Assembly (NCBI GenBank): GCA_903858815.1
Contig: CAIOKE010000150.1
Location: forward strand, 1 to 64,000
Direction of reading: 5' to 3'
Origin: an uncultured Planctomycetaceae bacterium
Lineage (GTDB): Bacteria; Planctomycetota; Planctomycetia; Planctomycetales; Planctomycetaceae
Length of the DNA: 64,000 bases
The translations under genes and the position numbers were made by a program. Every line of letters begins with the position of its first letter. Position 1 is the first letter of the stretch. The notes beneath the pieces are model-generated. The model saw only the letters and a list, made by a program, of their open reading frames with translations. It made no database searches and had not been told where the DNA came from. Shown in pieces: positions 1-64,000 of the stretch.

Positions 1-648
1 GATCAGAAACATCTGGGTAACCTGATTGTTACGGAAGCCGAAGCGAATGGACCAGTCGGCAATCACGCAGGCCTGAATCGCACAACTCTGTCTGACCTGT
101 TTCCGACCGAGCGCTATCTGACGGGCCACAGCGACATTGTGGCCCTGATGATTCTTGAGCACCAGATTCTGGTACACAACCGCATCACGCGGGCCAGCTT
201 TGCCGTCCGCGAGGCGCTGCATTACGAAACCACAATGAACGCAGCTCTGCAGAACCCAGCCGGCACACGCCTTGAAAGTACGACCCGCCGCATCAACAGT
301 GCTGCCGACAAACTGCTGGAGGCCTTGTTGCTGTGTGACGAGGCGCCGCTTACCGCCACCATCACCGGCACTTCCGGATTTGCCCGACACTTTTCCGCTT
401 CCGGTCCGCGAGACAGCAAGGGACGCTCCCTGAAAGACCTCGACATGCAGACTCGCATGTTCCGCTACCCATGCAGCTATCTGATCCTTTCGCCCGCCTT
501 CCACGCGATTCATCCGGAAATGAAATCTGTTGTTCTGGCGAAATTGCAGCACGTCCTGACCGGCGTCAACAACAGCCCGCGCTTCGCACATTTGTCAGCC
601 ACAGACCGCCACGACATCCGCGAAATTCTCGCTGAACTGCTGCCCTGA
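1..648 (+). CDS. C-terminal part of an unidentified protein (5' end outside window)
   Basis: The reading frame is open from base 1 and ends at TGA 646-648, so about 215 residues of a longer protein are visible. The first internal ATG (139) is unlikely to be the true start, because the upstream codons read as ordinary protein. The visible part is mostly helical, with a His-rich stretch (HSDIVALMILEHQILVHN) and several Arg-rich segments. I do not recognise a named domain. Secreted planctomycete hypothetical proteins can carry comparable tails, but that is only an impression. No gene follows closely on this strand. Confidence 0.7.
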   Translation, partial: DQKHLGNLIVTEAEANGPVGNHAGLNRTTLSDLFPTERYLTGHSDIVALMILEHQILVHNRITRASFAVREALHYETTMNAALQNPAGTRLESTTRRINSAADKLLEALLLCDEAPLTATITGTSGFARHFSASGPRDSKGRSLKDLDMQTRMFRYPCSYLILSPAFHAIHPEMKSVVLAKLQHVLTGVNNSPRFAHLSATDRHDIREILAELLP

Positions 649-1590
649 ACTGTCAAACGCCAGCACCTTTCCCCCGCAGGTGCAAAGTCACCGTACACCA
701 CGACCATCGCAGCCATGGGCCTCACACGGTTTCGGTTTGGGTTTTTCATCAACCGAATTCTGTGGAGGGTGAGTCATGGGCAGAGGCATTGATGGTGTCA
801 AGGGGCGTGCATGGGCATGAGCGGTTCCAGCGATATGCAGCTTCCTAGCTGACCGTAGGTGAGTTCTGTGCCAGGGCGAGCGTACCTGTCACTGCGTTTT
901 ACATTTGGCGAAAGACGCTGGCCGGTGGTCAGCCGAGGTGGCGAACCACAGCGAGTCCGGGCACTGCGGAAGTCGCTTTGCGATCGAGTGGTCGACTGAG
1001 CCGGGATTCCTTCCTGCCGGTCCGTGTGGCGGAAAGGTCCGTGGCAAATGCTGTCGAGCCGGCACCCGCAGTCAATACCTCAGGTCGAACCGGGGACGGT
1101 GACACTGTCCCGGCGACACCAGCCTGCATCGATGTCCGACTAACGAATGGTGTCCGCAGCTTTGTTCCATGCACGGACCTGGACGCGTTGGATGGAGCGA
1201 TCAGCGCGGTAGGCCGTAATCTGCCGCACGTCCACTGGTTGAGATGTTTGGATTCACTCCCACCTTGCAACAAAACATTTGTTGCCACCATTTTCAACAC
1301 CCCGGATACCGCCACCTGTTTCCTTTCCGTGCGTCTCCTTCGGAAAATTGATCTCACCAGCGATGACTTCCGTGTCTTCTTCCCTCCCCACCTATTTGAA
1401 CGCTTTCTATCCCCCTTGCTCCTGAATCTGACGCACACTTTGAACCACGGTAACCACGCCCTCGAACGCCTGTCGCTTTGAGGACTGAGGCGTCTGAGGC
1501 TTTTCCGCTCGATCACGCATTCTTGCCACTGGGACTATCGATCGGCTGGACGAAGACGTGCTCAGGGAGTTGGCATCCAGAGACGCTGTT

Positions 1591-1650
1591 AGCATCGCGC
1601 ATCAAGCAGTAAGCATCGCGCATCAAGCAGTAAGCAGTAAGCAGTAAGCA
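1591..1650. repeat. 21-bp and 7-bp tandem repeat (AAGCAGT heptamer)
   Basis: Two exact copies of a 21-bp unit (1591-1611 and 1612-1632), each ending in AAGCAGTA, run into further 7-bp units of AGCAGTA (1633-1639, 1640-1646) and a partial unit. The 21-bp unit is three heptamers long. The heptamer AAGCAGT shares its CAGT core with the tracts at 5377-5467 and 29824-29851. Confidence 0.8.
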
Positions 1651-1883
1651 CCTTCCTCCGGCCGGTCCGGGCAGTTCGGTATGCCCTGGAATGGCGAATT
1701 ACGAGCATTTCCCGACGATTTGCTTGCCAGCTTCGGTTCTCGAGCATTGCTTTCAAAAAAACTCGCTACCGGGTTTTACGGCATCAAAATTAGATATGCC
1801 GAGCAACTTGTTCCTGCAGCTCGCCGAGCGAGGTACCGCCGCAAGCAGCGATTCTGAACCGCCCCGCGCGTATCAGGAAAGTG

Positions 1884-1911
1884 TTGCATTTCGCCTCTTT
1901 TCTGGTATGAT
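1884..1911 (+). promoter_or_regulatory. Candidate sigma70-type promoter for a leaderless transcript
   Basis: TTGCAT (1884-1889) and TATGAT (1906-1911) are separated by 16 bp. The usual start point, about 7 bases after the -10 box, falls on or next to the ATG at 1918. That predicts an mRNA with essentially no 5' leader, in keeping with the lack of a Shine-Dalgarno sequence. This is a pattern match by eye, with no transcript data. Confidence 0.4.
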
Positions 1912-1917
1912 TGGGGC

Positions 1918-2736
1918 ATGAACACCATGCAGCAATTCGTCGATTCACAGCTTATCAGGGGTCGCGGTTACTTTACAAAACAAGCCGCCCTGGACGAACT
2001 CGGTCTGTCGCCGGAATCGCTAAAGTCGGCTATCGCGAGGCTTTCCCGGAAAGGCAGCCTCGTTTGCCCGCGTAGGGGGTTTTACCTGATCCTGCGGCCC
2101 GAGGATCGGTCGCTCGGTGCTCCTGATCCAGCTCGGTGGATCGACCCGTTAATGAAGTTCATGGGAATTGATTACCGAGTTTCCCTGCTCCGTGGGGCCG
2201 CGTTTCACGGGGCAAGTCATCAGGCGGCGATGGTCTTTCAAGTGATCGCACCAAGACAACTGCCGTCCATCAAGATTGGCCGACAGCGGGTCGAGTTCCT
2301 GTTCCAGTCGCCACAAGCCTTTGCGAAAGGGAACCGTGCCGAATGGATGTCGCAGCTCAAAACGGATGCGGGATTCGCCAGGGTGGCAGGTGTGGAACTG
2401 ACACTGCTCGATATCTGCCGTTATTTTCATCGAGCCGGTGGGATTCACGGGGTTGCTCAGGCCGTTCATGACCTTGGGAACAAAGCTGATGCCCGCATTC
2501 TTGCGAAGGCCGCCGGTGTCTACGAGAACTCGGCTGTCCGCAGGCTTGGTTACTTACTGGACCGGTTCGGGCATTCAAGGCAAGCCAGCGCACTCCGGTC
2601 CATTGCTGGAAAGGCCAAGTCCTTCAAAGCCCTCGATCCCTCAGCCAGGCCCATCGTTCCTGAACTGGCTCAGGTGGATGAACGGAACGCGGATTGGAAA
2701 CTCGTCATTAACGTGCCCATGGAGATTGACCTGTGA
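1918..2736 (+). CDS. AbiEi-type antitoxin (type IV toxin-antitoxin family)
   Basis: A 272-residue protein with the AbiEi layout. An N-terminal winged helix (about residues 10-60, including GRGYFTKQAALDELGL and RRGFYLI) would bind the promoter. A larger C-terminal domain (about 70-270) carries the family-like stretch around RVSLLRGAAFHGASHQ and VELTLLDICRYF. In the family, AbiEi represses its own operon and counteracts AbiEii, a nucleotidyltransferase toxin. The start at 1918 is preferred because a -10 box ends six bases upstream; a second ATG lies three codons in. The expected toxin gene begins in an overlapping frame at 2733 but is cut short, so this antitoxin looks orphaned. Family assignment is by recognised residue pattern. 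Confidence 0.8.
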   Translation: MNTMQQFVDSQLIRGRGYFTKQAALDELGLSPESLKSAIARLSRKGSLVCPRRGFYLILRPEDRSLGAPDPARWIDPLMKFMGIDYRVSLLRGAAFHGASHQAAMVFQVIAPRQLPSIKIGRQRVEFLFQSPQAFAKGNRAEWMSQLKTDAGFARVAGVELTLLDICRYFHRAGGIHGVAQAVHDLGNKADARILAKAAGVYENSAVRRLGYLLDRFGHSRQASALRSIAGKAKSFKALDPSARPIVPELAQVDERNADWKLVINVPMEIDL

Positions 2737-2855
2737 TTCCACTGGCGCATATCCAGCAATGGACGGCGCACGCTCCCTGGCCTGATCTCCGGCAGGTGAA
2801 ATACAGATTTCAGACACACGACTGTGCAACTTGCACACCGGAACCAAAGCGGTAG
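2733..2855 (+). pseudogene. Truncated AbiEii toxin remnant (N-terminal stub)
   Basis: A GTG at 2733 overlaps the antitoxin stop codon, as is usual for abiEi-abiEii pairs. The first 22 codons read VIPLAHIQQWTAHAPWPDLR followed by QV. This resembles the known AbiEii N-terminus (Met-Ile-Pro, an aromatic Trp near residue 10, Ala-Pro-Trp, then Gln-Val). After QV the resemblance stops, and the frame ends at TAG 2853-2855 after 40 codons, against roughly 250-300 in intact toxins. The nucleotidyltransferase domain is missing. A short hairpin (2854-2871) follows at once. The break near 2799 marks a probable deletion or recombination joint with the next gene's upstream region. Confidence 0.6.
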
Positions 2856-2940
2856 GATGCAGCAGCATCCTGCAGCAACCGCACCAACATCGGCAGACAG
2901 TGTCGTCATCTCATCTGCCCTGCTCTGCAAAGTTCCCCCC

Positions 2941-5184
2941 ATGATTCGCACGTGCCTCTGGCTTACCCTGCTGGCAGCAGCGTTCTCCTGCAGCACGACT
3001 GCAATTGCGCAGCAGACGAATGCTGCCACTTCGTCCCCTGTAACCGCCGCAGCCGACACCACTGCACTGTTGCGATACGTCCCTGACGAAATCGTGGTGG
3101 CCGTCGCTATCCGACCGCACCAGCTGCTGACAGCAGACGGTGTGCAGAAGGTTCTGCAGGCCAGCGAGGCCGCTGATCTGCCACAGTTGTTATCGCAGTA
3201 CACCGCCAGCACTCTGGGACTGGATCCGTTAAAAATTGCGGACCTGCTGCTTGTGCTTGATGAGCCCACCGCCCAGTTGCGTCTGCCACCAAACGGCAGT
3301 TCGCAGCTTGTCGAGAACGAATACATGCAGATGCAGGCAATCGGGGCAGCGATGACCGCATTCTATGACGAACACGGCTTCTTTCCCGCTACCGACGGCT
3401 TCGGTAAATCGAGGGGACGGCTCAGCTGGCGAGTCCACCTGTTGCCGTATCTGGAACAGCAGGAACTGTACAGCCAGTTTCATCTGGAAGAACCATGGGA
3501 TAGCGAACATAACAAAACCCTGATTGAAAAAATGCCGCAGGCATTCCAGGTCCCGGGGACTGCCGACGCCGGCAAAACCAGCATTCATGTGCTGGTCGGT
3601 GAAGGCTTGCTGTTCAGCAGTAACGAGCCACCCAAAATCGAATCCATCACAGACCAGCCCGAGTCAACAATCCTTTCAGTGCTGGCTGAACCGGGCACTG
3701 CTGAGGTCTGGACCAAACCCGGTGGCCTGCAGACAGACATGACGAACCCCGTCCGGTCCTTCGCCGCTGCCCTGCCCATGATCAAAGCCTGCATGGTGGA
3801 TGGAAGTGTCGCCAGTTTGAACACGTATGCCACTCCGGATCACTGGCGATGGCTGATCCGTCACAATGACGGCCACTGGTCTCTGCCCATCCCGTGGCTG
3901 CCCGAGCAGGCTCGAGTCCCGCCGGCGCTGCTGGTCCGGTTCACGGAAAAGATCGATCAGCAGAAGATTCTGACCGCAATTCTTGGCAGTCTGCAGGCCA
4001 CGGAAGTGCAGGTTGCCGATCAGCGCGGTTATCGCATTAACGCGATGAGCACCGCTGTCTTTCCCGACGATCGTACCATGCTGATCTCCAGTGAAGACAG
4101 TCTGAAACTGATGCTGGCACCTCGCGCAGCAGCTTCACGGCTGCGCCAGCAGATGGAGAAAGAAATAGCAACGGCTGACCTTGTGGCTGTCGGTGATCTG
4201 ACACGCCTGCCGAGCAGATCCAGCACAGCCGAGGATCAGAAGCAGCCCGCTGTGGCTGACGCTTTGCCCCGCGAACGATTCACCCTGCGGCTGGACGTAA
4301 CCGGAGCCTCCAAAAATATTCTGACACTGAATATCGTCTTCGCCAACGACGATAAAGCGGAGCAGTTTTTTGAACTGATGCAGGAATTCAGCTCCGTCAC
4401 TCAGCACGCGAGTCCGGAACTCAGTGAGGCTGAAACGCCTGAAGAAACCTCGCTGCTGGAATTGGTGCAGAACCTGTGGTCGCGGGGTTTCGTTCGTCAG
4501 GACAATGAGGTGCGTCTGCAGATTGCCCGACCTGCCAGTCTCAATCCACCGCCTGTCGCAATTCAGCCAATACTCAAAGCCATCGTCAGTGAATTTCGCA
4601 ATCCGGAAATGCCCGAGCCGCAGGCACCACTGGCCCAGGCACTGGCCGATGTGGCACAGGCGATGTCTGATTTTCACAATGTCAACGGCTGCTTTCCCAA
4701 CTGGAAAAAGTTCAAAGGCTCAACAGCAGGGCTGAGCTGGCGAGTGCATCTGCTGCAGGTCCTTGATCCCGATCTGTACATCAGATTCCATATGGACGAG
4801 CCATGGGACAGCCCACATAACAGGACTCTGATTTCAGAAATGCCGGCGGCTTTTCGAACACCGGGAGTGAACGAGCCTGGGAAAACCAGTCTGCATGTGT
4901 TCCTTGGCCCCAACACGATCTGTGGTGCCGATGACACGTACTCTGCGGACGACCTCAGTGCTCCGGTTCAGAGTCTGCTGGCATTTGTTGCAGGTCCCGA
5001 GACGGCTGAAATCTGGACAAAGCCAGCGGGCCTGAAATACGACGCTGCAGACCCGATCAAAAGTCTGGGGCAGTTTGGCGAGACCCTGCAGGCTGTGGGA
5101 ACCAATGGCGAGGTTGTGCAACTGGAGCGAACAATGGACCCGTCGGAACTGCGCGGGTTTATCGAACGACAGAAGACCGATTGA
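2941..5184 (+). CDS. Secreted protein with two DUF1559-like domains
   Basis: A 747-residue protein starting at ATG 2941, which gives a clear signal peptide (MIRTCLWLTLLAAAFSCS, then AIAQQ). The frame stays open upstream to 2824, but that part overlaps the toxin remnant and reads as non-coding. Two homologous modules resemble the DUF1559 core. The first is at about residues 161-285 (LSWRVHLLPYLEQQELYSQF), the second at about 598-720 (LSWRVHLLQVLDPDLYIRF). Each is followed by EPWDS..HN.TLI, a GKTS.HV segment and AEIWTKP or AEVWTKP. DUF1559 proteins are abundant, probably secreted planctomycete proteins of unknown function, usually with one copy of the domain. The duplication is therefore intragenic. 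No partner gene is adjacent. Confidence 0.75.
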   Translation: MIRTCLWLTLLAAAFSCSTTAIAQQTNAATSSPVTAAADTTALLRYVPDEIVVAVAIRPHQLLTADGVQKVLQASEAADLPQLLSQYTASTLGLDPLKIADLLLVLDEPTAQLRLPPNGSSQLVENEYMQMQAIGAAMTAFYDEHGFFPATDGFGKSRGRLSWRVHLLPYLEQQELYSQFHLEEPWDSEHNKTLIEKMPQAFQVPGTADAGKTSIHVLVGEGLLFSSNEPPKIESITDQPESTILSVLAEPGTAEVWTKPGGLQTDMTNPVRSFAAALPMIKACMVDGSVASLNTYATPDHWRWLIRHNDGHWSLPIPWLPEQARVPPALLVRFTEKIDQQKILTAILGSLQATEVQVADQRGYRINAMSTAVFPDDRTMLISSEDSLKLMLAPRAAASRLRQQMEKEIATADLVAVGDLTRLPSRSSTAEDQKQPAVADALPRERFTLRLDVTGASKNILTLNIVFANDDKAEQFFELMQEFSSVTQHASPELSEAETPEETSLLELVQNLWSRGFVRQDNEVRLQIARPASLNPPPVAIQPILKAIVSEFRNPEMPEPQAPLAQALADVAQAMSDFHNVNGCFPNWKKFKGSTAGLSWRVHLLQVLDPDLYIRFHMDEPWDSPHNRTLISEMPAAFRTPGVNEPGKTSLHVFLGPNTICGADDTYSADDLSAPVQSLLAFVAGPETAEIWTKPAGLKYDAADPIKSLGQFGETLQAVGTNGEVVQLERTMDPSELRGFIERQKTD

Positions 5185-5261
5185 CTGTGCCACTGGCATT
5201 CCGGGCACTGCTGAATCGCTCAACCATATTGCAAATCAACAACCAACTGAGGAATGAGGAA

Positions 5262-5467
5262 TGCCCACAGACGCAGGCCCGCCCCAGGGGCCACCGAGTA
5301 CCAGCTCGGTAACGATAGTCCACGTGCGTTCGGCTCGGCAGGAGCCTCGCCCTCCCAAGGAGAACTTCGCGTGCGTTGACCACTGACCACTGACCACTGA
5401 CCACTGACCACTGATCACTGATTACTGATTACTGACCACTGATTACTGATTACTGATTACTGATCCC
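5262..5467 (+). repeat. Composite interspersed element: palindromic head plus 7-bp repeat tract
   Basis: In order: a hairpin ACCGAG..CTCGGT (about 5292-5310), the conserved block CGGCTCGGCAGGAGCCTCGC continuing to CCCTCCCAAGG (5331-5360), GAACTTCGCG, then thirteen 7-bp units of TGACCAC, TGATCAC or TGATTAC (5377-5467). The same order of head, GRACTTC and heptamers recurs inverted at 29819-29906 and, with degenerate heptamers, at 51961-52030. The tract runs into the 3' end of the sugar transferase gene on the minus strand. Confidence 0.8.
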
Positions 5468-6153
5468 AGCACGAGGTTTTCGGGCTGACTGGCAACCATC
5501 TGGCGAGCGGCGGGCAGATCGGCGGGGTCTGCAAAGCGGCGACGGCCAGCAGCGATCAGAGCGATGACGATGGCTGTCTGCAGGATCACTTTCAAATCGC
5601 CTGCAAGGCTGTGTCGACGGACATACAGCAGATCGATCGCCAGTTTGATTGGCAGCAGGCTCTGCACATAGGCGCGAACCGGGTCATCAGCACTGACGTG
5701 CTGTTCGCCATGAGTGTAATAGTAGAGGCTGCCGGGACTGCTGAGTCCTGGCGGTACCAGCAGCGTTTCCATGCCCAGTGGCCCGTAGTGCTGCTCCACG
5801 ATCAGGGGATCTTCCGGACGTGGTCCGACAATTGACATGTCGCCCAGCAGGACATTCCACAGCTGCGGCAACTCATCGATCTTCAACGCCCGCAAGACTC
5901 GCCCCGCAAGAAAAACTCGCGCATCCCGATGGGCTGTGATCACGCTGCCCTGTTGCGGAGCCACTCGCATGGTTCGGAATTTGAACATTGTGAAGGGGCG
6001 TCCGCCGACTCCACAGCGCCGTGCACGGTACAGCACTGGTCCGGGATCTGAGCAGTACACAAAACAGGCTGCAGCCGCGAAAACCGGGATCAGCAGCAGC
6101 AGCCCCACGGCAGCGGCCAGAATGTCAAACAGTCGTTTTGCCATCAGCTGCAC
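5443..6153 (-). CDS. Bacterial sugar transferase (initiating glycosyl-phosphate transferase)
   Basis: A 236-residue protein of the family that moves a sugar-1-phosphate from a nucleotide sugar to undecaprenyl phosphate to start exopolysaccharide or O-antigen synthesis. One membrane segment lies near the N-terminus (about residues 10-32). It is followed by the family motifs DPGPVLYRARR, GRPFTMFKFRTM (about 50-62), KIDELPQLWNVLLGDMS and VGPRPE (about 90-115). There is no large N-terminal polytopic domain, so it is the short core form. A second ATG three codons in (MAKRLFD) is an alternative start. The last residues (VISNQ) and the stop codon are encoded by the 7-bp repeat tract, so the C-terminus should vary with repeat number. 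It faces pabB across a divergent spacer of about 200 bp. Confidence 0.85.
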   Translation of the reverse strand: MQLMAKRLFDILAAAVGLLLLIPVFAAAACFVYCSDPGPVLYRARRCGVGGRPFTMFKFRTMRVAPQQGSVITAHRDARVFLAGRVLRALKIDELPQLWNVLLGDMSIVGPRPEDPLIVEQHYGPLGMETLLVPPGLSSPGSLYYYTHGEQHVSADDPVRAYVQSLLPIKLAIDLLYVRRHSLAGDLKVILQTAIVIALIAAGRRRFADPADLPAARQMVASQPENLVLGSVISNQ

Positions 6154-6352
6154 ACTCGCCTTTTCTCAACCCACTGGCCCATTTCCACCGGCATTGCTGT
6201 CAATCGCTGCAGTGTAGGGGCCTGCCCCAATCCTCGAAAGCAGACTTCTGCGGGACTGCGGAGAGAATTTTTCGGCGGTGTGGCTACAATCTGCCGCTGA
6301 ACTCCAGCAATCCCCCCCGGTTCCCCGTCTGCAACTCAGGTCAGTCGCCAGC

Positions 6353-7759
6353 GTGAGCACCCTAATACACTCCCTTGATCCGGAACTGCAGGTGGCCGAT
6401 GTGCTGCCGTGTTTCGCCGGGGAACCATTTCTGCTGCTGCTGGACAGTGCTGCTCGACATCGTCAGCGGGATTCCCGTTACAGCATGCTGACTGCGGATC
6501 CTCGAGCTGTCTGCCGGCTTGATTCCGTGAACTACGGCAGTCAGCCTTTTGCCCAACTGCGGCAGTGGCAGCAACTTTTGTCAGCTGTTGCTCTCCCCGC
6601 TGACGCTCCGCCATTCTGCGGTGGCATAGCCGGCCTGCTCAGCTACGAGCTGGGACACGCCTTTGAACGACTGCCGGGGCCAGCCGTCAACGATACTCAG
6701 ACGCCCGCCTTGCTGGCAGGCCTGTTTGACTGGGCCATCGTATGGGACCATCTTGAAAAATCGGTCCAGATCTTCGTGCTGAATCTTCCGACCGACAGTG
6801 GCCTGACACCTGCCATGACAGATCGTCTGGGGTGGATTCTGGGGCATCTGCAACAACCAGCACAGACAGTTGTCTCGTCAGCGGTCCCTGACAGCCGACA
6901 GCCCTCCGGACGACTGCACCAGATCGAACCAACGTCGCAGATCTTCTCCGATTTCACTCGCGAAGAGTACCTTGATGCGGTGGCTCGCGTGATTGAGTAC
7001 ATCCGAGCGGGCGACATTTTTCAGGCAAATCTGTCCCAGCGTCTGATGACTCCGTGGCAGAGTTCGGCGATCGACCTGTATCAGCGGGTACGTCGGCAGA
7101 ACCCGGCTCCATTCTGTGGACTGCTGCAATACGAAGACACGGCGATTATCAGTGCTTCGCCCGAAAGATTTCTGAAGGTGGCCAGCCCCGGTCTTGTGGA
7201 AACTCGCCCGATCAAGGGAACTCGCCGTCGCCACAGGTCTCCGATCGCCGACCTGTTTGCCGGCAACGAACTGGCAGCCAGCGAAAAGGATCGGGCTGAA
7301 AACGTGATGATCGTGGACCTGCTGAGAAACGATATTTCACGTGCCTGCCGGCCGGGCTCGGTACAGGTCACCGGGCTGTGTGAGATTGAGCGGTTCGAGA
7401 CCGTGCTGCATCTTGTTTCCACTGTGTTGGGCGAGTTGCAACCGGGGCGGGACGTTTGGGATCTGCTGGCAGGCTGTTTTCCCGGGGGATCGATCACCGG
7501 GGCTCCGAAGATTCGGGCGATGGAGATCATCGCCGAGCTGGAGCGATCAGTCCGGGGGGCCTATTGTGGCAGCCTGTTCGCCTGCGGACCTGCCGGTGAT
7601 TTCGACAGCAGCATTCTGATTCGTACGTTTACGCTGCAATCCGGCTGGCTGTATTTCCCGGTGGGGGGAGGCATTGTGGCGGATTCTGACCCGCTGGACG
7701 AATACCGAGAGACGCTGCACAAAGCGTCCGGCCTGATTCGCTGCCTGAGAACAAGCTGA
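6353..7759 (+). CDS. pabB: Aminodeoxychorismate synthase component I (PabB)
   Basis: The product converts chorismate and ammonia to 4-amino-4-deoxychorismate, the precursor of p-aminobenzoate for folate or other pterins, in the cytoplasm. About 468 residues from GTG 6353; an in-frame GTG at 6278 is an alternative and neither has a strong ribosome site. The chorismate-binding domain fills the C-terminal half: PIKGTRRRHR, ELAASEKDRAENVMIVDLLR, then PGGSITGAPKIRAMEI (about residues 377-392) and VGGGIVADSDPLDEY. The PIKGTR and GGGIVADSDP forms fit PabB better than anthranilate synthase TrpE. No glutamine amidotransferase gene (pabA) or lyase (pabC) is adjacent, so the partner must lie elsewhere. 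Confidence 0.88.
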   Translation: MSTLIHSLDPELQVADVLPCFAGEPFLLLLDSAARHRQRDSRYSMLTADPRAVCRLDSVNYGSQPFAQLRQWQQLLSAVALPADAPPFCGGIAGLLSYELGHAFERLPGPAVNDTQTPALLAGLFDWAIVWDHLEKSVQIFVLNLPTDSGLTPAMTDRLGWILGHLQQPAQTVVSSAVPDSRQPSGRLHQIEPTSQIFSDFTREEYLDAVARVIEYIRAGDIFQANLSQRLMTPWQSSAIDLYQRVRRQNPAPFCGLLQYEDTAIISASPERFLKVASPGLVETRPIKGTRRRHRSPIADLFAGNELAASEKDRAENVMIVDLLRNDISRACRPGSVQVTGLCEIERFETVLHLVSTVLGELQPGRDVWDLLAGCFPGGSITGAPKIRAMEIIAELERSVRGAYCGSLFACGPAGDFDSSILIRTFTLQSGWLYFPVGGGIVADSDPLDEYRETLHKASGLIRCLRTS

Positions 7760-7946
7760 ACCCTGTTTTCAACAGAAATCGCCGAATTCCAGTCGCTTTC
7801 CCGTCAAAAGGCCAGCAGTGCGGATTGAAAAGCGGGCGGTAAAACCATTAGCATAGTTGGTCTGCCCGGTCTGCGTTCTGTGCAGTACCGCCTGATTTCA
7901 TTTCCTGAAAAAGCTTTTTCCCACCTGTAATTGAGGTATCAGCACG

Positions 7947-9485
7947 ATGACAGTACCAGCACCTGCCGCCGCACCAAACGCTCAGCGTCTGTTGTGGGCG
8001 GGTTTCATGGCAATTCTTGCGGCTGGCGTCGGATTTTCCATCCGCGGCGGCATTCTGGGCCAGTGGGCCGAACAGTACGGTTTCACGATGACCGAGCTGG
8101 GCCAGATCACTGGCGGTGGTCTGACGGGCTTCGGCATCATCATTCTGCTGAGTTCGTTCCTCGCGGACACACTCGGCTATGGTCGCCTGATGTTCCTCGC
8201 ATTCCTGACGCACTTTGTGTCGGCCGTGCTGACGCTGGCAGCCGGGGCCGCTTTTGCCTCCGGTGGCAAGGAAGCCGCTTACCAGTGTCTGTTCTGGGGG
8301 ATGTTCCTGTTTGCAATTGGGAACGGGATTGCCGAAGCGGTTGTGAACCCGCTGGTCGCGACTTTGTTCCCCGACAACAAGACCCACTACCTCAACATTC
8401 TGCACGCCGGCTGGCCCGGTGGTCTGATTGTCGGGGGTCTGGCGTCGTACTTTATGAATCCGGACGGTGCCAAGCCTGTGGGCTGGCAGATTCAGATGTC
8501 TCTGTTCATGGTTCCGGTTGTCCTGTACGGGGTCATGCTGCTGGGTCAGAAGTTTCCGAAATCCGAAGCCAGTGCGGCGGGTGTCAGCATCGGCAGTATG
8601 GTCGGCCAGCTGTTTGCTCCGCTGATGCTGGTTCTGCTGGTAATCCACGCCATGGTCGGTTATGTCGAACTCGGAACCGACTCCTGGATTTCCAAGATCA
8701 CAGGCAACATTATGGCCTCACCTCAGAAGGGTCTGTTGCTGTTTGTTTACACATCAGCACTGATGTTTGCTCTGCGTTTCTTTGCCGGTCCGATCGTCCA
8801 TCGAATTTCCCCACTGGGGCTGCTGTGCGTCAGCGGTATTCTGGGCTTTGTGGGCCTGAACATGCTGGGCGTTGCTGAGTCGGGTCTGATCTGCGTGGTA
8901 GCTGCCACTGTGTATGCAGCAGGCAAGACCTTCCTGTGGCCGACGATGCTGGCGGTTGTGTCTGAGCAGTTCCCCAAGGGTGGTGCAATTACGATTGGTG
9001 CCATCGGTGGCGTGGGTATGCTGTCAGCCGGTCTGCTGGGTGGTCCGGGCATTGGTTTCAAGCAGGACTACAACGCATCTCAGGAACTTGCGAAGAACGC
9101 CGCTGTTTACGAACGTTACCAGGCGACCACGGAAAGTGCCTTCTTTGGCTTCAAGGTCAAAGGACTGGACGGTGCCAAAGTGGGTGTGCTGGCTGACAAC
9201 GGCAAGGAACTGGCTCGAGCCCAGGAACTGGCGACCAAGGCCGGTAAGCAGGACGCCAATACAGAAGCACTGGCTGGCTGGTGGGCAGACGCTTCAAAGA
9301 CAGCCACCGAAGACAAAGCTCTGGTGGATGCTGCTGGTTTGTATGGTGGTCGTCAGGCGCTGAAGCTGACATCCTTCGTTCCGGCTGCCATGGCCGTTCT
9401 GTATCTGCTGCTGATCCTGTATTTCAAGGCTCGCGGTGGTTACAAAGCCGTACAGGTGGATGGTTCAGCTCAGTCGGGTCACTGA
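7947..9485 (+). CDS. MFS transporter with a large loop before the last membrane segment
   Basis: A 512-residue integral membrane protein of the major facilitator superfamily. Hydrophobic helices alternate from about residue 15 to 375, with MFS-like Gly-rich helix ends (SIRGGILGQW, FAIGNGIAEAVVNPLVATLF, HAGWPGGLIVGGLAS). After about residue 370 a hydrophilic insert of some 100 residues rich in Ala, Lys, Glu and Asp precedes one final helix (FVPAAMAVLYLLLILYF). The substrate cannot be told from sequence; the SIRGG and NPLVATLF segments are reminiscent of sugar-type MFS carriers, which is inference. The gene stands alone, with a purine-rich site (TTGAGG) before the ATG and a strong intrinsic terminator just after it. 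Confidence 0.8.
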   Translation: MTVPAPAAAPNAQRLLWAGFMAILAAGVGFSIRGGILGQWAEQYGFTMTELGQITGGGLTGFGIIILLSSFLADTLGYGRLMFLAFLTHFVSAVLTLAAGAAFASGGKEAAYQCLFWGMFLFAIGNGIAEAVVNPLVATLFPDNKTHYLNILHAGWPGGLIVGGLASYFMNPDGAKPVGWQIQMSLFMVPVVLYGVMLLGQKFPKSEASAAGVSIGSMVGQLFAPLMLVLLVIHAMVGYVELGTDSWISKITGNIMASPQKGLLLFVYTSALMFALRFFAGPIVHRISPLGLLCVSGILGFVGLNMLGVAESGLICVVAATVYAAGKTFLWPTMLAVVSEQFPKGGAITIGAIGGVGMLSAGLLGGPGIGFKQDYNASQELAKNAAVYERYQATTESAFFGFKVKGLDGAKVGVLADNGKELARAQELATKAGKQDANTEALAGWWADASKTATEDKALVDAAGLYGGRQALKLTSFVPAAMAVLYLLLILYFKARGGYKAVQVDGSAQSGH

Positions 9486-9534
9486 GCTGAGTTGCAGACC
9501 TGGTGATCACTGCGATGGTCACCTTCAGAATTCC

Positions 9535-9570
9535 AGCCCCTGCGAACTGCATGTTCGCAGGGGCTTTTTA
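9535..9570 (+). terminator. Intrinsic terminator after the MFS transporter gene
   Basis: A perfect 13-bp inverted repeat, AGCCCCTGCGAAC (9535-9547) and GTTCGCAGGGGCT (9553-9565), with a five-base loop, is followed by TTTTA. It lies 50 bp past the MFS stop codon and just before the next gene's start. Confidence 0.9.
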
Positions 9571-9600
9571 GTGCCTTGTGATTGGATTCCGGAGTCTTCC

Positions 9601-11598
9601 ATGGGGTCACGCGTAAGTACTGCTGCTGCAGTCTGTGTCATAGTCCTTGCGGCATTGGTCTCTTCGCCACCGGCTGCGTTTGCTGTGACTGAAGAACTGG
9701 ACTGTCTGACTCCGCACGAAGCGGCGGCTGTTCTGCTGTATCCGCGACTGCAGCAACAGGCCCGACTGGCCTGTGATCAGCGTGATGCTCAATACGCTCA
9801 ACTGAGTACGGCTGCGGACGTGCAGCAATGGGTTGAGACACGTCGGCGATACCTTGCTGAACAGCTGGGACCAATGCCCGCACGAACTCCGCTGAATGCA
9901 CGCACGGTTCGCACGATTCAGGCGGAAGGCTTCCGCATCGAATGTGTGATTTTCGACAGCCAGCCCGGTCATCGGATCACAGCCAATCTGTACCTGCCAG
10001 CGGCCAGTGGTCCGGTACCCGCCGTGGTCGTGTCCAGTGGCCACAGTCGCACTGCCAAAACTGCCGACTATAACCAGCGATTTGCTCTGCAGATGGTCCG
10101 CCTTGGTATGGCAGCACTGTGTTTTGACCCACTGGGGCAGGGAGAACGCTCGCAGATCCTCAACGCCGAGCATGAACCGGAACACAGTGGGACGACGACC
10201 GAGCATTTTCTGATGGGAGTCGGCTCGATTCTGGTGGGCCGCAACATGGCCACCTACAGACTGCATGATGCAATGCGGGCGGTGGACTACGTCTGCAGTC
10301 GTCCGGAGATTGATCCGCAGCGGATCGGTTTCACCGGATGTTCGGGTGGAGGCACAATGACCAGTTACGTCATGGCACTGGACAGTCGCATCGCCTGTGC
10401 GGCACCAGCCTGCTATATAACGACGTTTCGGCGGCTGATTGATACCATCGGACCGCAGGACGCCGAGCAGAATATTTTCGGGCAGGTGGCCGCTGGCCTT
10501 GATCATCCGGACTACCTGCTGCTGCGAGCCCCCAGACCCACACTGATCAGTTCCACCACTCAGGATTTCTTTGATATTGATGGATCCTGGCAGGCATTTC
10601 GGCAGGCGAAGCGGGTCTGGGGAATTCTTGGACATCCGGAACGTGTCGACCTGGTGGAAATGGCAGGCACTCATGGCGTTCAGCCGCAGAATCTGGCCAC
10701 GATCGGACACTGGTTTCAACGCTGGCTGAAGCACAGGGACGAACCCGTTTCGATCGAGCAATTCACCGTGCGAACAGAGCAGGAACTGCGTTGCACTGAA
10801 CATGGGCAGGTACTGCTGCTGGATGGCGAAAAATCCGTGTTTGACCTGAATGCAGAACTGGCCGGGCAGCTGCTGCGGGAACGTGCCGAAAAATTTGCTG
10901 ACCGAACGCCCGCTCAGCTGCAACAGACAATCCGGAACGTACTGCAGATCCGGACAGCCTCAGAACGGCAGCCACCTGTGATGGAAGACCGGGGACGCAT
11001 CCATCGTCCAGACTACCACATCGATCGACTTGTACTGAAAACCGATGAAGGACACCTGATTCCCGGACTGACATGGCATCCGCGAGTACCGTCTGACGAG
11101 GCGTACCTGTATCTGCATGATGGCGGCAAAACGGCTGCTGCTGCTGCAATCGAGGCACTGGTGGATCAGGGTTTTGCCGTCGTCTCTGTGGATCTGCGAA
11201 ATCAGGGAGAACTGCAGGCTGAGGAATCCAGCCCGCTGCTGACAGACTGGAAGTCGTATTATCTGGCCTACCTGCTGGGTCAGTCAATTCTGAGTTATCG
11301 TGTGGAGGACATCCTGAATTCCGCTTACTTTGTGGCGTTCTATCAGAAGCCCCGCGAGCAGCCGCGAAAGGTGCACCTTGTAGCTGAAGGACAGACAGCG
11401 ATCGCCGCTCTGCACGCCGCAGCCCTGCAGCCGGAACTGTTCGCCTCCGTCACTCTGAAAAACGCACCAGCCGACTGGACCACCACCGCGGGCTCCCCCA
11501 ATCCGGTCGGACAACTGGATGACACAATACATGGTGTGCTGAAGTCGTGGGACCTGCCGGACCTTGAGCCGTTGATCTCCGGATTGATTCGCAGGTGA
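9601..11598 (+). CDS. Secreted two-domain alpha/beta hydrolase (acetylxylan-esterase-like)
   Basis: A 665-residue protein starting at ATG 9601, which yields a signal peptide (AAAVCVIVLAALVSSPPAAF). The frame is open back to 9436, but that part covers the terminator. The N-terminal alpha/beta-hydrolase domain (about residues 100-390) has the oxyanion segment VVVSSGHSRTAK, DPLGQGERSQ and a nucleophile elbow FTGCSGGGTM. A likely acid/His pair lies near STTQDFFDIDGS and EMAGTHGVQ. A second hydrolase-like half (about 470-665: YLYLHDGGK, GFAVVSVDLRNQGE) has AEGQTA where a G-x-S-x-G elbow is expected and is probably non-catalytic. The substrate is unknown; esterification of a polysaccharide is a fair guess from the family. 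Confidence 0.75.
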   Translation: MGSRVSTAAAVCVIVLAALVSSPPAAFAVTEELDCLTPHEAAAVLLYPRLQQQARLACDQRDAQYAQLSTAADVQQWVETRRRYLAEQLGPMPARTPLNARTVRTIQAEGFRIECVIFDSQPGHRITANLYLPAASGPVPAVVVSSGHSRTAKTADYNQRFALQMVRLGMAALCFDPLGQGERSQILNAEHEPEHSGTTTEHFLMGVGSILVGRNMATYRLHDAMRAVDYVCSRPEIDPQRIGFTGCSGGGTMTSYVMALDSRIACAAPACYITTFRRLIDTIGPQDAEQNIFGQVAAGLDHPDYLLLRAPRPTLISSTTQDFFDIDGSWQAFRQAKRVWGILGHPERVDLVEMAGTHGVQPQNLATIGHWFQRWLKHRDEPVSIEQFTVRTEQELRCTEHGQVLLLDGEKSVFDLNAELAGQLLRERAEKFADRTPAQLQQTIRNVLQIRTASERQPPVMEDRGRIHRPDYHIDRLVLKTDEGHLIPGLTWHPRVPSDEAYLYLHDGGKTAAAAAIEALVDQGFAVVSVDLRNQGELQAEESSPLLTDWKSYYLAYLLGQSILSYRVEDILNSAYFVAFYQKPREQPRKVHLVAEGQTAIAALHAAALQPELFASVTLKNAPADWTTTAGSPNPVGQLDDTIHGVLKSWDLPDLEPLISGLIRR

Positions 11599-11675
11599 CA
11601 GCAGATGCAGGACACGGCCGTCGTGCTGCCTCAGAACTCCGAATCTGCGTCAGTTGGACGCTGCCTGCACCACAA

Positions 11676-12671
11676 TTACTGGCGACCTGCTGCTGCAGCT
11701 GAATACTCTGCTGCACTGCGAACAGTGGAATACAACTGCGGCGACTGTTTGAATGCCTGACGATTCTGTGCATCCTGAAACAGATACAGTCGACCATCCA
11801 GCCAGACACCAAAACGCACGTCACCGCTGACAGCCCGTCTCTGCTGAGCCAGTGTCACGGGATCGCAACCCTGCATTTCCGGAGCATATTTTTCGGGATC
11901 CGCCTGAAAACTGTCGCGGGCTACCGCAGAACAGAATCGATAAGTTACGCCCTGATACACATAACTGTATCGCTCCTGTCCACGCTTCCACTGCCGCAGG
12001 TCAGAGAGCGTCACTGGGCAGTAGCCCTGCAGCCCTGGTCCGGCAGAAATCTCCACCTCCACGAAATCTGCCGGCTGCACGGTCGACTCAGATCGAGCCA
12101 GCTGCGATTTGTCTGGCCCTGTTTTCAAACGCCTGTCGTCCTGTTTGTCAGTATCCGGTCCCGGTATCACCCGCTTCACCTGATCTCTGCGCTGGGGCAC
12201 AGACTGTCGGAAATCCTCGAAGTGTGATACAGGAGGTTTCAGCTGTTTTGGTGGTCGATTGTGCGTTCGAGCCTCGGCCAGTAACTGCTGAAATTGACTG
12301 AGACTTTTTCCTCCCAGAAGCGTCCTGCTGGTGCCATCCGGGTAGATCACAATATCCGTTGGTACCCCCCGGATGCCAAACCGTGCGGCTGCAGCCAGAT
12401 CCACATCACGGTTCAGGTAGACGGCCGCCACCGAGCGTCGCAGCTCCTGCTGAATCACCGGACTGGAAAAAACCTTGCGATCCATCTGGACACAATAACC
12501 ACAGTTGTTGCCCGAAAAATGGATCAGCAGTGTCCTGCCCTGCTCGCGGGCCTGCCGCTCAGCATCCGCCAGAGTCCGATGCCAGACACCCGACTGACAG
12601 TAGGCCACTGCGGACTGCAGACTGACCACCAGCACAACCAGTACAGACAACAATGCTTTCGACCTGCTCAT
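11676..12671 (-). CDS. Exported thioredoxin-fold protein with tandem YHS-like segments
   Basis: About 331 residues from ATG 12671, chosen because GGGGGCGGGGAC lies directly upstream and the product begins with a signal peptide (ALLSVLVVLVVSLQSAVAYC). Residues about 25-135 form a thioredoxin-like domain with redox motif CGYC (in FSGNNCGYCVQMDRKVF) and the cis-Pro segment IRGVPTDIVIYPDG. After a linker of low complexity, the C-terminal part carries two YHS-like repeats: GYCPVTLSDL with YRFCSAVARDSF, then GCDPVTLAQQ with LYLFQDAQNRQAF. The second copy has lost the later Cys. YHS segments often accompany metal or redox proteins; the actual client is unknown. It lies downstream of cstA on the same strand with a 230-bp gap. 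Confidence 0.75.
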   Translation of the reverse strand: MSRSKALLSVLVVLVVSLQSAVAYCQSGVWHRTLADAERQAREQGRTLLIHFSGNNCGYCVQMDRKVFSSPVIQQELRRSVAAVYLNRDVDLAAAARFGIRGVPTDIVIYPDGTSRTLLGGKSLSQFQQLLAEARTHNRPPKQLKPPVSHFEDFRQSVPQRRDQVKRVIPGPDTDKQDDRRLKTGPDKSQLARSESTVQPADFVEVEISAGPGLQGYCPVTLSDLRQWKRGQERYSYVYQGVTYRFCSAVARDSFQADPEKYAPEMQGCDPVTLAQQRRAVSGDVRFGVWLDGRLYLFQDAQNRQAFKQSPQLYSTVRSAAEYSAAAAGRQ

Positions 12672-12828
12672 GTCCCCGCCCCCGCAGGACCCAACCAATG
12701 GTCAACCCGGACTGCCCGCAGAATAACCGCTGGAACTGATCCGGCCTGCGTAACAGCCTAGGTCGTCAAAATCAAAACTGGAGCAGAAGCGCGAAAAAAC
12801 TGAAAATCAACGGCGAGATTCGAGCCGG

Positions 12829-12851
12829 GACGTGGTACAGATTGCCACGTC
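12829..12851 (-). terminator. Hairpin downstream of cstA (weak terminator candidate)
   Basis: GACGTGG (12829-12835) pairs with CCACGTC (12845-12851) over a nine-base loop, about 50 bp past the cstA stop on the minus strand. There is no U-tract, so it may instead be an mRNA 3'-end stabiliser or a protein site. Confidence 0.3.
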
Positions 12852-12901
12852 TGCGCAGATTTCAGCCCCAATCGCCCTGTCACACGGCAGCAGCACAGGC
12901 A

Positions 12902-14689
12902 TCAGGCGGGCTGCAAAGCGGGTTCCTGAGGTTCCGGACGACGCAACAGGGCCACGATGGCCTCAATCAGCATCGCTACAGCCAGTCCCAGCAGCAGCAT
13001 GGCAATCCACGCCACCACGTCGGTGCCCAGTTTATCCCACCGTGCCCGAATCATGGTGATCAGCGCCCACGAGCTCATGACATACATCAGGATTGCACCG
13101 ATGCCGGTCACCAGAAATGTCCATGGCGCGCGACGAGTTCTCCAGAGCCACACAGTCACGGACAGAAGTGTCAGCGCTGCCAGCAGCTGATTACTGGCAC
13201 CGAACAGGCCCCAGAACTGTTTCCACAGCGGAACTCCGGACGCCGACTGACGAGTTACGAAAAATACGGGTGCTCCTGCAGTAATCAGAGTACCCAGCCA
13301 GCGACCGGCGGTACCCGGCATACGCAGCAGCTCCTGCAGAATGAAACGCCCCAGACGAGTGCACACATCCAGCGTGTCATACACGAAGGTATTGAAGGCC
13401 ATCAGGGCAAATGTCAGCCCCAGCTGCCGCGGCAGCCCGACAAATCCAAGAAACTCGCTGATGCCGTTGGCATAAATGAAATTCGGACTGGCTTTTGTCA
13501 ATGGTGACGCTGGTGCCAGCAGCATCAGACAACACAGTGAAACGATGGCCACCATAGCTTCCAGCAGCATCGCGCCGTATCCGATGGGTTTTGCGTGACC
13601 TTCGCTGCTGAGCTGCTTGGAGGTCGTGCCTGAGGCGATCAGTGCGTGAAAGCCTGAACAGGCGCCGCAGGCCACTGTGATGAACAGGAATGGTGCCAGA
13701 GTATTGCCTTCGGCATCCACCCAGCCTTTGAATGCGGGCTGTCGGATTTCCTGCATGCCGGTCAGTCCTCCGGTAATCAACCCCAGAGCCCCGGCACCCA
13801 GTGCCGCATACAGAAAGATGCCCCCCAGCTGACCGCGTGGCTGCAGCAGCAGCCACATCGGCGTTACTGAAGCAATGGCACAGTACAGCAGCAGAAATAC
13901 GTCCCAGCAGCGTACGGCCAGTCCGGCAGCTTCCTGCGGTGTCAGTTGCGGTCGAAAGGTACGTACCACATCGTCCAGATTCAGCGGCATCAGCGGTCCA
14001 GCCAGAATCGCAAGGATGACCAGCGGAACAAAGACAACGGTCGCCTGGGACATCGACAGACGTCCGGATTTCACAAGCAATCCCATGACGATCGGCAGCA
14101 TAAGATACAGCAGCGATGAAGTGGCAACACTGCCGGCTTCAACGATGATGGCCCCGGCATCGGCAGCGCGTGCCTGAGCAACTGACTGGAAGGTTTTACC
14201 GGACTGCAGGTCCAGCGCCCCGACGAACATGTTGGCAGTGATGTCCGTGAATGCGACGACGATGTAGACCAGAGCCATCCAGACGAAGATCAGAAACAAC
14301 AGATAGGCGCGGCGACTGATATGCACTCGCACAACATCAATGATGGAATTTGCGTTGTGTCTGATGGAAGCAACGAGTGCGGCGAAGTCATGCACGCCAC
14401 CGATGAAGATGGCACCGCAGAGGATCCACAGAATGGCGGGAAGCCAGCCAAATGCGTTGCCAGCCAGAATCGGCCCCACGATCGGCCCCGCAGCGGCGAT
14501 GGCGGAAAAGTGCTGACTGAGCAGTGGACTTGCTTCACATGGTTCGTAGTCTACCCCGTCACGCCGCGAAATCGCTGGAGTTGGCGTGCGGTCATCCAGC
14601 AGGAATAAACGTGCCAGCAGGCGTCCGTACGTCAGGTAGGCAATCGTCAGAAGCACTGCAGATATCAGGACAATTGCAAGCATTTCCAT
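12902..14689 (-). CDS. cstA: Carbon starvation protein A family transporter
   Basis: A 595-residue polytopic membrane protein of the CstA family, which includes peptide and pyruvate importers induced on carbon limitation. The start is ATG 14689 (MEMLAIVLISAVLL), which begins the first membrane helix; the frame runs on upstream to 14866 but that part is not hydrophobic. Family hallmarks are the early segment DGVDYEPCEASPLLSQHFSA, then AAAGPIVGPILAGNAFGW, GGVHDFAALVASIRH and YGAMLLEAMVAIVSL, with FNTFVYDTLDVCTRLGRF near the C-terminus. It is shorter than the roughly 700-residue enterobacterial CstA, like many non-enteric members. The upstream spacer holds a copy of the MITE-like repeat. Confidence 0.9.
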   Translation of the reverse strand: MEMLAIVLISAVLLTIAYLTYGRLLARLFLLDDRTPTPAISRRDGVDYEPCEASPLLSQHFSAIAAAGPIVGPILAGNAFGWLPAILWILCGAIFIGGVHDFAALVASIRHNANSIIDVVRVHISRRAYLLFLIFVWMALVYIVVAFTDITANMFVGALDLQSGKTFQSVAQARAADAGAIIVEAGSVATSSLLYLMLPIVMGLLVKSGRLSMSQATVVFVPLVILAILAGPLMPLNLDDVVRTFRPQLTPQEAAGLAVRCWDVFLLLYCAIASVTPMWLLLQPRGQLGGIFLYAALGAGALGLITGGLTGMQEIRQPAFKGWVDAEGNTLAPFLFITVACGACSGFHALIASGTTSKQLSSEGHAKPIGYGAMLLEAMVAIVSLCCLMLLAPASPLTKASPNFIYANGISEFLGFVGLPRQLGLTFALMAFNTFVYDTLDVCTRLGRFILQELLRMPGTAGRWLGTLITAGAPVFFVTRQSASGVPLWKQFWGLFGASNQLLAALTLLSVTVWLWRTRRAPWTFLVTGIGAILMYVMSSWALITMIRARWDKLGTDVVAWIAMLLLGLAVAMLIEAIVALLRRPEPQEPALQPA

Positions 14690-15093
14690 TGGCGGGGAAC
14701 CCGGGGGGCGAGAATTCAGGGATTTGAAACCAGCTGCAGACAGCTTTGTCCGAAATCGGCCGGCGGATGCAGTGAAGGACACCATTCTGATCGGCCGCTG
14801 CCGGGAATTCCAGCGGATTTCCCGATTCGATGCAGATCCGTGGTCATCGGACGGCGGGAAACCCACAGGGATCAGGCGTGCAACTTGCCGGAAAAGCCGA
14901 TAAACTGCCTATGACTGTCGCAAGGAACAAAAGTCGTCGCCTCGGCTTCAGCCCGGGCACGAACTTCTCGTCATCCCTGAAATCCCCGGTGTTTTCAGGG
15001 GATGGGGCCCAGCAGGAATGCTCGGGATACATTTTGTCCTCGACGTCATTGCTGACTGGTTCCACGTGTCCGTGAATCCGACAAAGAAGTGCC
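14690..15093. other. Divergent spacer between cstA and alaS
   Basis: About 400 bp between the cstA and alaS start codons. Most of the alaS-proximal two thirds is the MITE-like repeat at 14912-15049. No T-box, tRNA-like fold or attenuator could be recognised by eye. Promoters for both genes should lie here but are not distinct. Confidence 0.5.
14912..15049 (+). repeat. MITE-like element, copy 1 (upstream of alaS)
   Basis: Bounded by TGAC and GTCA with imperfect terminal inverted repeats (AACAAAAGTCG at the left, ATTTTGTCCTCGACGTCA at the right). Inside are a left hairpin around CTTCAGCCCGGGCACGAA, the shared middle TGAAATCCCCGGTGTTTT, and a right hairpin AGCAGGAATGCTCGGG. It aligns along its length with 56753-56885 and 51808-51930. 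It lies 45 bp from the alaS start, so any alaS leader RNA beginning upstream would contain it. Confidence 0.75.
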
Positions 15094-17715
15094 ATGAAGA
15101 CCGACGAACTGCGCGAAAAGTATCTTGCCTTCTTCGAATCGAAGGGTTGTGTCCGCCGTCCCAGTGACGTATTGATCCCGAAGGACGATCCGACTGTGCT
15201 GTTTACGCCGGCCGGTATGAACCAGTTCAAGAATCAGTTTCTGGGGATTGGTCCCCTCGAATTTACTCGAGCCACCACCAGCCAGAAGTGTCTTCGCACC
15301 GGCGATATCGGCAACGTTGGCGTGACAGCCTATCACCATACGTTTTTCGAAATGCTTGGGAATTTCTCGTTCGGAGATTACTTCAAGCGTGAAGCGATCC
15401 ATTGGGCCTGGGAATTCCTGACGTCGCGGGACTGGCTGGGTCTGGATTCTTCACGACTGACAGTGACTGTCTATCTCGACGACGACGAAGCCTTCGGCAT
15501 CTGGAACAACGAAATTGGCCTGCCAGCAGATCGCATCAGTCGCTGCGACGAATCCGAGAATTTCTGGCCGGCCTCATCGCCATCTCAGGGTCCCGATGGC
15601 GTCTGCGGACCATGCTCGGAAATCTACTACCTTGCACCGGGTGCCACCAAACCGGTCGAAATCTGGAATCTGGTATTTACCCAGTTTAATCGCGTGGGTA
15701 ATCCGCCGAATAACCTTGAACCATTGCCGAAGAAGAACATCGACACCGGGATGGGTCTTGAGCGTTGTGCATCGTGTCTGCAGGGAGTGCTGAGCAACTT
15801 TGAAATCGACATTCTGCGTCCGATGTGTGTCGCCGCCGCAGATGCCCTGAAACTCAAGTATTCGTACGATGCCGCACACGGTCGTGCCTGTCGCCGTATC
15901 GCCGATCACGTGCGTGCGTGTACGTTTGCCATCCACGAGGGTGCAGTTCCCGGGCCGGACAAGGCCAACTACATCGTGCGACTGCTGCTGCGTCGGGCTG
16001 CCATGGAAGGCTATCTGCTGGGCCAGAAAACTCCGTTCCTGCACACCCTTGTCCCGGCAATCGTCGATGGTATGCGGAATCCCTACCCGGAAATCGCAGA
16101 AACCGTCGCTGCCGTCTCCAGCGTGATTCGTGCTGAAGAAGAGCAGTTTCTGGATGTTGTCGACCGCGGCATGCCGCGTTTTGAAAAACTGGCATCACGA
16201 GCAAAGTCCTCAGGAATCATTTCCGGTGCCGACGCCTTTGACCTGCACCAGACGTATGGCTTCCTGATTGAATTAACCGAGACTCTTGCCGGTCAGAATG
16301 GACTGTCAGTCGATCGTGCTGCCTACGAACAGGCTCGCAGGCGACATGAAGCCACCAGTGGCAGCGGTGCATTTGCGGATTCCGTGATGAGTGCCGGCCC
16401 GATTGATTCGCTGAAGAAACAGGGTGGTACGCGATTCCTGGGCTACGACAGCCTGACAGCTGAATCGCGCATTGTCGGAATCATCTCGGGTGGCGAACTG
16501 GCCGAAACATTCACAGCGGCCGGTCATGAGCAGCCTATTGGGATTGCGCTCGACCGTACTCCATTCTATGGCGAGTCGGGTGGTCAGGTGGGTGATGCCG
16601 GTCGGCTGGTCACCTCAGACATGGAATTCAGTGTCGTGGACACACAGAAGGACGGCGACCTCTGGATTCACGTCGGACACCTGTTGAGTGGCAGTCTGCG
16701 AGCAGGACTCATCGTGCAGGCCGAAGTGGACGCTGAGCGTCGAGCCGGTATTCGGCGGGCCCACTCAGCCACTCACCTGCTGCATCATGCTCTGCATCTG
16801 ACGGTTGGGCGCGAGGCAACTCAGCGGGGATCCCGTGTGCAGCAGGATGAACTTCGGTTCGACTTCGCTCACAATCAGTCACTGACAGCTGAAGAACTGG
16901 TTCAGGTGGAAGATCGGATTAACGAGAGCATTGCTCTGGGTGCCTCAGTAACCACCGAGCTGCTGCCGATTGAAGAGGCCCGCAGAAAGGGTGCGATGGC
17001 ACTCTTCGGTGAAAAGTACCCGGACGAAGTGCGTGTTGTCAGCATGGGCGACTTCAGTGTCGAGCTGTGCGGGGGCACACATCTGTCAAGCACCGGGCAG
17101 GTTGGTCTGTGTCGCATTGTCTCGGAAGAACCTGTGGCTCGTGGAGTCCGACGCATTACGGCAGTCACCGGCCCGAAGGCTTTGCAGCGATGTCGGGACA
17201 CTGACGACCTCGTGGCTCGACTGCAGCGCCAACTGAAGGCTCCGCAGGCCGCGGAACTGCCCACTCGAATTGAAGCTCTGCAGAACGAGGTTCGTGGCTT
17301 AACGAAACAGCTGGCCGATCTGACTTCAGCCAGCGTGGCCGGGGCGCTGGAAGGCCTGCTGGCTTCAAGTGAAACAGTTTCCGGTGTCCGCATTGTGGCT
17401 CGAGCGCTGCAGAATGTGACTCGGGAAGCTCTGCGTGATTATGCCGACCAGCTGCGTGAAAAACACAGTCCGATTGCCGTCGTGCTGGGAGCCGAAATCG
17501 AAGGTAAGCTGGCGTTGATTGCAGCGGTCAGTAAGTCCCTCGTGAAAGATCGTAGCCTGCATGCCGGCAACGCTGTGAAAGCTGCCGCTGCGGCTGCTGG
17601 AGGTGGTGGCGGTGGCCGGCCGGATATGGCCGAAGCTGGTGCTCGAGAAGTGGACAAGCTGGAAGCCGCTGTCGCAGCAGGTGCCGCTGTGCTGAAAGCT
17701 CAGCTTGGAACCTGA
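15094..17715 (+). CDS. alaS: Alanine--tRNA ligase
   Basis: An 873-residue class II synthetase that charges tRNA-Ala, full length for the family. The N-terminal catalytic core begins [19 protein letters not shown] and has motif 1 ([17 protein letters not shown]), motif 2 ([14 protein letters not shown]) and motif 3 ([13 protein letters not shown]). The editing domain has the zinc-binding pair HSATHLLHH (about residues 556-564) and CGGTH (about 659-663). The C-terminal C-Ala domain ends in a glycine run followed by [16 protein letters not shown], a normal DHHA1-type feature. The gene stands alone, convergent with a glycosyltransferase gene 49 bp downstream. Confidence 0.97.
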
Positions 17716-17764
17716 TGGAATTCACTGGACCATCTATCCAGTTTCAATTGGCGACTGCCAGTCT

Positions 17765-18568
17765 TCAGGATCTTCCGGGTACTGCTGTACGACGGAAGAT
17801 CCCGGACTTCAATATGCCCACGGCATTCAGACTGAACTGCAGCATCACCCACAGAGTCAGCAGTCCATATCGGGTGCTGCGGCGAAAGTTGATGCTGCTG
17901 GCTTCAGCGAAGTACCGCACGGGTACTGGAATGTCACCCAGCCTGAAACCGAAGTAGACGGCCTGCGCAAGAAACTGTGTGTCGAAGATGAAGTCATTCG
18001 AGTTTTCTGACCACGGCACTGCCTCGAGGACTTCCCGGCGGTAGGCACGAAAGCCACTGTGAAAATCGCCCAGATTCTGGCCCAGAATCACGTTCTCAAA
18101 GATTGTCAGACAGCGATTAGCAATGTATTTCCAGACCGGCATTCCCCCCTCGAGAGCCTCTGCTCGAGTCCGAATGCGGGATCCCATGACTACGTCCACA
18201 TTCCCCAGCCGAATCAGCTCTGCTGCCACCGGAATCACACGACTGTCGTACTGATAGTCCGGATGTATCATCACGACAATATCAGCCCCGCGTCGCAGAG
18301 CTTCTGTGTAACAGGTTTTCTGATTGCCACCGTAACCGGTGTTCTGCGCATGCTGAATCACGGTCAGACCCAGTTGCTTTGCAATTTCCACAGTCCGATC
18401 TCGACTGCAGTCATCGACCAGAATGATTTCATCGACAGTCCCTGCTGGAATATCACGCAGCGTGCGTTCCAGCGTGGTTTCCGCATTATACGCCGGCATC
18501 ACCGCCACAATTCGAGGCTTGTGCGGCATCTGACGACTGTGAAAGTTTTCGATGCCTGCTGACGTCAT
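17765..18568 (-). CDS. Family 2 glycosyltransferase (dolichyl-phosphate-mannose-synthase-like)
   Basis: A 267-residue GT-A fold enzyme. The nucleotide-sugar site starts with [18 protein letters not shown] and [14 protein letters not shown], then [16 protein letters not shown]. The metal-site region reads MIHPDYQYD rather than the textbook DxD, as often seen in this subfamily. The acceptor part has [20 protein letters not shown]. The last 40 residues are mildly hydrophobic ([18 protein letters not shown]), which may anchor the protein at the membrane. Donor and acceptor are unknown. An alternative start is MPHKPR at 18529. The final codons and stop overlap a 10-bp-stem hairpin. Confidence 0.85.
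17768..17802. terminator. Strong hairpin between convergent alaS and GT2 genes
   Basis: GGATCTTCCG (17768-17777) pairs perfectly with CGGAAGATCC (17793-17802) around a 15-base loop that itself contains GTAC..GTAC. It covers the last sense codons of the glycosyltransferase gene. Neither strand has a U-tract, so it may be a 3'-end barrier rather than a classical terminator. Confidence 0.45.
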
Positions 18569-18612
18569 AAAGGATTCCGCAATGAAGGACGAGGATCGTA
18601 TGGATGGACTGC

Positions 18613-19872
18613 TCAGTTACGGAACTGCCGCAAAGCACTGGTCAGTCGCTCAATTTCTTCGATTGTATTGTAATGCAGTGCCCCGGCACGGACTGTACCA
18701 CCTGGTTCCAGACCGGCTGTCTCCGTGAATGGCAGTGCATAAGCGTTGCCGTTCCAGACACACAGACCGCGTTCTGCCAGCCACTCGGACACAGTGCGCG
18801 GAGAACAGTCGGGGAAAGTCCACGAAAAAGTCGGGACTCGGCCGGCTACGTGTGCCGGATCCGTGATTCCGTGAATCTGCAGCCCCGGTACTGATTTCAG
18901 TCCTGCCAGCATTTCAAGACTCAGAATCCGCTCCCATTCCGTGATGGCCCTGAAGGTCAGATCCAGTTTCTGTCGCCGTGTCAGGTCGGGACTGGTCTGC
19001 GGCAGCAGGTCGGCAAGGCTGGCGAGGTAATTGACGGCTGCCGCGGTGCCGGCAATGGCCTCCAGTGCTCCCGTTCCCGTCATCCACATACCAGGTAACA
19101 CGTCTGGTGCTGGCCGCAGTTTCCATGGTCGCAGCGACTCAAGCAGTTCCCGGCGGCCCCACAGAATGCCTTCATGAGGCCCGAAAAACTTATAGGCCGA
19201 ACAGGCCAGAAAGTCGCAGTTCAGGTCCGCCACAGAGATTCGGCCGTGCGGTGCATAATGGACGGCATCCACAAACGTCAGAGCGCCCACAGCGTGAGCA
19301 GCACTGATCATTTCCCGCACGGGATTGATCGTTCCCGTGGCATTGGAAGCCATCCCAACGGCCAGAAACCGCGTCCGCTCCGACAGCTTCGCCTGAAAAT
19401 CGTCAAGGTTCAGCGTCCAGTCCCCGGGGTTCAGATCCACATGCCGCACTGTGGCGCCAGCAACCCGAGCGGCGTGAACCCAGGGCGAAACATTGGCATC
19501 GTGGTCCAGTCGAGTGACAAGGATTTCGTCACCCGACTTCCAGCGATCAGCCAGTGATCGACTGAGCAGCATGGCCAGTGACGTCATATTCGGCCCGAAA
19601 ATGATGCAGTCAGGATCATCCGCACCAAGAAAGTCTGCCATGGCCTCGTGAGCCGCCTGCAGCACGGCATCAGACTCACGCCCACACTCAAATGCCGCAC
19701 CACGATTGCAATTCGTGTGACGCAGCCAGTGACAGACAGCTTCCACCACGCTGTCCGGAACCTGACTTCCGGCCGGACCATCGAAAAATGCCACAGTCCT
19801 GCCCTGCTGAGCACGGGCAAGTCCGGGAAACTGACGACGAATCTGATCGATTGGCCAGGCAAATGCAGTCAT
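18613..19872 (-). CDS. Class V aminotransferase, cysteine-desulfurase-like
   Basis: A 419-residue PLP enzyme resembling the cysteine-desulfurase-like subfamily (VC1184 type). PLP-fold segments include [36 protein letters not shown] and [17 protein letters not shown]. Also seen are [11 protein letters not shown]-like residues and the Schiff-base lysine in [12 protein letters not shown] (near residue 228). The C-terminal small domain has [20 protein letters not shown] and [10 protein letters not shown]. Its true substrate is not established for this subfamily; it is not a standard IscS or SufS, and no Fe-S assembly genes are adjacent. It is separated from the divergent BatA-type gene by about 210 bp, and from the GT2 gene downstream by 44 bp on the same strand. 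Confidence 0.85.
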
Positions 19873-20084
19873 GAGCGGTGATGACGATAAAACAGGGTTC
19901 AGGGCAGGGAACAGGCAGAGAATCAGGGTGCATCCGGAAACCTTCAGGATACCATGTCGGCCGATCAGGAACCAGCCACGGCCTCGGACGGAATCTGTTC
20001 CAGTGTGTTGGGATCCGACAGAAAGTCTGCTATTCTTACGGCCAGTCCATCGATGCAGGTTTCCAGCACAGACTGTTCAGCCTC

Positions 20085-22370
20085 ATGTCCGCACTCTCGC
20101 AGTTCTTTCTGAATCCGGCTTTTTTTCTGCCGGGTGCTGCGCTGGTACTGCTGCCAATCCTGATTCATATCCTCAGTCGCCTGCGCTACCGTACAGTACG
20201 TTTTGCGGCCATGGAATTCCTGCTGGCCAGCGAAGAACTGAACCGTCGCCGGCTGATCGTTGAACAGTTGCTGCAGCTGCTGCTCAGAATCCTTGCTGTT
20301 CTTCTGTTTGTGCTGCTGATCGCCAGACTGCTGCTGGATCCCGGACGCCTGCTGATGCTCCGCGGCGCCAGTGCTCATCACGTCGTACTGCTTGATGATT
20401 CACTGTCCATGCGCGACCAGGAAGGTGATCAGACTCTGTTCCAGTCCGCGCTCGTAACGCTGGAAACCATGCTGGTTGAGGGCAGTCGGGAGGGTGGTGC
20501 AGCACGAGTCACAATCCTTGGACTGTCGGACCCACAGCGTCCGATTGTTTCCGACCGGACCCTTGACGGAGCCTTCATTCAGGAATTCATGCCGCGACTT
20601 CGCAATCAGCCCTGTTCGTGGCGTCCGGCGCTGCTGGCTGAATCATTGCAGGCCGCCCGCGATATCCTCGCAGCCGACGGCAGCGTGGCACCGCAGGTTC
20701 ACATCCTGTCCGATTTCCGCGCTGTGGACTTCAATAATCGACCGGAAGTGCTCACTGCCCTCGAAGCTCTGGGCACCATCAAAGCCGGTGTGGACATTGT
20801 GCGAATCGGCAGAGAGGCGCGACCCAATATCGGCATTCGACTGCTTGCCGCAGACACCCTCGGAGCTGCTCGCGGTGTCCCATGGCGAATGTCAGCCACG
20901 GTTCGTAACTACGGCAGTACTCAGGCTGTCGGGTTGCGCGCTGCAGTACTAGTGGACGGTGTTTCGCAGCCGGGTCGCATGCTGATTCCCGATATCGAGC
21001 CTGGCACGGAAGTCGTCGTTCCTCACGACATCAGCTTTGACACCGAGGGGCGACATCAGGTGGAGGTGCGTCTGGAGCCTGATGCACTGCCTGAAGACAA
21101 TCGACGCCTGCTGGCCGTGGACGTCGCTGAACGTCGCACAGTCCTGATCGTTGATGACGAAGCAGCACAGGAAGACGCCGGGTTTGTTGCTGCAGCACTT
21201 GCAGCTGACCCCGCCCTGACGGGACTCAACGCCACCATTCGTACCTCCCAGACACTCACTGCAGCCGAACTCCAGAACAGCGACTGCATCTATCTTCTGA
21301 ACATCCGCGAGCTGGCTGCTGATGTGGTACTGCTGCTGGCCGATTACGTCCGTGGTGGCGGCGGTTTGGTCTGGTTTCCCGGCGAACAGGCCAGCGTACA
21401 GTGGTATTCCGACAGTCTGCGAAAGCCCGGCCAGCAGTTGTTCCCCATACCGCTTGGTGTGCTGCAATCCGCAGCCGGACCAACGGCCGAGCTGCTGGCC
21501 CCCGAACAACCGCCATTCGTGACTCCTGTCTTTGAAACCCATCCGATCTTCGCCGTGTACAACGCGCCTGACAGCCCATTTCCCGAAACCGTCCAGATCT
21601 CGCGGTGGTTTCAGCCGGCAACGGACTGGAAGCGGGATGATACCGAACGAGCCGACGGGGTACGCACACTGATGCGACTGCGGAGTGGTGATCCGGTGGC
21701 TTTCGAACACTCTCTTGGGCGCGGGCGAATTCTGACATTTCTGACGGGTGCAGGACGGCGCTGGAGCAACTGGCCGGCTGCTCCGGCCGCCCCCGGTTAT
21801 GTCGTAATGCACCTGCTTGTGCATCAGTATCTGCAGCGCCCGGTACCCGATATTGAACTGCGCGAACTTGCAGAACCTTTCGAACTCCGCTGGCCATCCA
21901 GCGAGTGGACGGATGCGGTGGAAGTTTATCTGCCCGAAGCCGGGCCTGGGGAAGAACCCATTGCCGAAACGTTTCTGCGTCTGCGGGCTTTGCCTCAGGA
22001 ACAGACCACACAGCAGACAACATCTGACTCGCGGCCGGGTCAGCTTCTGCTGAATCTGCCGCAGGCACGCCGTCCCGGTCTGTATCGGATTCGCAGATTT
22101 CGTCCGGATGGCGCAGTGGGCGATCTGTCGGTTGCACTGAACGTACCGGCTGTTGAAAGCGCTCTGGCTCTGGCAGACGCCGCTCCAATGACAACCGGAG
22201 TTGAACGCAGTCACGTGCGAGTCATCAGTGGTGATGACGCGATGGCTCTGGGAGGTTCCGGTGCCGGGCGCGAGCTGCGCTGGGTGCTGCTGGGGCTGCT
22301 GGCTGCCGTTCTGATTGGCGAGCAATTGATTTCACTCAGACTCAGTTATCATCCGGAGGTCGCTCGATGA
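20085..22370 (+). CDS. BatA-type membrane protein with VWA-like domain
   Basis: About 761 residues from ATG 20085. The N-terminus is the BatA signature: a first membrane helix (FFLPGAALVLLPILIHILSR), a short basic loop, then a second helix (LLRILAVLLFVLLIARLLL). A von Willebrand A-like domain follows with a MIDAS-type motif VVLLDDSLSM (about residues 100-109). The middle is Ig-like or protease-inhibitor-like sequence, then a region with DVVLLLADYVRGGGGLVWF that resembles a glutamine-amidotransferase-like fold. A C-terminal helix (WVLLGLLAAVLIGEQLI) gives an N-in and C-anchored layout. Its stop overlaps the next gene by four bases (ATGA), so the two are co-translated. Upstream in-frame codons back to 19878 do not look coding. 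Confidence 0.8.
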   Translation: MSALSQFFLNPAFFLPGAALVLLPILIHILSRLRYRTVRFAAMEFLLASEELNRRRLIVEQLLQLLLRILAVLLFVLLIARLLLDPGRLLMLRGASAHHVVLLDDSLSMRDQEGDQTLFQSALVTLETMLVEGSREGGAARVTILGLSDPQRPIVSDRTLDGAFIQEFMPRLRNQPCSWRPALLAESLQAARDILAADGSVAPQVHILSDFRAVDFNNRPEVLTALEALGTIKAGVDIVRIGREARPNIGIRLLAADTLGAARGVPWRMSATVRNYGSTQAVGLRAAVLVDGVSQPGRMLIPDIEPGTEVVVPHDISFDTEGRHQVEVRLEPDALPEDNRRLLAVDVAERRTVLIVDDEAAQEDAGFVAAALAADPALTGLNATIRTSQTLTAAELQNSDCIYLLNIRELAADVVLLLADYVRGGGGLVWFPGEQASVQWYSDSLRKPGQQLFPIPLGVLQSAAGPTAELLAPEQPPFVTPVFETHPIFAVYNAPDSPFPETVQISRWFQPATDWKRDDTERADGVRTLMRLRSGDPVAFEHSLGRGRILTFLTGAGRRWSNWPAAPAAPGYVVMHLLVHQYLQRPVPDIELRELAEPFELRWPSSEWTDAVEVYLPEAGPGEEPIAETFLRLRALPQEQTTQQTTSDSRPGQLLLNLPQARRPGLYRIRRFRPDGAVGDLSVALNVPAVESALALADAAPMTTGVERSHVRVISGDDAMALGGSGAGRELRWVLLGLLAAVLIGEQLISLRLSYHPEVAR

Positions 22371-24925
22371 CTGCTCCTGATGAAACCAGCGCCGCTGGCC
22401 GAACGACTGCCGAAACCATGGCAGTCGAGACTCAGACGTTCCGCACCACGGAATTTGATCTGCCGGAGTCCGCTGCCGGACTGCTGCTGCTGTTGAGTGG
22501 CGTTTGCCTGCTGTTCTATCTCACCATTCGCACATCCCTGAAGGATTCGCGATTCCTGCGACCACTGCCGCGCACTGTCCTGCTGATACCTCGCCTGCTG
22601 GTGCTCTGCTGCCTGCTGTTCATTCTGTTGAATCCACAAAGTCGCACGCAGCTCAGTCGAACAGAGAAATCACGAGTTGGTCTGCTGATTGATACATCCC
22701 TGTCAATGAAATGGCCGGCGGTCGATGCGGCAGCGGACAACAGCAATCCGGAAAAAGCTCCGACCAGTCGCGCTGAACTCGTTCAGCAGCAGCTGATCAG
22801 TTCCGGACTGCTGACCGAACTCAGTCAGACTCATGTGGTCTCCGTCTATACGTTTGACGAAACTCTGCGAGGTCCCTGGGCTGTTGTGAGTGACGGTGAA
22901 GTGCGATTTGTCGATGAGCAGGGACGCTCCACAGACCGGCCTCCAACTGCAGGTCCGGCAGCAGGAACTCGAGTGACACTGCAGAACGAACAGCAGACTG
23001 CAGCAGCCGCACCGGAATCTCCCCAGTCAGCCGAACTGTGGCGCAGGATGCTGCAGCCTGATGGTGGAGAGACGCGGCTGGGAGAAGCCGTTTATCAGCT
23101 CACCGGACAATTGGCCGGACGCACACTGGCTGGTGTCGTCGTGGTGACCGATGGCCGAGGCAATGCCGGACTGGACACCGAGGCGGCTCGGCTGCGGGCA
23201 CAACGCACGGAAACTCGCCTCATTGCGACCGGAGTCGGCAGTCTGAAACCCCAGCTGAATCTGTGGGTCAGCGGCATGCAGTCACCACTGGACGTCCATC
23301 AGGGTGATCCCTTCGATATCAGTATTTCGCTGCAGGGGACAGCAGCGACCGGGCAAGCCGCATTAATCCGACTGTTCCAGCAGACTGCCGGATCTGATGG
23401 CAGTGATCGCCGACAGGTGGCAGAACAGACTGTGGATGTCGCTGACGACTCAATACCAGTTACCGCTCGTTTCACACAGACCCTGACAGTACCCGGACGA
23501 TATGATTTCACTGCGCGGGTGGAATCAGCGAATGGTGTCACAGAGATGACTCTGGAGGACAATGAACGTCGCAGAACAGTGGAAGTCACGGATCAGAAGA
23601 TGCGTGTTCTGGTGATTTCCAGCGGACCGATGCGCGACTATCAGTTCGTCCGGAATACTCTGTATCGCCACAGTGGGGTGGAATCGGACGTGTGGCTGCA
23701 GACTGTGCAGGACGACAATGCAGATATGGTCTCGCAGGAATCACGAAAACTGCTGACAAAGTTTCCGGCCACAGAAGCGGAGTTGTTCGAGTACGACGTG
23801 ATTGTGGCGTTTGATCCGGACTGGAATCGACTGACTGCGGAACAGCAGCGATTTCTGAATCGCTGGGTCTCTGAGCATGCCGGCGGGCTGATTGTGGTTG
23901 CGGGCGAAATCTTTACCCCACGGCTCGCGGAAAACTCAGATGCCGCCCGCGATGTCAGTGTGCTGTACCCGGTACTGCTGTCACGACAGCCACCTGCCGC
24001 CCAGCAGTCAGCTCGCGCGGAAGAGGCGTGGCCTGTGCTGCCAACAGCTGAGGGTCGAGTGGCTGAATTTCTGAAGATTGCGGACGACAGTGGCAATTCC
24101 GATATCGATCTGTGGAAATCCTTCCGCGGGGTCTATCGATCCTACCCGATTCGCGGACTGCGTGATGGTGCCGTCGTGCTGCTGCAGTTCGACAATCCGC
24201 GGGCCCGTACGGAGCTGGGAATTCCGCCATTTCTTGTCAGCCAGTTTTATGGTGCCGGCCGGTCCGTTTTTCTGGGGTCTGCTGAAACATGGCGACTGCG
24301 AGAAATCTCGCCACAGGGACACCAGCGATTCTGGACAGGACTTATTCGCGAGGCTGGACAGGGACGACGCAGCCGCGGACGAGCGCGGGGACTGCTGCTG
24401 ATGGACCGCACGGAAGCCAACCCCGGTCAACTGGTAACCATTCGTGCTCAGCTGCTGAATGCTCAATTGCAGCCGTTGGTCGTGCCAGACGCTGCCATCA
24501 CCATCACCGGCCCCGATGGACAAACCGTGCAGACCCCGGATCGACTGACGGCTGACAGTCGCAGTGGGGGTCAGTACACCGCGGGGTTTCGACCGGAACA
24601 ACCGGGTCAGTATCGCATTACGGTACCGGTCCCCGAATCGTCGGATGTACTGCAGGGACTGCTTGAAGTTGTCCTGCCCGCACTGGAGTCACAGGCACCG
24701 GTTCAGGATGTGGCTGCTCTGACGGCGCTGACTCGTGAAACCGCCGGGCAATACCTGCCATTTGCAGAAATCTCCACACTGCCTGCACTGCTCAAAGATC
24801 AAAGCCAGCCGATTGTTGTTGATGAACAGTTGCGCACGTTGTGGGATCGGCAATGGCTGATGTTTGCGGCCGTGCTGCTGCTGGGTTTCGAATGGGCAAT
24901 GAGACGCGTCTGGCGACTGTCCTGA
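22367..24925 (+). CDS. Large membrane protein with VWA-like and amidotransferase-like domains
   Basis: An 852-residue partner of the preceding BatA-type protein, sharing an ATGA overlap. Two N-terminal membrane helices (about residues 37-55 and 68-88: AGLLLLLSGVCLLFYLTI and VLLIPRLLVLCCLLFILL) are followed by a VWA-like domain with MIDAS motif LLIDTSLSMK. Further on are TLAGVVVVTDGRGNAGLD (a typical late VWA strand) and two beta-rich segments. A Gln-amidotransferase-like segment has FDPDWNRLTAEQQRFLNRWV and GGLIVVAGE. The last helix is LMFAAVLLLGFEWAMRRV. The pair is a common planctomycete arrangement, usually downstream of a MoxR ATPase and a DUF58 protein, neither of which is here. Function is unknown; a cell-envelope role is inferred. 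Confidence 0.75.
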   Translation: MTAPDETSAAGRTTAETMAVETQTFRTTEFDLPESAAGLLLLLSGVCLLFYLTIRTSLKDSRFLRPLPRTVLLIPRLLVLCCLLFILLNPQSRTQLSRTEKSRVGLLIDTSLSMKWPAVDAAADNSNPEKAPTSRAELVQQQLISSGLLTELSQTHVVSVYTFDETLRGPWAVVSDGEVRFVDEQGRSTDRPPTAGPAAGTRVTLQNEQQTAAAAPESPQSAELWRRMLQPDGGETRLGEAVYQLTGQLAGRTLAGVVVVTDGRGNAGLDTEAARLRAQRTETRLIATGVGSLKPQLNLWVSGMQSPLDVHQGDPFDISISLQGTAATGQAALIRLFQQTAGSDGSDRRQVAEQTVDVADDSIPVTARFTQTLTVPGRYDFTARVESANGVTEMTLEDNERRRTVEVTDQKMRVLVISSGPMRDYQFVRNTLYRHSGVESDVWLQTVQDDNADMVSQESRKLLTKFPATEAELFEYDVIVAFDPDWNRLTAEQQRFLNRWVSEHAGGLIVVAGEIFTPRLAENSDAARDVSVLYPVLLSRQPPAAQQSARAEEAWPVLPTAEGRVAEFLKIADDSGNSDIDLWKSFRGVYRSYPIRGLRDGAVVLLQFDNPRARTELGIPPFLVSQFYGAGRSVFLGSAETWRLREISPQGHQRFWTGLIREAGQGRRSRGRARGLLLMDRTEANPGQLVTIRAQLLNAQLQPLVVPDAAITITGPDGQTVQTPDRLTADSRSGGQYTAGFRPEQPGQYRITVPVPESSDVLQGLLEVVLPALESQAPVQDVAALTALTRETAGQYLPFAEISTLPALLKDQSQPIVVDEQLRTLWDRQWLMFAAVLLLGFEWAMRRVWRLS

Positions 24926-25108
24926 AAAATCTGAGATGTCATGGGGAAGCAAAAATCAGAGTCGCTTCTTTCTGGACAAGAACCGAAATCAGATTGAGAA
25001 TAGGCGAATGCGGTTTCCGGGATTGTCTTCAGGGCAGACCGGCCACCGCAGAATGCATCCTGCACCGCCCCCTGCCTTCCTGACTGTCACACTCTGCCGG
25101 AGTGCCCC

Positions 25109-28100
25109 ATGAACTTCCGGATCTGCCTGCCACTGGCTTTGATCATCAGCACATGTCTCAGCCTGTCATCTGCCGCATGCAGGGCACAGGACACGTCCGC
25201 GAATACCGTGGAATTCAATCGCGATATCCGCCCCATACTTTCGGACAACTGTTTCTTCTGCCACGGCCCAGACAAAAACAAACGACAGGCCGATCTGCGA
25301 CTGGATACTGAATCCGGGTTGCAGGGCACTGGTGGTACCACGGGCGCTGTGATCCCCGGAAAACCCGACGAAAGTCCTCTGCTGCAGCGAATTCTGACGG
25401 CCGACCCTGACGCTCATATGCCCCCACCTGCCACGGGAAAAACGCTGACCATGGCACAGATCCAGTTGCTCCGGCGCTGGATTCAGCAGGGTGCTCAGTA
25501 TCAGGGACACTGGGCCTTTCTGCCGCTGAATCCCAACGCAGTCGCTGGTGCAGATCATTCAATCGCTGCTGTCACAGCAAAAATTGATGCTTATATCGAC
25601 AGTAGCCTGCAGACGGCCGGGCTGACAGCAACAGAGCCAGCCGATCGGATTACGCTCATCCGTCGCCTCAGTTTTGACCTGCTGGGACTTCCGCCCACGC
25701 CAGCCGAAACGGCTTCGTTCGTGGCAGATCAGTCTCCTGATGCAGTCCCGCGACTTGTCGATCGCCTGCTGGATTCACCGCATTTTGGTGAACGTATGGC
25801 CGTCTGGTGGCTGGACCTTGTGCGGTATGCAGACAGCGTTGGTTATCACGGGGATCAGGAAGTCAGCGTGTCACCATTTCGACAATACGTGATTCAGTCA
25901 TTCAACATGAATAAGCCGTTTGATCAGTTTACGATTGAGCAGTTGGCCGGAGATCTGCTGCCAGACGCCACACTGCAGCAGAAAATCGCCTCCGGCTACA
26001 ACCGGTTGGGTATGATGAGTGCCGAGGGAGGGGTTCAGGACCGCGAGTACCTCGCAAAGTATATCGCTGAACGCGTCCGTAATGCTTCCGGAACGTGGCT
26101 GGGCGTCACGCTGGGTTGTGCCGAATGCCATGACCACAAGTTCGATCCCTTCACAACTCGCGACTTCTACCGGTTTGAGGCATTTTTTGCGGATATCCGC
26201 GAACGTGGTCTGTATTCCGGGGCGAATTCTGATGGCAACTGGGGGCCCTTTGTGAAAGTCCCCACGGCCGAGCAGTCGGCGCAGCTGGATGCCTTGTCCG
26301 ACCGCATCGCACAGCTGAAAAAGACTCTTGAAACACCCACACCTGAACTGACCGCATCGCAACAGGCCTGGGAACAAAAGCAGCAGCCGTGGATCCCACT
26401 GACGGCAGATTCCATGCAGACCCTGTCCGGAACTCAGTTAAAACTTCGCGCGGATGGTGCCATTCTGGCCACCGGACCAAATCCAGCCACCGAAACGTAT
26501 ACTCTGCAGTTTTCAAAGCTGCCGGCAGCAGTAACAGGTTTCCGTATTGAGGTTCTGCCGGACGATTCCCTGCCGCGGAAAGGCCCCGGACGTGCTGGAA
26601 ACGGCAACTTTGTGCTGTCTGAACTGACCGTCAAAGTCCGTACTCCGGCCGGTGAACAGACGATTCCTCTGCAGAATGCGACAGCGACTTACGAGCAGAC
26701 GGGAGCAGCGGGCGCGAATCCCTATGGACGTTGGGCGGTTGCCGCGTCAATTGATGCGGACGTCAAGGGAAAAACATGGGGCTGGGCTGTCATGGAACAG
26801 GTCGGGAAGTCACACACGGCTGTGTTCGAAACAACAACCGACCTGACACTTGCTCCGGATGCTTCAGTGACACTGGTGATGGACCAGAATCTGGATAATC
26901 CCGGTCACAACATTGGTTGTTTTCGAGTCTTTGCGTCCAGCGCTGCCAGACCGCTGAAAGCCAGTGAGGCCATTCCGGCCGAGATTGCAGTGCTGGTCGC
27001 AATTCCGGCTTCCCAGCGCACTGACGAACAGGCACAGACGCTCGCCGCGTGGTACCGCACCATTGCCCCTGAACTGCAGACAATCCGCGAACAACTGGCC
27101 GCTGCAGAGCAGGAACGTGCAGGAATCGAAGCCGCCCTGCCCTCCACACTGATCACCGAGTCGGTTGCTCCGAGAATGGTACGAGTACTGCCACGTGGTA
27201 ACTGGATGGATGAAAGCGGAGAGTTGGTGACTCCGGCTCTGCCTGCCGTCTTTGCCGAAGGGCCAGCACCGGATCAGCGTCTGACGCGTCTGGATCTGGC
27301 AAAGTGGATTGTCGCCGCTGATAACCCGCTGACAGCCCGTACTACTGTAAATCGACTGTGGAAGCTGATGTTTGGGGCTGGACTTTCACGACGTCTCGAT
27401 GACCTCGGCGCTCAGGGTGAGTGGCCCAGTCATCCGGAACTGCTCGATTTCCTTGCCTTTGAGTTTCAGGCGGGGGGGTGGAATCTGAAACAGTTGATTC
27501 GTTCCATCGCACTGACTCGTGCCTATCAGCGCAGCTCACGGACAGAAGCCAGCGTTCGGGAATCTGATCCGGGAAATCGCTGGCTGGCTCACCAGGGACG
27601 ATTCCGGCTGGATGCGGAATTCGTTCGTGATAATGCCCTTGAAATCAGTGGACTGCTGGTGAAATCCATGGGTGGACGCAGTGTCCGTCCTTACCAGCCG
27701 GCGGGCTATTGGGCCTACCTGAACTTCCCCACTCGTGAATGGCAGAATGGTGCAGGAACCGAGTTGTATCGGCGTGGTCTGTACACTCACTGGCAGCGAC
27801 AGTACCTGCATCCCAGCCTGCTGGCATTTGATGCTCCCAGTCGCGAAGAGTGCACCGCAGATCGCAATCGTTCCAATACGCCCCTGCAGTCACTGGTGCT
27901 GCTGAATGACCCGACCTATGTGGAAGCAGCACGAGCCTTCGCGGAACGCATCCTGAAAGCCGGCGGCAGTACTGAAGCCGAACGAATCAACTATGCCTTC
28001 CAGCACGCCGTGTCTCGAAATGCGGATCCTGAGGAGCTGGCCGTGCTGACGCAGCTGTTGCAGAAACATCTGACCGACTATGCCGCGGATCCTGCTGCTG

Positions 28101-28225
28101 CCGACGCGGTGCTGACGGTCGGGGCACTGCCGACAGCCACGGACTCAGATCGAACGCTGCTGGCCGCATGGACCAGCGTTGCACGGGTCATACTGAATCT
28201 GCACGAAGTAATCACCCGGAACTGA
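25109..28225 (+). CDS. PSCyt1 / DUF1549 / DUF1553 secreted cytochrome-like protein
   Basis: A 1038-residue exported protein. After a signal peptide (LPLALIISTCLSLSSAAC) comes the planctomycete cytochrome-c-like domain with haem motif CFFCH (about residues 49-53: NCFFCHGPDKNKRQADLRL) and a distal Met/His region DAHMPPP. DUF1549 follows (LIRRLSFDLLGLPPTP, FGERMAVWWLDLVRYADS, VTLGCAECHDHKFDPFT). A carbohydrate-binding-like insert of some 250 residues comes next. DUF1553 ends the chain (TVNRLWKLMFGAGLSR, DDLGAQGEWPSHPELLDFLA, RNRSNTPLQSLVLLNDP). The second CAECH motif is a conserved DUF1549 feature. The biochemical role is unestablished. It is followed 60 bp later by a DUF1501 gene, the usual partner. 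Confidence 0.92.
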   Translation: MNFRICLPLALIISTCLSLSSAACRAQDTSANTVEFNRDIRPILSDNCFFCHGPDKNKRQADLRLDTESGLQGTGGTTGAVIPGKPDESPLLQRILTADPDAHMPPPATGKTLTMAQIQLLRRWIQQGAQYQGHWAFLPLNPNAVAGADHSIAAVTAKIDAYIDSSLQTAGLTATEPADRITLIRRLSFDLLGLPPTPAETASFVADQSPDAVPRLVDRLLDSPHFGERMAVWWLDLVRYADSVGYHGDQEVSVSPFRQYVIQSFNMNKPFDQFTIEQLAGDLLPDATLQQKIASGYNRLGMMSAEGGVQDREYLAKYIAERVRNASGTWLGVTLGCAECHDHKFDPFTTRDFYRFEAFFADIRERGLYSGANSDGNWGPFVKVPTAEQSAQLDALSDRIAQLKKTLETPTPELTASQQAWEQKQQPWIPLTADSMQTLSGTQLKLRADGAILATGPNPATETYTLQFSKLPAAVTGFRIEVLPDDSLPRKGPGRAGNGNFVLSELTVKVRTPAGEQTIPLQNATATYEQTGAAGANPYGRWAVAASIDADVKGKTWGWAVMEQVGKSHTAVFETTTDLTLAPDASVTLVMDQNLDNPGHNIGCFRVFASSAARPLKASEAIPAEIAVLVAIPASQRTDEQAQTLAAWYRTIAPELQTIREQLAAAEQERAGIEAALPSTLITESVAPRMVRVLPRGNWMDESGELVTPALPAVFAEGPAPDQRLTRLDLAKWIVAADNPLTARTTVNRLWKLMFGAGLSRRLDDLGAQGEWPSHPELLDFLAFEFQAGGWNLKQLIRSIALTRAYQRSSRTEASVRESDPGNRWLAHQGRFRLDAEFVRDNALEISGLLVKSMGGRSVRPYQPAGYWAYLNFPTREWQNGAGTELYRRGLYTHWQRQYLHPSLLAFDAPSREECTADRNRSNTPLQSLVLLNDPTYVEAARAFAERILKAGGSTEAERINYAFQHAVSRNADPEELAVLTQLLQKHLTDYAADPAAADAVLTVGALPTATDSDRTLLAAWTSVARVILNLHEVITRN

Positions 28226-28285
28226 TCTTACACACGGCTCAAGGCAAACCGCACGCCTTCTACCTCAACTCAGACTGGCTCTCAT

Positions 28286-29725
28286 ATGTCACTGTTTCCT
28301 CAGCAGATCTGTCGTCGCAGTTTCCTGCAGACTGGTGGAGTCAGCCTTGGTTCGATGGCCCTTGCAGACCTGCTGCGATCACCGGCTGTGCAGGCCACTG
28401 ATCGTCAACAGGCTCAGGTTCAGAGCTGGAACGGGATTCTTAACCCGCTGAATTCTGCTCCCCGAGCCAAACGCATCATCTGGCTTTATATGGCCGGTGG
28501 CATGACGCACATCGATACCTTTGACAACAAACCCAAACTGGCCGAACTGCATGGCACTCCCATGCCGGAATCGATTACGAAAGGTCAGCAGATTGCCCAG
28601 CTGCAGGGACAGCGACTGACCTGCTTCGCACCTCAGCATCCGTTCCGTCGGTGGGGACAGTCCGGCCAGTCACTGGCTGAAATCTGGCCTCGACTGGGAA
28701 AGCACTGTGCCGACGATATGTGTATCGTTCGATCATTGCACACGGACGCCATCAACCACGATCCAGCCCATACCTTCATGAACACGGGCACGATGACTGC
28801 GGGACGACCCGCCATGGGATCCTGGCTGCTTTACGGACTTGGAGCAGAAACGCAGAGTCTGCCGGGATTTGTCGTGATGGTATCAACCGGTAAGTACGGA
28901 CAACGCCAGCCAATCGCAGCCCGCCAGTGGCACTCCGGTTTCCTCCCGGGACAGTTTCAGGGGGTGGAGTTCCGTGGAACCGGTGATCCCGTACTTTATG
29001 TCAGGAATCCGGCAGGAGTCAGCAAAAACCAGCAGCGCGATGTCGTGGACGCCGTTCAGCAACTGAACAGTATCACCAATCGTCGACTGGATGACCCGGA
29101 AATTGCCACCAGAGTTTCACAGTACGAACTGGCATTTCGGATGCAGACCAGTGTTCCTGAATTGATGGACGTCCGATCCGAACCAGAACACGTCTTTGAG
29201 CTCTATGGTACCAAAGGTGGCGACGGTTCATTCGCCTCCAACTGCCTGCTCGCACGTCGGCTTGCCGAACGTGGCGTACGTTTCATTCAACTGTATCACC
29301 GCGACTGGGACCATCACGGTGCTGTCAAGGAACACTCAGCCGGAACGGCAGCAGAAGTCGACCAGGGCATGGCAGCACTGATCACAGATCTCAAACAACG
29401 AGGCATGCTGGAAGACACGATTATTGTATTCGGATCAGAGTTCGGCCGAACTCCCATGGCCCAGGGCAACGGTCGTGACCACCACCTTGCCGGTTTCACA
29501 ATGTGGTTCGCAGGCGGTGGCTTCAAACCGGGCTTCAGCTACGGTGCGACCGATGAATTCGGCTACCGCGCCGTCGAAAACCGAGTGTCAGTGCATGATG
29601 TGCACGCCACCCTGCTGCATCTCATGGGGATTGATCACACCCGCTTTACCTACAAGTTTCAGGGGCTGGATACCAAATTGACGGGTGTCGAAGAATCCCG
29701 CGTCGTGCCGGAACTACTGGCCTGA
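28286..29725 (+). CDS. DUF1501 protein (Tat-exported, sulfatase/phosphatase fold)
   Basis: A 479-residue protein with a twin-arginine signal (CRRSFLQTGGVSLGS). DUF1501 belongs to the alkaline-phosphatase-like superfamily by fold. Conserved segments here are IWLYMAGGMTHIDTFDNKP, CIVRSLHTDAINHDPAH, FIQLYHRDWDHHG, FGSEFGRTPMAQGNGRDHH and [20 protein letters not shown]. The last two carry His and Asp residues expected at a metal site. Substrate and reaction are not known. It forms the standard pair with the upstream DUF1549/DUF1553 protein and is probably co-transcribed with it (60-bp gap). Confidence 0.92.
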   Translation: MSLFPQQICRRSFLQTGGVSLGSMALADLLRSPAVQATDRQQAQVQSWNGILNPLNSAPRAKRIIWLYMAGGMTHIDTFDNKPKLAELHGTPMPESITKGQQIAQLQGQRLTCFAPQHPFRRWGQSGQSLAEIWPRLGKHCADDMCIVRSLHTDAINHDPAHTFMNTGTMTAGRPAMGSWLLYGLGAETQSLPGFVVMVSTGKYGQRQPIAARQWHSGFLPGQFQGVEFRGTGDPVLYVRNPAGVSKNQQRDVVDAVQQLNSITNRRLDDPEIATRVSQYELAFRMQTSVPELMDVRSEPEHVFELYGTKGGDGSFASNCLLARRLAERGVRFIQLYHRDWDHHGAVKEHSAGTAAEVDQGMAALITDLKQRGMLEDTIIVFGSEFGRTPMAQGNGRDHHLAGFTMWFAGGGFKPGFSYGATDEFGYRAVENRVSVHDVHATLLHLMGIDHTRFTYKFQGLDTKLTGVEESRVVPELLA

Positions 29726-29818
29726 AGCTTCGCTAAAAATCGCTCTGCGTAAAATGCAGCGCGCGGTGTTGCTGTGCCGTCAGAGTGCTGGTGATTCTTC
29801 ACCACCGAAGGACACGGG

Positions 29819-29906
29819 GGTCAGTGGGCAGTGGGCAGTGGGCAGTGGGCAATTCTCAGTGCAGGCGAAGTTCCCCTCGGAGGGCAAGGCTCCTGACGAG
29901 CCGAAG
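29819..29906 (-). repeat. Composite heptamer element, inverted copy
   Basis: Read on the minus strand: CTTCGGCTCGTCAGGAGCC, TTGCCCTCCGAGGGG, GAACTTCGCC, then four exact GGGCAGT-type heptamers (plus-strand GTGGGCA at 29824-29851). Head, spacer and heptamer order match 5331-5467, but the heptamer differs in sequence (GGGCAGT instead of GGTCAGT). Confidence 0.75.
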
Positions 29907-29940
29907 TAAACTGCCCGTGTTCCACTCTCGCTGTTCGCGA

Positions 29941-29972
29941 ACAACTGTAGCCCGAGCATTCCTGCTCGGTCA
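29941..29972 (-). repeat. MITE-like element fragment (right end, inverted)
   Basis: ACAACTGTAGCCCGAGCATT and then CCTGCTCGGTC is the inverted right hairpin of the MITE-like family (CGAGCAGGAATGCTCGGGC with CTACA). The rest of the element is missing. Confidence 0.6.
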
Positions 29973-30215
29973 CCTTGTGCCCACACCTCGCCGCAACGCA
30001 TCGCACGTTTATCGGTCGCTCAGCCATTCCCTCGGCTGATTACCACTCAGCAAAGGACGCCTCGCCATCGTCACCGGGCTAAGGCTCAGCGGTTGCGTTT
30101 TTCCGTGCACGGAAGCAGTGTCCAGTGCGTTTTTCATCAGCCACATCGAACTGCAACCTGCAGCTGCACACATGTTTTTCGTTGATCCCCAGAACCAGTG
30201 ACACAGTCCGCACAT

Positions 30216-30992
30216 TCAGACGCTGGCAGCCCGTTGCTGGATGTCATCAGCTCGCTGCAGCTCCAATGGCTGTACGTCGCGATTCTGCCACTGATCAGCC
30301 ACAGCATCTGCCACTGCTGCAGGTAACCGCTCGGCGAATTGCGCCAGCAGAAAGTCGGGCACAAGGTCCTGCACGCCAGGCAACTCTGCCGCCATGGACG
30401 ACGCCCGCAGCAGGATGCTGCCATGCTGCAGAATCACGCCACGCCGACGACGCTGTGCACTGCCGATCAGCTTGACTCCGCTCCTGTGCACAACATCGTT
30501 GGGGTCCCCACGCAGAAAACACAGAAACGGCTCGGACTGTACCACCGCGTCCGCTGCCACGGTACTCGCCTGCTTTTCTGCCCGACAAGCATCGTGATCG
30601 GCACGCAGTGCTGCTGCTGCACCGCAGTCACCGAGCAACTGAATCAGGGCCCGATGCACCACAGCATACAAACCTGAAGGATTGTGACGCGCAGGATGCT
30701 CCTGCGGCAGAATCACAGAATATGTCAGCTCCTGATCATGCAGAATCGCACCACCACCGGACAGTCGACGCACCATCGGCAGATTCTGAAATGCCACAGG
30801 CACCGGTGACTGACGAGACTGAAAACAACCCAGCGAGACAGTGGGTTCAGACCAGCGATAGATCCGAACAACAGAATGCTGTCGCTCAAGAGCCAGTTCC
30901 AGCAGCGCTTCATCCAGCGCCATGTTGAATGCTCCGCTGTGGGCTGCTGAATCAATCAGCACATCCGCCGGCGGACGGTCTCCGAAACTCAT
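30216..30992 (-). CDS. Lipoate--protein ligase family protein
   Basis: A 258-residue biotin/lipoate A/B ligase-fold protein that would attach lipoate (or octanoate) to the Lys of E2 and GcvH domains. Family segments: FNMALDEALLELAL at the N-terminus, IYRWSEPTVSLGCFQ, VRRLSGGGAILHDQELTYSVI (the RRxSGGGxVxHD motif, about residues 74-86), then the catalytic-Lys stretch SGVKLIGSAQRRRRGVILQHGSILL. It could equally be an octanoyltransferase of the LipM type; the two cannot be told apart here. Its ATG overlaps the stop of the upstream exonuclease gene by four bases (ATGA), so the two are translationally coupled. A lipoylated E2 (SucB) is encoded about 9 kb away. Confidence 0.85.
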   Translation of the reverse strand: MSFGDRPPADVLIDSAAHSGAFNMALDEALLELALERQHSVVRIYRWSEPTVSLGCFQSRQSPVPVAFQNLPMVRRLSGGGAILHDQELTYSVILPQEHPARHNPSGLYAVVHRALIQLLGDCGAAAALRADHDACRAEKQASTVAADAVVQSEPFLCFLRGDPNDVVHRSGVKLIGSAQRRRRGVILQHGSILLRASSMAAELPGVQDLVPDFLLAQFAERLPAAVADAVADQWQNRDVQPLELQRADDIQQRAASV

Positions 30993-31813
30993 CTTTCCGA
31001 CCCCGATCCAACCAGTGCGACTGCAGAACTACCACCAGTATCAGGCCAGTCAAGCTCGATGGTGACCGGAGCATGATCGCTGACATCCATTGCCGCCTCA
31101 CGATGGATTGTCGCCGTACGAAAGTATGGACGAACAGCAGCATTACACATCAGATAGTCGATTCGCCACCCCCGATCCAGCTCCCGAGCCCGGCCGCGAT
31201 TGGACCACCACGAATAAGGACCGTCACACTCACCGTGATACTCACGAACCAGATCATGCCAGCCCGATTTCAGCAGCTTTCCAAACCATTCTCGCTCATG
31301 CGGCAGAAATCCCGATGTCTGCTCATTCGACTTCGCATGGAAAATGTCACGCTCTGTATGCGCAACGTTGATGTCCCCACCAAAAATCAATGGCACACCG
31401 GATCGTCGCCGGTCCGTCCACAGACGAAAACGCTTCAACCACTCATCCTTGACCTGCTGACGCGCCGGACCAGATGAACCCGATGGCAGATAGACACAAA
31501 CAACCTCCAACCCGCACACACTCACCTCAATCAGACGCCCCTCATCGTCAGGTCGCCGAACTGATAGACGGGTTCCTCGCAGCTGCATGGGGTGACGAGA
31601 CCAGATCGCAGTACCCGAATAACCCGGACGAACAGCAGGATTCCAGATCACATGCCACCCAGACGGATTCCGAACCTCATCAGGCAGCTGCTCTGGAAAA
31701 GCCCGCACTTCCTGCAAAAGCAATACATCCGGATTAATCAGCTCAAGATGGCGGAAAAAACCCTTACGCAAAGCAGCCCGCATTCCATTCACGTTCCACG
31801 TCGTCAGTTTCAT
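30989..31813 (-). CDS. xth: Exodeoxyribonuclease III
   Basis: About 274 residues from ATG 31813, chosen because the product then begins MKLTTWNVNGMRAALRKGF, the standard exonuclease III N-terminus, with AGGA ten bases upstream. The enzyme is an AP endonuclease and 3'-5' exonuclease in base-excision repair. Metal and catalytic motifs are all visible: NVNGMRA (Asn), LLLQEVRA (Glu), GGDINVAHTERDI (Asp and Asn), RIDYLMCN and VSDHAPVTIELD (Asp-His at the C-terminus). The ATGA overlap with the lipoate ligase gene is unusual in function but fixed by sequence. Confidence 0.93.
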   Translation of the reverse strand: MKLTTWNVNGMRAALRKGFFRHLELINPDVLLLQEVRAFPEQLPDEVRNPSGWHVIWNPAVRPGYSGTAIWSRHPMQLRGTRLSVRRPDDEGRLIEVSVCGLEVVCVYLPSGSSGPARQQVKDEWLKRFRLWTDRRRSGVPLIFGGDINVAHTERDIFHAKSNEQTSGFLPHEREWFGKLLKSGWHDLVREYHGECDGPYSWWSNRGRARELDRGWRIDYLMCNAAVRPYFRTATIHREAAMDVSDHAPVTIELDWPDTGGSSAVALVGSGSER

Positions 31814-32210
31814 CAATGAAACATCCTGCTGGCCAAACACCCACCACCGAAACTTGGTGCACCACACTAACCAAATCCCAAAATCTCTGTCGTACGCAAT
31901 TCTCAGTCAGCAACAAATTCCCCGGTTTTTCAATAAACACAACCCAAACCGCTGGTAAACGCCCATTTACAGCACAGGAAAACTGGACAAAAGAACAGAA
32001 AAACAAAGAGCTGGCAGGCTGAACATTCTGCAAATACTGAAAAACATGCCCTGTTTACATAACTTTACAAGATTGGCTGTTGAATTCCCCCCTTTTCCTT
32101 GCCAAGAATGGGATCGCTGGTGAACCCAAACCACCCGAACCACCCTGTTCTCCTGAATCCCGTCAGGCCGAACAGACAACTCTTACTACCTGCATTTGCA
32201 GAACCCAAAC
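31814..32210. other. AT-richer divergent spacer
   Basis: About 400 bp between the divergent exonuclease gene and the first Gly-rich secreted-protein gene. It is clearly more A/T-rich than its surroundings (for example the stretch 31911-32060). No repeat of the two families described elsewhere, no RNA gene and no distinct promoter could be identified by eye. Confidence 0.4.
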
Positions 32211-33530
32211 ATGACTAAAACTGTCGCTGCTTCGGCCACTCGACATCCACTGCTCTCGCTTTCCTGCGTTGCAGCACTGCTGACAGCCCATCACTCTGTC
32301 TCACTGGCAGACGAACCGCAGGTTCAGAATTCTGTAATCGCTGTCGCAGATGCCGCCACGGAACCTCTGGCCACACGACCAGTTTCCGCTCGGCTCGGCC
32401 AACCACGGCTCGTCCGCCCGGTGCTGCAGCCTGTTCAACCTCCTTCACGCATCCGGCGCCTTGCCCCCGAGGAAATCCTTAAGGACCGCACTCACAACAT
32501 CGTGCTCAACAAAGATGGCGCCATGTCCGGCCGACTGTACTCCATCAGCCCGGAAGGCCTTGTCCCAGCGGCTGATATGCAGGTCCGCTTATTGACCGGT
32601 GGTGGAAAAGTGGCCGAAACAACCACCGATGCCACAGGACTATTCTCCATCAGTGGCCTGACGCCTGACGTCGGGGGCATCTTTGCCTCAGGCGCTGCCG
32701 GGATCGTGACCTACGGAGTGCAATTCGTTGCTGAATCCCCGCAGAATCCTGCTGACAAGGAAATCGATATCGAGTCTGCCGTTGTTCCAGCGGCCAACGT
32801 CAATCTGATGAGAAAGCTCTTTAAGTCAGACATCGGTACTCGTGACCTGCGATTCAATACCACAGCTACACCGGACGACGAGGCGTTCCCGGCGGGTAGC
32901 GGTCCCGCATCCACCAGCATGATCTACGATACGGTCCAACTGGCAGCAGACGGGCGTCTCTACGGACAGGTCAATCTGCATGACGAACGCACTGGACGCT
33001 TTCGCGAAGTGTTATCAATGCGAGTACATTTCCTGCAGGATGGCGAGAAAAAAGGGTCAGCTCGCGTTTCCCCGAATGGATCGTTCTCCGTTCCCGATCT
33101 CAAGCCCGGAATTTATGGGCTGGTTGGGGTAGGCCGCGATGGTGTCTTCGGAATTGGAATTGAAGTCGTTGCTTTCCGTGCTGCGGCACTCAACCCGGAC
33201 GGCAGCTTTGTTCCTGTTCGTCTCGTGCTCGATCCAGGCTTGTCAGTCAGTTCGCTGGGCCCTGCCCATCTGAACTCAGAAAACCTGACTTCATTCATGG
33301 GTAGTGGTCAGACAACTGACTCCACCTCCCCCACAAATACCCCCGCAACACCAGGTGCAGCCGCAGCAGGTTCGGCAGGAACTGCCCCCGGTGGTGCTGG
33401 CGGTGGTGCTGGCGGTGGTGGTGGCGGTGGCGGTGGCGGTGGCGGACTGGGACTGCTGCTCGGAGGCGCCGCCCTCGGAGGTCTGGGGGGCATCATCCTG
33501 GAAGGTGACCCAGCCACTCCGGACGGCTGA
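32211..33530 (+). CDS. Secreted protein with Gly-rich C-terminal tail, paralogue A
   Basis: About 439 residues starting MTKTVAASATRHPLLSLSC, with a signal peptide (cleavage probably near SLADEP). A 15-bp longer start (32196) would add five residues. Two beta-rich segments resemble carboxypeptidase-regulatory-like repeats: about residues 108-160 (GRLYSISPEGLVPAADMQVR) and 247-330 (LYGQVNLHDERTGRFREVLS, FSVPDLKPGIYGLVGVGRDG). From about residue 365 the chain becomes Thr/Pro/Ala-rich, then a run of Gly (12 in a row), a hydrophobic Gly-zipper (LGLLLGGAALGGLGGIIL) and the end EGDPATPDG. The whole layout repeats in the gene at 34619. Function is unknown; a surface or membrane-embedded tail is inferred. 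Confidence 0.75.
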   Translation: MTKTVAASATRHPLLSLSCVAALLTAHHSVSLADEPQVQNSVIAVADAATEPLATRPVSARLGQPRLVRPVLQPVQPPSRIRRLAPEEILKDRTHNIVLNKDGAMSGRLYSISPEGLVPAADMQVRLLTGGGKVAETTTDATGLFSISGLTPDVGGIFASGAAGIVTYGVQFVAESPQNPADKEIDIESAVVPAANVNLMRKLFKSDIGTRDLRFNTTATPDDEAFPAGSGPASTSMIYDTVQLAADGRLYGQVNLHDERTGRFREVLSMRVHFLQDGEKKGSARVSPNGSFSVPDLKPGIYGLVGVGRDGVFGIGIEVVAFRAAALNPDGSFVPVRLVLDPGLSVSSLGPAHLNSENLTSFMGSGQTTDSTSPTNTPATPGAAAAGSAGTAPGGAGGGAGGGGGGGGGGGGLGLLLGGAALGGLGGIILEGDPATPDG

Positions 33531-33650
33531 TCCACAACATCAGCTTCCCGTAGCAGACTTCCACTCTGCAACAGGTTCCAGGCCCCTCCGCCGAAGCCAT
33601 TTTCAGGGAAGCAAAGAAACGGACATTGCTGATGAAAGTCAGTGATCCAC

Positions 33651-33676
33651 ACGGCCCGCAAGGGCCGTATTTTTTG
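33651..33676 (+). terminator. Intrinsic terminator downstream of paralogue A
   Basis: ACGGCCC (33651-33657), loop GCAA, GGGCCGT (33662-33668), then ATTTTTTG. It is 120 bp past the stop codon; the GNRA-type loop and T-run make a convincing terminator. Confidence 0.8.
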
Positions 33677-33841
33677 ATCCACGCGAAAACATCCGCAAGG
33701 GTGCAGGTTGCAGGTCGATGGGGTTGGCAAAAAACGCACTGGATACCGCTTCGGTGCCATGAAAAACACAACCGCTCAGACGCAAACCACAACACCCGCC
33801 AACTGACGCGAACGGCTCGCCTGTACAGCCGGGGGACCCTG

Positions 33842-33868
33842 CGGCTCGGCGGGAGCCTCGCCCTCCCA
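33842..33868 (+). repeat. Composite element head only
   Basis: CGGCTCGGCGGGAGCCTCGC followed by CCTCCC matches the head block at 5331-5360 but lacks the GAACTTC spacer and the heptamer tract. Confidence 0.7.
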
Positions 33869-34020
33869 AACGGGGTGGTCGCGCCCTCGGGAGGGCCATT
33901 TTGCACGCCGGTGTCCAAAAGACTTCCTCATACCGCGCGCCACATTTGACTTTGAGCCGTAATTCTTTTGATCAACACGAAACACCTCGCCCTAACCCCC
34001 AAAAAAATGAGGGCTTTCCA

Positions 34021-34079
34021 GGATCACAGGAAGTTCGTGCCCGAGCTTAAGCCCAGACGGCCCATTCTTGTCCTCGGCG
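34021..34079 (-). repeat. MITE-like element fragment (left end, inverted)
   Basis: Read on the minus strand it gives GCCGAGGACAAGAATGGGCC, GTCTGGGCTTAAGC and TCGGGCACGAACTTCC. This matches the left half of the full copies (ACAAAA, GTCTGGGCTTTAGCCCGGGC, ACGAACTTC). The right hairpin is missing. Confidence 0.6.
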
Positions 34080-34445
34080 GTCTCCCTGCACGAAACACCG
34101 GCTGACAGCCGGTGGGCCCGGGGCGGAGCCTGCAACCATCGGCGTCAACGCCACTTGCGCTCAGCCCCGGAACTCGCTGCGCGAATCGGCACATCCGTTA
34201 AAGGCCCGAAAACCTGCCCGCGACAGGCCGATTCTGTCCAAAGTGCTCCAAAAAAAAACGGCGGCGGCCGTGTCACGTGCCAGATTCGATGTTCAGTCCC
34301 TTGAACAGACCGCCGCAGACGTTGCGCCCATCATACCGGCCAACTCGAAGGATTCGTTTCACGGTGACTGCACTCGACGTTGCTTTTCTTCCACGCTGAC
34401 TCACCTCCAATAAAGGCAGCCTGGGCGCAATAGGCAATACAGAGA

Positions 34446-34483
34446 GCACTGAAACAATGGGTGTTGCACGCTGTTTCAGGTGC
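34446..34483 (+). promoter_or_regulatory. Stem-loop in the leader region of paralogue B
   Basis: GCACTGAAACA (34446-34456) pairs with TGTTTCAGGTGC (34472-34483) apart from one bulged G. It lies about 135 bp upstream of the paralogue B start. It could be an mRNA leader structure or an operator; no counterpart is seen upstream of paralogue A. Confidence 0.3.
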
Positions 34484-34618
34484 TTAACAGAGTTCGTATT
34501 GATCTAAATGGCGAATCCCGCCAAGAATGAGACCGTCCGGCAGACAAACGTCACCGGGCCGATGGATGGAGTCACAGGTGCCCCCTGTAACCCAGACTTT
34601 TTTCGATGGGAAATGAAC

Positions 34619-35944
34619 ATGACCTTTCGCTCGCCATTCGGAACTGCCTGTCTCTCAGGCCTCGCTGGTTTGGCAATCGCCTGTACGGGTGTTCTGGCAG
34701 ACGAACCTGCCGGACCGCGGCTGGCCACGACGCTCAGCGAAACAGGGGAACTGCCACCACCAGCGAATCCTGACGAAACTGGGATATCTGCCGATCCAGG
34801 ACTAACTGCACGACTTGGGCAACCACGTCCAGTGCGTGCCGTCCCACGACGGTTACAGCCCCCATCTGGTGTCAAGCTGCTGCCGCCGGAAGAAATTCTG
34901 AAGAATCGCTCGCACGATATCGTGCTCGATGCTGATGGCGCCTTTGTCGGGCGGATGTATTCAATCACTCCCGATGGGCTTCTGCCAGCGCGCGGCATGA
35001 GTGTTCGACTGCTGACCGATGGTGGCACAGCGGCAGAAACGACGACAGACGAAACGGGGTTGTTCAAGGTTTCCGGCCTGCCACAGCAGGCCGATGTTGG
35101 TGGCATCTTCGCCTCCGGCCCGGCTGGAATTGTCGTTTATGGGGTTCGCATGGTGCCAGCCTCTGTGGAATTCCCGGCTGATCGTGAGGTCGACGTGGAA
35201 TCTGCCGTGGTTCAGGTCGTGGACTCGCCTCTGGCACAGCAGCTGATTCGCGGTGGAATCGGTACTCGGGACCTGCGGTTTAACGGGCCGGTAACCGCAC
35301 TGGACGAGAAATTCCCCTATGGCGAAGGTCCGATCGCGACCAGCATTGCCCATGACAGTGTGCAGATTGCAGCAGACGGAAAAGTTTATGGGCAGGTGAA
35401 CCTGCTGGATGAACGCACCGGCCGAATCCGCGAAGTGCTGTCGATGCGAGTGTATTTCCTGCGAGATGGCGTGGAAATGGGCTCGGCACGAGTCGCCCCG
35501 AACGGCGCATTCAATGTGCCGGGGCTGCAACCCGGAATTCACGCTCTGGTGGGCGTCGGTCGTGACGGCGTTTTTGCAATTGGCGTTGAAGTCCTGCCGT
35601 TCAAAGCCGCAGCGATGAATGGTGCGGCAGGCTTTGTGCCGGTACGGCTGATGCTCTCCACGGAAATTGCTGTCGCTCCTGTGGGTGCTGCGAACATAAA
35701 TGCAGAAAATTTCGGCGATTTCTTCGATGCGACCATCGCCGAGTTGGCCGAGCCAATGGGACCGACCGCCGCTGCTGCCGCTGCTGCCCCTGCCGCCGGA
35801 CCTGGTGTCGCTGGAACCGGTGGTGCCGCAGGTGGCGGAACTGGCGGTGGCGGACTGCTGGGGCCGCTACTGATCGGCGGTGCAATCGGTGGGATTGGTG
35901 GAGCAATTATCGCTGAAGGCGACCCTGCGACTCCCAGCAAGTAA
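34619..35944 (+). CDS. Secreted protein with Gly-rich C-terminal tail, paralogue B
   Basis: About 441 residues from ATG 34619 (MTFRSPFGTACLSGLAGLAI). This start is favoured by GATGGGAA eight bases upstream; an ATG at 34613 is also possible. It is clearly homologous to paralogue A along its length. Shared blocks: ARLGQPRPVRAVPRRLQPPS, PPEEILKNRSHDIVLDADGA, MYSITPDGLLPARGMSVRLL, GIGTRDLRFN, VYGQVNLLDERTGRIREVLS and MRVYFLRDG. Both end in a Gly-rich hydrophobic stretch (here GGGGLLGPLLIGGAIGGIGG) and EGDPATP. Two beta-rich carboxypeptidase-regulatory-like segments are visible. The function is unknown. A strong terminator follows 30 bp after the stop. Confidence 0.75.
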   Translation: MTFRSPFGTACLSGLAGLAIACTGVLADEPAGPRLATTLSETGELPPPANPDETGISADPGLTARLGQPRPVRAVPRRLQPPSGVKLLPPEEILKNRSHDIVLDADGAFVGRMYSITPDGLLPARGMSVRLLTDGGTAAETTTDETGLFKVSGLPQQADVGGIFASGPAGIVVYGVRMVPASVEFPADREVDVESAVVQVVDSPLAQQLIRGGIGTRDLRFNGPVTALDEKFPYGEGPIATSIAHDSVQIAADGKVYGQVNLLDERTGRIREVLSMRVYFLRDGVEMGSARVAPNGAFNVPGLQPGIHALVGVGRDGVFAIGVEVLPFKAAAMNGAAGFVPVRLMLSTEIAVAPVGAANINAENFGDFFDATIAELAEPMGPTAAAAAAAPAAGPGVAGTGGAAGGGTGGGGLLGPLLIGGAIGGIGGAIIAEGDPATPSK

Positions 35945-35974
35945 ACTCCCAGGCTCCCCCGCAGAAACGAACTC

Positions 35975-36005
35975 GCCCCGCGATCCAGAGTCGCGGGGCT
36001 TTTTT
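35975..36005 (+). terminator. Intrinsic terminator after paralogue B
   Basis: GCCCCGCGA (35975-35983) and TCGCGGGGC (35991-35999) form a perfect 9-bp stem with a 7-base loop, followed at once by a T-run (36000-36005). A MITE-like element end begins directly after the T-run. Confidence 0.92.
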
Positions 36006-36067
36006 ATGACGCCGAGGACAAAAAGGTAGCCCGAGCATTCCTGCTGGGCCCCTTACTGCAAAAACAC
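36006..36067 (-). repeat. MITE-like element fragment (right end, inverted) abutting a terminator
   Basis: Starts ATGACGCCGAGGACAAAAAG and continues GTAGCCCGAGCATTCCTGC, then TGGGCCCCTTACTGCAAAAA. Read in reverse it is the right half of copies 1-3 (GGGGCC, AGCAGGAATGCTCGGGC, ttTTGTCCTCGGCGTCAT). The left half is lost. The element's outer end touches the last T of the terminator. Confidence 0.7.
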
Positions 36068-36130
36068 GATGTTTTTCAATGAGCTGGAGTCGATTTGACG
36101 GCCTCCACCGACTTTTGTCCCTCGAGTCTT

Positions 36131-36667
36131 TTATGCGCCTGGCGGTCGATAACTGAGACAGACTTCAGGAACCGTCTCGACGCGTGGTCCCCCGATCAGT
36201 TCGATGCACCATGGGACGGCCGGCATCACAGCTCCCAGACACTCACGAATCGCCCGTGGTTGCCCCGGCAGGTTGATAATCAACGATTTATCTCGAATTC
36301 CCGCCGTCTGGCGACTCAGAATCGCTGTGGGAACCTTTTCCAGCGAGACTTTACGCATCAGTTCTCCAAAACCCGGCAACATTTTCTCGCACACATCGCC
36401 GGTCGCTTCGGGCGTCACGTCTCGAACTGCCGGACCGGTGCCGCCGGTCGTCACTATCAGACTACAGTGAAATTCGTCAGCCAACTTCCTTAGTTCCTGA
36501 GCGATCAGATGCCGATCATCAGAGACGATTCGAGCGACGGGCGCCCAGGGACTGCTCAAAAGTTCAGATAAATACGTCTGAATTGCTGGGCCACCGCGGT
36601 CTTCGTAATCACCTCGACTGGCCCGGTCGGAAACCGTAAGGATACCGATGATGACTGGCTGGGACAT
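36131..36667 (-). CDS. mog: Molybdopterin adenylyltransferase (Mog/MoaB family)
   Basis: A 178-residue protein of the MoaB/Mog family, which adenylates molybdopterin before metal insertion in molybdenum-cofactor synthesis. Signature segments are IGILTVSDRASRGDYEDRGG at the N-terminus, SLIVTTGGTGPAVRDVTPEA (the TGGTG..RDxTPEA motif, about residues 70-88) and SLIINLPGQPRAIRECL. The extra length and DRGGPAIQTYL fit Mog more than MoaB, but the two cannot be fully separated. No other moa or moe gene is nearby. It faces sucA across a 226-bp spacer. Confidence 0.85.
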   Translation of the reverse strand: MSQPVIIGILTVSDRASRGDYEDRGGPAIQTYLSELLSSPWAPVARIVSDDRHLIAQELRKLADEFHCSLIVTTGGTGPAVRDVTPEATGDVCEKMLPGFGELMRKVSLEKVPTAILSRQTAGIRDKSLIINLPGQPRAIRECLGAVMPAVPWCIELIGGPRVETVPEVCLSYRPPGA

Positions 36668-36754
36668 ACTGAGTTCTGACTTTCAGAAAGCGGTCCTGAA
36701 AACTGTTTCTGCGAAGGAATTGGTCTGAAGAACGCCTGATTTTGTTTCCCAATG

Positions 36755-36773
36755 ATCATAGTCCGTCTATGAT
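36755..36773. promoter_or_regulatory. Inverted repeat in the mog-sucA divergent promoter region
   Basis: ATCATAG (36755-36761) and CTATGAT (36767-36773) form a perfect inverted repeat with a 5-base spacer. The 19-bp size and its place between divergent genes suit a dimeric repressor or activator site. No regulator gene in the window can be linked to it. Confidence 0.4.
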
Positions 36774-36893
36774 GCACCGATTGCGCATCGAAGCATGGTA
36801 GCAGACTGGTTCTGAAAACCGAGATGCATTCCGGGTGGTGGTCTATTCGACCTTCGCCTGTGTCTGTCAATTCTGGTCTGTGTCCATTGGATC

Positions 36894-39815
36894 ATGATGC
36901 TGGATCCTACCCACGTTCCGAACGAAACCTGTATGTCGAACACCGCATCCATCCCAACATCATCACCAGCATTTCTTGATTCGGCTGCAGCGGATGCCGG
37001 GTCATCGTCCGTTCCTGTTCGTTCCGGTCGTGGGCCGATCGAAGTCGCCGCATCGAATCTGGAATTCGCCGAGGCACAGTTGGCCAGCTATCTGCTGGAT
37101 CGCAACTCCGTTTCACCGGACTGGCGTGATTACTTTGACGAGTTAAAAGTCGTGGATTCGGGTTTAACTGCGGAATCGATGGAAGTTCCGTTTCAGGCTG
37201 AAAGTATTTTCCGACGTTCCTCGGGTCGAGTTGATCCTGGTGCATCAGATGCTGCGATTCTGCAGGAGCGTCTTGAGCAGTTGATTCGCAGTTTTCGCGT
37301 CCGTGGGCACATCGTGGCGAAGATTGACCCGCTGAATGCTGAACGTCCGCGACCGGCTGAACTGGACCCGGCCTTCTACGGGTTCACCGAAGAGCACATG
37401 GATCGCCGTTTTTCGACGCAGTGGTCGGGTGGTCCGGACGTTCGTACTCTGCGTCAGATGGTCACGTGGATGCAGACGACCTACTGCCGGTCAATCGGCG
37501 TGCAGTACATGCACATCGACAGTCTGCAGGTACGTCAGTGGCTGCAGGATCGCATGGAGCGAACGGCCAATCGCCTGAAGCTTTCCCGAGCAGAGCAGAT
37601 TCGTATTCTTGAGCGTCTGAGTGACGCCGTGGTGTTTGAGGAATTCGTCCAGAAGAAATATGTGGGGGCAAAAAGCTTCTCGCTTGAGGGTGCTGAAAGT
37701 CTGATTCCGCTGCTGGACATGGCGATTGAACGGGCCGGCAGTCAGGGCATTGATCTGTGCGTGCTGGGCATGGCCCATCGAGGTCGATTGAATGTCCTCG
37801 CCAATATTATGGGCAAAAGCCCATCCAAGATCTTCCGTGAATTCGACGACGTGGACCCCCAGTTGAAGATGGGTCGAGGCGACGTGAAGTATCATCTGGG
37901 ATACAGCTCGGACCGCATGACCTCCTCAGGTCAAAGCGTGCATTTGACGTTGTGCTTCAATCCCAGCCACCTTGAGTTTGTCAACCCGGTGGCCCTTGGG
38001 CGTCTGCGTGCCAAGCAGGAACGCGTGGCTGACGCGGAACACAGGAAAAGCTTCTGCATCCAGATCCATGGCGACGCCGCATTTGCTGGTGAGGGTGTCG
38101 TTCAGGAAACGCTGAATCTCAGTGAACTGCCAGGATACCAGACTGGTGGTACTCTGCACGTCATCGTCAACAACCAGATTGGTTTCACGACCTCAGCGTC
38201 CGAGGCTCGTTCCTGCACCTACGCCACCGATGTGGCTCGCATGCTGCAGATCCCGATCTTCCATGTGAACGGCGAGGACCCTGAGGCGGTGGCGCAGGTC
38301 GTTCAGCTGGCGATGGATTTCCGGCAGCGGTTCCAGCGGGATGTCGTGATTGACATGTACTGTTTCCGTCGCCGTGGTCATAACGAAAGCGACGAGCCGG
38401 CGTTTACTCAGCCGACCATGTATCAGGTGATTCGTGCTCGCCAGACTGTCTTCAGCAGCTTCCTTGAATCCCTTGTCAGTCTCCGCGAGGTCACTCGTGA
38501 AGAGGGTCTCGAGATCGTGGCTCGCCGCGGTCGCGTTCTCGAGGCTGAGCTCGAAGAAGCACGCAAGGAAGGATTTAAGTATCTCGAGGATACAGGTGGC
38601 GGCATCTGGAAGGGGTACTTCGGGGGAAGCGTTCGAAATGCAGACTCGCCCCCGACCGCTGTTTCCGCTGAAAAACTGCGTCAGGTAATGACCACCATTG
38701 CCACGCCACCCGTCGATTTTACTCCTCACCCCAAAGTCGAGGCGGTGCTGAAAGCGCGTCGGGAGATGGGTGCCGGCGAGGCGTTGTTTGACTGGGGTGG
38801 TGCAGAACTGGCTGCTCTGGCAACGCTTGTTTCCGAGGGTACTCGCCTGCGTTTCAGTGGACAGGACGTTCGTCGCGGTACATTCAGCCATCGCCATGCA
38901 GGTCTCTGTGACTCCAGGACAGGACGATCATGGATTGGCCTGCGGGATGTGGCGGCCAAACCTGAACTGGTGGAAATCTATAACAGTCCGCTGTCGGAAG
39001 TCGGCGTGCTGGGATTTGAGTACGGCTACAGCCTTGACTGCCCGGATGGGCTGGTGATCTGGGAAGCCCAGTTCGGTGACTTCGTCAATGTGGCGCAGGT
39101 GATCATTGACCAGTTCATTGCCAGTGCTGAAGACAAATGGAAGCGTCTCAGTGGACTTGTGATGCTGCTGCCGCATGGTATGGAGGGTGCTGGTCCCGAG
39201 CATTCCAGTGCTCGGCTGGAACGCTTCCTCGCCATGGGTGCTGACGACAACATTCAGGTGGCCTGCCCCAGTACCTCATCACAGTACTTTCATCTGCTCC
39301 GACGCCAGGCGAATCGCTGGTGGAAGAAGCCGTTGATTGTGATGACTCCCAAGAGCCTGCTGCGTTCAAAGGATGCCTCGTCGCCAATCACGGAACTGAC
39401 CAGTGGCCAGTTCTATGAAGTGCTGGGCGACACGAAGGTGGTCCCCGAAAAAACGACTCGTGTGCTGATCTGTTCCGGCAAGCTGTATTTTGAGCTGGCG
39501 GCTTATCGTGAGCAGTTGAAGCGAGACGACGTTGCGATTGTGCGACTTGAACAGCTTTATCCTTTCCCGGCAGCTGCGCTGGACGAGGAACTTTCGAAGT
39601 ATCCTTCATCAGCATCATGTTTCTGGGTTCAGGAAGAACCTCGCAATCAGGGTGCCTGGGGGTTCCTCAGAATGCGTTTTGGCGAGCGATTGCTGGATAA
39701 ATTCCCATTCCGTGGTATTTCCCGACCTGAAGCGGCCAGCCCGGCAACGGGATCCGCAACCAGTCACAGGATTGAACAGCAGAACATTCTTAAACAGGCG
39801 TTTGAACTCGAATGA
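36894..39815 (+). CDS. sucA: 2-oxoglutarate dehydrogenase E1 component
   Basis: A 973-residue thiamine-diphosphate enzyme that decarboxylates 2-oxoglutarate and passes the succinyl group to the lipoyl arm of E2. Near the N-terminus [19 protein letters not shown] is the E2-binding-type helix. The ThDP region has [54 protein letters not shown] and [11 protein letters not shown]. The C-terminal part has [19 protein letters not shown] and a ProGluAla end. Length is normal. Start choice is open: ATG 36894, 36897 or 36933 (MSNTASIP) all lack a clear ribosome site. Its stop overlaps the sucB start by four bases (ATGA). Confidence 0.96.
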
Positions 39816-41002
39816 GCACTCCGGAAATCGAAATCAAGGTGCCGCGACCCGGTGAGTCAATCTCTGAGGTCATGATCGGCGAATGGTACGTTCAGGAAGG
39901 CCAGTACGTGGCGGCCGACCGCAACCTTGTTGCGCTGGAATCCGATAAAGCCACATTTGACGTGCCTGCACCACGCGGAGGAATCCTGACTCGGATTCTG
40001 AAGAAGGCGGGCGAGTCGGCTCAGGTGGAGGAAGTGATTGGCTTCCTGCAACCCGCGGAGGCTCCTGCTGCTGCCCCCGCTGCAGCAAAGCCAGCCCCGG
40101 CTGCTGCCGCTGCTCCTGCTGCTTCCGCACCGGCCACTGCTGCTCCTAAGGCGGCGGGGCACGTCATGCCGGCCGCCGAACGCCTGATGGCAGAGAACAA
40201 ACTGCCGGCCGGCAGCGTTGCTGGCTCGGGCCCCGGTGGTCGAGTCCTGAAGGAAGATGTCATTCGTACGGTCAATTCCGGACCGGTCAGTGTGGGAGGT
40301 TCCCGCGAAACTCGGTCTGTGCCGCTGAGCCCAATCCGACAAACTATCGCCCGACGACTTGTCGAAGCTCAGCAGACCGCCGCCCTGCTGACAACCTTCA
40401 ATGAAGTGGACATGTCAGCCGTCAAAAAGCTGCGTGAAGTCTACAAGGATGCTTTCGAAAAGAAGCACAACGCAAAACTGGGCTTCATGTCGTTCTTCGT
40501 GCGAGCAGTTGTCGCGGGGCTCCAGCAGTATCCTCAACTGAATGCCCAGATGAACGGCAAAAGCCTGACGTATTTCAACTACTGCGATATCGGCGTCGCC
40601 ATCGGTGGCGGCAAGGGGCTGGTCGTGCCGGTCCTGCGAAACGCAGAGAACATGAGCTTTGCGGATATCGAACTGGCGATTGTGAACTTCGCCAATCGGG
40701 CGAAGAACAACCAGATCGCTCTTGAGGAACTTGAGGGTGGCACGTTCACCATTACAAACGGTGGCGTGTACGGCTCACTGCTTTCAACCCCGATCGTCAA
40801 TCCGCCTCAAAGCGGAGTACTGGGCATGCACGGCATCTTCGATCGGCCTGTTGCTGTCAACGGTCAGGTTGTGATCCGACCAATGATGTACATCGCCCTG
40901 ACCTACGATCATCGCATCGTCGACGGACGTGAAGCTGTGTCCTTCCTGAAACTTGTGAAGGATATGATTGAAGATCCAACCCGTCTGATCCTCGAAATCT
41001 GA
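39812..41002 (+). CDS. sucB: Dihydrolipoyllysine-residue succinyltransferase (E2)
   Basis: A 396-residue E2 core. The N-terminal lipoyl domain has the modified Lys in [13 protein letters not shown] (K46). An Ala/Pro-rich swinging linker (about residues 80-112) is followed by a peripheral-subunit-binding domain ([30 protein letters not shown]). The catalytic domain has [24 protein letters not shown] and the active-site [13 protein letters not shown] (H367). The FNEVDMS and RIVDGREAV forms suit the 2-oxoglutarate complex rather than pyruvate dehydrogenase. It is translationally coupled to sucA and followed by lpdA after about 100 bp. Confidence 0.95.
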
Positions 41003-41104
41003 TCAGGCAACGCTCGTCTGACATTCCGCAGCCGCCCCGGTGACAAGCCTGCGGGCGGTTCTGCATTTAAGTCTTCCTGAAATCTCAGCCCTACGGATTC
41101 AAAC

Positions 41105-42493
41105 ATGTCCGAAGCATTTGATCTGATCGTGATTGGCGCTGGTCCCGGAGGTTACGTGGCTGCAATCCGTGCTGCGCAGCTGGGACTGAAAACGGCCGTT
41201 ATCGAACGGGAATCCCGCCTCGGAGGCACCTGTCTGCGAGTGGGTTGTATTCCCAGCAAAGCACTTCTCGAATCCAGTGAGCTCTACGAAAAATCGGCAA
41301 AGCACTTTGCTGAACGAGGCCTGAAAGTCAGCGGGCTGGAACTTGACCTGCCGCAGATGATGAAACACAAGGATGGTGTCGTCGCAACTCTGGATACGGG
41401 TATCCAGGGGCTGCTGAAAAAGAACAAAGTCGAACGCATCTCCGGACACGGACGCCTGCTTGGTAACGGCAATGTCGAGATTCAGGCGGCCTCCGGTAAC
41501 TCGGTTATCAGCGGTAAACGCATTCTGATCGCCACTGGCAGTGTCCCGTCGTCTCTGCCCGGAATTCAGCCGGATGGAGATCGAATTGGTACCAGCACCG
41601 AAGCCCTTGCCTGGCCTGCCGTACCACAGCACCTCGTGGTGATCGGTGGCGGTGTCATCGGCCTTGAACTGGGAACAGTCTGGAGACGTCTGGGGGCGAG
41701 GGTGACAGTCCTTGAATACCTGCCACGAATCCTGCCGGGTATTGATGAACAGGTTGCCGCTGAAGCTCGCAGAATCTTCGAAAAACAGGGAGTCGTCTTC
41801 CGACTGGGCACAAAAGTCACAGGTGTCTCATCCAATGGAGAGCTGTGCACCGTATCCATTGATGGAGCGGACCCGCTGACCTGTGACCGTGTGCTGGTTG
41901 CCGTTGGACGCAAACCCTGCACGGAAAATCTTGGGCTGGAAACTGCAAACGTCACCACCGATCGCCGGGGCTTTATTCAGGTGAATTCGCAGTATCAGAC
42001 GACCGCCCCCGGTGTCTTCGCTATCGGAGACGTCATCGGTGGTGCCATGCTGGCTCACAAGGCAGAAGAGGAAGGCATCGCCTGCGTTGAAAAAATGATC
42101 ACCGGTCATGGACACATCAACTACGCAATCATCCCGGCCGTGGTCTACACAGAACCGGAAATCGCGTCCGCCGGGGCCAATGAAGACGCATTGCAGGCTG
42201 CCGGAATCAAGTACCGAGCCGGCAAGTTCACATTTGCAGCCAATGGTCGAGCTCGTGCCGGTGGACACACCGATGGGTTTGTCAAAGTCCTTGCAGACGA
42301 AGCAACGGATCGAGTGCTCGGAGTGCACATCATCGGTACTCATGCCGGCGAACTGATCCACGAAGCCGCCGTGGCTATGCAGTTCGGAGCCAGCAGCGAA
42401 GATATCGCACGCTGCTGCCACGCTCACCCAACGCTCTCTGAGGCCGTGAAAGAGGCTGCAATGGCTGTGGACAAACGAGCTATTCACTCGTGA
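41105..42493 (+). CDS. lpdA: Dihydrolipoyl dehydrogenase (E3)
   Basis: A 462-residue FAD flavoprotein that reoxidises the dihydrolipoyl group of E2, passing electrons to NAD+. N-terminal FAD fold IVIGAGPGGYVAAIRAAQLG; redox pair GGTCLRVGCIPSK (C43 and C48); NAD fold VVIGGGVIGLELGTVWRRLG; FAD ribityl site TTAPGVFAIGDVIGG; C-terminal HAHPTLSEAVKEA with the catalytic His near 439-441. Full length. It ends the sucA-sucB-lpdA cluster. A promoter of its own in the 100-bp gap is possible, because E3 is shared by several complexes. Confidence 0.96.
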   Translation: MSEAFDLIVIGAGPGGYVAAIRAAQLGLKTAVIERESRLGGTCLRVGCIPSKALLESSELYEKSAKHFAERGLKVSGLELDLPQMMKHKDGVVATLDTGIQGLLKKNKVERISGHGRLLGNGNVEIQAASGNSVISGKRILIATGSVPSSLPGIQPDGDRIGTSTEALAWPAVPQHLVVIGGGVIGLELGTVWRRLGARVTVLEYLPRILPGIDEQVAAEARRIFEKQGVVFRLGTKVTGVSSNGELCTVSIDGADPLTCDRVLVAVGRKPCTENLGLETANVTTDRRGFIQVNSQYQTTAPGVFAIGDVIGGAMLAHKAEEEGIACVEKMITGHGHINYAIIPAVVYTEPEIASAGANEDALQAAGIKYRAGKFTFAANGRARAGGHTDGFVKVLADEATDRVLGVHIIGTHAGELIHEAAVAMQFGASSEDIARCCHAHPTLSEAVKEAAMAVDKRAIHS

Positions 42494-42506
42494 CAAGAAC
42501 GGAGAC

Positions 42507-42531
42507 GGGCGACAGCAGCCTGCTGTCGCCC
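42507..42531. terminator. Perfect palindrome between convergent lpdA and carB
   Basis: GGGCGACAGCAG (42507-42518) and CTGCTGTCGCCC (42520-42531) form a 12-bp perfect inverted repeat around one base. It sits 14 bp from both stop codons, so it probably ends transcripts from both sides, though there is no T-run. Confidence 0.6.
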
Positions 42532-42544
42532 CCCGCGGCTCCAA

Positions 42545-45500
42545 TCAGTTGATCCAGTCCTGAATCGCACGAACTCGTGGCGTCGGCTGCTCTCGCAGAG
42601 CCTCCAGGGACTGCACAACTGCCAGACAGCCAGGCAGGGTCGTGACACACGGTACACCGTATGTCACCGATGCAGCTCGGATCCGACCTTCGTCCGTCCG
42701 GGCACCCTTGCCACTGGGTGTATTCAGAATCAACTGGATCTCGCCATTCGCCATCTGATCCAGCAGATTCGGACGCCCCTCATGCAGCTTCTTCACCACT
42801 TCCACCGCAATCCCCGCCTCCTGAAAGACCTTCGCGGTGCCACTGGTACTGACAATTCGATAACCCATAGCCTGCAGTTTTCGAACCGGTTCAATCATCC
42901 GCTCTTTGCGACCGGCCGCAATACTGACAAACACACGCCCCTGCATGGGCAATCGAGTTCCTGCAGCCAGCTGCGACTTGGCAAACGCCAGCGGGAAGTC
43001 TGAGTCAATGCCCATGACTTCGCCCGTGGAACGCATCTCCGGACCCAGCACAATGTCCACTCCCATGAACCGGCTGAACGGAAATACGCTCTCCTTGACC
43101 GACGTGTAGGATGGCACAACTTCCGTTGTGAATCCCTGCTCCTTCAACGACACACCGACCATCACCTTCGCCGCAATCTTTGCCAGGGAATGGCCAATCG
43201 CTTTCGAAACGAAAGGAGACGTACGACTGGCTCGAGGATTCACTTCGAGAATGTAAACCGTGTACTGCTCTCCCTCCACCTTCACCGCGAACTGAATATT
43301 CATCAGCCCGCGAACCTGCAGTGCAGTTGCCAGCTTGTGAGTCGCCTCGCGAATTTCATCAACCACATGCCCCGGCAGGGAGTACGGTGGCAGAGCACAG
43401 GCGGAGTCTCCGGAATGTACACCAGCCTCCTCAATGTGCTCCATCACACCGCCGATGACGGTGGTTTCACCATCAGAAATCGCGTCCACATCGACTTCAA
43501 TCGCGTCTTCCAGAAACTTGTCAATCAGCACCGGCTTTTCAGCCGATGCCTCAACCGCCGCCGTCATGTACCGCTCAAGACTCTGCTGGTCATAGCAGAT
43601 CTCCATACCCCGCCCACCCAGAACGTAACTGGGCCGCACCAGCACCGGATAACCTATTCGATTGGCTATCGTACAGGCCCCTTCAGTGCTGATGGCCGTG
43701 CCGTTCGGTGGCTGATGCAGCTGCAGCGCGTCCAGAATCGCCTGAAATCGCTTGCGATCCTCCGCAGCATCAATCATGTCCGGACTGGTCCCCACAATCT
43801 TCACGCCCGCTGCCTCAAGACCGCGAGCCAGATTCAGGGGTGTCTGACCACCAAACTGCACAATCGCACCGTCCGGATTCATCCGATCCCAGATGTTCAG
43901 GACGTCTTCCGTCGTCAACGGCTCGAAAAACAAATGGTCTGATGTGTCATAGTCCGTCGATACGGTCTCTGGGTTGGAGTTCACCATGATGCTCTCAATG
44001 CCCAGATCACGCAGCGCAAACGCCGCCTGACAACAGCAATAGTCGAACTCTATCCCCTGACCAATCCGGTTCGGACCACCACCCAGAATCATCACGCGAC
44101 GCACACCGTCCGGCTTGGCCGGAGTCTCGTCTTCCTGCTCATACGTGGAATAGTAATAGGGCGTAAACGCCTCAAATTCGGCAGCACAGGTATCCACCTG
44201 CTTGAATGTCGCCACGATCCCCAGCTGGCGACGCCGTTCACGGACATCCAGCTGACCACAGTTCCACCAGCCCGCCAACTGCTCATCCGAAAAACCGTTC
44301 CGCTTGGCTCGCCGCAGCAACTCCTCAGGAACATCCTCCAGACGCTGATAGCTCCGCAGCTCATTCTCCAACTGCACGATCTGCTCAATACTGCGCAGAA
44401 ACCACGGATCAATATCCGTGACCTCATGGATTTCCTGCACCGACATGCCATGCTTCAGAGCATACCTCAGATAGAAAATACGCTCAGCGTTCGGAATCGC
44501 CAGCTTGCTGAGAATTTCATCGGCCGTCGGCTGCTGTGGTGTTCCCCACAGGTCCTTCTTGCCACCACCCAGACCAAAATGCCCGATCTCCAGACCACGC
44601 AGTGCCTTCTGCAGTGACTCACGAAACGTGCGACCAATCGCCATCGTCTCACCAACAGACTTCATCTGCACCGTCAGTGTGGGGTCAGCTTCGGGAAATT
44701 TCTCAAACGTCCACCGCGGAATCTTCGTTACTACGTAGTCAATCGTTGGCTCAAAACAGGCCAGCGTCTCACGCGTGATGTCGTTCGGAATTTCGTCCAG
44801 ACGATACCCCACAGCCAGCTTCGCAGCGATCTTGGCAATCGGAAATCCGGTTGCTTTGGATGCCAATGCCGAAGAACGGCTGACTCGCGGATTCATCTCA
44901 ATGACCACCATCCGACCATTGTCCGGATTAATGGCAAACTGCACATTGGAACCACCCGTCTCGACACCAATCGCACGCATGACGGCGATCGTCGCATCAC
45001 GCATCCGCTGATACTCGCGGTCAGAAAGCGTCTGTGCAGGAGCGACCGTGATCGAGTCGCCCGTGTGCACGCCCATCGGATCAAAGTTCTCAATCGCACA
45101 GATGATCACGACGTTATCCGCGTTGTCTCGCATCACCTCCATCTCGTACTCTTTCCACCCGAGAATCGACTCTTCGAGCAGAACTTCACTGATGGGTGAC
45201 AACGCCAGTCCACGCCGGACCTTGTCCTCAAACTCTTCAATGTTGTAGGCAATTCCACCACCCGTGCCACCCAGCGTAAAACTGGCACGGATAATGATCG
45301 GCAGACCAATCTGCTGCACAGCCTCGCGAGCCTGCTCGATGTTGTGCACCGTGAAGCTGCGCGGCACATCCAGCCCGATCTGCAGCATCGTCTGCTTGAA
45401 AGCCTCACGCTCCTCAGCACGACGAATCACATCCTCTTTGGCACCAATCATCTCGACGCCGTACTTGTCCAGCACTCCGTGGCGAACCAGATCCATGGCC

Positions 45501-45793
45501 GTGTTCAGCCCAGTCTGACCACCCAGCGTTGGCAGCAACGCATCCGGCCTCTCTGCTCGGATAATCTCTTCCACATACTGCCACGTAATCGGCTCGATGT
45601 AGGTACGATCGGCCGTCTGAGGATCCGTCATGATGGTGGCTGGATTCGAATTCACCAGCACAACCTCATAACCCTCCTCACGCAACGCTTTGCATGCCTG
45701 AGTTCCCGAATAGTCAAACTCACAGGCCTGCCCGATCACAATCGGCCCGGAACCAATAATCAGGATCTTCCTGAGATCGTTTCGACGTGGCAC
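42545..45793 (-). CDS. carB: Carbamoyl-phosphate synthase large subunit
   Basis: A 1082-residue protein that makes carbamoyl phosphate from glutamine-derived ammonia, bicarbonate and two ATP for arginine and pyrimidine synthesis. The start is GTG 45793 ([20 protein letters not shown]), the usual CarB N-terminus, with GGAAGGA about ten bases upstream; the frame is open for 23 more codons. Two ATP-grasp halves are seen: [18 protein letters not shown] with [18 protein letters not shown], and [16 protein letters not shown] with [17 protein letters not shown]. The C-terminal MGS-like domain has [18 protein letters not shown] and LNTPSGK. The small subunit carA is not in the window. Confidence 0.97.
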
Positions 45794-46143
45794 CGCAGGG
45801 TGTCCTTCCTGAACTAACGATAATCGCCCCCGAGGGCGCGCAAAAACAGCCTTGACCGGCACTCAGCCCAATGGAAAAACCATCATCTGCTGCCCGGCCA
45901 GCCTGAATTCCACGCTGGGGTACGGAAAAAATCCGCGCAAATTTGCGACAGAGTACCAGGAATTTCCTGGTTATCAAGAAACTGGCCCAACCCCATTCAA
46001 CAGATCCCGGAATCGGCGAAGTTCGACCAAAATCCACGATTCTGACACAACACCCGGTTTCGTCATCCGCCCGAATTCGACAGAATTCCGATATTCAGCC
46101 ATCGCGAACGTTGCACCGCTGACCCAACCGGAGACCGAACGGC
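45794..46143. promoter_or_regulatory. Divergent carB / glycosyltransferase promoter region with two palindromes
   Basis: A 350-bp spacer. Two perfect short palindromes lie close together: CGCAAATTTGCG (45937-45948) and ACCAGGAATTTCCTGGT (45956-45972). Their centres are about 21 bp apart, two helical turns. The spacing suggests paired operator half-sites for one regulator. A further GAATTC-GACA-GAATTC arrangement lies near 46073-46088. No regulator gene is adjacent. Confidence 0.45.
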
Positions 46144-47247
46144 GTGTTACGCATCGCCTTTGTTATCCCTACCCTCGACCAGTCCGGCGCTGAACGCCAG
46201 CTGACCACACTGGCCTGCGGCCTGCCTCGAACTCACGTCGATCCCCACGTCTTCGCCCTCGATCGCGGTGGCCCCTACGAACAACAACTGCAGCAGGCCT
46301 CCATACCCGTACATGTCCTGCACAAACGAGGTCGCTTTGATCCGGCCACCATCCTCCGACTGCGATCCGCACTCCAGAAACTGCAGCCAGACATCATTCA
46401 GTCTTTCCTGTTCTCCGCCAATACACTCGTCCGACTGCCAGGCATCGCACCACCGCAGGCCCGCATTATCGTCAGTGAACGCTGCGTCGATTCATGGAAA
46501 TCCGGTTGGCAGCTCTGGCTTGATCGCCAGCTGGCCAACCGCGCTCACTGCCTCACTGCCAACTCCCAGAGTGTCGCCACCTTCTACCGCAATCTGGGAG
46601 TCCCCGATGAACGGATCACCGTGATCCCCAACGGAACGGCAACAACCCCAGCCGCCCTCCTCTCTCGGTCCGCCGCTCGACAGAGACTGAGACTGCCCGA
46701 ATCTGCCTGCGTCATCGGGTACATCGGCAGATTTGCCCGACAAAAACGACTGCAGGATCTGATCTGGGCCTTTCAGCTGCTGCATCAGACCATTGAAGAT
46801 TCCCGCCTCGTGCTGATCGGCACAGGCCCCGAAGAAGTCCCCCTGAAACAGCTGGCTGCAGGATTCGACTGCAACAGCAAAATCCTGTTCGCCGGCCACC
46901 GCAGTGATGCCACAGCACTGCTGCCCGCTCTGGATGCATTCGTGCTGCCCAGCGAATTCGAAGGCATGTCAAACAGTCTCATGGAAGCGATGGCAGCCGG
47001 TGTTCCCTGCGCTGCCAGCAACATCAGCCCCAACGGCGAACTGATTCAAAACGGTGAACATGGCATGCTGTTCCCCTTAGGCTCCGGTCCCGAAATTGCC
47101 CGCACACTGCTGCGAATGCACCAGGACCCTGCGCTGTCCACACGCATGGCCACACAGGCAGCCAATCGGATCCACACCGAATTCACGCCCCGACAGATGA
47201 TCGACCAACACTTGCAGCTGTATCAACGACTCCAGCAGCAGAAATAA
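46144..47247 (+). CDS. Family 4 glycosyltransferase
   Basis: A 367-residue GT-B enzyme from GTG 46144 (first residues LRIAFVIPTLDQSGAERQL, the usual N-terminal Gly/Ala-rich fold). The C-terminal donor-binding half has VIGYIGRFARQKRLQDLIWA (about residues 180-200), LVLIGTGPEEVPLKQLA, ILFAGHRSDATALLPALDAF and the EX7E motif EFEGMSNSLMEAMAAGVP. GT4 retaining enzymes use UDP- or GDP-sugars; donor and acceptor here are unknown. It stands alone, divergent from carB and followed by repeats. Confidence 0.85.
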   Translation: MLRIAFVIPTLDQSGAERQLTTLACGLPRTHVDPHVFALDRGGPYEQQLQQASIPVHVLHKRGRFDPATILRLRSALQKLQPDIIQSFLFSANTLVRLPGIAPPQARIIVSERCVDSWKSGWQLWLDRQLANRAHCLTANSQSVATFYRNLGVPDERITVIPNGTATTPAALLSRSAARQRLRLPESACVIGYIGRFARQKRLQDLIWAFQLLHQTIEDSRLVLIGTGPEEVPLKQLAAGFDCNSKILFAGHRSDATALLPALDAFVLPSEFEGMSNSLMEAMAAGVPCAASNISPNGELIQNGEHGMLFPLGSGPEIARTLLRMHQDPALSTRMATQAANRIHTEFTPRQMIDQHLQLYQRLQQQK

Positions 47248-47283
47248 GAATCAACGCGAAATCCTGCGCACAGCCGCCGCTTT

Positions 47284-47411
47284 CCCTCGGAGGACGAAGC
47301 TCCTGCTGAGCCGCGAAATTCCACAAACACAGCAACCCGCCGGCTCGGCGGGAGCCTCGCCCTCCCGAACTGCAACCCGCCGGCTCGGCAGGAGCCTCGC
47401 CCTCCCGAACG
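47284..47411. repeat. Composite element heads: one inverted, two in a perfect tandem
   Basis: Two consecutive 40-bp units (47332-47371 and 47372-47411), each GCAACCCGCCGGCTCGG, then CGGGAGC or CAGGAGC, then CTCGCCCTCCCGAAC, differ at only one or two bases. A more degenerate inverted head (CCCTCGGAGGACGAAGCTCC, then TGCTGAGCCGC, 47286-47316) lies 15 bp upstream. No heptamer tract is attached. Confidence 0.75.
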
Positions 47412-47427
47412 GAACTCAATAACCCCG

Positions 47428-48954
47428 TCACGCCGGTTGCGACAGGATTTCACGAATCACGGACCCTGCTGTATCAGTCAACCGACGCTCAAGACCGTTG
47501 TAATAAAACGTCAGACGCTCGTGATCCAATCCCAGCAGATGCAGAATCGTCGCGTGAAAATCATGCACTGACACCACATTTTCCACGGCCCGATAACCAA
47601 ACTCGTCCGTCGCACCCCAGGAAAATGGAGCCTTGACACCAGCTCCCGCCATCCAGCAGGTAAAACCCTCAGGATTGTGATCGCGCCCACTGGCACCCTT
47701 CTGAAAGGTTGGCATCCGACCAAATTCCGTACACCAGACAACCAGCGTATCTTCCAGCAGACCTCGCGCACCCAGGTCTTTCACCAAAGCTGCAGTCGGC
47801 TGATCAAAAATCGGACCATGCACACCGTATTGCTGCTCAATAGCCTTGTGACCGTCCCAGTTACTGACTCCCTCGCCACCCGTCTGATAAGCCCCATTGA
47901 ACAGCTGCACAAACCTGACACCACGTTCCAGCAGTCGCCGCGCCAGAATGCAGTTTTTCGCGTAGTCGGCTTTCAGAGTATTGGCAGCGTCGTCCGCACC
48001 ATAGGCCCGCAGCGTTGTCGCCGACTCAGTACTGATATCCGTAATCCCCGGAATGCTCAGCTGCATACTGGCTGCCAGCTCGTAACTGGAAATCCTTGCC
48101 GCCAGCTCAGTGTCCCCGGGAAACCGCTGCAGATGCCGCTCGTTCAGACGCCGCAGAAAGCCGCGAGTTCGCTGATCGCGTTCTGCCGAAATACCTTCGG
48201 GAATCGACAGATTGCGGATCGGCTTCGATGTATTGAAATCGGTTCCCTGAAACGCCGCTGGTAAAAACCCGGGCCCCCAGTTGTTCACCGAATTCTGCGG
48301 CACCCCACGCGGATCCGGTATCGCCACATAAGCCGGCAGATTCTCGTTCTCACTGCCAAGCGCATACGTCGTCCATGCTCCGACACTGGGAAAACCGTCC
48401 AGAGTAAACCCCGTGGACATGTAGTTTTCGCCGGGCCCGTGAGTATTCGTTTTCCCCTTGACCGAATGCAGAAAACACAGCTGGTCGGACAACGCCCCCA
48501 GCTGCGGCACCAGATCGGAAATCATCTTGCCCGCACTGCCCCGCGGCCGAAACTGCCACGGACTGCGCGTCAGATTGCCCTGCTCTCCCTGAAATGTCAC
48601 CAGCTTGTCCCCGCCAGGCATCGGCTGCCCATGACGCTTCCACAATTCCGGCTTGTAGTCAAAAGTATCCAGATGACTGCATGCACCCGAGCAGAAAATC
48701 ACCAGCACTCGCCGCGCTGCAGCAGGCAGATGAGCCGGACGATCGGCAAACGGATGCGCAGCATCGATCTCCGGATGCACAGGCACCTTACCACTCACCG
48801 TACCCGGACGCTCATCCTCCGCACCCCGCAGTAACCCCTGCTGCGCCAGCAAAGCCGCACAGGCGATTCCACTGAGCGCCTGTGTGCTGTTTCCCAGAAA
48901 TCCGCGACGATCCAGCAGATGTCGGCTGGCCAGTGCAGTCACATCAGAGAACAT
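47428..48954 (-). CDS. Solo DUF1501 protein (Tat-exported)
   Basis: About 508 residues from ATG 48954, which follows GAAGGAAAAGAT and gives [20 protein letters not shown], a twin-arginine leader. The frame runs 24 codons further upstream. DUF1501 blocks: [80 protein letters not shown] and [20 protein letters not shown]. It is homologous to the DUF1501 protein at 28286, but no DUF1549/DUF1553 gene is adjacent, unlike the usual pair. Reaction unknown. Confidence 0.9.
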
Positions 48955-49052
48955 ATCTTTTCCTTCGCTGAACACGGCAACCTCGCCGTAGCCCCACAGC
49001 TTGACGAAGATCGACAAGGCAGTCAATCAGGCGACGCTGTTCACCGCGCAAC

Positions 49053-49084
49053 AAAAAGGGCCGAACTTCATCGTTCGACCCTTT
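49053..49084 (-). terminator. Intrinsic terminator after the Prc protease gene
   Basis: On the minus strand GGGTCGAAC pairs with GTTCGGCCC (one G-U pair) around a six-base loop, flanked by AAA and followed by TTTTTGTT. It lies about 30 bp past the prc stop. Confidence 0.85.
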
Positions 49085-49111
49085 ACTGTCAGCAACACAC
49101 AAGTCTCAACA

Positions 49112-51160
49112 CTATTTGCGCGAAGCCTGAATGTTGGTCAGAACCTGCAGGTAATCCGCCGTGATATTGATCAGTTCACGGTTGTAGAAGTCGTTCGGGA
49201 AGATGTCCTTGTCAGCGCTGCCAGCAGCCTGCTTCATCGCTTCTTCCTCTTCCTTCTTCTCCTGCTTCAGCTCCTCTTCCTCTGCACGCAGCTTGCTCTC
49301 GTTCAGCGAAATCACCTTCTCGTTCTTCCGCTGCTCAAACCTGGCAATCAGCTTGTTGATATGAGCAAAATCGGCATCGGCAGTCACTCGCGCTTCACTC
49401 TGACTGCGCAACTGTGTCACCACAGCGTCATTCACATTGGAAGAAGGCCGAAACTCAGCACGCGAAATCCGATCGAATTCCAGTGCATTGTCCAGAGACT
49501 CCTCGCCAACCTCCCGCACATTCAGCAGCGAAGGCAGAGCAATGTCTGAAACGACGCCGCGATTCTGAGTGCTGTCGCCGTTGACGCGATAGAACTTGCT
49601 GATCGTCAGCTTCAAGGCACCACGATCCTGAGCAAACAAGGACAGTCGGCTGGCAACAGGTACCACGTTCTGCACACTGCCCTTGCCATGAGTCGTGCGG
49701 TCACCAACCACGATCCCGCGGCGGTAGTCTTTGATCGCTCCCGCAAAAATCTCTGACGCTGAAGCAGAAAAACGGTTGCACACAACCACCATCGGACGAC
49801 GCCAGTACACGTCGGCATCCTCGTCAGCCAGTGTCTGTACACTGTCACCCGGCTCCTTGACCTGCACTACCGCACCGTCCGGAATGAACAAACCGGAAAC
49901 TTCAATCGCCTCCTGCAGCGCTCCGCCACCATTCCAGCGAAGATCCACAATCAGCATCTCAACGCCTTCACGCTTGAAATCATCAAGCACCAGCTTGACG
50001 TCCTTCGACGTACTCTTGAAGTCACCGCCCTTGTTCGCTCCCTGAAAGTCACGATAGAAGGACGGAATCCGCAGAATACCGATCTTCGCCTTCCGCTCAG
50101 GAGCCCACTCGGACGCTTCGATGATTTTGCCCTTCACCTCGTCCTCAGTGATCTTCACCTCAGTACGAGTCAACTCGATCTCTTCAACACCACCAGCCTC
50201 TTTGCGGATCTTCAGCCTGACCTTCGTACCCTTCTTGCCGCGGATCATGTCCACGACCTTGTTCAGCTTCATTTCCACCACATCAACATAGTCAGCCATC
50301 GCGTCCGAAGACACACCAATGATCCGGTCACCTTTGGTCAGACGACCATCGGCCGCTGCCGCACCACCCTGAATCACCTCTTCAACCGTCGTGTAACCGT
50401 CCTCATACTTCAGCCGAGCCCCAATGCCCTCAAGCTTCAGCTTCATCGTCGTTTCAAAGTCATTCAGTGTCTGCGGAGACATGTAGCTGGAATGCGGATC
50501 CAGACAGTGAGTCATCGAAGACAGGTACAGCTCCAGAACCTCGTGAGGCTCCGTCTGATCAATGTAGACCTGATTCGTACGGTAGCGAGTTTTCAGACGC
50601 TTCTTTGCGTCGTCCGGTTCCTTGTCTTCCAGCTTCAGCATCAACAGGTCAAATTTCACACGCTTGCGCCAGCGTTCATCAAGCTCAGCATCATCGCTGG
50701 CCCACGCCAGCTCATCTGCATTTCGAGGAATCTCTTCGTCAACGGTAAAGTCGTGCTGCAAGTCCACCAACGCCGGAATCTTTTCGGCCCGTGCACTCAT
50801 CCGCTCACGAAATCGTTCGAATACCACCGCCGCGAATGTGACATTGCCCTTCAGAATCCCGTCGTCAAGCTTGTCCTTCTCGGCTGCAAACTCATCAATG
50901 TCCGACTGCAGGAAATACAGCTTCTGCGGATCCCAGACTTCCAGATAACGCTGAAAGAGCTTCTCTGACAACGCATCGTCAATCGGCGGATGATTGATGT
51001 GACGAGATGTGACCATCGAAGCCACCATCTGGGCCGTCTTACCGTCTTCAGCCGATAACTCGACCTTTTCGCGAGCCTGCACGGCTGTCGCCAGCATGCT
51101 GACCACAGCCAGAACCAAACCGCACCGTGAACCTCTGAGCATCGTTGCTGCTTTCTTCAA
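49112..51160 (-). CDS. prc: Carboxy-terminal processing protease (Prc/Tsp family, S41)
   Basis: A 682-residue periplasmic serine protease with signal peptide (GLVLAVVSMLATAVQA). A helical N-terminal domain (DPQKLYFLQSDIDEFAA) precedes a PDZ domain (about residues 240-330: LEGIGARLKYEDGYTTVEEV and GDRIIGVSSDAMADYVDVVE). The S41 catalytic domain follows: VEMLIVDLRWNGGGALQEAI, NRFSASASEIFAGAIKDYRR (Ser near 465) and TTHGKGSVQNVV (Lys near 491). The C-terminus has a charged coiled-coil-like stretch (LRAEEEELKQEKKEEEEAMK), as in enterobacterial Tsp. The enzyme removes C-terminal segments and degrades misfolded or tagged envelope proteins. Confidence 0.92.
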   Translation of the reverse strand: MKKAATMLRGSRCGLVLAVVSMLATAVQAREKVELSAEDGKTAQMVASMVTSRHINHPPIDDALSEKLFQRYLEVWDPQKLYFLQSDIDEFAAEKDKLDDGILKGNVTFAAVVFERFRERMSARAEKIPALVDLQHDFTVDEEIPRNADELAWASDDAELDERWRKRVKFDLLMLKLEDKEPDDAKKRLKTRYRTNQVYIDQTEPHEVLELYLSSMTHCLDPHSSYMSPQTLNDFETTMKLKLEGIGARLKYEDGYTTVEEVIQGGAAAADGRLTKGDRIIGVSSDAMADYVDVVEMKLNKVVDMIRGKKGTKVRLKIRKEAGGVEEIELTRTEVKITEDEVKGKIIEASEWAPERKAKIGILRIPSFYRDFQGANKGGDFKSTSKDVKLVLDDFKREGVEMLIVDLRWNGGGALQEAIEVSGLFIPDGAVVQVKEPGDSVQTLADEDADVYWRRPMVVVCNRFSASASEIFAGAIKDYRRGIVVGDRTTHGKGSVQNVVPVASRLSLFAQDRGALKLTISKFYRVNGDSTQNRGVVSDIALPSLLNVREVGEESLDNALEFDRISRAEFRPSSNVNDAVVTQLRSQSEARVTADADFAHINKLIARFEQRKNEKVISLNESKLRAEEEELKQEKKEEEEAMKQAAGSADKDIFPNDFYNRELINITADYLQVLTNIQASRK

Positions 51161-51807
51161 AACGATTCAGAAATCGCCGGGACGATCCTGAAACCTGTCT
51201 GCCTGCTGCGCTGGACCTTGGCACGAACGAATCCAGAAATACCCGAACCCGTCCAAACACGCATCCTAAGACAACCAGTGCAGAATGGGCAAGGTCGGCA
51301 TTCCCGGGATTTCAACTCCACCAGTCTGATTGTTGCCGTCCCGGCCACAACGCAAACGGAAATTCGCGACTTCAGAGGGAATATCAGCAGAAATCCAACA
51401 TTACCGTGTCAGGGGAAGTCACGCAGCCACAGAACACACCAACGGTCGGGGACAACGCTTCGATCAAGTCGCCCTGACTTGCGGACGGAAACCTATTATG
51501 GACACACAAATCCACAATTTGACCATGAAAGCTGTAGCGAAATTCCACTGAAGGCGCGTAGCGATCACTGGTTTCTGGGCGCACCGGTTGAATCACCTGC
51601 ATTGGCAACAGTTGAGACGTCATTATCCGGTGGGCCACTTTTCGCGGGCGCGAAGACCTGAACTCGTCACAGGCGGCTGATACGTGCGGAACGTGTTGTG
51701 CGTCGCTACTGATGTTCAGAAATCAGGCTGCAGCGCGAGTTGAGGTTGTCCGGCAATGACGGATCGGGTTGGCGGAAGTCGCCGCCTGTGGACGATGCAT
51801 GCCGGGC

Positions 51808-51930
51808 GCGAGGTACAAAAGGCGTAGTCTGGGCTTTAGCCCGGGCACGAGCTTCTCGTCACACTTGAAATCCCCAGTGTTTTTGCGGTAAGGGGCCGAG
51901 CAGGAATGCTCAGGCTACGGTTGTCGGCGG
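51808..51930 (+). repeat. MITE-like element, copy 2
   Basis: GTACAAAAGGCGTAGTCTGG, then GCTTTAGCCCGGGCACGAGC, CTTGAAATCCCCAGTGTTTT and GGGGCCGAGCAGGAATGCTC, then AGGCTACGGTTGTCGGCGG. It aligns with copies 1 and 3. The ends are the most diverged of the three, suggesting an older copy. Confidence 0.7.
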
Positions 51931-51960
51931 AGCAATGATCACTGAACAGTGTCAGTTGAC

Positions 51961-52030
51961 TTCGGCTCGGCGGGAGCCTCGCCCTTCCAAAGGGGGACTT
52001 CACGTCCACTGACAACTGATCATTGATGGA
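51961..52030 (+). repeat. Composite heptamer element with degenerate tract
   Basis: TTCGGCTCGGCGGGAGCCTC, GCCCTTCCAAAGGGG, GACTTCACGT, then imperfect heptamers TGACAAC, TGATCAT and TGATGGA (52010-52030). Head, spacer and tract order match 5331-5467. The tract is short and decayed. Confidence 0.65.
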
Positions 52031-52114
52031 TGCGGTGGCTGATGACACCTTATATTCGCCATCAGTCTTTCGAGGATCTGCCAGGACTGGTGCACAGGAT
52101 TCCCGGAGTGCTTA

Positions 52115-53578
52115 CTAGCCACGGATCGACAGGCGGTCGAGGAACTGTTCCGGTATGCCCCTGAAGGCTGCGGCATCCTCCGCTGCATGCGAGAATACCA
52201 GGGAAAATTGCTCGCCGGATTTCGCAGTGCACAGGAAATACTGCCAGACAATCGTCTGTGTGGCACGTTTTCCCGGCCCTGTCGCGGACGCCGTTGTTGT
52301 TCCTGGATCCCCCCCTGCTCCACCACCAAGGGCCGCCCCGGCTGCAGCTGACTGCACTTCAGCCTCCGCCCGGACCCGGTGCACACGCCAGCCCCGACGA
52401 TCTGACTCCACTTCCGCAGCCACAATGCCGCCCTTCCACGGACCGATCTTCTCCTCAATCTCGGCAAGAAACTTCCCCTCTTCAGTAAACCGTCCGGCAG
52501 GCATACGCGGCGCTGCCGCCAGATTGCACTGCGCGGTCAAGGCCCCGTTGGTCAGCATCCGCAGAATTACAAGCTCGGCACTTTCCTGAAACACGTGCCA
52601 GCGTCGGTCGTGCAGCAGCACCAGTCGCCACGGTGTGATGAACGTCAGCAACAGTCGGCCTGGCTCCGGAAACTCCACCGGCATCAGTGCTGCCAGCTGC
52701 TCATTCGGTCCGGTCGGCTCCTGCGTCCACGCGATGTTCGCACTCACTTTCAACCCCGGACTGACGGGCCCCGCACTGCGGTCCTCTTTCAGTACCGCAT
52801 TGAAGCGGCGAATCAGCCCGGCCGCACGGTCAAACACCAGAGTTCCCTGCAGGCTGACCTCGGTCGCAGATCCCGTCACCGCCCCGCTGCCTCGGCACTC
52901 AAAACCAATCCTCGCTTCCTGTGCTGATAATTCCACGATCTGCCCGGAAACGCTCTGACTGATCGCTGCATCCATCCCCACCAGCTGAGGAAACACCCAC
53001 GGATCCGTATTCCACTTCTCTGTCTTTGCAGCCAGACTGCGACCGGGCAGCAGTCCCGTCACTGCGATTGGGTCACAGGGAAACTGCAGCAGGTCCAGCT
53101 GGGCGCGAGTCAGCCGCACCTCGGGGCTCAACTGCACAAGCTGACCATCATGACCATACAAATGCATCAGACTGCTGGTCGGGGGCAGCTCAGTGGCTGT
53201 TTCATGGCTGCGACCAACCCGCGTCGAAACTTTCGCCTGCAGGTAGCGACGAGTCAGTCGTTGCCCCTCCAGCTCGTCCACAGGCCCGCCCTGGTGCAGC
53301 TGCTCAAAATCAAACTGACTGTTGCCCGTTACGGATAATACCGTTGGACGCGGGCCACCGGGCGTTGTCAGAACTCCTTCCAGCGTGCTTTTGTAGCTGA
53401 TTTTTGTGCGCAGGCCGCTGCCAGCCTGTAACTGGATGCTGTCATCTGCAGCCACCGCAGTGGCCCCCTGCAGAGTCCCTGGGGAACACCAGAGCCGCGC
53501 GGCGATTCCTGCGGAACCCAGCATTAAAAACTGTCGCCGACCTTTCCCGGCAGTCCGCTTCCTGCGACGATCTTTCAT
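52115..53578 (-). CDS. Exported protein of unknown function
   Basis: A 487-residue protein with a Tat-like leader (KGRRQFLMLGSAGIAARLW) followed by an Ala-rich cleavage region. The mature part is beta-rich, with long alternating segments (KISYKSTLEGVLTT, RLLLTFITPWRLVLLHDRRW) and a Gly/Ala/Thr-rich stretch near the C-terminus (GAALGGGAGGDPGTTTASA). I do not recognise a domain. It ends near the composite element and is divergent from the TauE/SafE gene (144-bp spacer). A planctomycete-restricted secreted protein is a reasonable guess. Confidence 0.65.
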   Translation of the reverse strand: MKDRRRKRTAGKGRRQFLMLGSAGIAARLWCSPGTLQGATAVAADDSIQLQAGSGLRTKISYKSTLEGVLTTPGGPRPTVLSVTGNSQFDFEQLHQGGPVDELEGQRLTRRYLQAKVSTRVGRSHETATELPPTSSLMHLYGHDGQLVQLSPEVRLTRAQLDLLQFPCDPIAVTGLLPGRSLAAKTEKWNTDPWVFPQLVGMDAAISQSVSGQIVELSAQEARIGFECRGSGAVTGSATEVSLQGTLVFDRAAGLIRRFNAVLKEDRSAGPVSPGLKVSANIAWTQEPTGPNEQLAALMPVEFPEPGRLLLTFITPWRLVLLHDRRWHVFQESAELVILRMLTNGALTAQCNLAAAPRMPAGRFTEEGKFLAEIEEKIGPWKGGIVAAEVESDRRGWRVHRVRAEAEVQSAAAGAALGGGAGGDPGTTTASATGPGKRATQTIVWQYFLCTAKSGEQFSLVFSHAAEDAAAFRGIPEQFLDRLSIRG

Positions 53579-53722
53579 GGCTCAGCCTTCCAGCTCTCTG
53601 CTTCCGATCCCTGCGTCCCCGCCCACACTATAGGGCTCAGCGGACGAATCCCGCAAGATGTTGCGGGAACCGAACTCAGACCTTTTTTCCGCTCTGAGCT
53701 GCCCGTCAGACGTCCCTGTGCT

Positions 53723-54529
53723 ATGCTGTTGCCCATGGAATACTGGCAGGCCTGTCTGATAGTGTGTCCCGCTGCTGCGGTCGGTGGAGCGATCAATGCC
53801 ATCGCCGGGGGCGGTACGCTGGTCACATTCCCGGCACTGATGTTCGTGCTGGAATCTCTGACCGGCACCGGCGCTGGTTCCATTGCTGCAAATGCCACAA
53901 ATACCGTAGCACTCTGCCCCGGTTCCTTCTCCAGTTCGTGGGGTTATCGACGTGAGGTCCGGGAACTGTGGCGCTGGACTCGTCTGCTGGCTCTGCCCAG
54001 CATCGCAGGAGCAATACTGGGGTCGTGGCTGGTGGTCTCTGGCGACGAACAGGTATTTCGCGCCATGGTTCCATGGCTGATCTGCCTTGCCACGGCACTT
54101 TTCGTACTGCAGCCCCGGCTGACAGGCCTGCTGCCTGCTGCCTCCGGGGAAACACCGGCAGACCATCGCTGGCTGGTGGCAATCCTGCAGCTGGCGATCG
54201 GGATTTACGGAGGATACTTCGGGGCGGGCATCGGAATTCTGATGCTCAGCAGCCTGAGCCTGCTGAATGCGGGCTCAATCCACCAGATCAACGGACTGAA
54301 AACCGTACTGGCCGGATTGATCAACGGAGTTTCCATGGTGATCTTCATCGCTGATGGCAGCGTGCACTGGCCACTGGCAGTCCCCATGATCGTTTCGGCC
54401 ATGGCCGGGGGCTGGGCAGGAGCCACATGGGCAAGGAAACTGGATAAGCGTCTGGTGCGAAAAATCGTCATCGGAATCGGGATGACACTGACTGTCTGGT
54501 ATTTTTCCCAGCTGCTGACTGGGCGCTGA
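53723..54529 (+). CDS. TauE/SafE family permease (TSUP)
   Basis: A 268-residue integral membrane protein of the TauE/SafE family, which exports sulfite, sulfoacetate or related organic anions. The two-fold internal repeat is visible: the N-terminal AAVGGAINAIAGGGTLVTFP (Gly-rich loop with aromatic/Pro end) is echoed by AIGIYGGYFGAGIGILMLSS. About eight hydrophobic helices alternate with short loops. The substrate is not determinable. The gene stands alone, with the MscS gene 195 bp downstream on the same strand. Confidence 0.85.
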   Translation: MLLPMEYWQACLIVCPAAAVGGAINAIAGGGTLVTFPALMFVLESLTGTGAGSIAANATNTVALCPGSFSSSWGYRREVRELWRWTRLLALPSIAGAILGSWLVVSGDEQVFRAMVPWLICLATALFVLQPRLTGLLPAASGETPADHRWLVAILQLAIGIYGGYFGAGIGILMLSSLSLLNAGSIHQINGLKTVLAGLINGVSMVIFIADGSVHWPLAVPMIVSAMAGGWAGATWARKLDKRLVRKIVIGIGMTLTVWYFSQLLTGR

Positions 54530-54724
54530 CCAGGATCAGATTGCCCGCATTTCGCAACAAAAATCCCTGCAGATTTCCACCAATGGCTGAAATCCGGTCG
54601 ACCATGCCGAGACGTTGCGGAAAAGCCACAAAAACCCGCATTTACCCGCACTCCGCCGATGGGCTAAATTGCCTTCCGCAAGGCAGGACTCTGTCCATAC
54701 CCCGTCAGGTTTCGAGGTTCAGGG

Positions 54725-55705
54725 ATGAACGACGTGATATTCAACCGGATTTCCGCTCTGTTCCCGCTGCTGGCCGTTCAGGATGCAGCGGCCGAGGCTG
54801 CTGACCCCGGCCAGCCCGATGTGCTGCAGCAGCTGCGAGAACTGCTGGGCGCTGACTTCAGTCGGGAAATGCTGCTGCGCGTTGTCACCCACTGGCTGCC
54901 ATCGATCGCCGCCGCAGTCGCTGTATTCCTGTTTGGCCGACTGCTGGTGCGACTGGCGGTCCGCATGATTGATCAGGCATCTCGTCGCGCACGAATGGAC
55001 GAAACACTGGCAAAGTTCCTTGGTAACTTTGCTTCGATCATTCTGCAGCTGGTCGTCTGCATCGCAGCACTCAGCTGCCTCGGTATTGATACCACTTCGC
55101 TCAGTGCCGTGCTTGTTGCATCCGGATTTGCCATCGGCATGGCTCTGCAGGGATCGCTTGGAAATGTCGCCTCTGGTGTGCTGCTTGTCTTCTTCAGGCC
55201 ATTCCGAGTGGGTGACACAATTGAAGTGGCTGGTGTCACGGGGCGTGTTGTTGAGATCCAGATCTTCAACACCATGCTGCTCAGTCCCGACAATGTCCGG
55301 ATCATACTTCCCAATGCCTCAATCACCGGTGGCACAATTCGCAATCTTTCCGCCGAACCAAATCGACGAATCGATCTGGTCATTGGCTGCAGCTACAACG
55401 ATCCGCTGCGAGAAGTCCGTCGAATGCTGGAGCAGATCGTTGCAGCGGAACCGCGAATTCTGGCGGATCCAGCCCCGGTCATTGCTGTTTCAGAACTGGC
55501 CGAGAGCAGCGTCAATTTTGTCGTGCGACCATGGGTCCGAAGTGCTGACTTTCATGCCGTCCGATTTTCTCTGACTGAACAGATCAAACTGGGCTTTGAT
55601 GATCGGGGCCTGACAATTCCGTTCCCGTCACGTGATGTCTTCATTCATCATTCGGGGACAGAGTCAGCCAGTACGCTGTTTGAAGCAGCAGCCAGCGCTG
55701 CCTGA
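54725..55705 (+). CDS. Small-conductance mechanosensitive channel (MscS family)
   Basis: A 326-residue MscS core protein that opens under membrane tension to release solutes on osmotic downshock. An N-terminal soluble stretch precedes the helices (SIAAAVAVFLFGRLLVRLAV; GNFASIILQLVVCIAALSCL). The pore-lining TM3 region is TTSLSAVLVASGFAIGMALQ continuing to GSLGNVASGVLLVFFRPF, with the Gly/Ala pattern of the MscS gate. The beta domain has VGDTIEVAGVTGRVVEIQIF and LPNASITGGTIRNLS. Length is close to the E. coli MscS (286). It precedes tilS by 31 bp and may share a transcript with it. Confidence 0.9.
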   Translation: MNDVIFNRISALFPLLAVQDAAAEAADPGQPDVLQQLRELLGADFSREMLLRVVTHWLPSIAAAVAVFLFGRLLVRLAVRMIDQASRRARMDETLAKFLGNFASIILQLVVCIAALSCLGIDTTSLSAVLVASGFAIGMALQGSLGNVASGVLLVFFRPFRVGDTIEVAGVTGRVVEIQIFNTMLLSPDNVRIILPNASITGGTIRNLSAEPNRRIDLVIGCSYNDPLREVRRMLEQIVAAEPRILADPAPVIAVSELAESSVNFVVRPWVRSADFHAVRFSLTEQIKLGFDDRGLTIPFPSRDVFIHHSGTESASTLFEAAASAA

Positions 55706-55736
55706 CCGATAAAGTGCTGTGCCGGAGGGCTTCTCG

Positions 55737-56738
55737 ATGTCGGCACCACAACAGCAGCTGATCGACCGGACACGCTCGCGCATCAGCGAACTGGCACCAC
55801 AAAACGCTCCCCTGCTGCTGGCAGTCTCCGGCGGCCTTGACAGTATGGTGCTGCTGAAACTGGCTGTTGCTGCCAGCGCCGCAGAACCGCGGGAACTGGC
55901 GGTCGCTCACATGGATCACGGTCTGCGGGGAGCAGCCGGACAGGCCGATGCGCAGCTTGTGCAGTCGACTGCGGCTCAGCTGGGACTTCGTTTTTTCCTG
56001 GAGACACTGGCACCTGATGCACTGCGGACGGACCACGCGGGCAGTCCTGAGGAAGCGGCACGCACCTGCCGTTATCGGTTCCTTGAACGCATCGCTCAGG
56101 AACATGGATTCCCGTTCGTTGCCGTGGCTCATCATGCTGACGATCAGGCCGAGACCGTGCTGTTCAATATCATCCGCGGCACCGGGCTGAGCGGACTGCG
56201 CGGTATGCGTGACCAACGACCACTGTCCTCGACGGTCCGGCTGATCCGCCCGCTGCTGGAGTTCACCAGAGCAGACCTGCGGAGCTTTGCAGCAGACTGC
56301 CTGCTGCTTTACGCAGAGGATGCCAGCAACAGCAGTCCGGAGTTCACTCGCAATCGCCTGCGAAATCACATCCTGCCGCTGCTGCGGGAATCCATGAATC
56401 CGGCAGTCGATCAGGCACTTGTCAGACTGGCCCGCCAGGCTGCCGAACAGCTGCAGTGTCTGGATGCCATGGCTGACCAGCTGCTGGCACTGGCGATCCT
56501 GGATTGTTCTGAGTTTACAATCAGACTCAGTCGCAGTCGCCTGCTGCAGTCACCCGAGCCCCTGATTCGACATGCCCTGATTCGCCTGTGGGACCGACAG
56601 GCATGGCCGAGGCAGAGAATGACGTCAGACCACTGGCTGAGAATGACTGCCCTGCTGCAGCGTCCATCGTCCCTGTCGCTGCCCGAGAACATCCTTGCGG
56701 AGTCCCGGGCTGATCTGCTGATCCTGCGACGCCATTGA
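55737..56738 (+). CDS. tilS: tRNA(Ile)-lysidine synthetase, short form
   Basis: About 333 residues from ATG 55737. The N-terminal PP-loop ATPase domain has the SGGLDS motif (LLLAVSGGLDSMVLLKLA, S31 onward), then HMDHGLRGAAGQADAQLV, VAVAHHADDQAETVLFNIIR and SGLRGMR. The enzyme converts the wobble C of tRNA-Ile(CAU) to lysidine, changing both charging and decoding. The C-terminal part (EFTRNRLRNHILPLLRE onward) covers the TilS middle domain. The distal C-terminal domain of long TilS proteins (about 430 residues in E. coli) is absent, as in many bacteria. A MITE-like element follows 14 bp after the stop. Confidence 0.9.
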   Translation: MSAPQQQLIDRTRSRISELAPQNAPLLLAVSGGLDSMVLLKLAVAASAAEPRELAVAHMDHGLRGAAGQADAQLVQSTAAQLGLRFFLETLAPDALRTDHAGSPEEAARTCRYRFLERIAQEHGFPFVAVAHHADDQAETVLFNIIRGTGLSGLRGMRDQRPLSSTVRLIRPLLEFTRADLRSFAADCLLLYAEDASNSSPEFTRNRLRNHILPLLRESMNPAVDQALVRLARQAAEQLQCLDAMADQLLALAILDCSEFTIRLSRSRLLQSPEPLIRHALIRLWDRQAWPRQRMTSDHWLRMTALLQRPSSLSLPENILAESRADLLILRRH

Positions 56739-56752
56739 GACCGGGACATTAC

Positions 56753-56885
56753 TGACGATAGGGACAAAAGTCGTAGTCTGGGCTTTAGCCCGGGCACGTA
56801 ATCCTTGTCAGCCTTGAAATCCCCGGTGTTTTTTATGGACGGGGCCGAGCAGGAATGCTCGGGCTACATTTTGTCCTCGGCGTCA
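56753..56885 (+). repeat. MITE-like element, copy 3, between tilS and a Gfo/Idh gene
   Basis: The best-preserved copy. Left end TGACGATAGGGACAAAAGTC; left hairpin TCTGGGCTTTAGCCCGGGCA; middle TTGAAATCCCCGGTGTTTTT; right hairpin CCGAGCAGGAATGCTCGGGC; right end TACATTTTGTCCTCGGCGTC then A. The ends are inverted and imperfect. A 9-bp direct repeat CATTACTGA flanks it (56747-56755 and 56884-56892). Because copy 1 has CATTGCTGA at its right side, part of this may belong to the element. Confidence 0.8.
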
Positions 56886-57911
56886 TTACTGAGCAGCGAT
56901 GATCCCACGCACTTTCTGGTCGGCCGCTGCCGCAGCATGGGCTCGAATTTCGGACACATTGACAGGGACAAATCCCCTGCGGCGACTTTCGTCCGCTGCC
57001 TCCATGAAGGCGTACAGGTCAATTGTCTCTTCAGCGGACACCGGTGGTTTGCCACTGCGCCAGAATTTGACGATTTCCACCACGAGGGGCTTGTAACCAT
57101 CATAGGGGCCCATCTGTGCAACACCCTTCGTGCCGAAGGCCGTCCCGCCATACCCTCCACTGCCTGCTCGGATGCCACGGAAGGTGCCGATGCGACCGCC
57201 CGTCCAGACACCGGTCACCACGTCGAAATCCTTCGTCGAAGTCCGCACAACCGTCTCAACACCCGGCCCCATTGCTGTGAACAGGGTTTCGCAGCCGTGA
57301 ATCCCGTACCAGAACAGATCCGGATGAGTCGCTTCCAGACTACAGGGAGAGAATGCGTCACAGCCCAGCACATCGCCAATGGATCCGTTTCGAACGGCCT
57401 GTGCGGCAGCGGCGAATCGCAGCGACGAAGAACTGAAGACCGGAGTCTGATAGTGCTCTGCAAGCCGATAGATCGTCATCGCATCAACGAGTGACCCGGC
57501 CACAGGCTTGTCGATGAAAACCGGTTTACGAGCCTTCAGAACGGGAATCACCTGCTCAAGATGCGGACGACCATCATTGGTTTCCAGCAGAACCACATCG
57601 ACCTGAGCAATCATGGAAGCGAGGTCTTCGACCACTTCCACGCCGAGTGATTTGATCTTCTGAGTATATTCCGGGACGCGTTTCACACTGCTTTCGATGT
57701 CCGGACTGCCTTTCGGATACACCAGTACAACTTTGCAGCCACCCAGCACCGGATCCTCACCCGCCTTGTTCAGCAGCTCAGTGAATGCCAGACAGTGTGA
57801 CGTATCCAGACCGATCATTCCGACCCGGAACTGCTTTGCTTTTTCGTCCGCCTGTCCGGGCGACAGGGGGCTGCAGAACAGAGCAAGGGCGAGCAGCAGC
57901 GTAAATCTCAC
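56886..57911 (-). CDS. Secreted Gfo/Idh/MocA family oxidoreductase
   Basis: A 341-residue protein with a signal peptide (FTLLLALALFCSPLSPGQA). The N-terminal nucleotide-binding fold is degenerate: FRVGMIGLDTSHCLAFTELL instead of GxGxxG. EXP-like segment VLLETNDGRPHLEQVIPVLK, KPVFIDKPVAGSLVDAM (the conserved EKP-type Lys) and a C-terminal beta-sheet domain follow. Secreted planctomycete members are widespread; substrate unknown. The stop codon TAA (56886-56888) is the first part of the conserved right edge of the adjacent MITE-like element. Confidence 0.85.
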   Translation of the reverse strand: MRFTLLLALALFCSPLSPGQADEKAKQFRVGMIGLDTSHCLAFTELLNKAGEDPVLGGCKVVLVYPKGSPDIESSVKRVPEYTQKIKSLGVEVVEDLASMIAQVDVVLLETNDGRPHLEQVIPVLKARKPVFIDKPVAGSLVDAMTIYRLAEHYQTPVFSSSSLRFAAAAQAVRNGSIGDVLGCDAFSPCSLEATHPDLFWYGIHGCETLFTAMGPGVETVVRTSTKDFDVVTGVWTGGRIGTFRGIRAGSGGYGGTAFGTKGVAQMGPYDGYKPLVVEIVKFWRSGKPPVSAEETIDLYAFMEAADESRRRGFVPVNVSEIRAHAAAAADQKVRGIIAAQ

Positions 57912-58060
57912 AGGCGGGGCTCCGGAAAATCAGGCGGGTGAAACCGCGAGGAACACGCAGAAAGCGTTTTCCGACACGGCAGGAATTGGTGTATAAAGGC
58001 GTCTGAGAGGTCGACAGCAGACCGCAGTGCCGAATCCGGTTCACAGAATAGCTTGTCAAA

Positions 58061-58819
58061 ATGTCATTTGCATCACTCAACGGACGTCGAATTCTGATTA
58101 CAGGCGCATCTTCCGGAATCGGTCGAGAGATTGCTCTGGAGTGCTTTCGGGCGGGTGCGTCCGTCATCCTGAACTGTCGTCGCTCAGTCCAGCAGGCTCG
58201 GCAGGTCGCCACTGAGATAATCCAACAGGGTGGCAGCGCTGAGGTGCTGGCGGCCGATGTCAGCAGTCCGCAGGATCGCGATCGACTTGTCCAGCAGGTC
58301 TGCGAAGGGGGCATTCCTGATGCTCTCGTCAACAGCGCAGGCGCCGATACGCTGACAACCGAACTGCGTCAGGCGACGTTCTCAGAGAAACTGACAGCCC
58401 TGCTGCGAACGGATGTGGAAGGCACCATCGAACTGTCGCGAACACTGGGAGTTCGTATGCGGGAAGCGGGGCGGGGAGTCATTCTGACAATCGGCTGGGA
58501 TCAGTCCGATCGTGGTATGGAGGGCGACAGTGGCGAGCTGTTTGCTGCAGCCAAGAATGCCGTGATGGGATTTTCTCGCTCACTGGCACTTAGCCTGGCG
58601 CCGGCAGTCCGAGTCAACTGTATTGCTCCCGGCTGGATCCGCACAGCATGGGGCGAAACCGCCAGCGACTACTGGCAGCAGCGAGTGCTGAGAGAGACAC
58701 CTTTGCAGCGCTGGGGTGAACCACGGGATATCGCCTGCATGGCCCGGTTTCTGCTCAGCGATGAAGCTGGCTGGATCACGGGCCAGGTGCTGAACGTCAA
58801 TGGTGGTGCGGTTCGCTGA
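58061..58819 (+). CDS. Short-chain dehydrogenase/reductase with Phe in place of the catalytic Tyr
   Basis: A 252-residue classical SDR fold. The cofactor site is RILITGASSGIGREIALECF (TGxxxGIG) and an LNCRRS-type second strand suggesting NADP. NAG-like motif appears as LVNSAGADTL. At the active site the YxxxK motif reads F161-A-A-A-K165 (ELFAAAKNAVMGFSRSLALS), and the usual Ser strand reads ILTIGWDQSDRG. Later motifs are normal (VNCIAPGWIRTAWGE and WITGQVLNVNGGAVR). Either it uses a different residue or it is inactive as a reductase. The next gene starts 26 bp downstream, so they are probably co-transcribed. Confidence 0.8.
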   Translation: MSFASLNGRRILITGASSGIGREIALECFRAGASVILNCRRSVQQARQVATEIIQQGGSAEVLAADVSSPQDRDRLVQQVCEGGIPDALVNSAGADTLTTELRQATFSEKLTALLRTDVEGTIELSRTLGVRMREAGRGVILTIGWDQSDRGMEGDSGELFAAAKNAVMGFSRSLALSLAPAVRVNCIAPGWIRTAWGETASDYWQQRVLRETPLQRWGEPRDIACMARFLLSDEAGWITGQVLNVNGGAVR

Positions 58820-58845
58820 CGGTCTGAGAAGAGGGGGCCGATCAA

Positions 58846-60258
58846 GTGACTGAGAGAACGCTGCTGTTTGTCACGGGGCGACTGGCTGAGGGCAGCCTGC
58901 GGGATGTGCTGCAGACTGTGGCCCCTCGAGCTGGATTTCAGTTTGAAATCGTGGTCCCGGGCATTCAGGTTGCGGCTCTTGTGCACACCGCCCTGCTGAA
59001 ACGCCGACTGATCGTTCCTGATCATATTGAAAAAGTGATTGTGCCGGGCTGGTGTCAGGGTGATCTGGCAGAGCTTGAGGCTCAGTTTGGGCGTCCCTTT
59101 GAACGGGGGCCGAAAGATCTGCACGACCTGCCTGAATACTTCGGAGTGGGTCGTCGCAGGCCGGCGGACCTCAGTCGCTGGTCGATTGAAATCCTGGCCG
59201 AAATCAATCATGCGCCGTTGCTTCCTCTGGATCAGATTCTGCAGCAGGCCGCTGCGCTGCAGGCTGCTGGTGCTGATCTGATTGATGTCGGAGGTATCCC
59301 GGGCCAGGTCTGCCCGCAGATTGGTGAGATCGTCAGAGAACTGAAGAACGCCGGACACCGCGTCTCCATCGACAGTTTTGAACAGAGTGAAGTTGAAGCG
59401 GCAGTCGCTGCAGGTGCCGAGTTGATTCTGAGCTGCAATCAGTCCAATCTGGACTGGGTCAGTCGGCTTGGAGTGGAGGTTGTGGCTGTTCCGGAAACTC
59501 CGCAGGATTCCCAGTCCCTTGATCGACTGGCTGAACAGCTGACAGATCGTCAGTGTCGTTTTCGACTGGATCCAATCCTTGAACCTGTAGGTATGGGTTT
59601 CGCGGCATCGCTGGAACGTTATCTTCAGACACGGCGTCGACATCCTGATGCAGCAATGATGATGGGGGTGGGAAACGTCTCTGAGCTTACGGAAGTTGAT
59701 TCTGCCGGGGTGAATATGCTGCTGGCTGCGATCTGTGAGGAGTTGGGGATTCAGAGCGTTCTGACCACGCAGGTCATCAACTGGTGTCGCACGGCCGTAG
59801 CGGAACTTGCGGCTGCGCGGCGGCTGGTTCATTACGCCGTCAGCGCCGGAACGATCCCCAAAAACCTTGATGGATCGCTGACCATGCTGAGAGACGGGCG
59901 TCTCAGACGCACGTCACAGGCTGCACTTGATCAGCTGGCACAGTCACTGACGGATCCGAATTATCGAATTTTCGCCGAGCAGGGGCAGTTGCACCTGATG
60001 AATTCCGAGGGCAGCTGGACTGGCAGTAGTGCATTCGCAATCTTTGAACAGGCACTGCTGACTGCCCGCAGAAAGCGAACTCAGGACTCGATCACTGCTG
60101 AGCACGCCTTTTATCTTGGATATGAACTTGCCCGGGCTGAGGTCGCATTGCTGCTGGGAAAACAGTATGTTCAGGATTCTCCGATGAGTTTCGGAGTCGC
60201 TGGCCAGTGGGGGGCATCCTCAGCGGTGCAGCACCATCTGCCCGACCCCACTGCGTAA
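58846..60258 (+). CDS. Dihydropteroate-synthase-like protein (DUF6513)
   Basis: A 470-residue protein from GTG 58846, preceded by GAGGGGG about nine bases upstream. The N-terminal 110 residues (TLLFVTGRLAEGSLRDVLQT, VVPGIQVAALVHTALLKRRL, VIVPGWCQGDLAELE) form the DUF6513 part. A DHPS-like TIM-barrel half follows (LSRWSIEILAEINHAPLLPL, AAGADLIDVGGIPGQ, GHRVSIDSFEQSEVEAAVAA), lacking the DVGGxSTRPG loop of true FolP. A C-terminal extension has EHAFYLGYELARAEVALLLG. Related archaeal and planctomycete proteins are associated with tetrahydromethanopterin-type C1 cofactors; that role is inference here. Confidence 0.75.
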   Translation: MTERTLLFVTGRLAEGSLRDVLQTVAPRAGFQFEIVVPGIQVAALVHTALLKRRLIVPDHIEKVIVPGWCQGDLAELEAQFGRPFERGPKDLHDLPEYFGVGRRRPADLSRWSIEILAEINHAPLLPLDQILQQAAALQAAGADLIDVGGIPGQVCPQIGEIVRELKNAGHRVSIDSFEQSEVEAAVAAGAELILSCNQSNLDWVSRLGVEVVAVPETPQDSQSLDRLAEQLTDRQCRFRLDPILEPVGMGFAASLERYLQTRRRHPDAAMMMGVGNVSELTEVDSAGVNMLLAAICEELGIQSVLTTQVINWCRTAVAELAAARRLVHYAVSAGTIPKNLDGSLTMLRDGRLRRTSQAALDQLAQSLTDPNYRIFAEQGQLHLMNSEGSWTGSSAFAIFEQALLTARRKRTQDSITAEHAFYLGYELARAEVALLLGKQYVQDSPMSFGVAGQWGASSAVQHHLPDPTA

Positions 60259-60305
60259 CAGCGGGGTTTGAAAATCGGTCCAACCGTCCTGCGGAATCCG
60301 TCATT

Positions 60306-60758
60306 ATGCTGAAATCACAACTGATCCACCCTCGTATTTCCGAAGTCATCGCTCGGGCAGGCCACAGTTCCCGAATCCTGATTGCTGATGGCAATTATCC
60401 GGCATCATCAGCAATCGGGCCGCGAGCTGAGCTGGTCAGCCTGAACCTGGCTCCCGGACTGGTCACAGTTGCCCAGGTACTGCAGGTACTGCTGACTGCA
60501 ATTCCCGTGGAGGCTGTGAATACCATGGGCATGCCGGAAGATGACCCTTACCGCCTCCCGCACGATCCTCCGGTATGGAATCAGTATCGTTCCATCCTTG
60601 CTGATGCGGGACTGTCAATTCCTCTGCAGCCGATTTCCCGCTGGGATTTCTATGATGCTGTCGATTCACGCGACCATGTGCTGACTATTCAGACGGGTGA
60701 TCAGGCCTTGTGGGCAAATCTGCTGCTGACTGTCGGTGTCCGGCAGGCGGGTCAGTAA
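60306..60758 (+). CDS. RbsD/FucU family mutarotase
   Basis: A 150-residue protein from ATG 60306; the frame is open back to 60207 but that part overlaps the preceding gene's end. Family members interconvert cyclic forms of ribose or fucose. Family segments are LIHPRISEVIARAGHSSRIL (with the catalytic-type His near residue 18), IADGNYPA and VNTMGMPEDDPYRLP. The C-terminal TIQTGDQALWANLLLTVGV has the Gly/Asp turn of the sugar site. Which sugar is used cannot be told. It sits inside a co-directional run between the DHPS-like and SpoU genes. Confidence 0.75.
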   Translation: MLKSQLIHPRISEVIARAGHSSRILIADGNYPASSAIGPRAELVSLNLAPGLVTVAQVLQVLLTAIPVEAVNTMGMPEDDPYRLPHDPPVWNQYRSILADAGLSIPLQPISRWDFYDAVDSRDHVLTIQTGDQALWANLLLTVGVRQAGQ

Positions 60759-60792
60759 GTCTTCGAATTCGAACTCGGGCAGATTGATCCGC

Positions 60793-61596
60793 ATGCTGAC
60801 TGAACGCATAGAGTCGTTATCGGATCCGCGGCTGGACGTGTATCGCAGCCTCAAATCCACCAACACCACTCGCGATGAAGGACTGTTCATTGCAGAGGGC
60901 CCGACGGTGGTGGAGCGAGTGCTGCGCAGTAACTTTTGCGTTCGCAGTGTGGTGATCAGCGATCGGAAATTTGCGGCTTTTGAATCTCGCCTGCCTGCAT
61001 CAGTCCCGGTTTACCGTCTGACGCAGCCGCAGGCGGAGGAACTGGTTGGGTTTGCATTTCACTGTGGAGTTATGGCCTGTGCCGAGCGTAAGCCGGCGGA
61101 ACCCGTCCAGAGCTGGCTGCCCGCAACCGGGCCAGCTCTGATTGTCGCCGGAGATCGAGTGACCGACCCGGAAAATGTGGGCGCTCTGATTCGCATCGGA
61201 GCGGCTTTCGGAGCGGCTGCCATTGTCCTTGGACCGGGCTCTGCCGACCCATTCTCTCGTCGCGTCCTGAGAGTCTCGATGGGCAACGGCCTGTTTCTGC
61301 CGGTCGTCCAGGCCTCGGATCTGACGACCCAGCTGATGGAACTGCAGCAGGCGCATGCGATGCAGGTCTGCCTGACACTGCTGGACCCGACCGCTCAGCC
61401 ACTGCACCAGCATCCGTTTGCCCCGCGAACGGTGCTCGTGTTCGGTAACGAATACGATGGAATCTCGCCCGTTGTTCAGCAGTTGCCTGGACCTCGACTG
61501 ACGATTCCCATGCTCAATGGCACAGATTCATTGAATGTTGCCGTATCTGCCGGCATTTTTCTGCACCAGTACCGCAGCCTGATTCCCGCCGACTGA
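60793..61596 (+). CDS. TrmH/SpoU family RNA methyltransferase
   Basis: About 267 residues from ATG 60793 (MLTERIESLSDPRLDVYRSL); an upstream in-frame start at 60736 overlaps the previous gene. An N-terminal substrate-binding domain (SLKSTNTTRDEGLFIAEGPT) precedes the trefoil-knot SPOUT domain. Its three motifs are VTDPENVGALIRIGAAFGA, LVFGNEYDGISPVVQQL and LTIPMLNGTDSLNVAVSAGI. The family transfers a methyl group from S-adenosylmethionine to 2'-O of rRNA or tRNA. The target base cannot be told. The next gene starts 88 bp downstream on the same strand. Confidence 0.9.
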   Translation: MLTERIESLSDPRLDVYRSLKSTNTTRDEGLFIAEGPTVVERVLRSNFCVRSVVISDRKFAAFESRLPASVPVYRLTQPQAEELVGFAFHCGVMACAERKPAEPVQSWLPATGPALIVAGDRVTDPENVGALIRIGAAFGAAAIVLGPGSADPFSRRVLRVSMGNGLFLPVVQASDLTTQLMELQQAHAMQVCLTLLDPTAQPLHQHPFAPRTVLVFGNEYDGISPVVQQLPGPRLTIPMLNGTDSLNVAVSAGIFLHQYRSLIPAD

Positions 61597-61684
61597 TCAG
61601 GAAAAGTGGCATTGGCTTGCGTTTTTGCCGACGATCAGAGATTTTTCGTCGTCTGCTTACAGCGCTGCTTTCCATGGTGTCCAC

Positions 61685-62815
61685 ATGCAGGTTCTGGATT
61701 ATCTCCGAGAATTGATCTCGTTTCCCAGCATCAGTTCAGTTTCCAACGTGGCCGTCACGGACTGCGTGGAGCAGTGGCTGCGACAGATGCATTTTGAGAC
61801 TGAGCGGATCAGCTATCAGGACGCTCGCGGCGTTCTGAAAACCAGCGTTGTGGCTCGTCGTGGACCGCAATCCGGTTCCGGTCTGGCGTGGTTCGGCCAC
61901 ACCGATGTGGTGCCGGTGGATTCGTGGAGTTATCCGCAGGCGGGTCCGTGGCAGGCGGATGTGGTTGACGGTCGGGTCTACGGTCGGGGTTCGTGTGATA
62001 TGAAGGGGCCGATCGCCTGCATGCTGGCGGCAGTGGCTCGCATCCCGGCGGAACAGCAGCACGCCCCACTGTGGTTTGTGGCAACCGCAGACGAGGAAGT
62101 CGGGATGCTGGGTGCCCGCAGTGTGGCAGCCGAGTCACAGCTGTATCGGCAGATCGTGGCACAGTCCGCCGGTGCGATTATCGGTGAACCAACCAGTCTG
62201 CGAGTGGTTTATTCTCACAAAGGGGGTCGAACTGTGCAGGCTGTTTCACGCGGTCGAGCCGCACACTCCAGTACAGGACTGGGGCAGAATGCCTGTATGG
62301 CGCTGATTCCATTTCTGGAGGAAATCCGTCGCATCAATGACGAACTGGAGACACAGCCACAGTGGCGAGACGAACGGTTTCAGCCACCCACTCCAACACT
62401 GAATCTGCTGCTGCATGATGTCAACACAGGGATCAACATTACCTCACCTCTGGCTTCCTGTCAGGCCTACTTCAGGCCTATGCCGGGCCAACCTGCGGAT
62501 GAACTGACAGAGCGTATGCGTTCTGTCGCTGTTCGCTGTGGTCTGCAGTTCGAAATCACATTTGCCAGCGATCCACTGTATACAGACCCGCACTCGCCCT
62601 TCATTCAGGAGTTGCTGCGGATCAGTGGCAGAGACACGGCCGAGACGGTGGCCTACGGAACCGATGGCGCGGTGCTTACGGAACTTCAGAGTATGGCTGT
62701 GTGGGGCCCCGGTGATATTGCTCAGGCACACACCGATGATGAATGGATCAGCCTGCAGCAGCTGGAACTTGGAACCACGCTCTATGAGCAGGCCATTCGT
62801 CGCTGGTGCTGCTGA
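61685..62815 (+). CDS. M20 family metallopeptidase (ArgE/DapE-like)
   Basis: About 376 residues from ATG 61685 (MQVLDYLRELISFPSIS); upstream in-frame codons to 61625 have no hydrophobic or family pattern. Co-catalytic zinc motifs: LAWFGHTDVVPVDSW (His near 72, Asp two residues on), YGRGSCDMKGPIACMLAA (Asp of the bridging position), WFVATADEEVGMLGARSVA (Glu pair near 135-136) and IIGEPTSLRVV. Dimerisation domain RTVQAVSRGRAAHSSTGLGQ, NACMALIPFLEEI. The C-terminal HTDDEWISLQ has the last ligand His. Amino-acid deacetylase, desuccinylase or dipeptidase activity is possible. Confidence 0.88.
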   Translation: MQVLDYLRELISFPSISSVSNVAVTDCVEQWLRQMHFETERISYQDARGVLKTSVVARRGPQSGSGLAWFGHTDVVPVDSWSYPQAGPWQADVVDGRVYGRGSCDMKGPIACMLAAVARIPAEQQHAPLWFVATADEEVGMLGARSVAAESQLYRQIVAQSAGAIIGEPTSLRVVYSHKGGRTVQAVSRGRAAHSSTGLGQNACMALIPFLEEIRRINDELETQPQWRDERFQPPTPTLNLLLHDVNTGINITSPLASCQAYFRPMPGQPADELTERMRSVAVRCGLQFEITFASDPLYTDPHSPFIQELLRISGRDTAETVAYGTDGAVLTELQSMAVWGPGDIAQAHTDDEWISLQQLELGTTLYEQAIRRWCC

Positions 62816-62828
62816 TGAGACCCGTTCT

Positions 62829-63452
62829 TCAGCGTCGCTGCTTCTGGTAAATCTCTGTCAGAATGTCCTCGACCGACTTGAACTTGCGCCCCTGCTGCAC
62901 GACTGTTTCAATGCGTTCACGAGCATCCTGCGGTGTGTGTCCGACGCTCAGCAGCGCCTCGTAGGCCTCACCAACCAGATCGGTCTTCTGATCCGTCTCT
63001 TCAGGAACTCGACTGGCGATCATCAGAGCAAACCGCGTCATGCGTCGACGCAGTTTGGCAATAATACGTTCGGCCATGGCAGGACCGATCCCCGGCAGGG
63101 CACTCAGGCCTTTGGCATCCTGCTCTTCGATGGAAACGGCGATCTCGCGAACCGGACGGACCATCGCCCGCAGCGCCTTCTTGACACCCACACCGTCAAC
63201 TGAGCAGAACAGTTCGAAAAACTCCAGCTCTGCGTCATTCATGAATCCCACAATCCGTGGCACCATCCGTCCCTGCTGAGGATTCCCCTCCAGAAATTCA
63301 ATGGTCCGCAGACTGACTTCGCTGTTCAGCTTTGCCTGCAGCTGCCTGCGGACAACATCCGGCAGCAGTACCTCATAGTCCAGGCCACCCAGACGAATCG
63401 AGGCATGCGTTTCATTGATGGCAACCAGTTGCCCCGTGATACGATTAATCAT
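62829..63452 (-). CDS. ruvA: Holliday junction branch migration protein RuvA
   Basis: A 207-residue RuvA that binds four-way junctions as a tetramer and loads RuvB. Domain I OB-fold ([31 protein letters not shown]), domain II with helix-hairpin-helix motifs ([40 protein letters not shown]) and the RuvB-binding domain III ([35 protein letters not shown]). Normal length. It lies 90 bp downstream of ruvC on the same strand, the usual ruvC-ruvA order. Confidence 0.95.
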
Positions 63453-63542
63453 CTGCTGTCATCCGAATAGAGAGTCAGCTCAGCGTTCCGTGGGAATTGT
63501 CGCAGATTGGTCGACGGACGGGGAGAGCAACCGCCCGACCTT

Positions 63543-64000
63543 TCAGGCTGCAAATCTGAGGGAATGAAACAGACACAGGGCAACGGCCGCCGCATCCGCT
63601 ACGTCATGAGGTTCCGGAATTGCTGCCAGACGCAGTTCTGCCCGCACTGCATGCTGCATCTGTTCCTTGCCGGCCTTACCACTGCCCGTCAGCATCTGCT
63701 TTATCTGAGCAGGACTGTACTGCAGCAGAGGCACAGCCTTTTCCGCCACGGTCGCCAGTATGGCCCCACGAGCGTGTGCCAGCATCAGTGATGAGCGGAC
63801 ATTTCTGGCATGCGAAAACACCTGCTCGATACCCACAGCACTGGGCTTCAGCTCCGCCAGAATCTCGCGAATTTCTCTGGCAATTTCGCCCAGCCGAAGA
63901 TGCAGAGACTGATCCGTCTTCGTCTGAATGACTCCACCTTCACGCAATACCGGACCACGCGCCGTACGCTCGATCAGGGCGTAGCCTGTACGACCCAGCC
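63543..64000 (-). CDS. ruvC: Holliday junction resolvase RuvC (5' end outside window)
   Basis: The minus-strand frame is open to the window edge; about 152 residues of RuvC are visible. The visible start LGRTGYALIERTARGPVLRE is the RuvC N-terminal pattern after the missing IDPG segment. Other segments: VGIEQVFSHARNVRSSLMLA (the Glu of the metal site), GAILATVAEKAVPLLQYSPA, IKQMLTGSGKAGKEQMQHAV and PEPHDVADAAAVALCLFHSL (the Asp-Val-Ala-Asp-Ala catalytic cluster). RuvC cleaves Holliday junctions. The internal Met at 63947 is not the true start. Confidence 0.92.
   Translation of the reverse strand, partial: LGRTGYALIERTARGPVLREGGVIQTKTDQSLHLRLGEIAREIREILAELKPSAVGIEQVFSHARNVRSSLMLAHARGAILATVAEKAVPLLQYSPAQIKQMLTGSGKAGKEQMQHAVRAELRLAAIPEPHDVADAAAVALCLFHSLRFAA

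Follow-up and report, generated by a model that had tools for sequence, protein, structure and literature searches.

A short-chain dehydrogenase without the catalytic tyrosine as a probable reductase of tetrahydromethanopterin biosynthesis in planctomycetes

Background

Among the described reductases of dihydromethanopterin, DmrA of Methylobacterium is an NADPH-dependent relative of dihydrofolate reductase (according to the accessible sections of PMC6193120), and DmrB or AfpA (DmrX in Archaea) is a flavin-dependent enzyme built as an FMN flavoprotein. The accessible portion of one survey reports that Afp was not recognised in planctomycete genomes (Chistoserdova 2016, PMC5020050). Pterins are also substrates for members of the short-chain dehydrogenase/reductase (SDR) family, as the pteridine reductases PTR1, FolM and PruA combine the SDR fold with activity on pterins. 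In the excerpts available of PMC13259868 the hallmarks of pteridine reductases are given as the motifs TGX3RXG and YX3K, and PruA is described as an enzyme that keeps the Tyr, reduces dihydropterins only, and has a catalytically inactive mutant with the phenotype of a deletion. For the second step of PTR1, water is described as the source of the proton (passages in PMC8996148 and PMC1618733).

In a literature search that left subscription papers mostly outside its reach, no SDR was named for methanopterin synthesis in the titles and abstract openings of the matches listed, and nothing was found on DUF6513. The pairing of planctomycetes, methanopterin and short-chain dehydrogenase likewise returned nothing, and that of DUF447, pterin-carbinolamine dehydratase (PCD), dihydropteroate-synthase-like (DHPS-like) proteins and methanopterin returned nothing on topic.

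The SDR gene and its DUF6513 partner

The window, that is, the whole stretch of 64,000 nucleotides analysed here (contig CAIOKE010000150.1 of an uncultured Planctomycetaceae bacterium), carries an SDR gene followed by a gene for a DUF6513 protein, with the following features.

58061..58819, + strand: SDR-family protein, candidate dihydromethanopterin reductase; 252-aa ORF, ATG start, TGA stop
58100..58123, + strand: cofactor-binding motif TGASSGIG, residues 14-21, from the translation; G15, G19 and G21 in 106/106 orthologues
58346..58348, + strand: Asp96, past the (N)NAG motif; in 105/106 orthologues and 9/10 further ones covering the site, with Asn in one
58412..58414, + strand: Asp118, where the SDR tetrad has Asn; in 106/106 orthologues and 10/11 further ones, with Glu in one
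58493..58504, + strand: GWDQ motif, residues 145-148, placed by alignment with FabG and FolM; W146 and D147 in 106/106 and 11/11 further orthologues
58541..58543, + strand: Phe161 (codon TTT), replacing the catalytic Tyr; Phe in 105/106 and 11/11 further orthologues, Tyr in 20/20 paralogues
58553..58555, + strand: Lys165 of the (Y)xxxK motif, kept; in 106/106 and 11/11 further orthologues
58820..58845, + strand: spacer of 26 bases separating the SDR and DUF6513 genes
58846..60258, + strand: DUF6513 / dihydropteroate-synthase-like protein, presumed pterin-RFAP coupling enzyme from its inferred reaction; 470 aa, GTG start, TAA stop
58861..59115, + strand: DUF6513 domain, residues 6-90 (Pfam PF20123, 70.1 bits)
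59227..59484, + strand: Pterin_bind match, residues 128-213 (PF00809, 26.7 bits, cut-off 25.5)
60013..60177, + strand: PterinBD-DUF4346 match, residues 390-444 (PF14251, 32.8 bits)

The SDR is called by Pfam as adh_short_C2 (148.8 bits), its AlphaFold2 model has a complete fold with a mean pLDDT of 93.7, and a structure search with that model returned FabG-type SDRs as the top matches at Z of about 34, a likeness at the level of the fold only. By all three the protein has the Rossmann fold of a classical SDR, and the TGxxxGxG cofactor motif is present as TGASSGIG. FabG-type classical SDRs are also the nearest sequence relatives (2uvd_A, Z 34.5, 34% identity), from which the window protein differs in its pathway context and in the replacement of the tetrad Tyr, Ser and Asn; Phe161 is thus not the sole change. 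In alignment with E. coli FabG and FolM the Ser strand reads LTIGWDQ, so that Trp146 occupies the column in which strand 5 of classical SDRs ends with the catalytic Ser, and the loop ahead of position 161 is two residues longer than in either enzyme. The column of the tetrad Asn holds Asn in 19 of 20 paralogues, in contrast to the Asp118 of the orthologues. The original prediction, made from the letters of the window, had read F161-A-A-A-K165 from the TTT codon, an atypical Ser strand, a 26-base gap before a DUF6513/DHPS-like gene and an otherwise complete fold, and all four readings are borne out by the translation and codon, the LTIGWDQ strand, the ORF coordinates with Pfam, and the structural model, respectively.

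The likeness to the described pterin enzymes is partial in each case. E. coli FolM is 25% identical to the window SDR over 228 aligned columns, but TGX3RXG is lacking (Gly19 stands at the Arg position in 106/106 orthologues), YX3K is broken by Phe161, the GWDQ motif and the longer loop set the protein apart, and the NCBIfam pteridine reductase model NF006598 gives it 134.7 bits, well short of the required 288. With DmrA the SDR may share both the reaction and NADPH as donor, yet DmrA is a relative of DHFR. The reaction proposed for the SDR is also that of DmrB/AfpA, proteins of unrelated fold and cofactor whose flavoprotein fold the SDR does not have. As for the partner, its DUF6513 score far exceeds the PF20123 gathering score of 23.9. 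It resembles the archaeal dihydropteroate-synthase-like proteins of TIGR00284 (E 2.1e-51, best over profile positions 152-497), although its 175 bits lie under the curated cut-off of 256.65 and so leave it outside that family.

Conservation of the SDR and its neighbourhood

The orthologue set comprised 106 distinct aligned sequences and 11 further distinct ones (117 together), and was compared with 20 paralogous SDRs from the genomes searched; for the distribution outside Planctomycetota, the best 80 of 412 relatives were considered. The orthologues span the planctomycete class and some families beyond it, which rules out decay of the gene and agrees with the original prediction in this respect. 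Lys165, Trp146 and Asp147 are found in all 117 orthologues, the glycine motif in 106/106 and in all 9 further sequences covering the region, and Phe161 in 116/117, so that the motif is FxxxK in every orthologue except one with YxxxK.

The neighbourhood was surveyed at 115 distinct SDR loci, 93 of them with at least 3 kb and 81 with at least 6 kb downstream. At 47 of the 93 loci a DHPS-like gene lay no more than 4 kb away in the orientation of the SDR, and at the other 46 it was lacking; a PCD gene was near the SDR at 17/93. A pabB/trpE-type gene was near the SDR at 26 of the 81 longer loci, and the pterin neighbours sought were absent at 34 of these 81. At four of the 115 loci the SDR is fused to folK, and a match to TIGR00144 (beta-RFAP synthase) lies within 10 kb of the SDR in at least 39 genomes. 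The cluster at one locus, L171, comprises the SDR, the DHPS-like gene, pabB/trpE-type and pabA/trpG-type genes, DUF447 and mptG. The DHPS-like gene also occurs without the SDR (G033).

The original prediction had proposed that Phe161 would be tied to an adjacent DUF6513 gene. It is equally kept at loci where the SDR stands without the sought neighbours, and the sole orthologue with Tyr161 (G134, locus L167) sits in the neighbourhood SDR-PCD-DHPS-like-pabB, which is the very case that the prediction had named as speaking against itself. As Phe persists without DUF6513 adjacency and Tyr occurs beside DUF6513, Phe161 is best seen as a trait of the orthologue family, and its reading as a sign of partnership is rejected.

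Co-occurrence with methanopterin genes and missing reductases

In a phylum sample of 118 Planctomycetota genomes, in which SDR orthologues scored at least 343 bits and other best matches at most 186, the SDR was found in 15 genomes, which are exactly those with a TIGR00144 match of at least 75 bits, and in 0/103 of the others (Fisher p ~3e-19, relatedness ignored). In a class sample of 198 genomes both genes were present in 185 and both absent in 7, with 6 discordant, an agreement of 192/198 that includes the SDR of G170, recovered afterwards. Within Planctomycetota, and apart from these six exceptions, the gene is thus present in methanopterin makers and absent elsewhere. The curated TIGR00144 cut-off of 113.5 bits was passed in only 10/118 and 69/198 genomes, and the match of the window genome, at 75 bits, lies below it. 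All 7 class genomes with neither gene are also missing mch. In three genomes (G189, G267 and G269) the SDR is kept without mch or a detected beta-RFAP synthase; two of the three have GWDA instead of GWDQ, and in G189 and G269 a pabB/trpE-type gene directly follows the SDR. Conversely, no SDR was detected in G200 and G295 despite the presence of beta-RFAP synthase and mch. The pterin-related role that had been suggested for the SDR gains support from the DHPS-like linkage in about half of the loci, the four folK fusions and the co-occurrence with beta-RFAP synthase. Tetrahydromethanopterin (H4MPT) synthesis, with which the main result is concerned, is a pathway that the original prediction had not named.

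The recognised alternatives for the last reduction are sparse among these genomes. An AfpA/DmrB model had no match over its cut-off in the 118 genomes, 63 of which gave matches that were weak, partial and no higher than 34 bits, whereas the same model gave 84-90 bits on three proteobacterial proteins. Of the 15 genomes with the SDR, 10 have no DHFR_1 protein; in the other five such a protein could perform dihydromethanopterin reduction. RibD itself was the sole match in the RibD_C search in 8/15. The window genome has no DHFR_1, no AfpA match and RibD alone for RibD_C, and hence no recognised DmrA or DmrB.

A comparison with Proteobacteria is offered by plasmid-borne DUF6513 genes, for which Azospirillum and Paraburkholderia were the commonest genera among the matches. 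Directly upstream of DUF6513 a DmrB-like flavoprotein was found in 3/4 loci examined, two of the four having been picked with "flavoprotein" already visible in the annotation; in Azospirillum an MfnE-like kinase, not DmrB, occupies the slot. No SDR was annotated within 7 kb on either side of DUF6513 in these four loci, although one could lie elsewhere in those genomes.

A possible reaction mechanism and its rivals

Taken as sequence evidence, these observations make it very probable that the SDR is a reductase of H4MPT biosynthesis in planctomycetes. Its most likely reaction is the last step, that of dihydromethanopterin reductase, a proposition to which we give about even odds; which step it catalyses, with which cofactor and by what chemistry is inferred. 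In the proposed scheme the DUF6513 protein would couple dihydropterin pyrophosphate with beta-RFAP, leading to the substrate of the SDR, which in place of DmrA/DmrB would reduce 7,8-dihydromethanopterin (in its dephospho form) to the tetrahydro form at the expense of NAD(P)H. Lys165 and the Rossmann site would position the nicotinamide, over which the pterin would be stacked; the conserved Trp-rich motifs GWDQ, PGW-T-W and W..R would have reshaped the pocket that receives it. Hydride would be delivered to C6, and the proton for N5 would come from water, possibly with Asp147, Asp118 or Asp96 as the activating residue, in the manner of the second PTR1 half-reaction; with water as the proton source, the Tyr hydroxyl would be dispensable. 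Asp147 was also considered as the exact counterpart of the PTR1/FolM Asp, and this is not upheld because Trp146 fills the Ser/Asp column in three MAFFT modes and two hhalign alignments, leaving Asp147 one residue past it. The inactive PruA mutant is reportedly a Tyr to Phe exchange, and its phenotype weakens the claim of a Tyr-free reduction from the dihydro to the tetrahydro state. Somewhat tentatively, therefore, and at slightly less than even confidence, the SDR may represent a third, unrelated bacterial dihydromethanopterin reductase, one without the Tyr, Ser and Asn that would act only from dihydropterin to tetrahydropterin by means of the Lys, the GWDQ loop and the conserved acids, filling the planctomycete gap and taking the slot of DmrB in some Proteobacteria.

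Deoxyribitol is part of the methanopterin structure, and the SDR could act at another reductive step of H4MPT synthesis, in which the RFAP-derived part has its ribofuranosyl ring opened and reduced to deoxyribitol, with hydride passing to a quinone-methide-like carbon, for which pinoresinol/lariciresinol reductases provide an analogy. We know of no enzyme assigned to this step, the word "deoxyribitol" is absent from the methanopterin biosynthesis literature among the matches listed, the lack of a Tyr acid would fit, and the linkage and co-occurrence data serve it equally. Nevertheless, such a step would be expected in all H4MPT makers, yet no SDR is annotated at the four proteobacterial DUF6513 loci; the dihydromethanopterin-reductase-type flavoprotein upstream of DUF6513 in three of them favours pterin reduction as the step of the SDR, and the deoxyribitol step is unlikely. 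A pseudoenzyme that binds pterins and serves the DHPS-like enzyme as a scaffold or, as had originally been entertained, a non-catalytic partner would account for the alteration of all three tetrad residues and for the DHPS-like gene just downstream at 47/93 loci. It is rather unlikely in view of the conserved Lys165 and glycine motif, the half of the loci that lack a DHPS-like neighbour, the four with a folK fusion instead, the DHPS-like gene of G033 that does without an SDR, and the survival of the SDR in three genomes without mch and beta-RFAP synthase.

Those same three genomes, with pabB/trpE-type genes next to the SDR in two, fit a dihydrofolate or dihydropteroate reductase that replaces FolA and is linked to methanopterin by shared pterin and pABA precursors, as do the folK fusion and the lack of DHFR_1 in 10/15 SDR-bearing genomes. 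However, the SDR tracks beta-RFAP synthase rather than the absence of DHFR_1, which exceeds its cut-off in 5/15 SDR-bearing and 41/103 SDR-lacking genomes (Fisher p 0.78), and this distribution over the 118 genomes disfavours FolA replacement as the main reading and makes it quite unlikely. An ordinary NADP-dependent carbonyl reductase, in which Phe would be neutral and the DUF6513 adjacency a matter of chance, would suit the FabG-type ketoacyl reductases as nearest solved relatives and the one orthologue with Tyr. It is highly improbable against a Phe161 kept in 116/117 orthologues where 20/20 paralogues have Tyr, and against the linkage, fusion and co-occurrence.

Implications

Planctomycetes figure in the debate over the way in which bacteria acquired the archaeal-type C1 pathway, and the SDR is a concrete candidate for the gap in their final coenzyme reduction. 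It is one that could be tested quickly, because a flavoprotein reductase has been reported to rescue a Methylobacterium extorquens dmrA knockout (PMC6193120). If dihydromethanopterin reduction is indeed its function, the SDR would reduce a pterin C=N bond without the textbook catalytic Tyr, a finding that would be relevant to the mechanism of PTR1-type enzymes and to the labels, pseudoenzyme or ketoreductase, that automated annotation gives to such proteins.

The SDR and its neighbour

The candidate dihydromethanopterin reductase and the genes that follow it lie in the window as follows.

58061-58819, + strand: SDR, 252 aa, Pfam adh_short_C2 at 148.8 bits
58846-60258, + strand: DUF6513 (DHPS-like) protein, 470 aa, with weak Pfam matches to Pterin_bind and PterinBD-DUF4346
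60306-60758: RbsD/FucU-family gene, 3' of the DHPS-like gene

Translation of the first frame bears out the original observation that phenylalanine (Phe161, TTT at 58541-58543) occupies the position of the expected SDR tyrosine, and the gap before the DUF6513 gene is indeed 26 bases. Against the DHPS-like model TIGR00284 the DUF6513 protein scores 175 bits, short of the cut-off of 256.65. The AlphaFold2 model of the SDR, built with 36 aligned orthologues (mean pLDDT 93.7), resembles FabG-type SDRs in a structure search (Z about 34). Strand 2 ends in NCRR and lacks an acidic residue; under the rules established for SDRs such an absence points to NADPH, which the sequence thus suggests as the cofactor. 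The order DHPS-like gene then RbsD/FucU gene was seen in the window and nine loci of the same genus, and in none of the loci of other genera compared.

Conservation of Phe161 and its surroundings

In a first sample of 40 genomes, comprising the window's own and 39 relatives, 36 held a single clearly separate best SDR match, with identity of at least 46% versus at most 42% for the others among the matches listed; no orthologue was found in G012, G015 and G016 (completeness 79 to 89%) or in G033 (99%). A tree of 36 orthologues and 20 paralogous SDRs placed the orthologues, the tyrosine-bearing one described below among them, on one side of a branch of length 1.47 with support of 100/100. All 20 paralogues have tyrosine at position 161, and 19 have asparagine in the column of Asp118.

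Residues were counted in 124 loci, reduced to 106 distinct proteins, drawn from the 40-genome set, 80 named loci (the best 80 of 412 relatives) and more distant families. Asp118, Gly145, Trp146, Asp147 and Lys165 are each present in 106/106, and Gln148 and Asp96 each in 105/106. Phe161 is present in 105 of the 106 and in all of 11 further distinct orthologues (2 partial); the sole tyrosine, in L167 of genome G134, occurs in the same neighbourhood as elsewhere. The 11 also keep Trp146, Asp147 and Lys165, and vary at Gly145 (Ser in 2), Gln148 (Ala in 2) and Asp118 (Glu in 1). When aligned with E. coli FabG and FolM, Trp146 falls opposite the Ser/Asp column and Asp147 one residue later, the loop before position 161 being two residues longer than in either enzyme.

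Gene neighbourhood and fusion

Neighbourhoods were compared at 115 distinct loci, of which 93 extend at least 3 kb and 81 at least 6 kb downstream. A DHPS-like gene in the same orientation lies no more than 4 kb 3' of the SDR at 47 of the 93 (46 within 1 kb), and a gene for pterin-4a-carbinolamine dehydratase (PCD) lies downstream at 17, 15 of which also have the DHPS-like gene. Among the 81 longer loci, 26 have a pabB/trpE-type gene downstream and 15 a pabA/trpG-type gene, labels assigned from context; mptG, the beta-RFAP synthase gene, was found at 4 by tblastn with a single query, and 34 have none of the sought genes downstream. A match to the mptG model TIGR00144 lies within 10 kb of the SDR in at least 39 genomes.

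The cluster at L171 (G028) packs SDR, DHPS-like, pabB/trpE-type, pabA/trpG-type, DUF447 and mptG genes, in that order, into about 6 kb. Its pabB/trpE-type protein passes the cut-off of none of the models compared, scoring 358.9 bits with anthranilate synthase I, slightly above the PabB models (TIGR00553, 327.8 bits, cut-off 328.4), while the pabA/trpG-type protein beside it is well over the cut-off of the joint trpG/pabA model (211.3 bits, cut-off 121.05) and mptG, at 93.5 bits, stays under that of TIGR00144. A DUF447 gene is present both here (8750-9331) and in the proteobacterial cluster L197 (8398-9006).

At four loci of one planctomycete family (L053, L060, L061 and L062) the SDR forms the C-terminal part of a fusion with an N-terminal HPPK/FolK domain. 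For L053 and L061 this is based on a co-oriented folK tblastn match immediately before the SDR, with open frames of 538 and 414 aa.

L060, 7532-8767: FolK-SDR frame, TIGR01498 (folK) 137.6 bits
L062, 7390-8793: FolK-SDR frame, TIGR01498 146.7 bits, PF01288 138.7 bits
L164, 9834-10175: PCD gene downstream of the SDR, PF01329 92.4 bits

Co-occurrence with methanopterin genes

In a phylum sample of 118 genomes (completeness at least 90%), an SDR orthologue (at least 343 bits) is present in 15, every other best match being at most 186 bits, and TIGR00144 reaches at least 75 bits in exactly the same 15, above the model cut-off in 10; fragments in G115 (26 bits, E 1.1e-5) and G052 (22 bits, E 3.0e-4) were left uncounted. 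DUF6513 is found in these 15 and in G033, in which no SDR orthologue, beta-RFAP synthase or mch was detected, and whose DUF6513 protein has no Pterin_bind match at E 0.001.

L170, 8736-10196: divergent DUF6513 gene of G033, with a pabB/trpE-type gene next downstream

In a class sample of 198 genomes (at least 95% complete, some shared with the phylum sample) the SDR passes 1e-70 in 188, or 189 once G170, whose lower-scoring match reads SWDQ...LF..K, is included; six of the ten initial negatives (G170, G174, G200, G291, G295 and G033) were searched a second time. With a limit of E 0.001, TIGR00144 finds matches in 187 (69 over cut-off), and since the weakest match has E 8.7e-7, a common limit of E 1e-6 would alter no count in either sample. 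Both genes occur in 185 genomes, neither in 7, the SDR only in 4 and TIGR00144 only in 2; the Fisher tests of the analysis ignore kinship and are a rough guide only. A beta-RFAP synthase frame in G173 (C1:4190588-4191391) contains one in-frame TGA.

The seven double negatives (G033, G174, G251, G264, G271, G291 and G305) belong to two families and all lack mch. G200 and G295, with TIGR00144 and no detected SDR, have mch, and the SDR is present in family mates of the former and genus mates of the latter; these absences may be assembly gaps or real exceptions. Of the genomes with the SDR only, G011 has mch, and G189, G267 and G269 do not. The SDR in these three pathway-less genomes implies that the gene can be retained for another use, perhaps in folate metabolism; a pabB/trpE-type gene directly follows it in G189 (L215) and G269 (L217), and GWDA replaces GWDQ in G189 and G267 (L216).

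Other candidate reductases

The AfpA/DmrB model of known dihydromethanopterin reductases is over cut-off in none of the 118 phylum genomes; at E 0.001 it matches 63, always over part of the profile and at most at 33.9 bits, including four of the 15 SDR-bearing genomes (G021, G047, G083 and G136, 24.5 to 30.6 bits). RibD itself is the sole RibD_C match in 8 of the 15, as it is in the window's genome, where neither DHFR_1 nor AfpA is matched. DHFR_1 is over cut-off in 46 of the 118 genomes, 5/15 with the SDR and 41/103 without, so that the SDR does not track DHFR loss.

Beyond Planctomycetota, four proteobacterial plasmid loci from 36 records were surveyed, two of them chosen after a flavoprotein had already been named there. 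In three, from Phyllobacterium, Paraburkholderia and Thiodictyon, DUF6513 is directly preceded by a DmrB-like flavoprotein; in Azospirillum (L198, 6367-7008) an MfnE-like kinase takes that place. Of the 15 records listed out of the 36, 3 carry a flavoprotein annotation at the match and 5 a kinase annotation. The three flavoproteins score 84 to 90 bits with the AfpA/DmrB model and 93 to 98 bits with TIGR02700, 'dihydromethanopterin reductase (acceptor)', under the cut-off in each case.

Function and the missing tyrosine

In the relevant passages of PMC8996148 and PMC1618733, the first reduction by the pteridine reductase PTR1 is described with Asp, Tyr and Lys, and the second, from dihydro to tetrahydro, with a proton from water. 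An enzyme needing only the latter step could dispense with the tyrosine. Against such chemistry, mutation of the triad is stated in PMC8996148 to cost PTR1 significant activity, and PruA, with dihydropterins as its only substrates, retains YX3K according to a passage of PMC13259868, whereas the window SDR has Phe161 in place of the tyrosine.

Linkage and co-occurrence together place the SDR, with high probability, in the planctomycete methanopterin gene set. Its assignment as the final reductase of methanopterin synthesis has about even odds and is inferred from three points: Afp is recorded as missing from planctomycetes in PMC5020050, a DmrB-like protein takes the matching slot in some Proteobacteria, and the SDR fold is known for pterin reduction.
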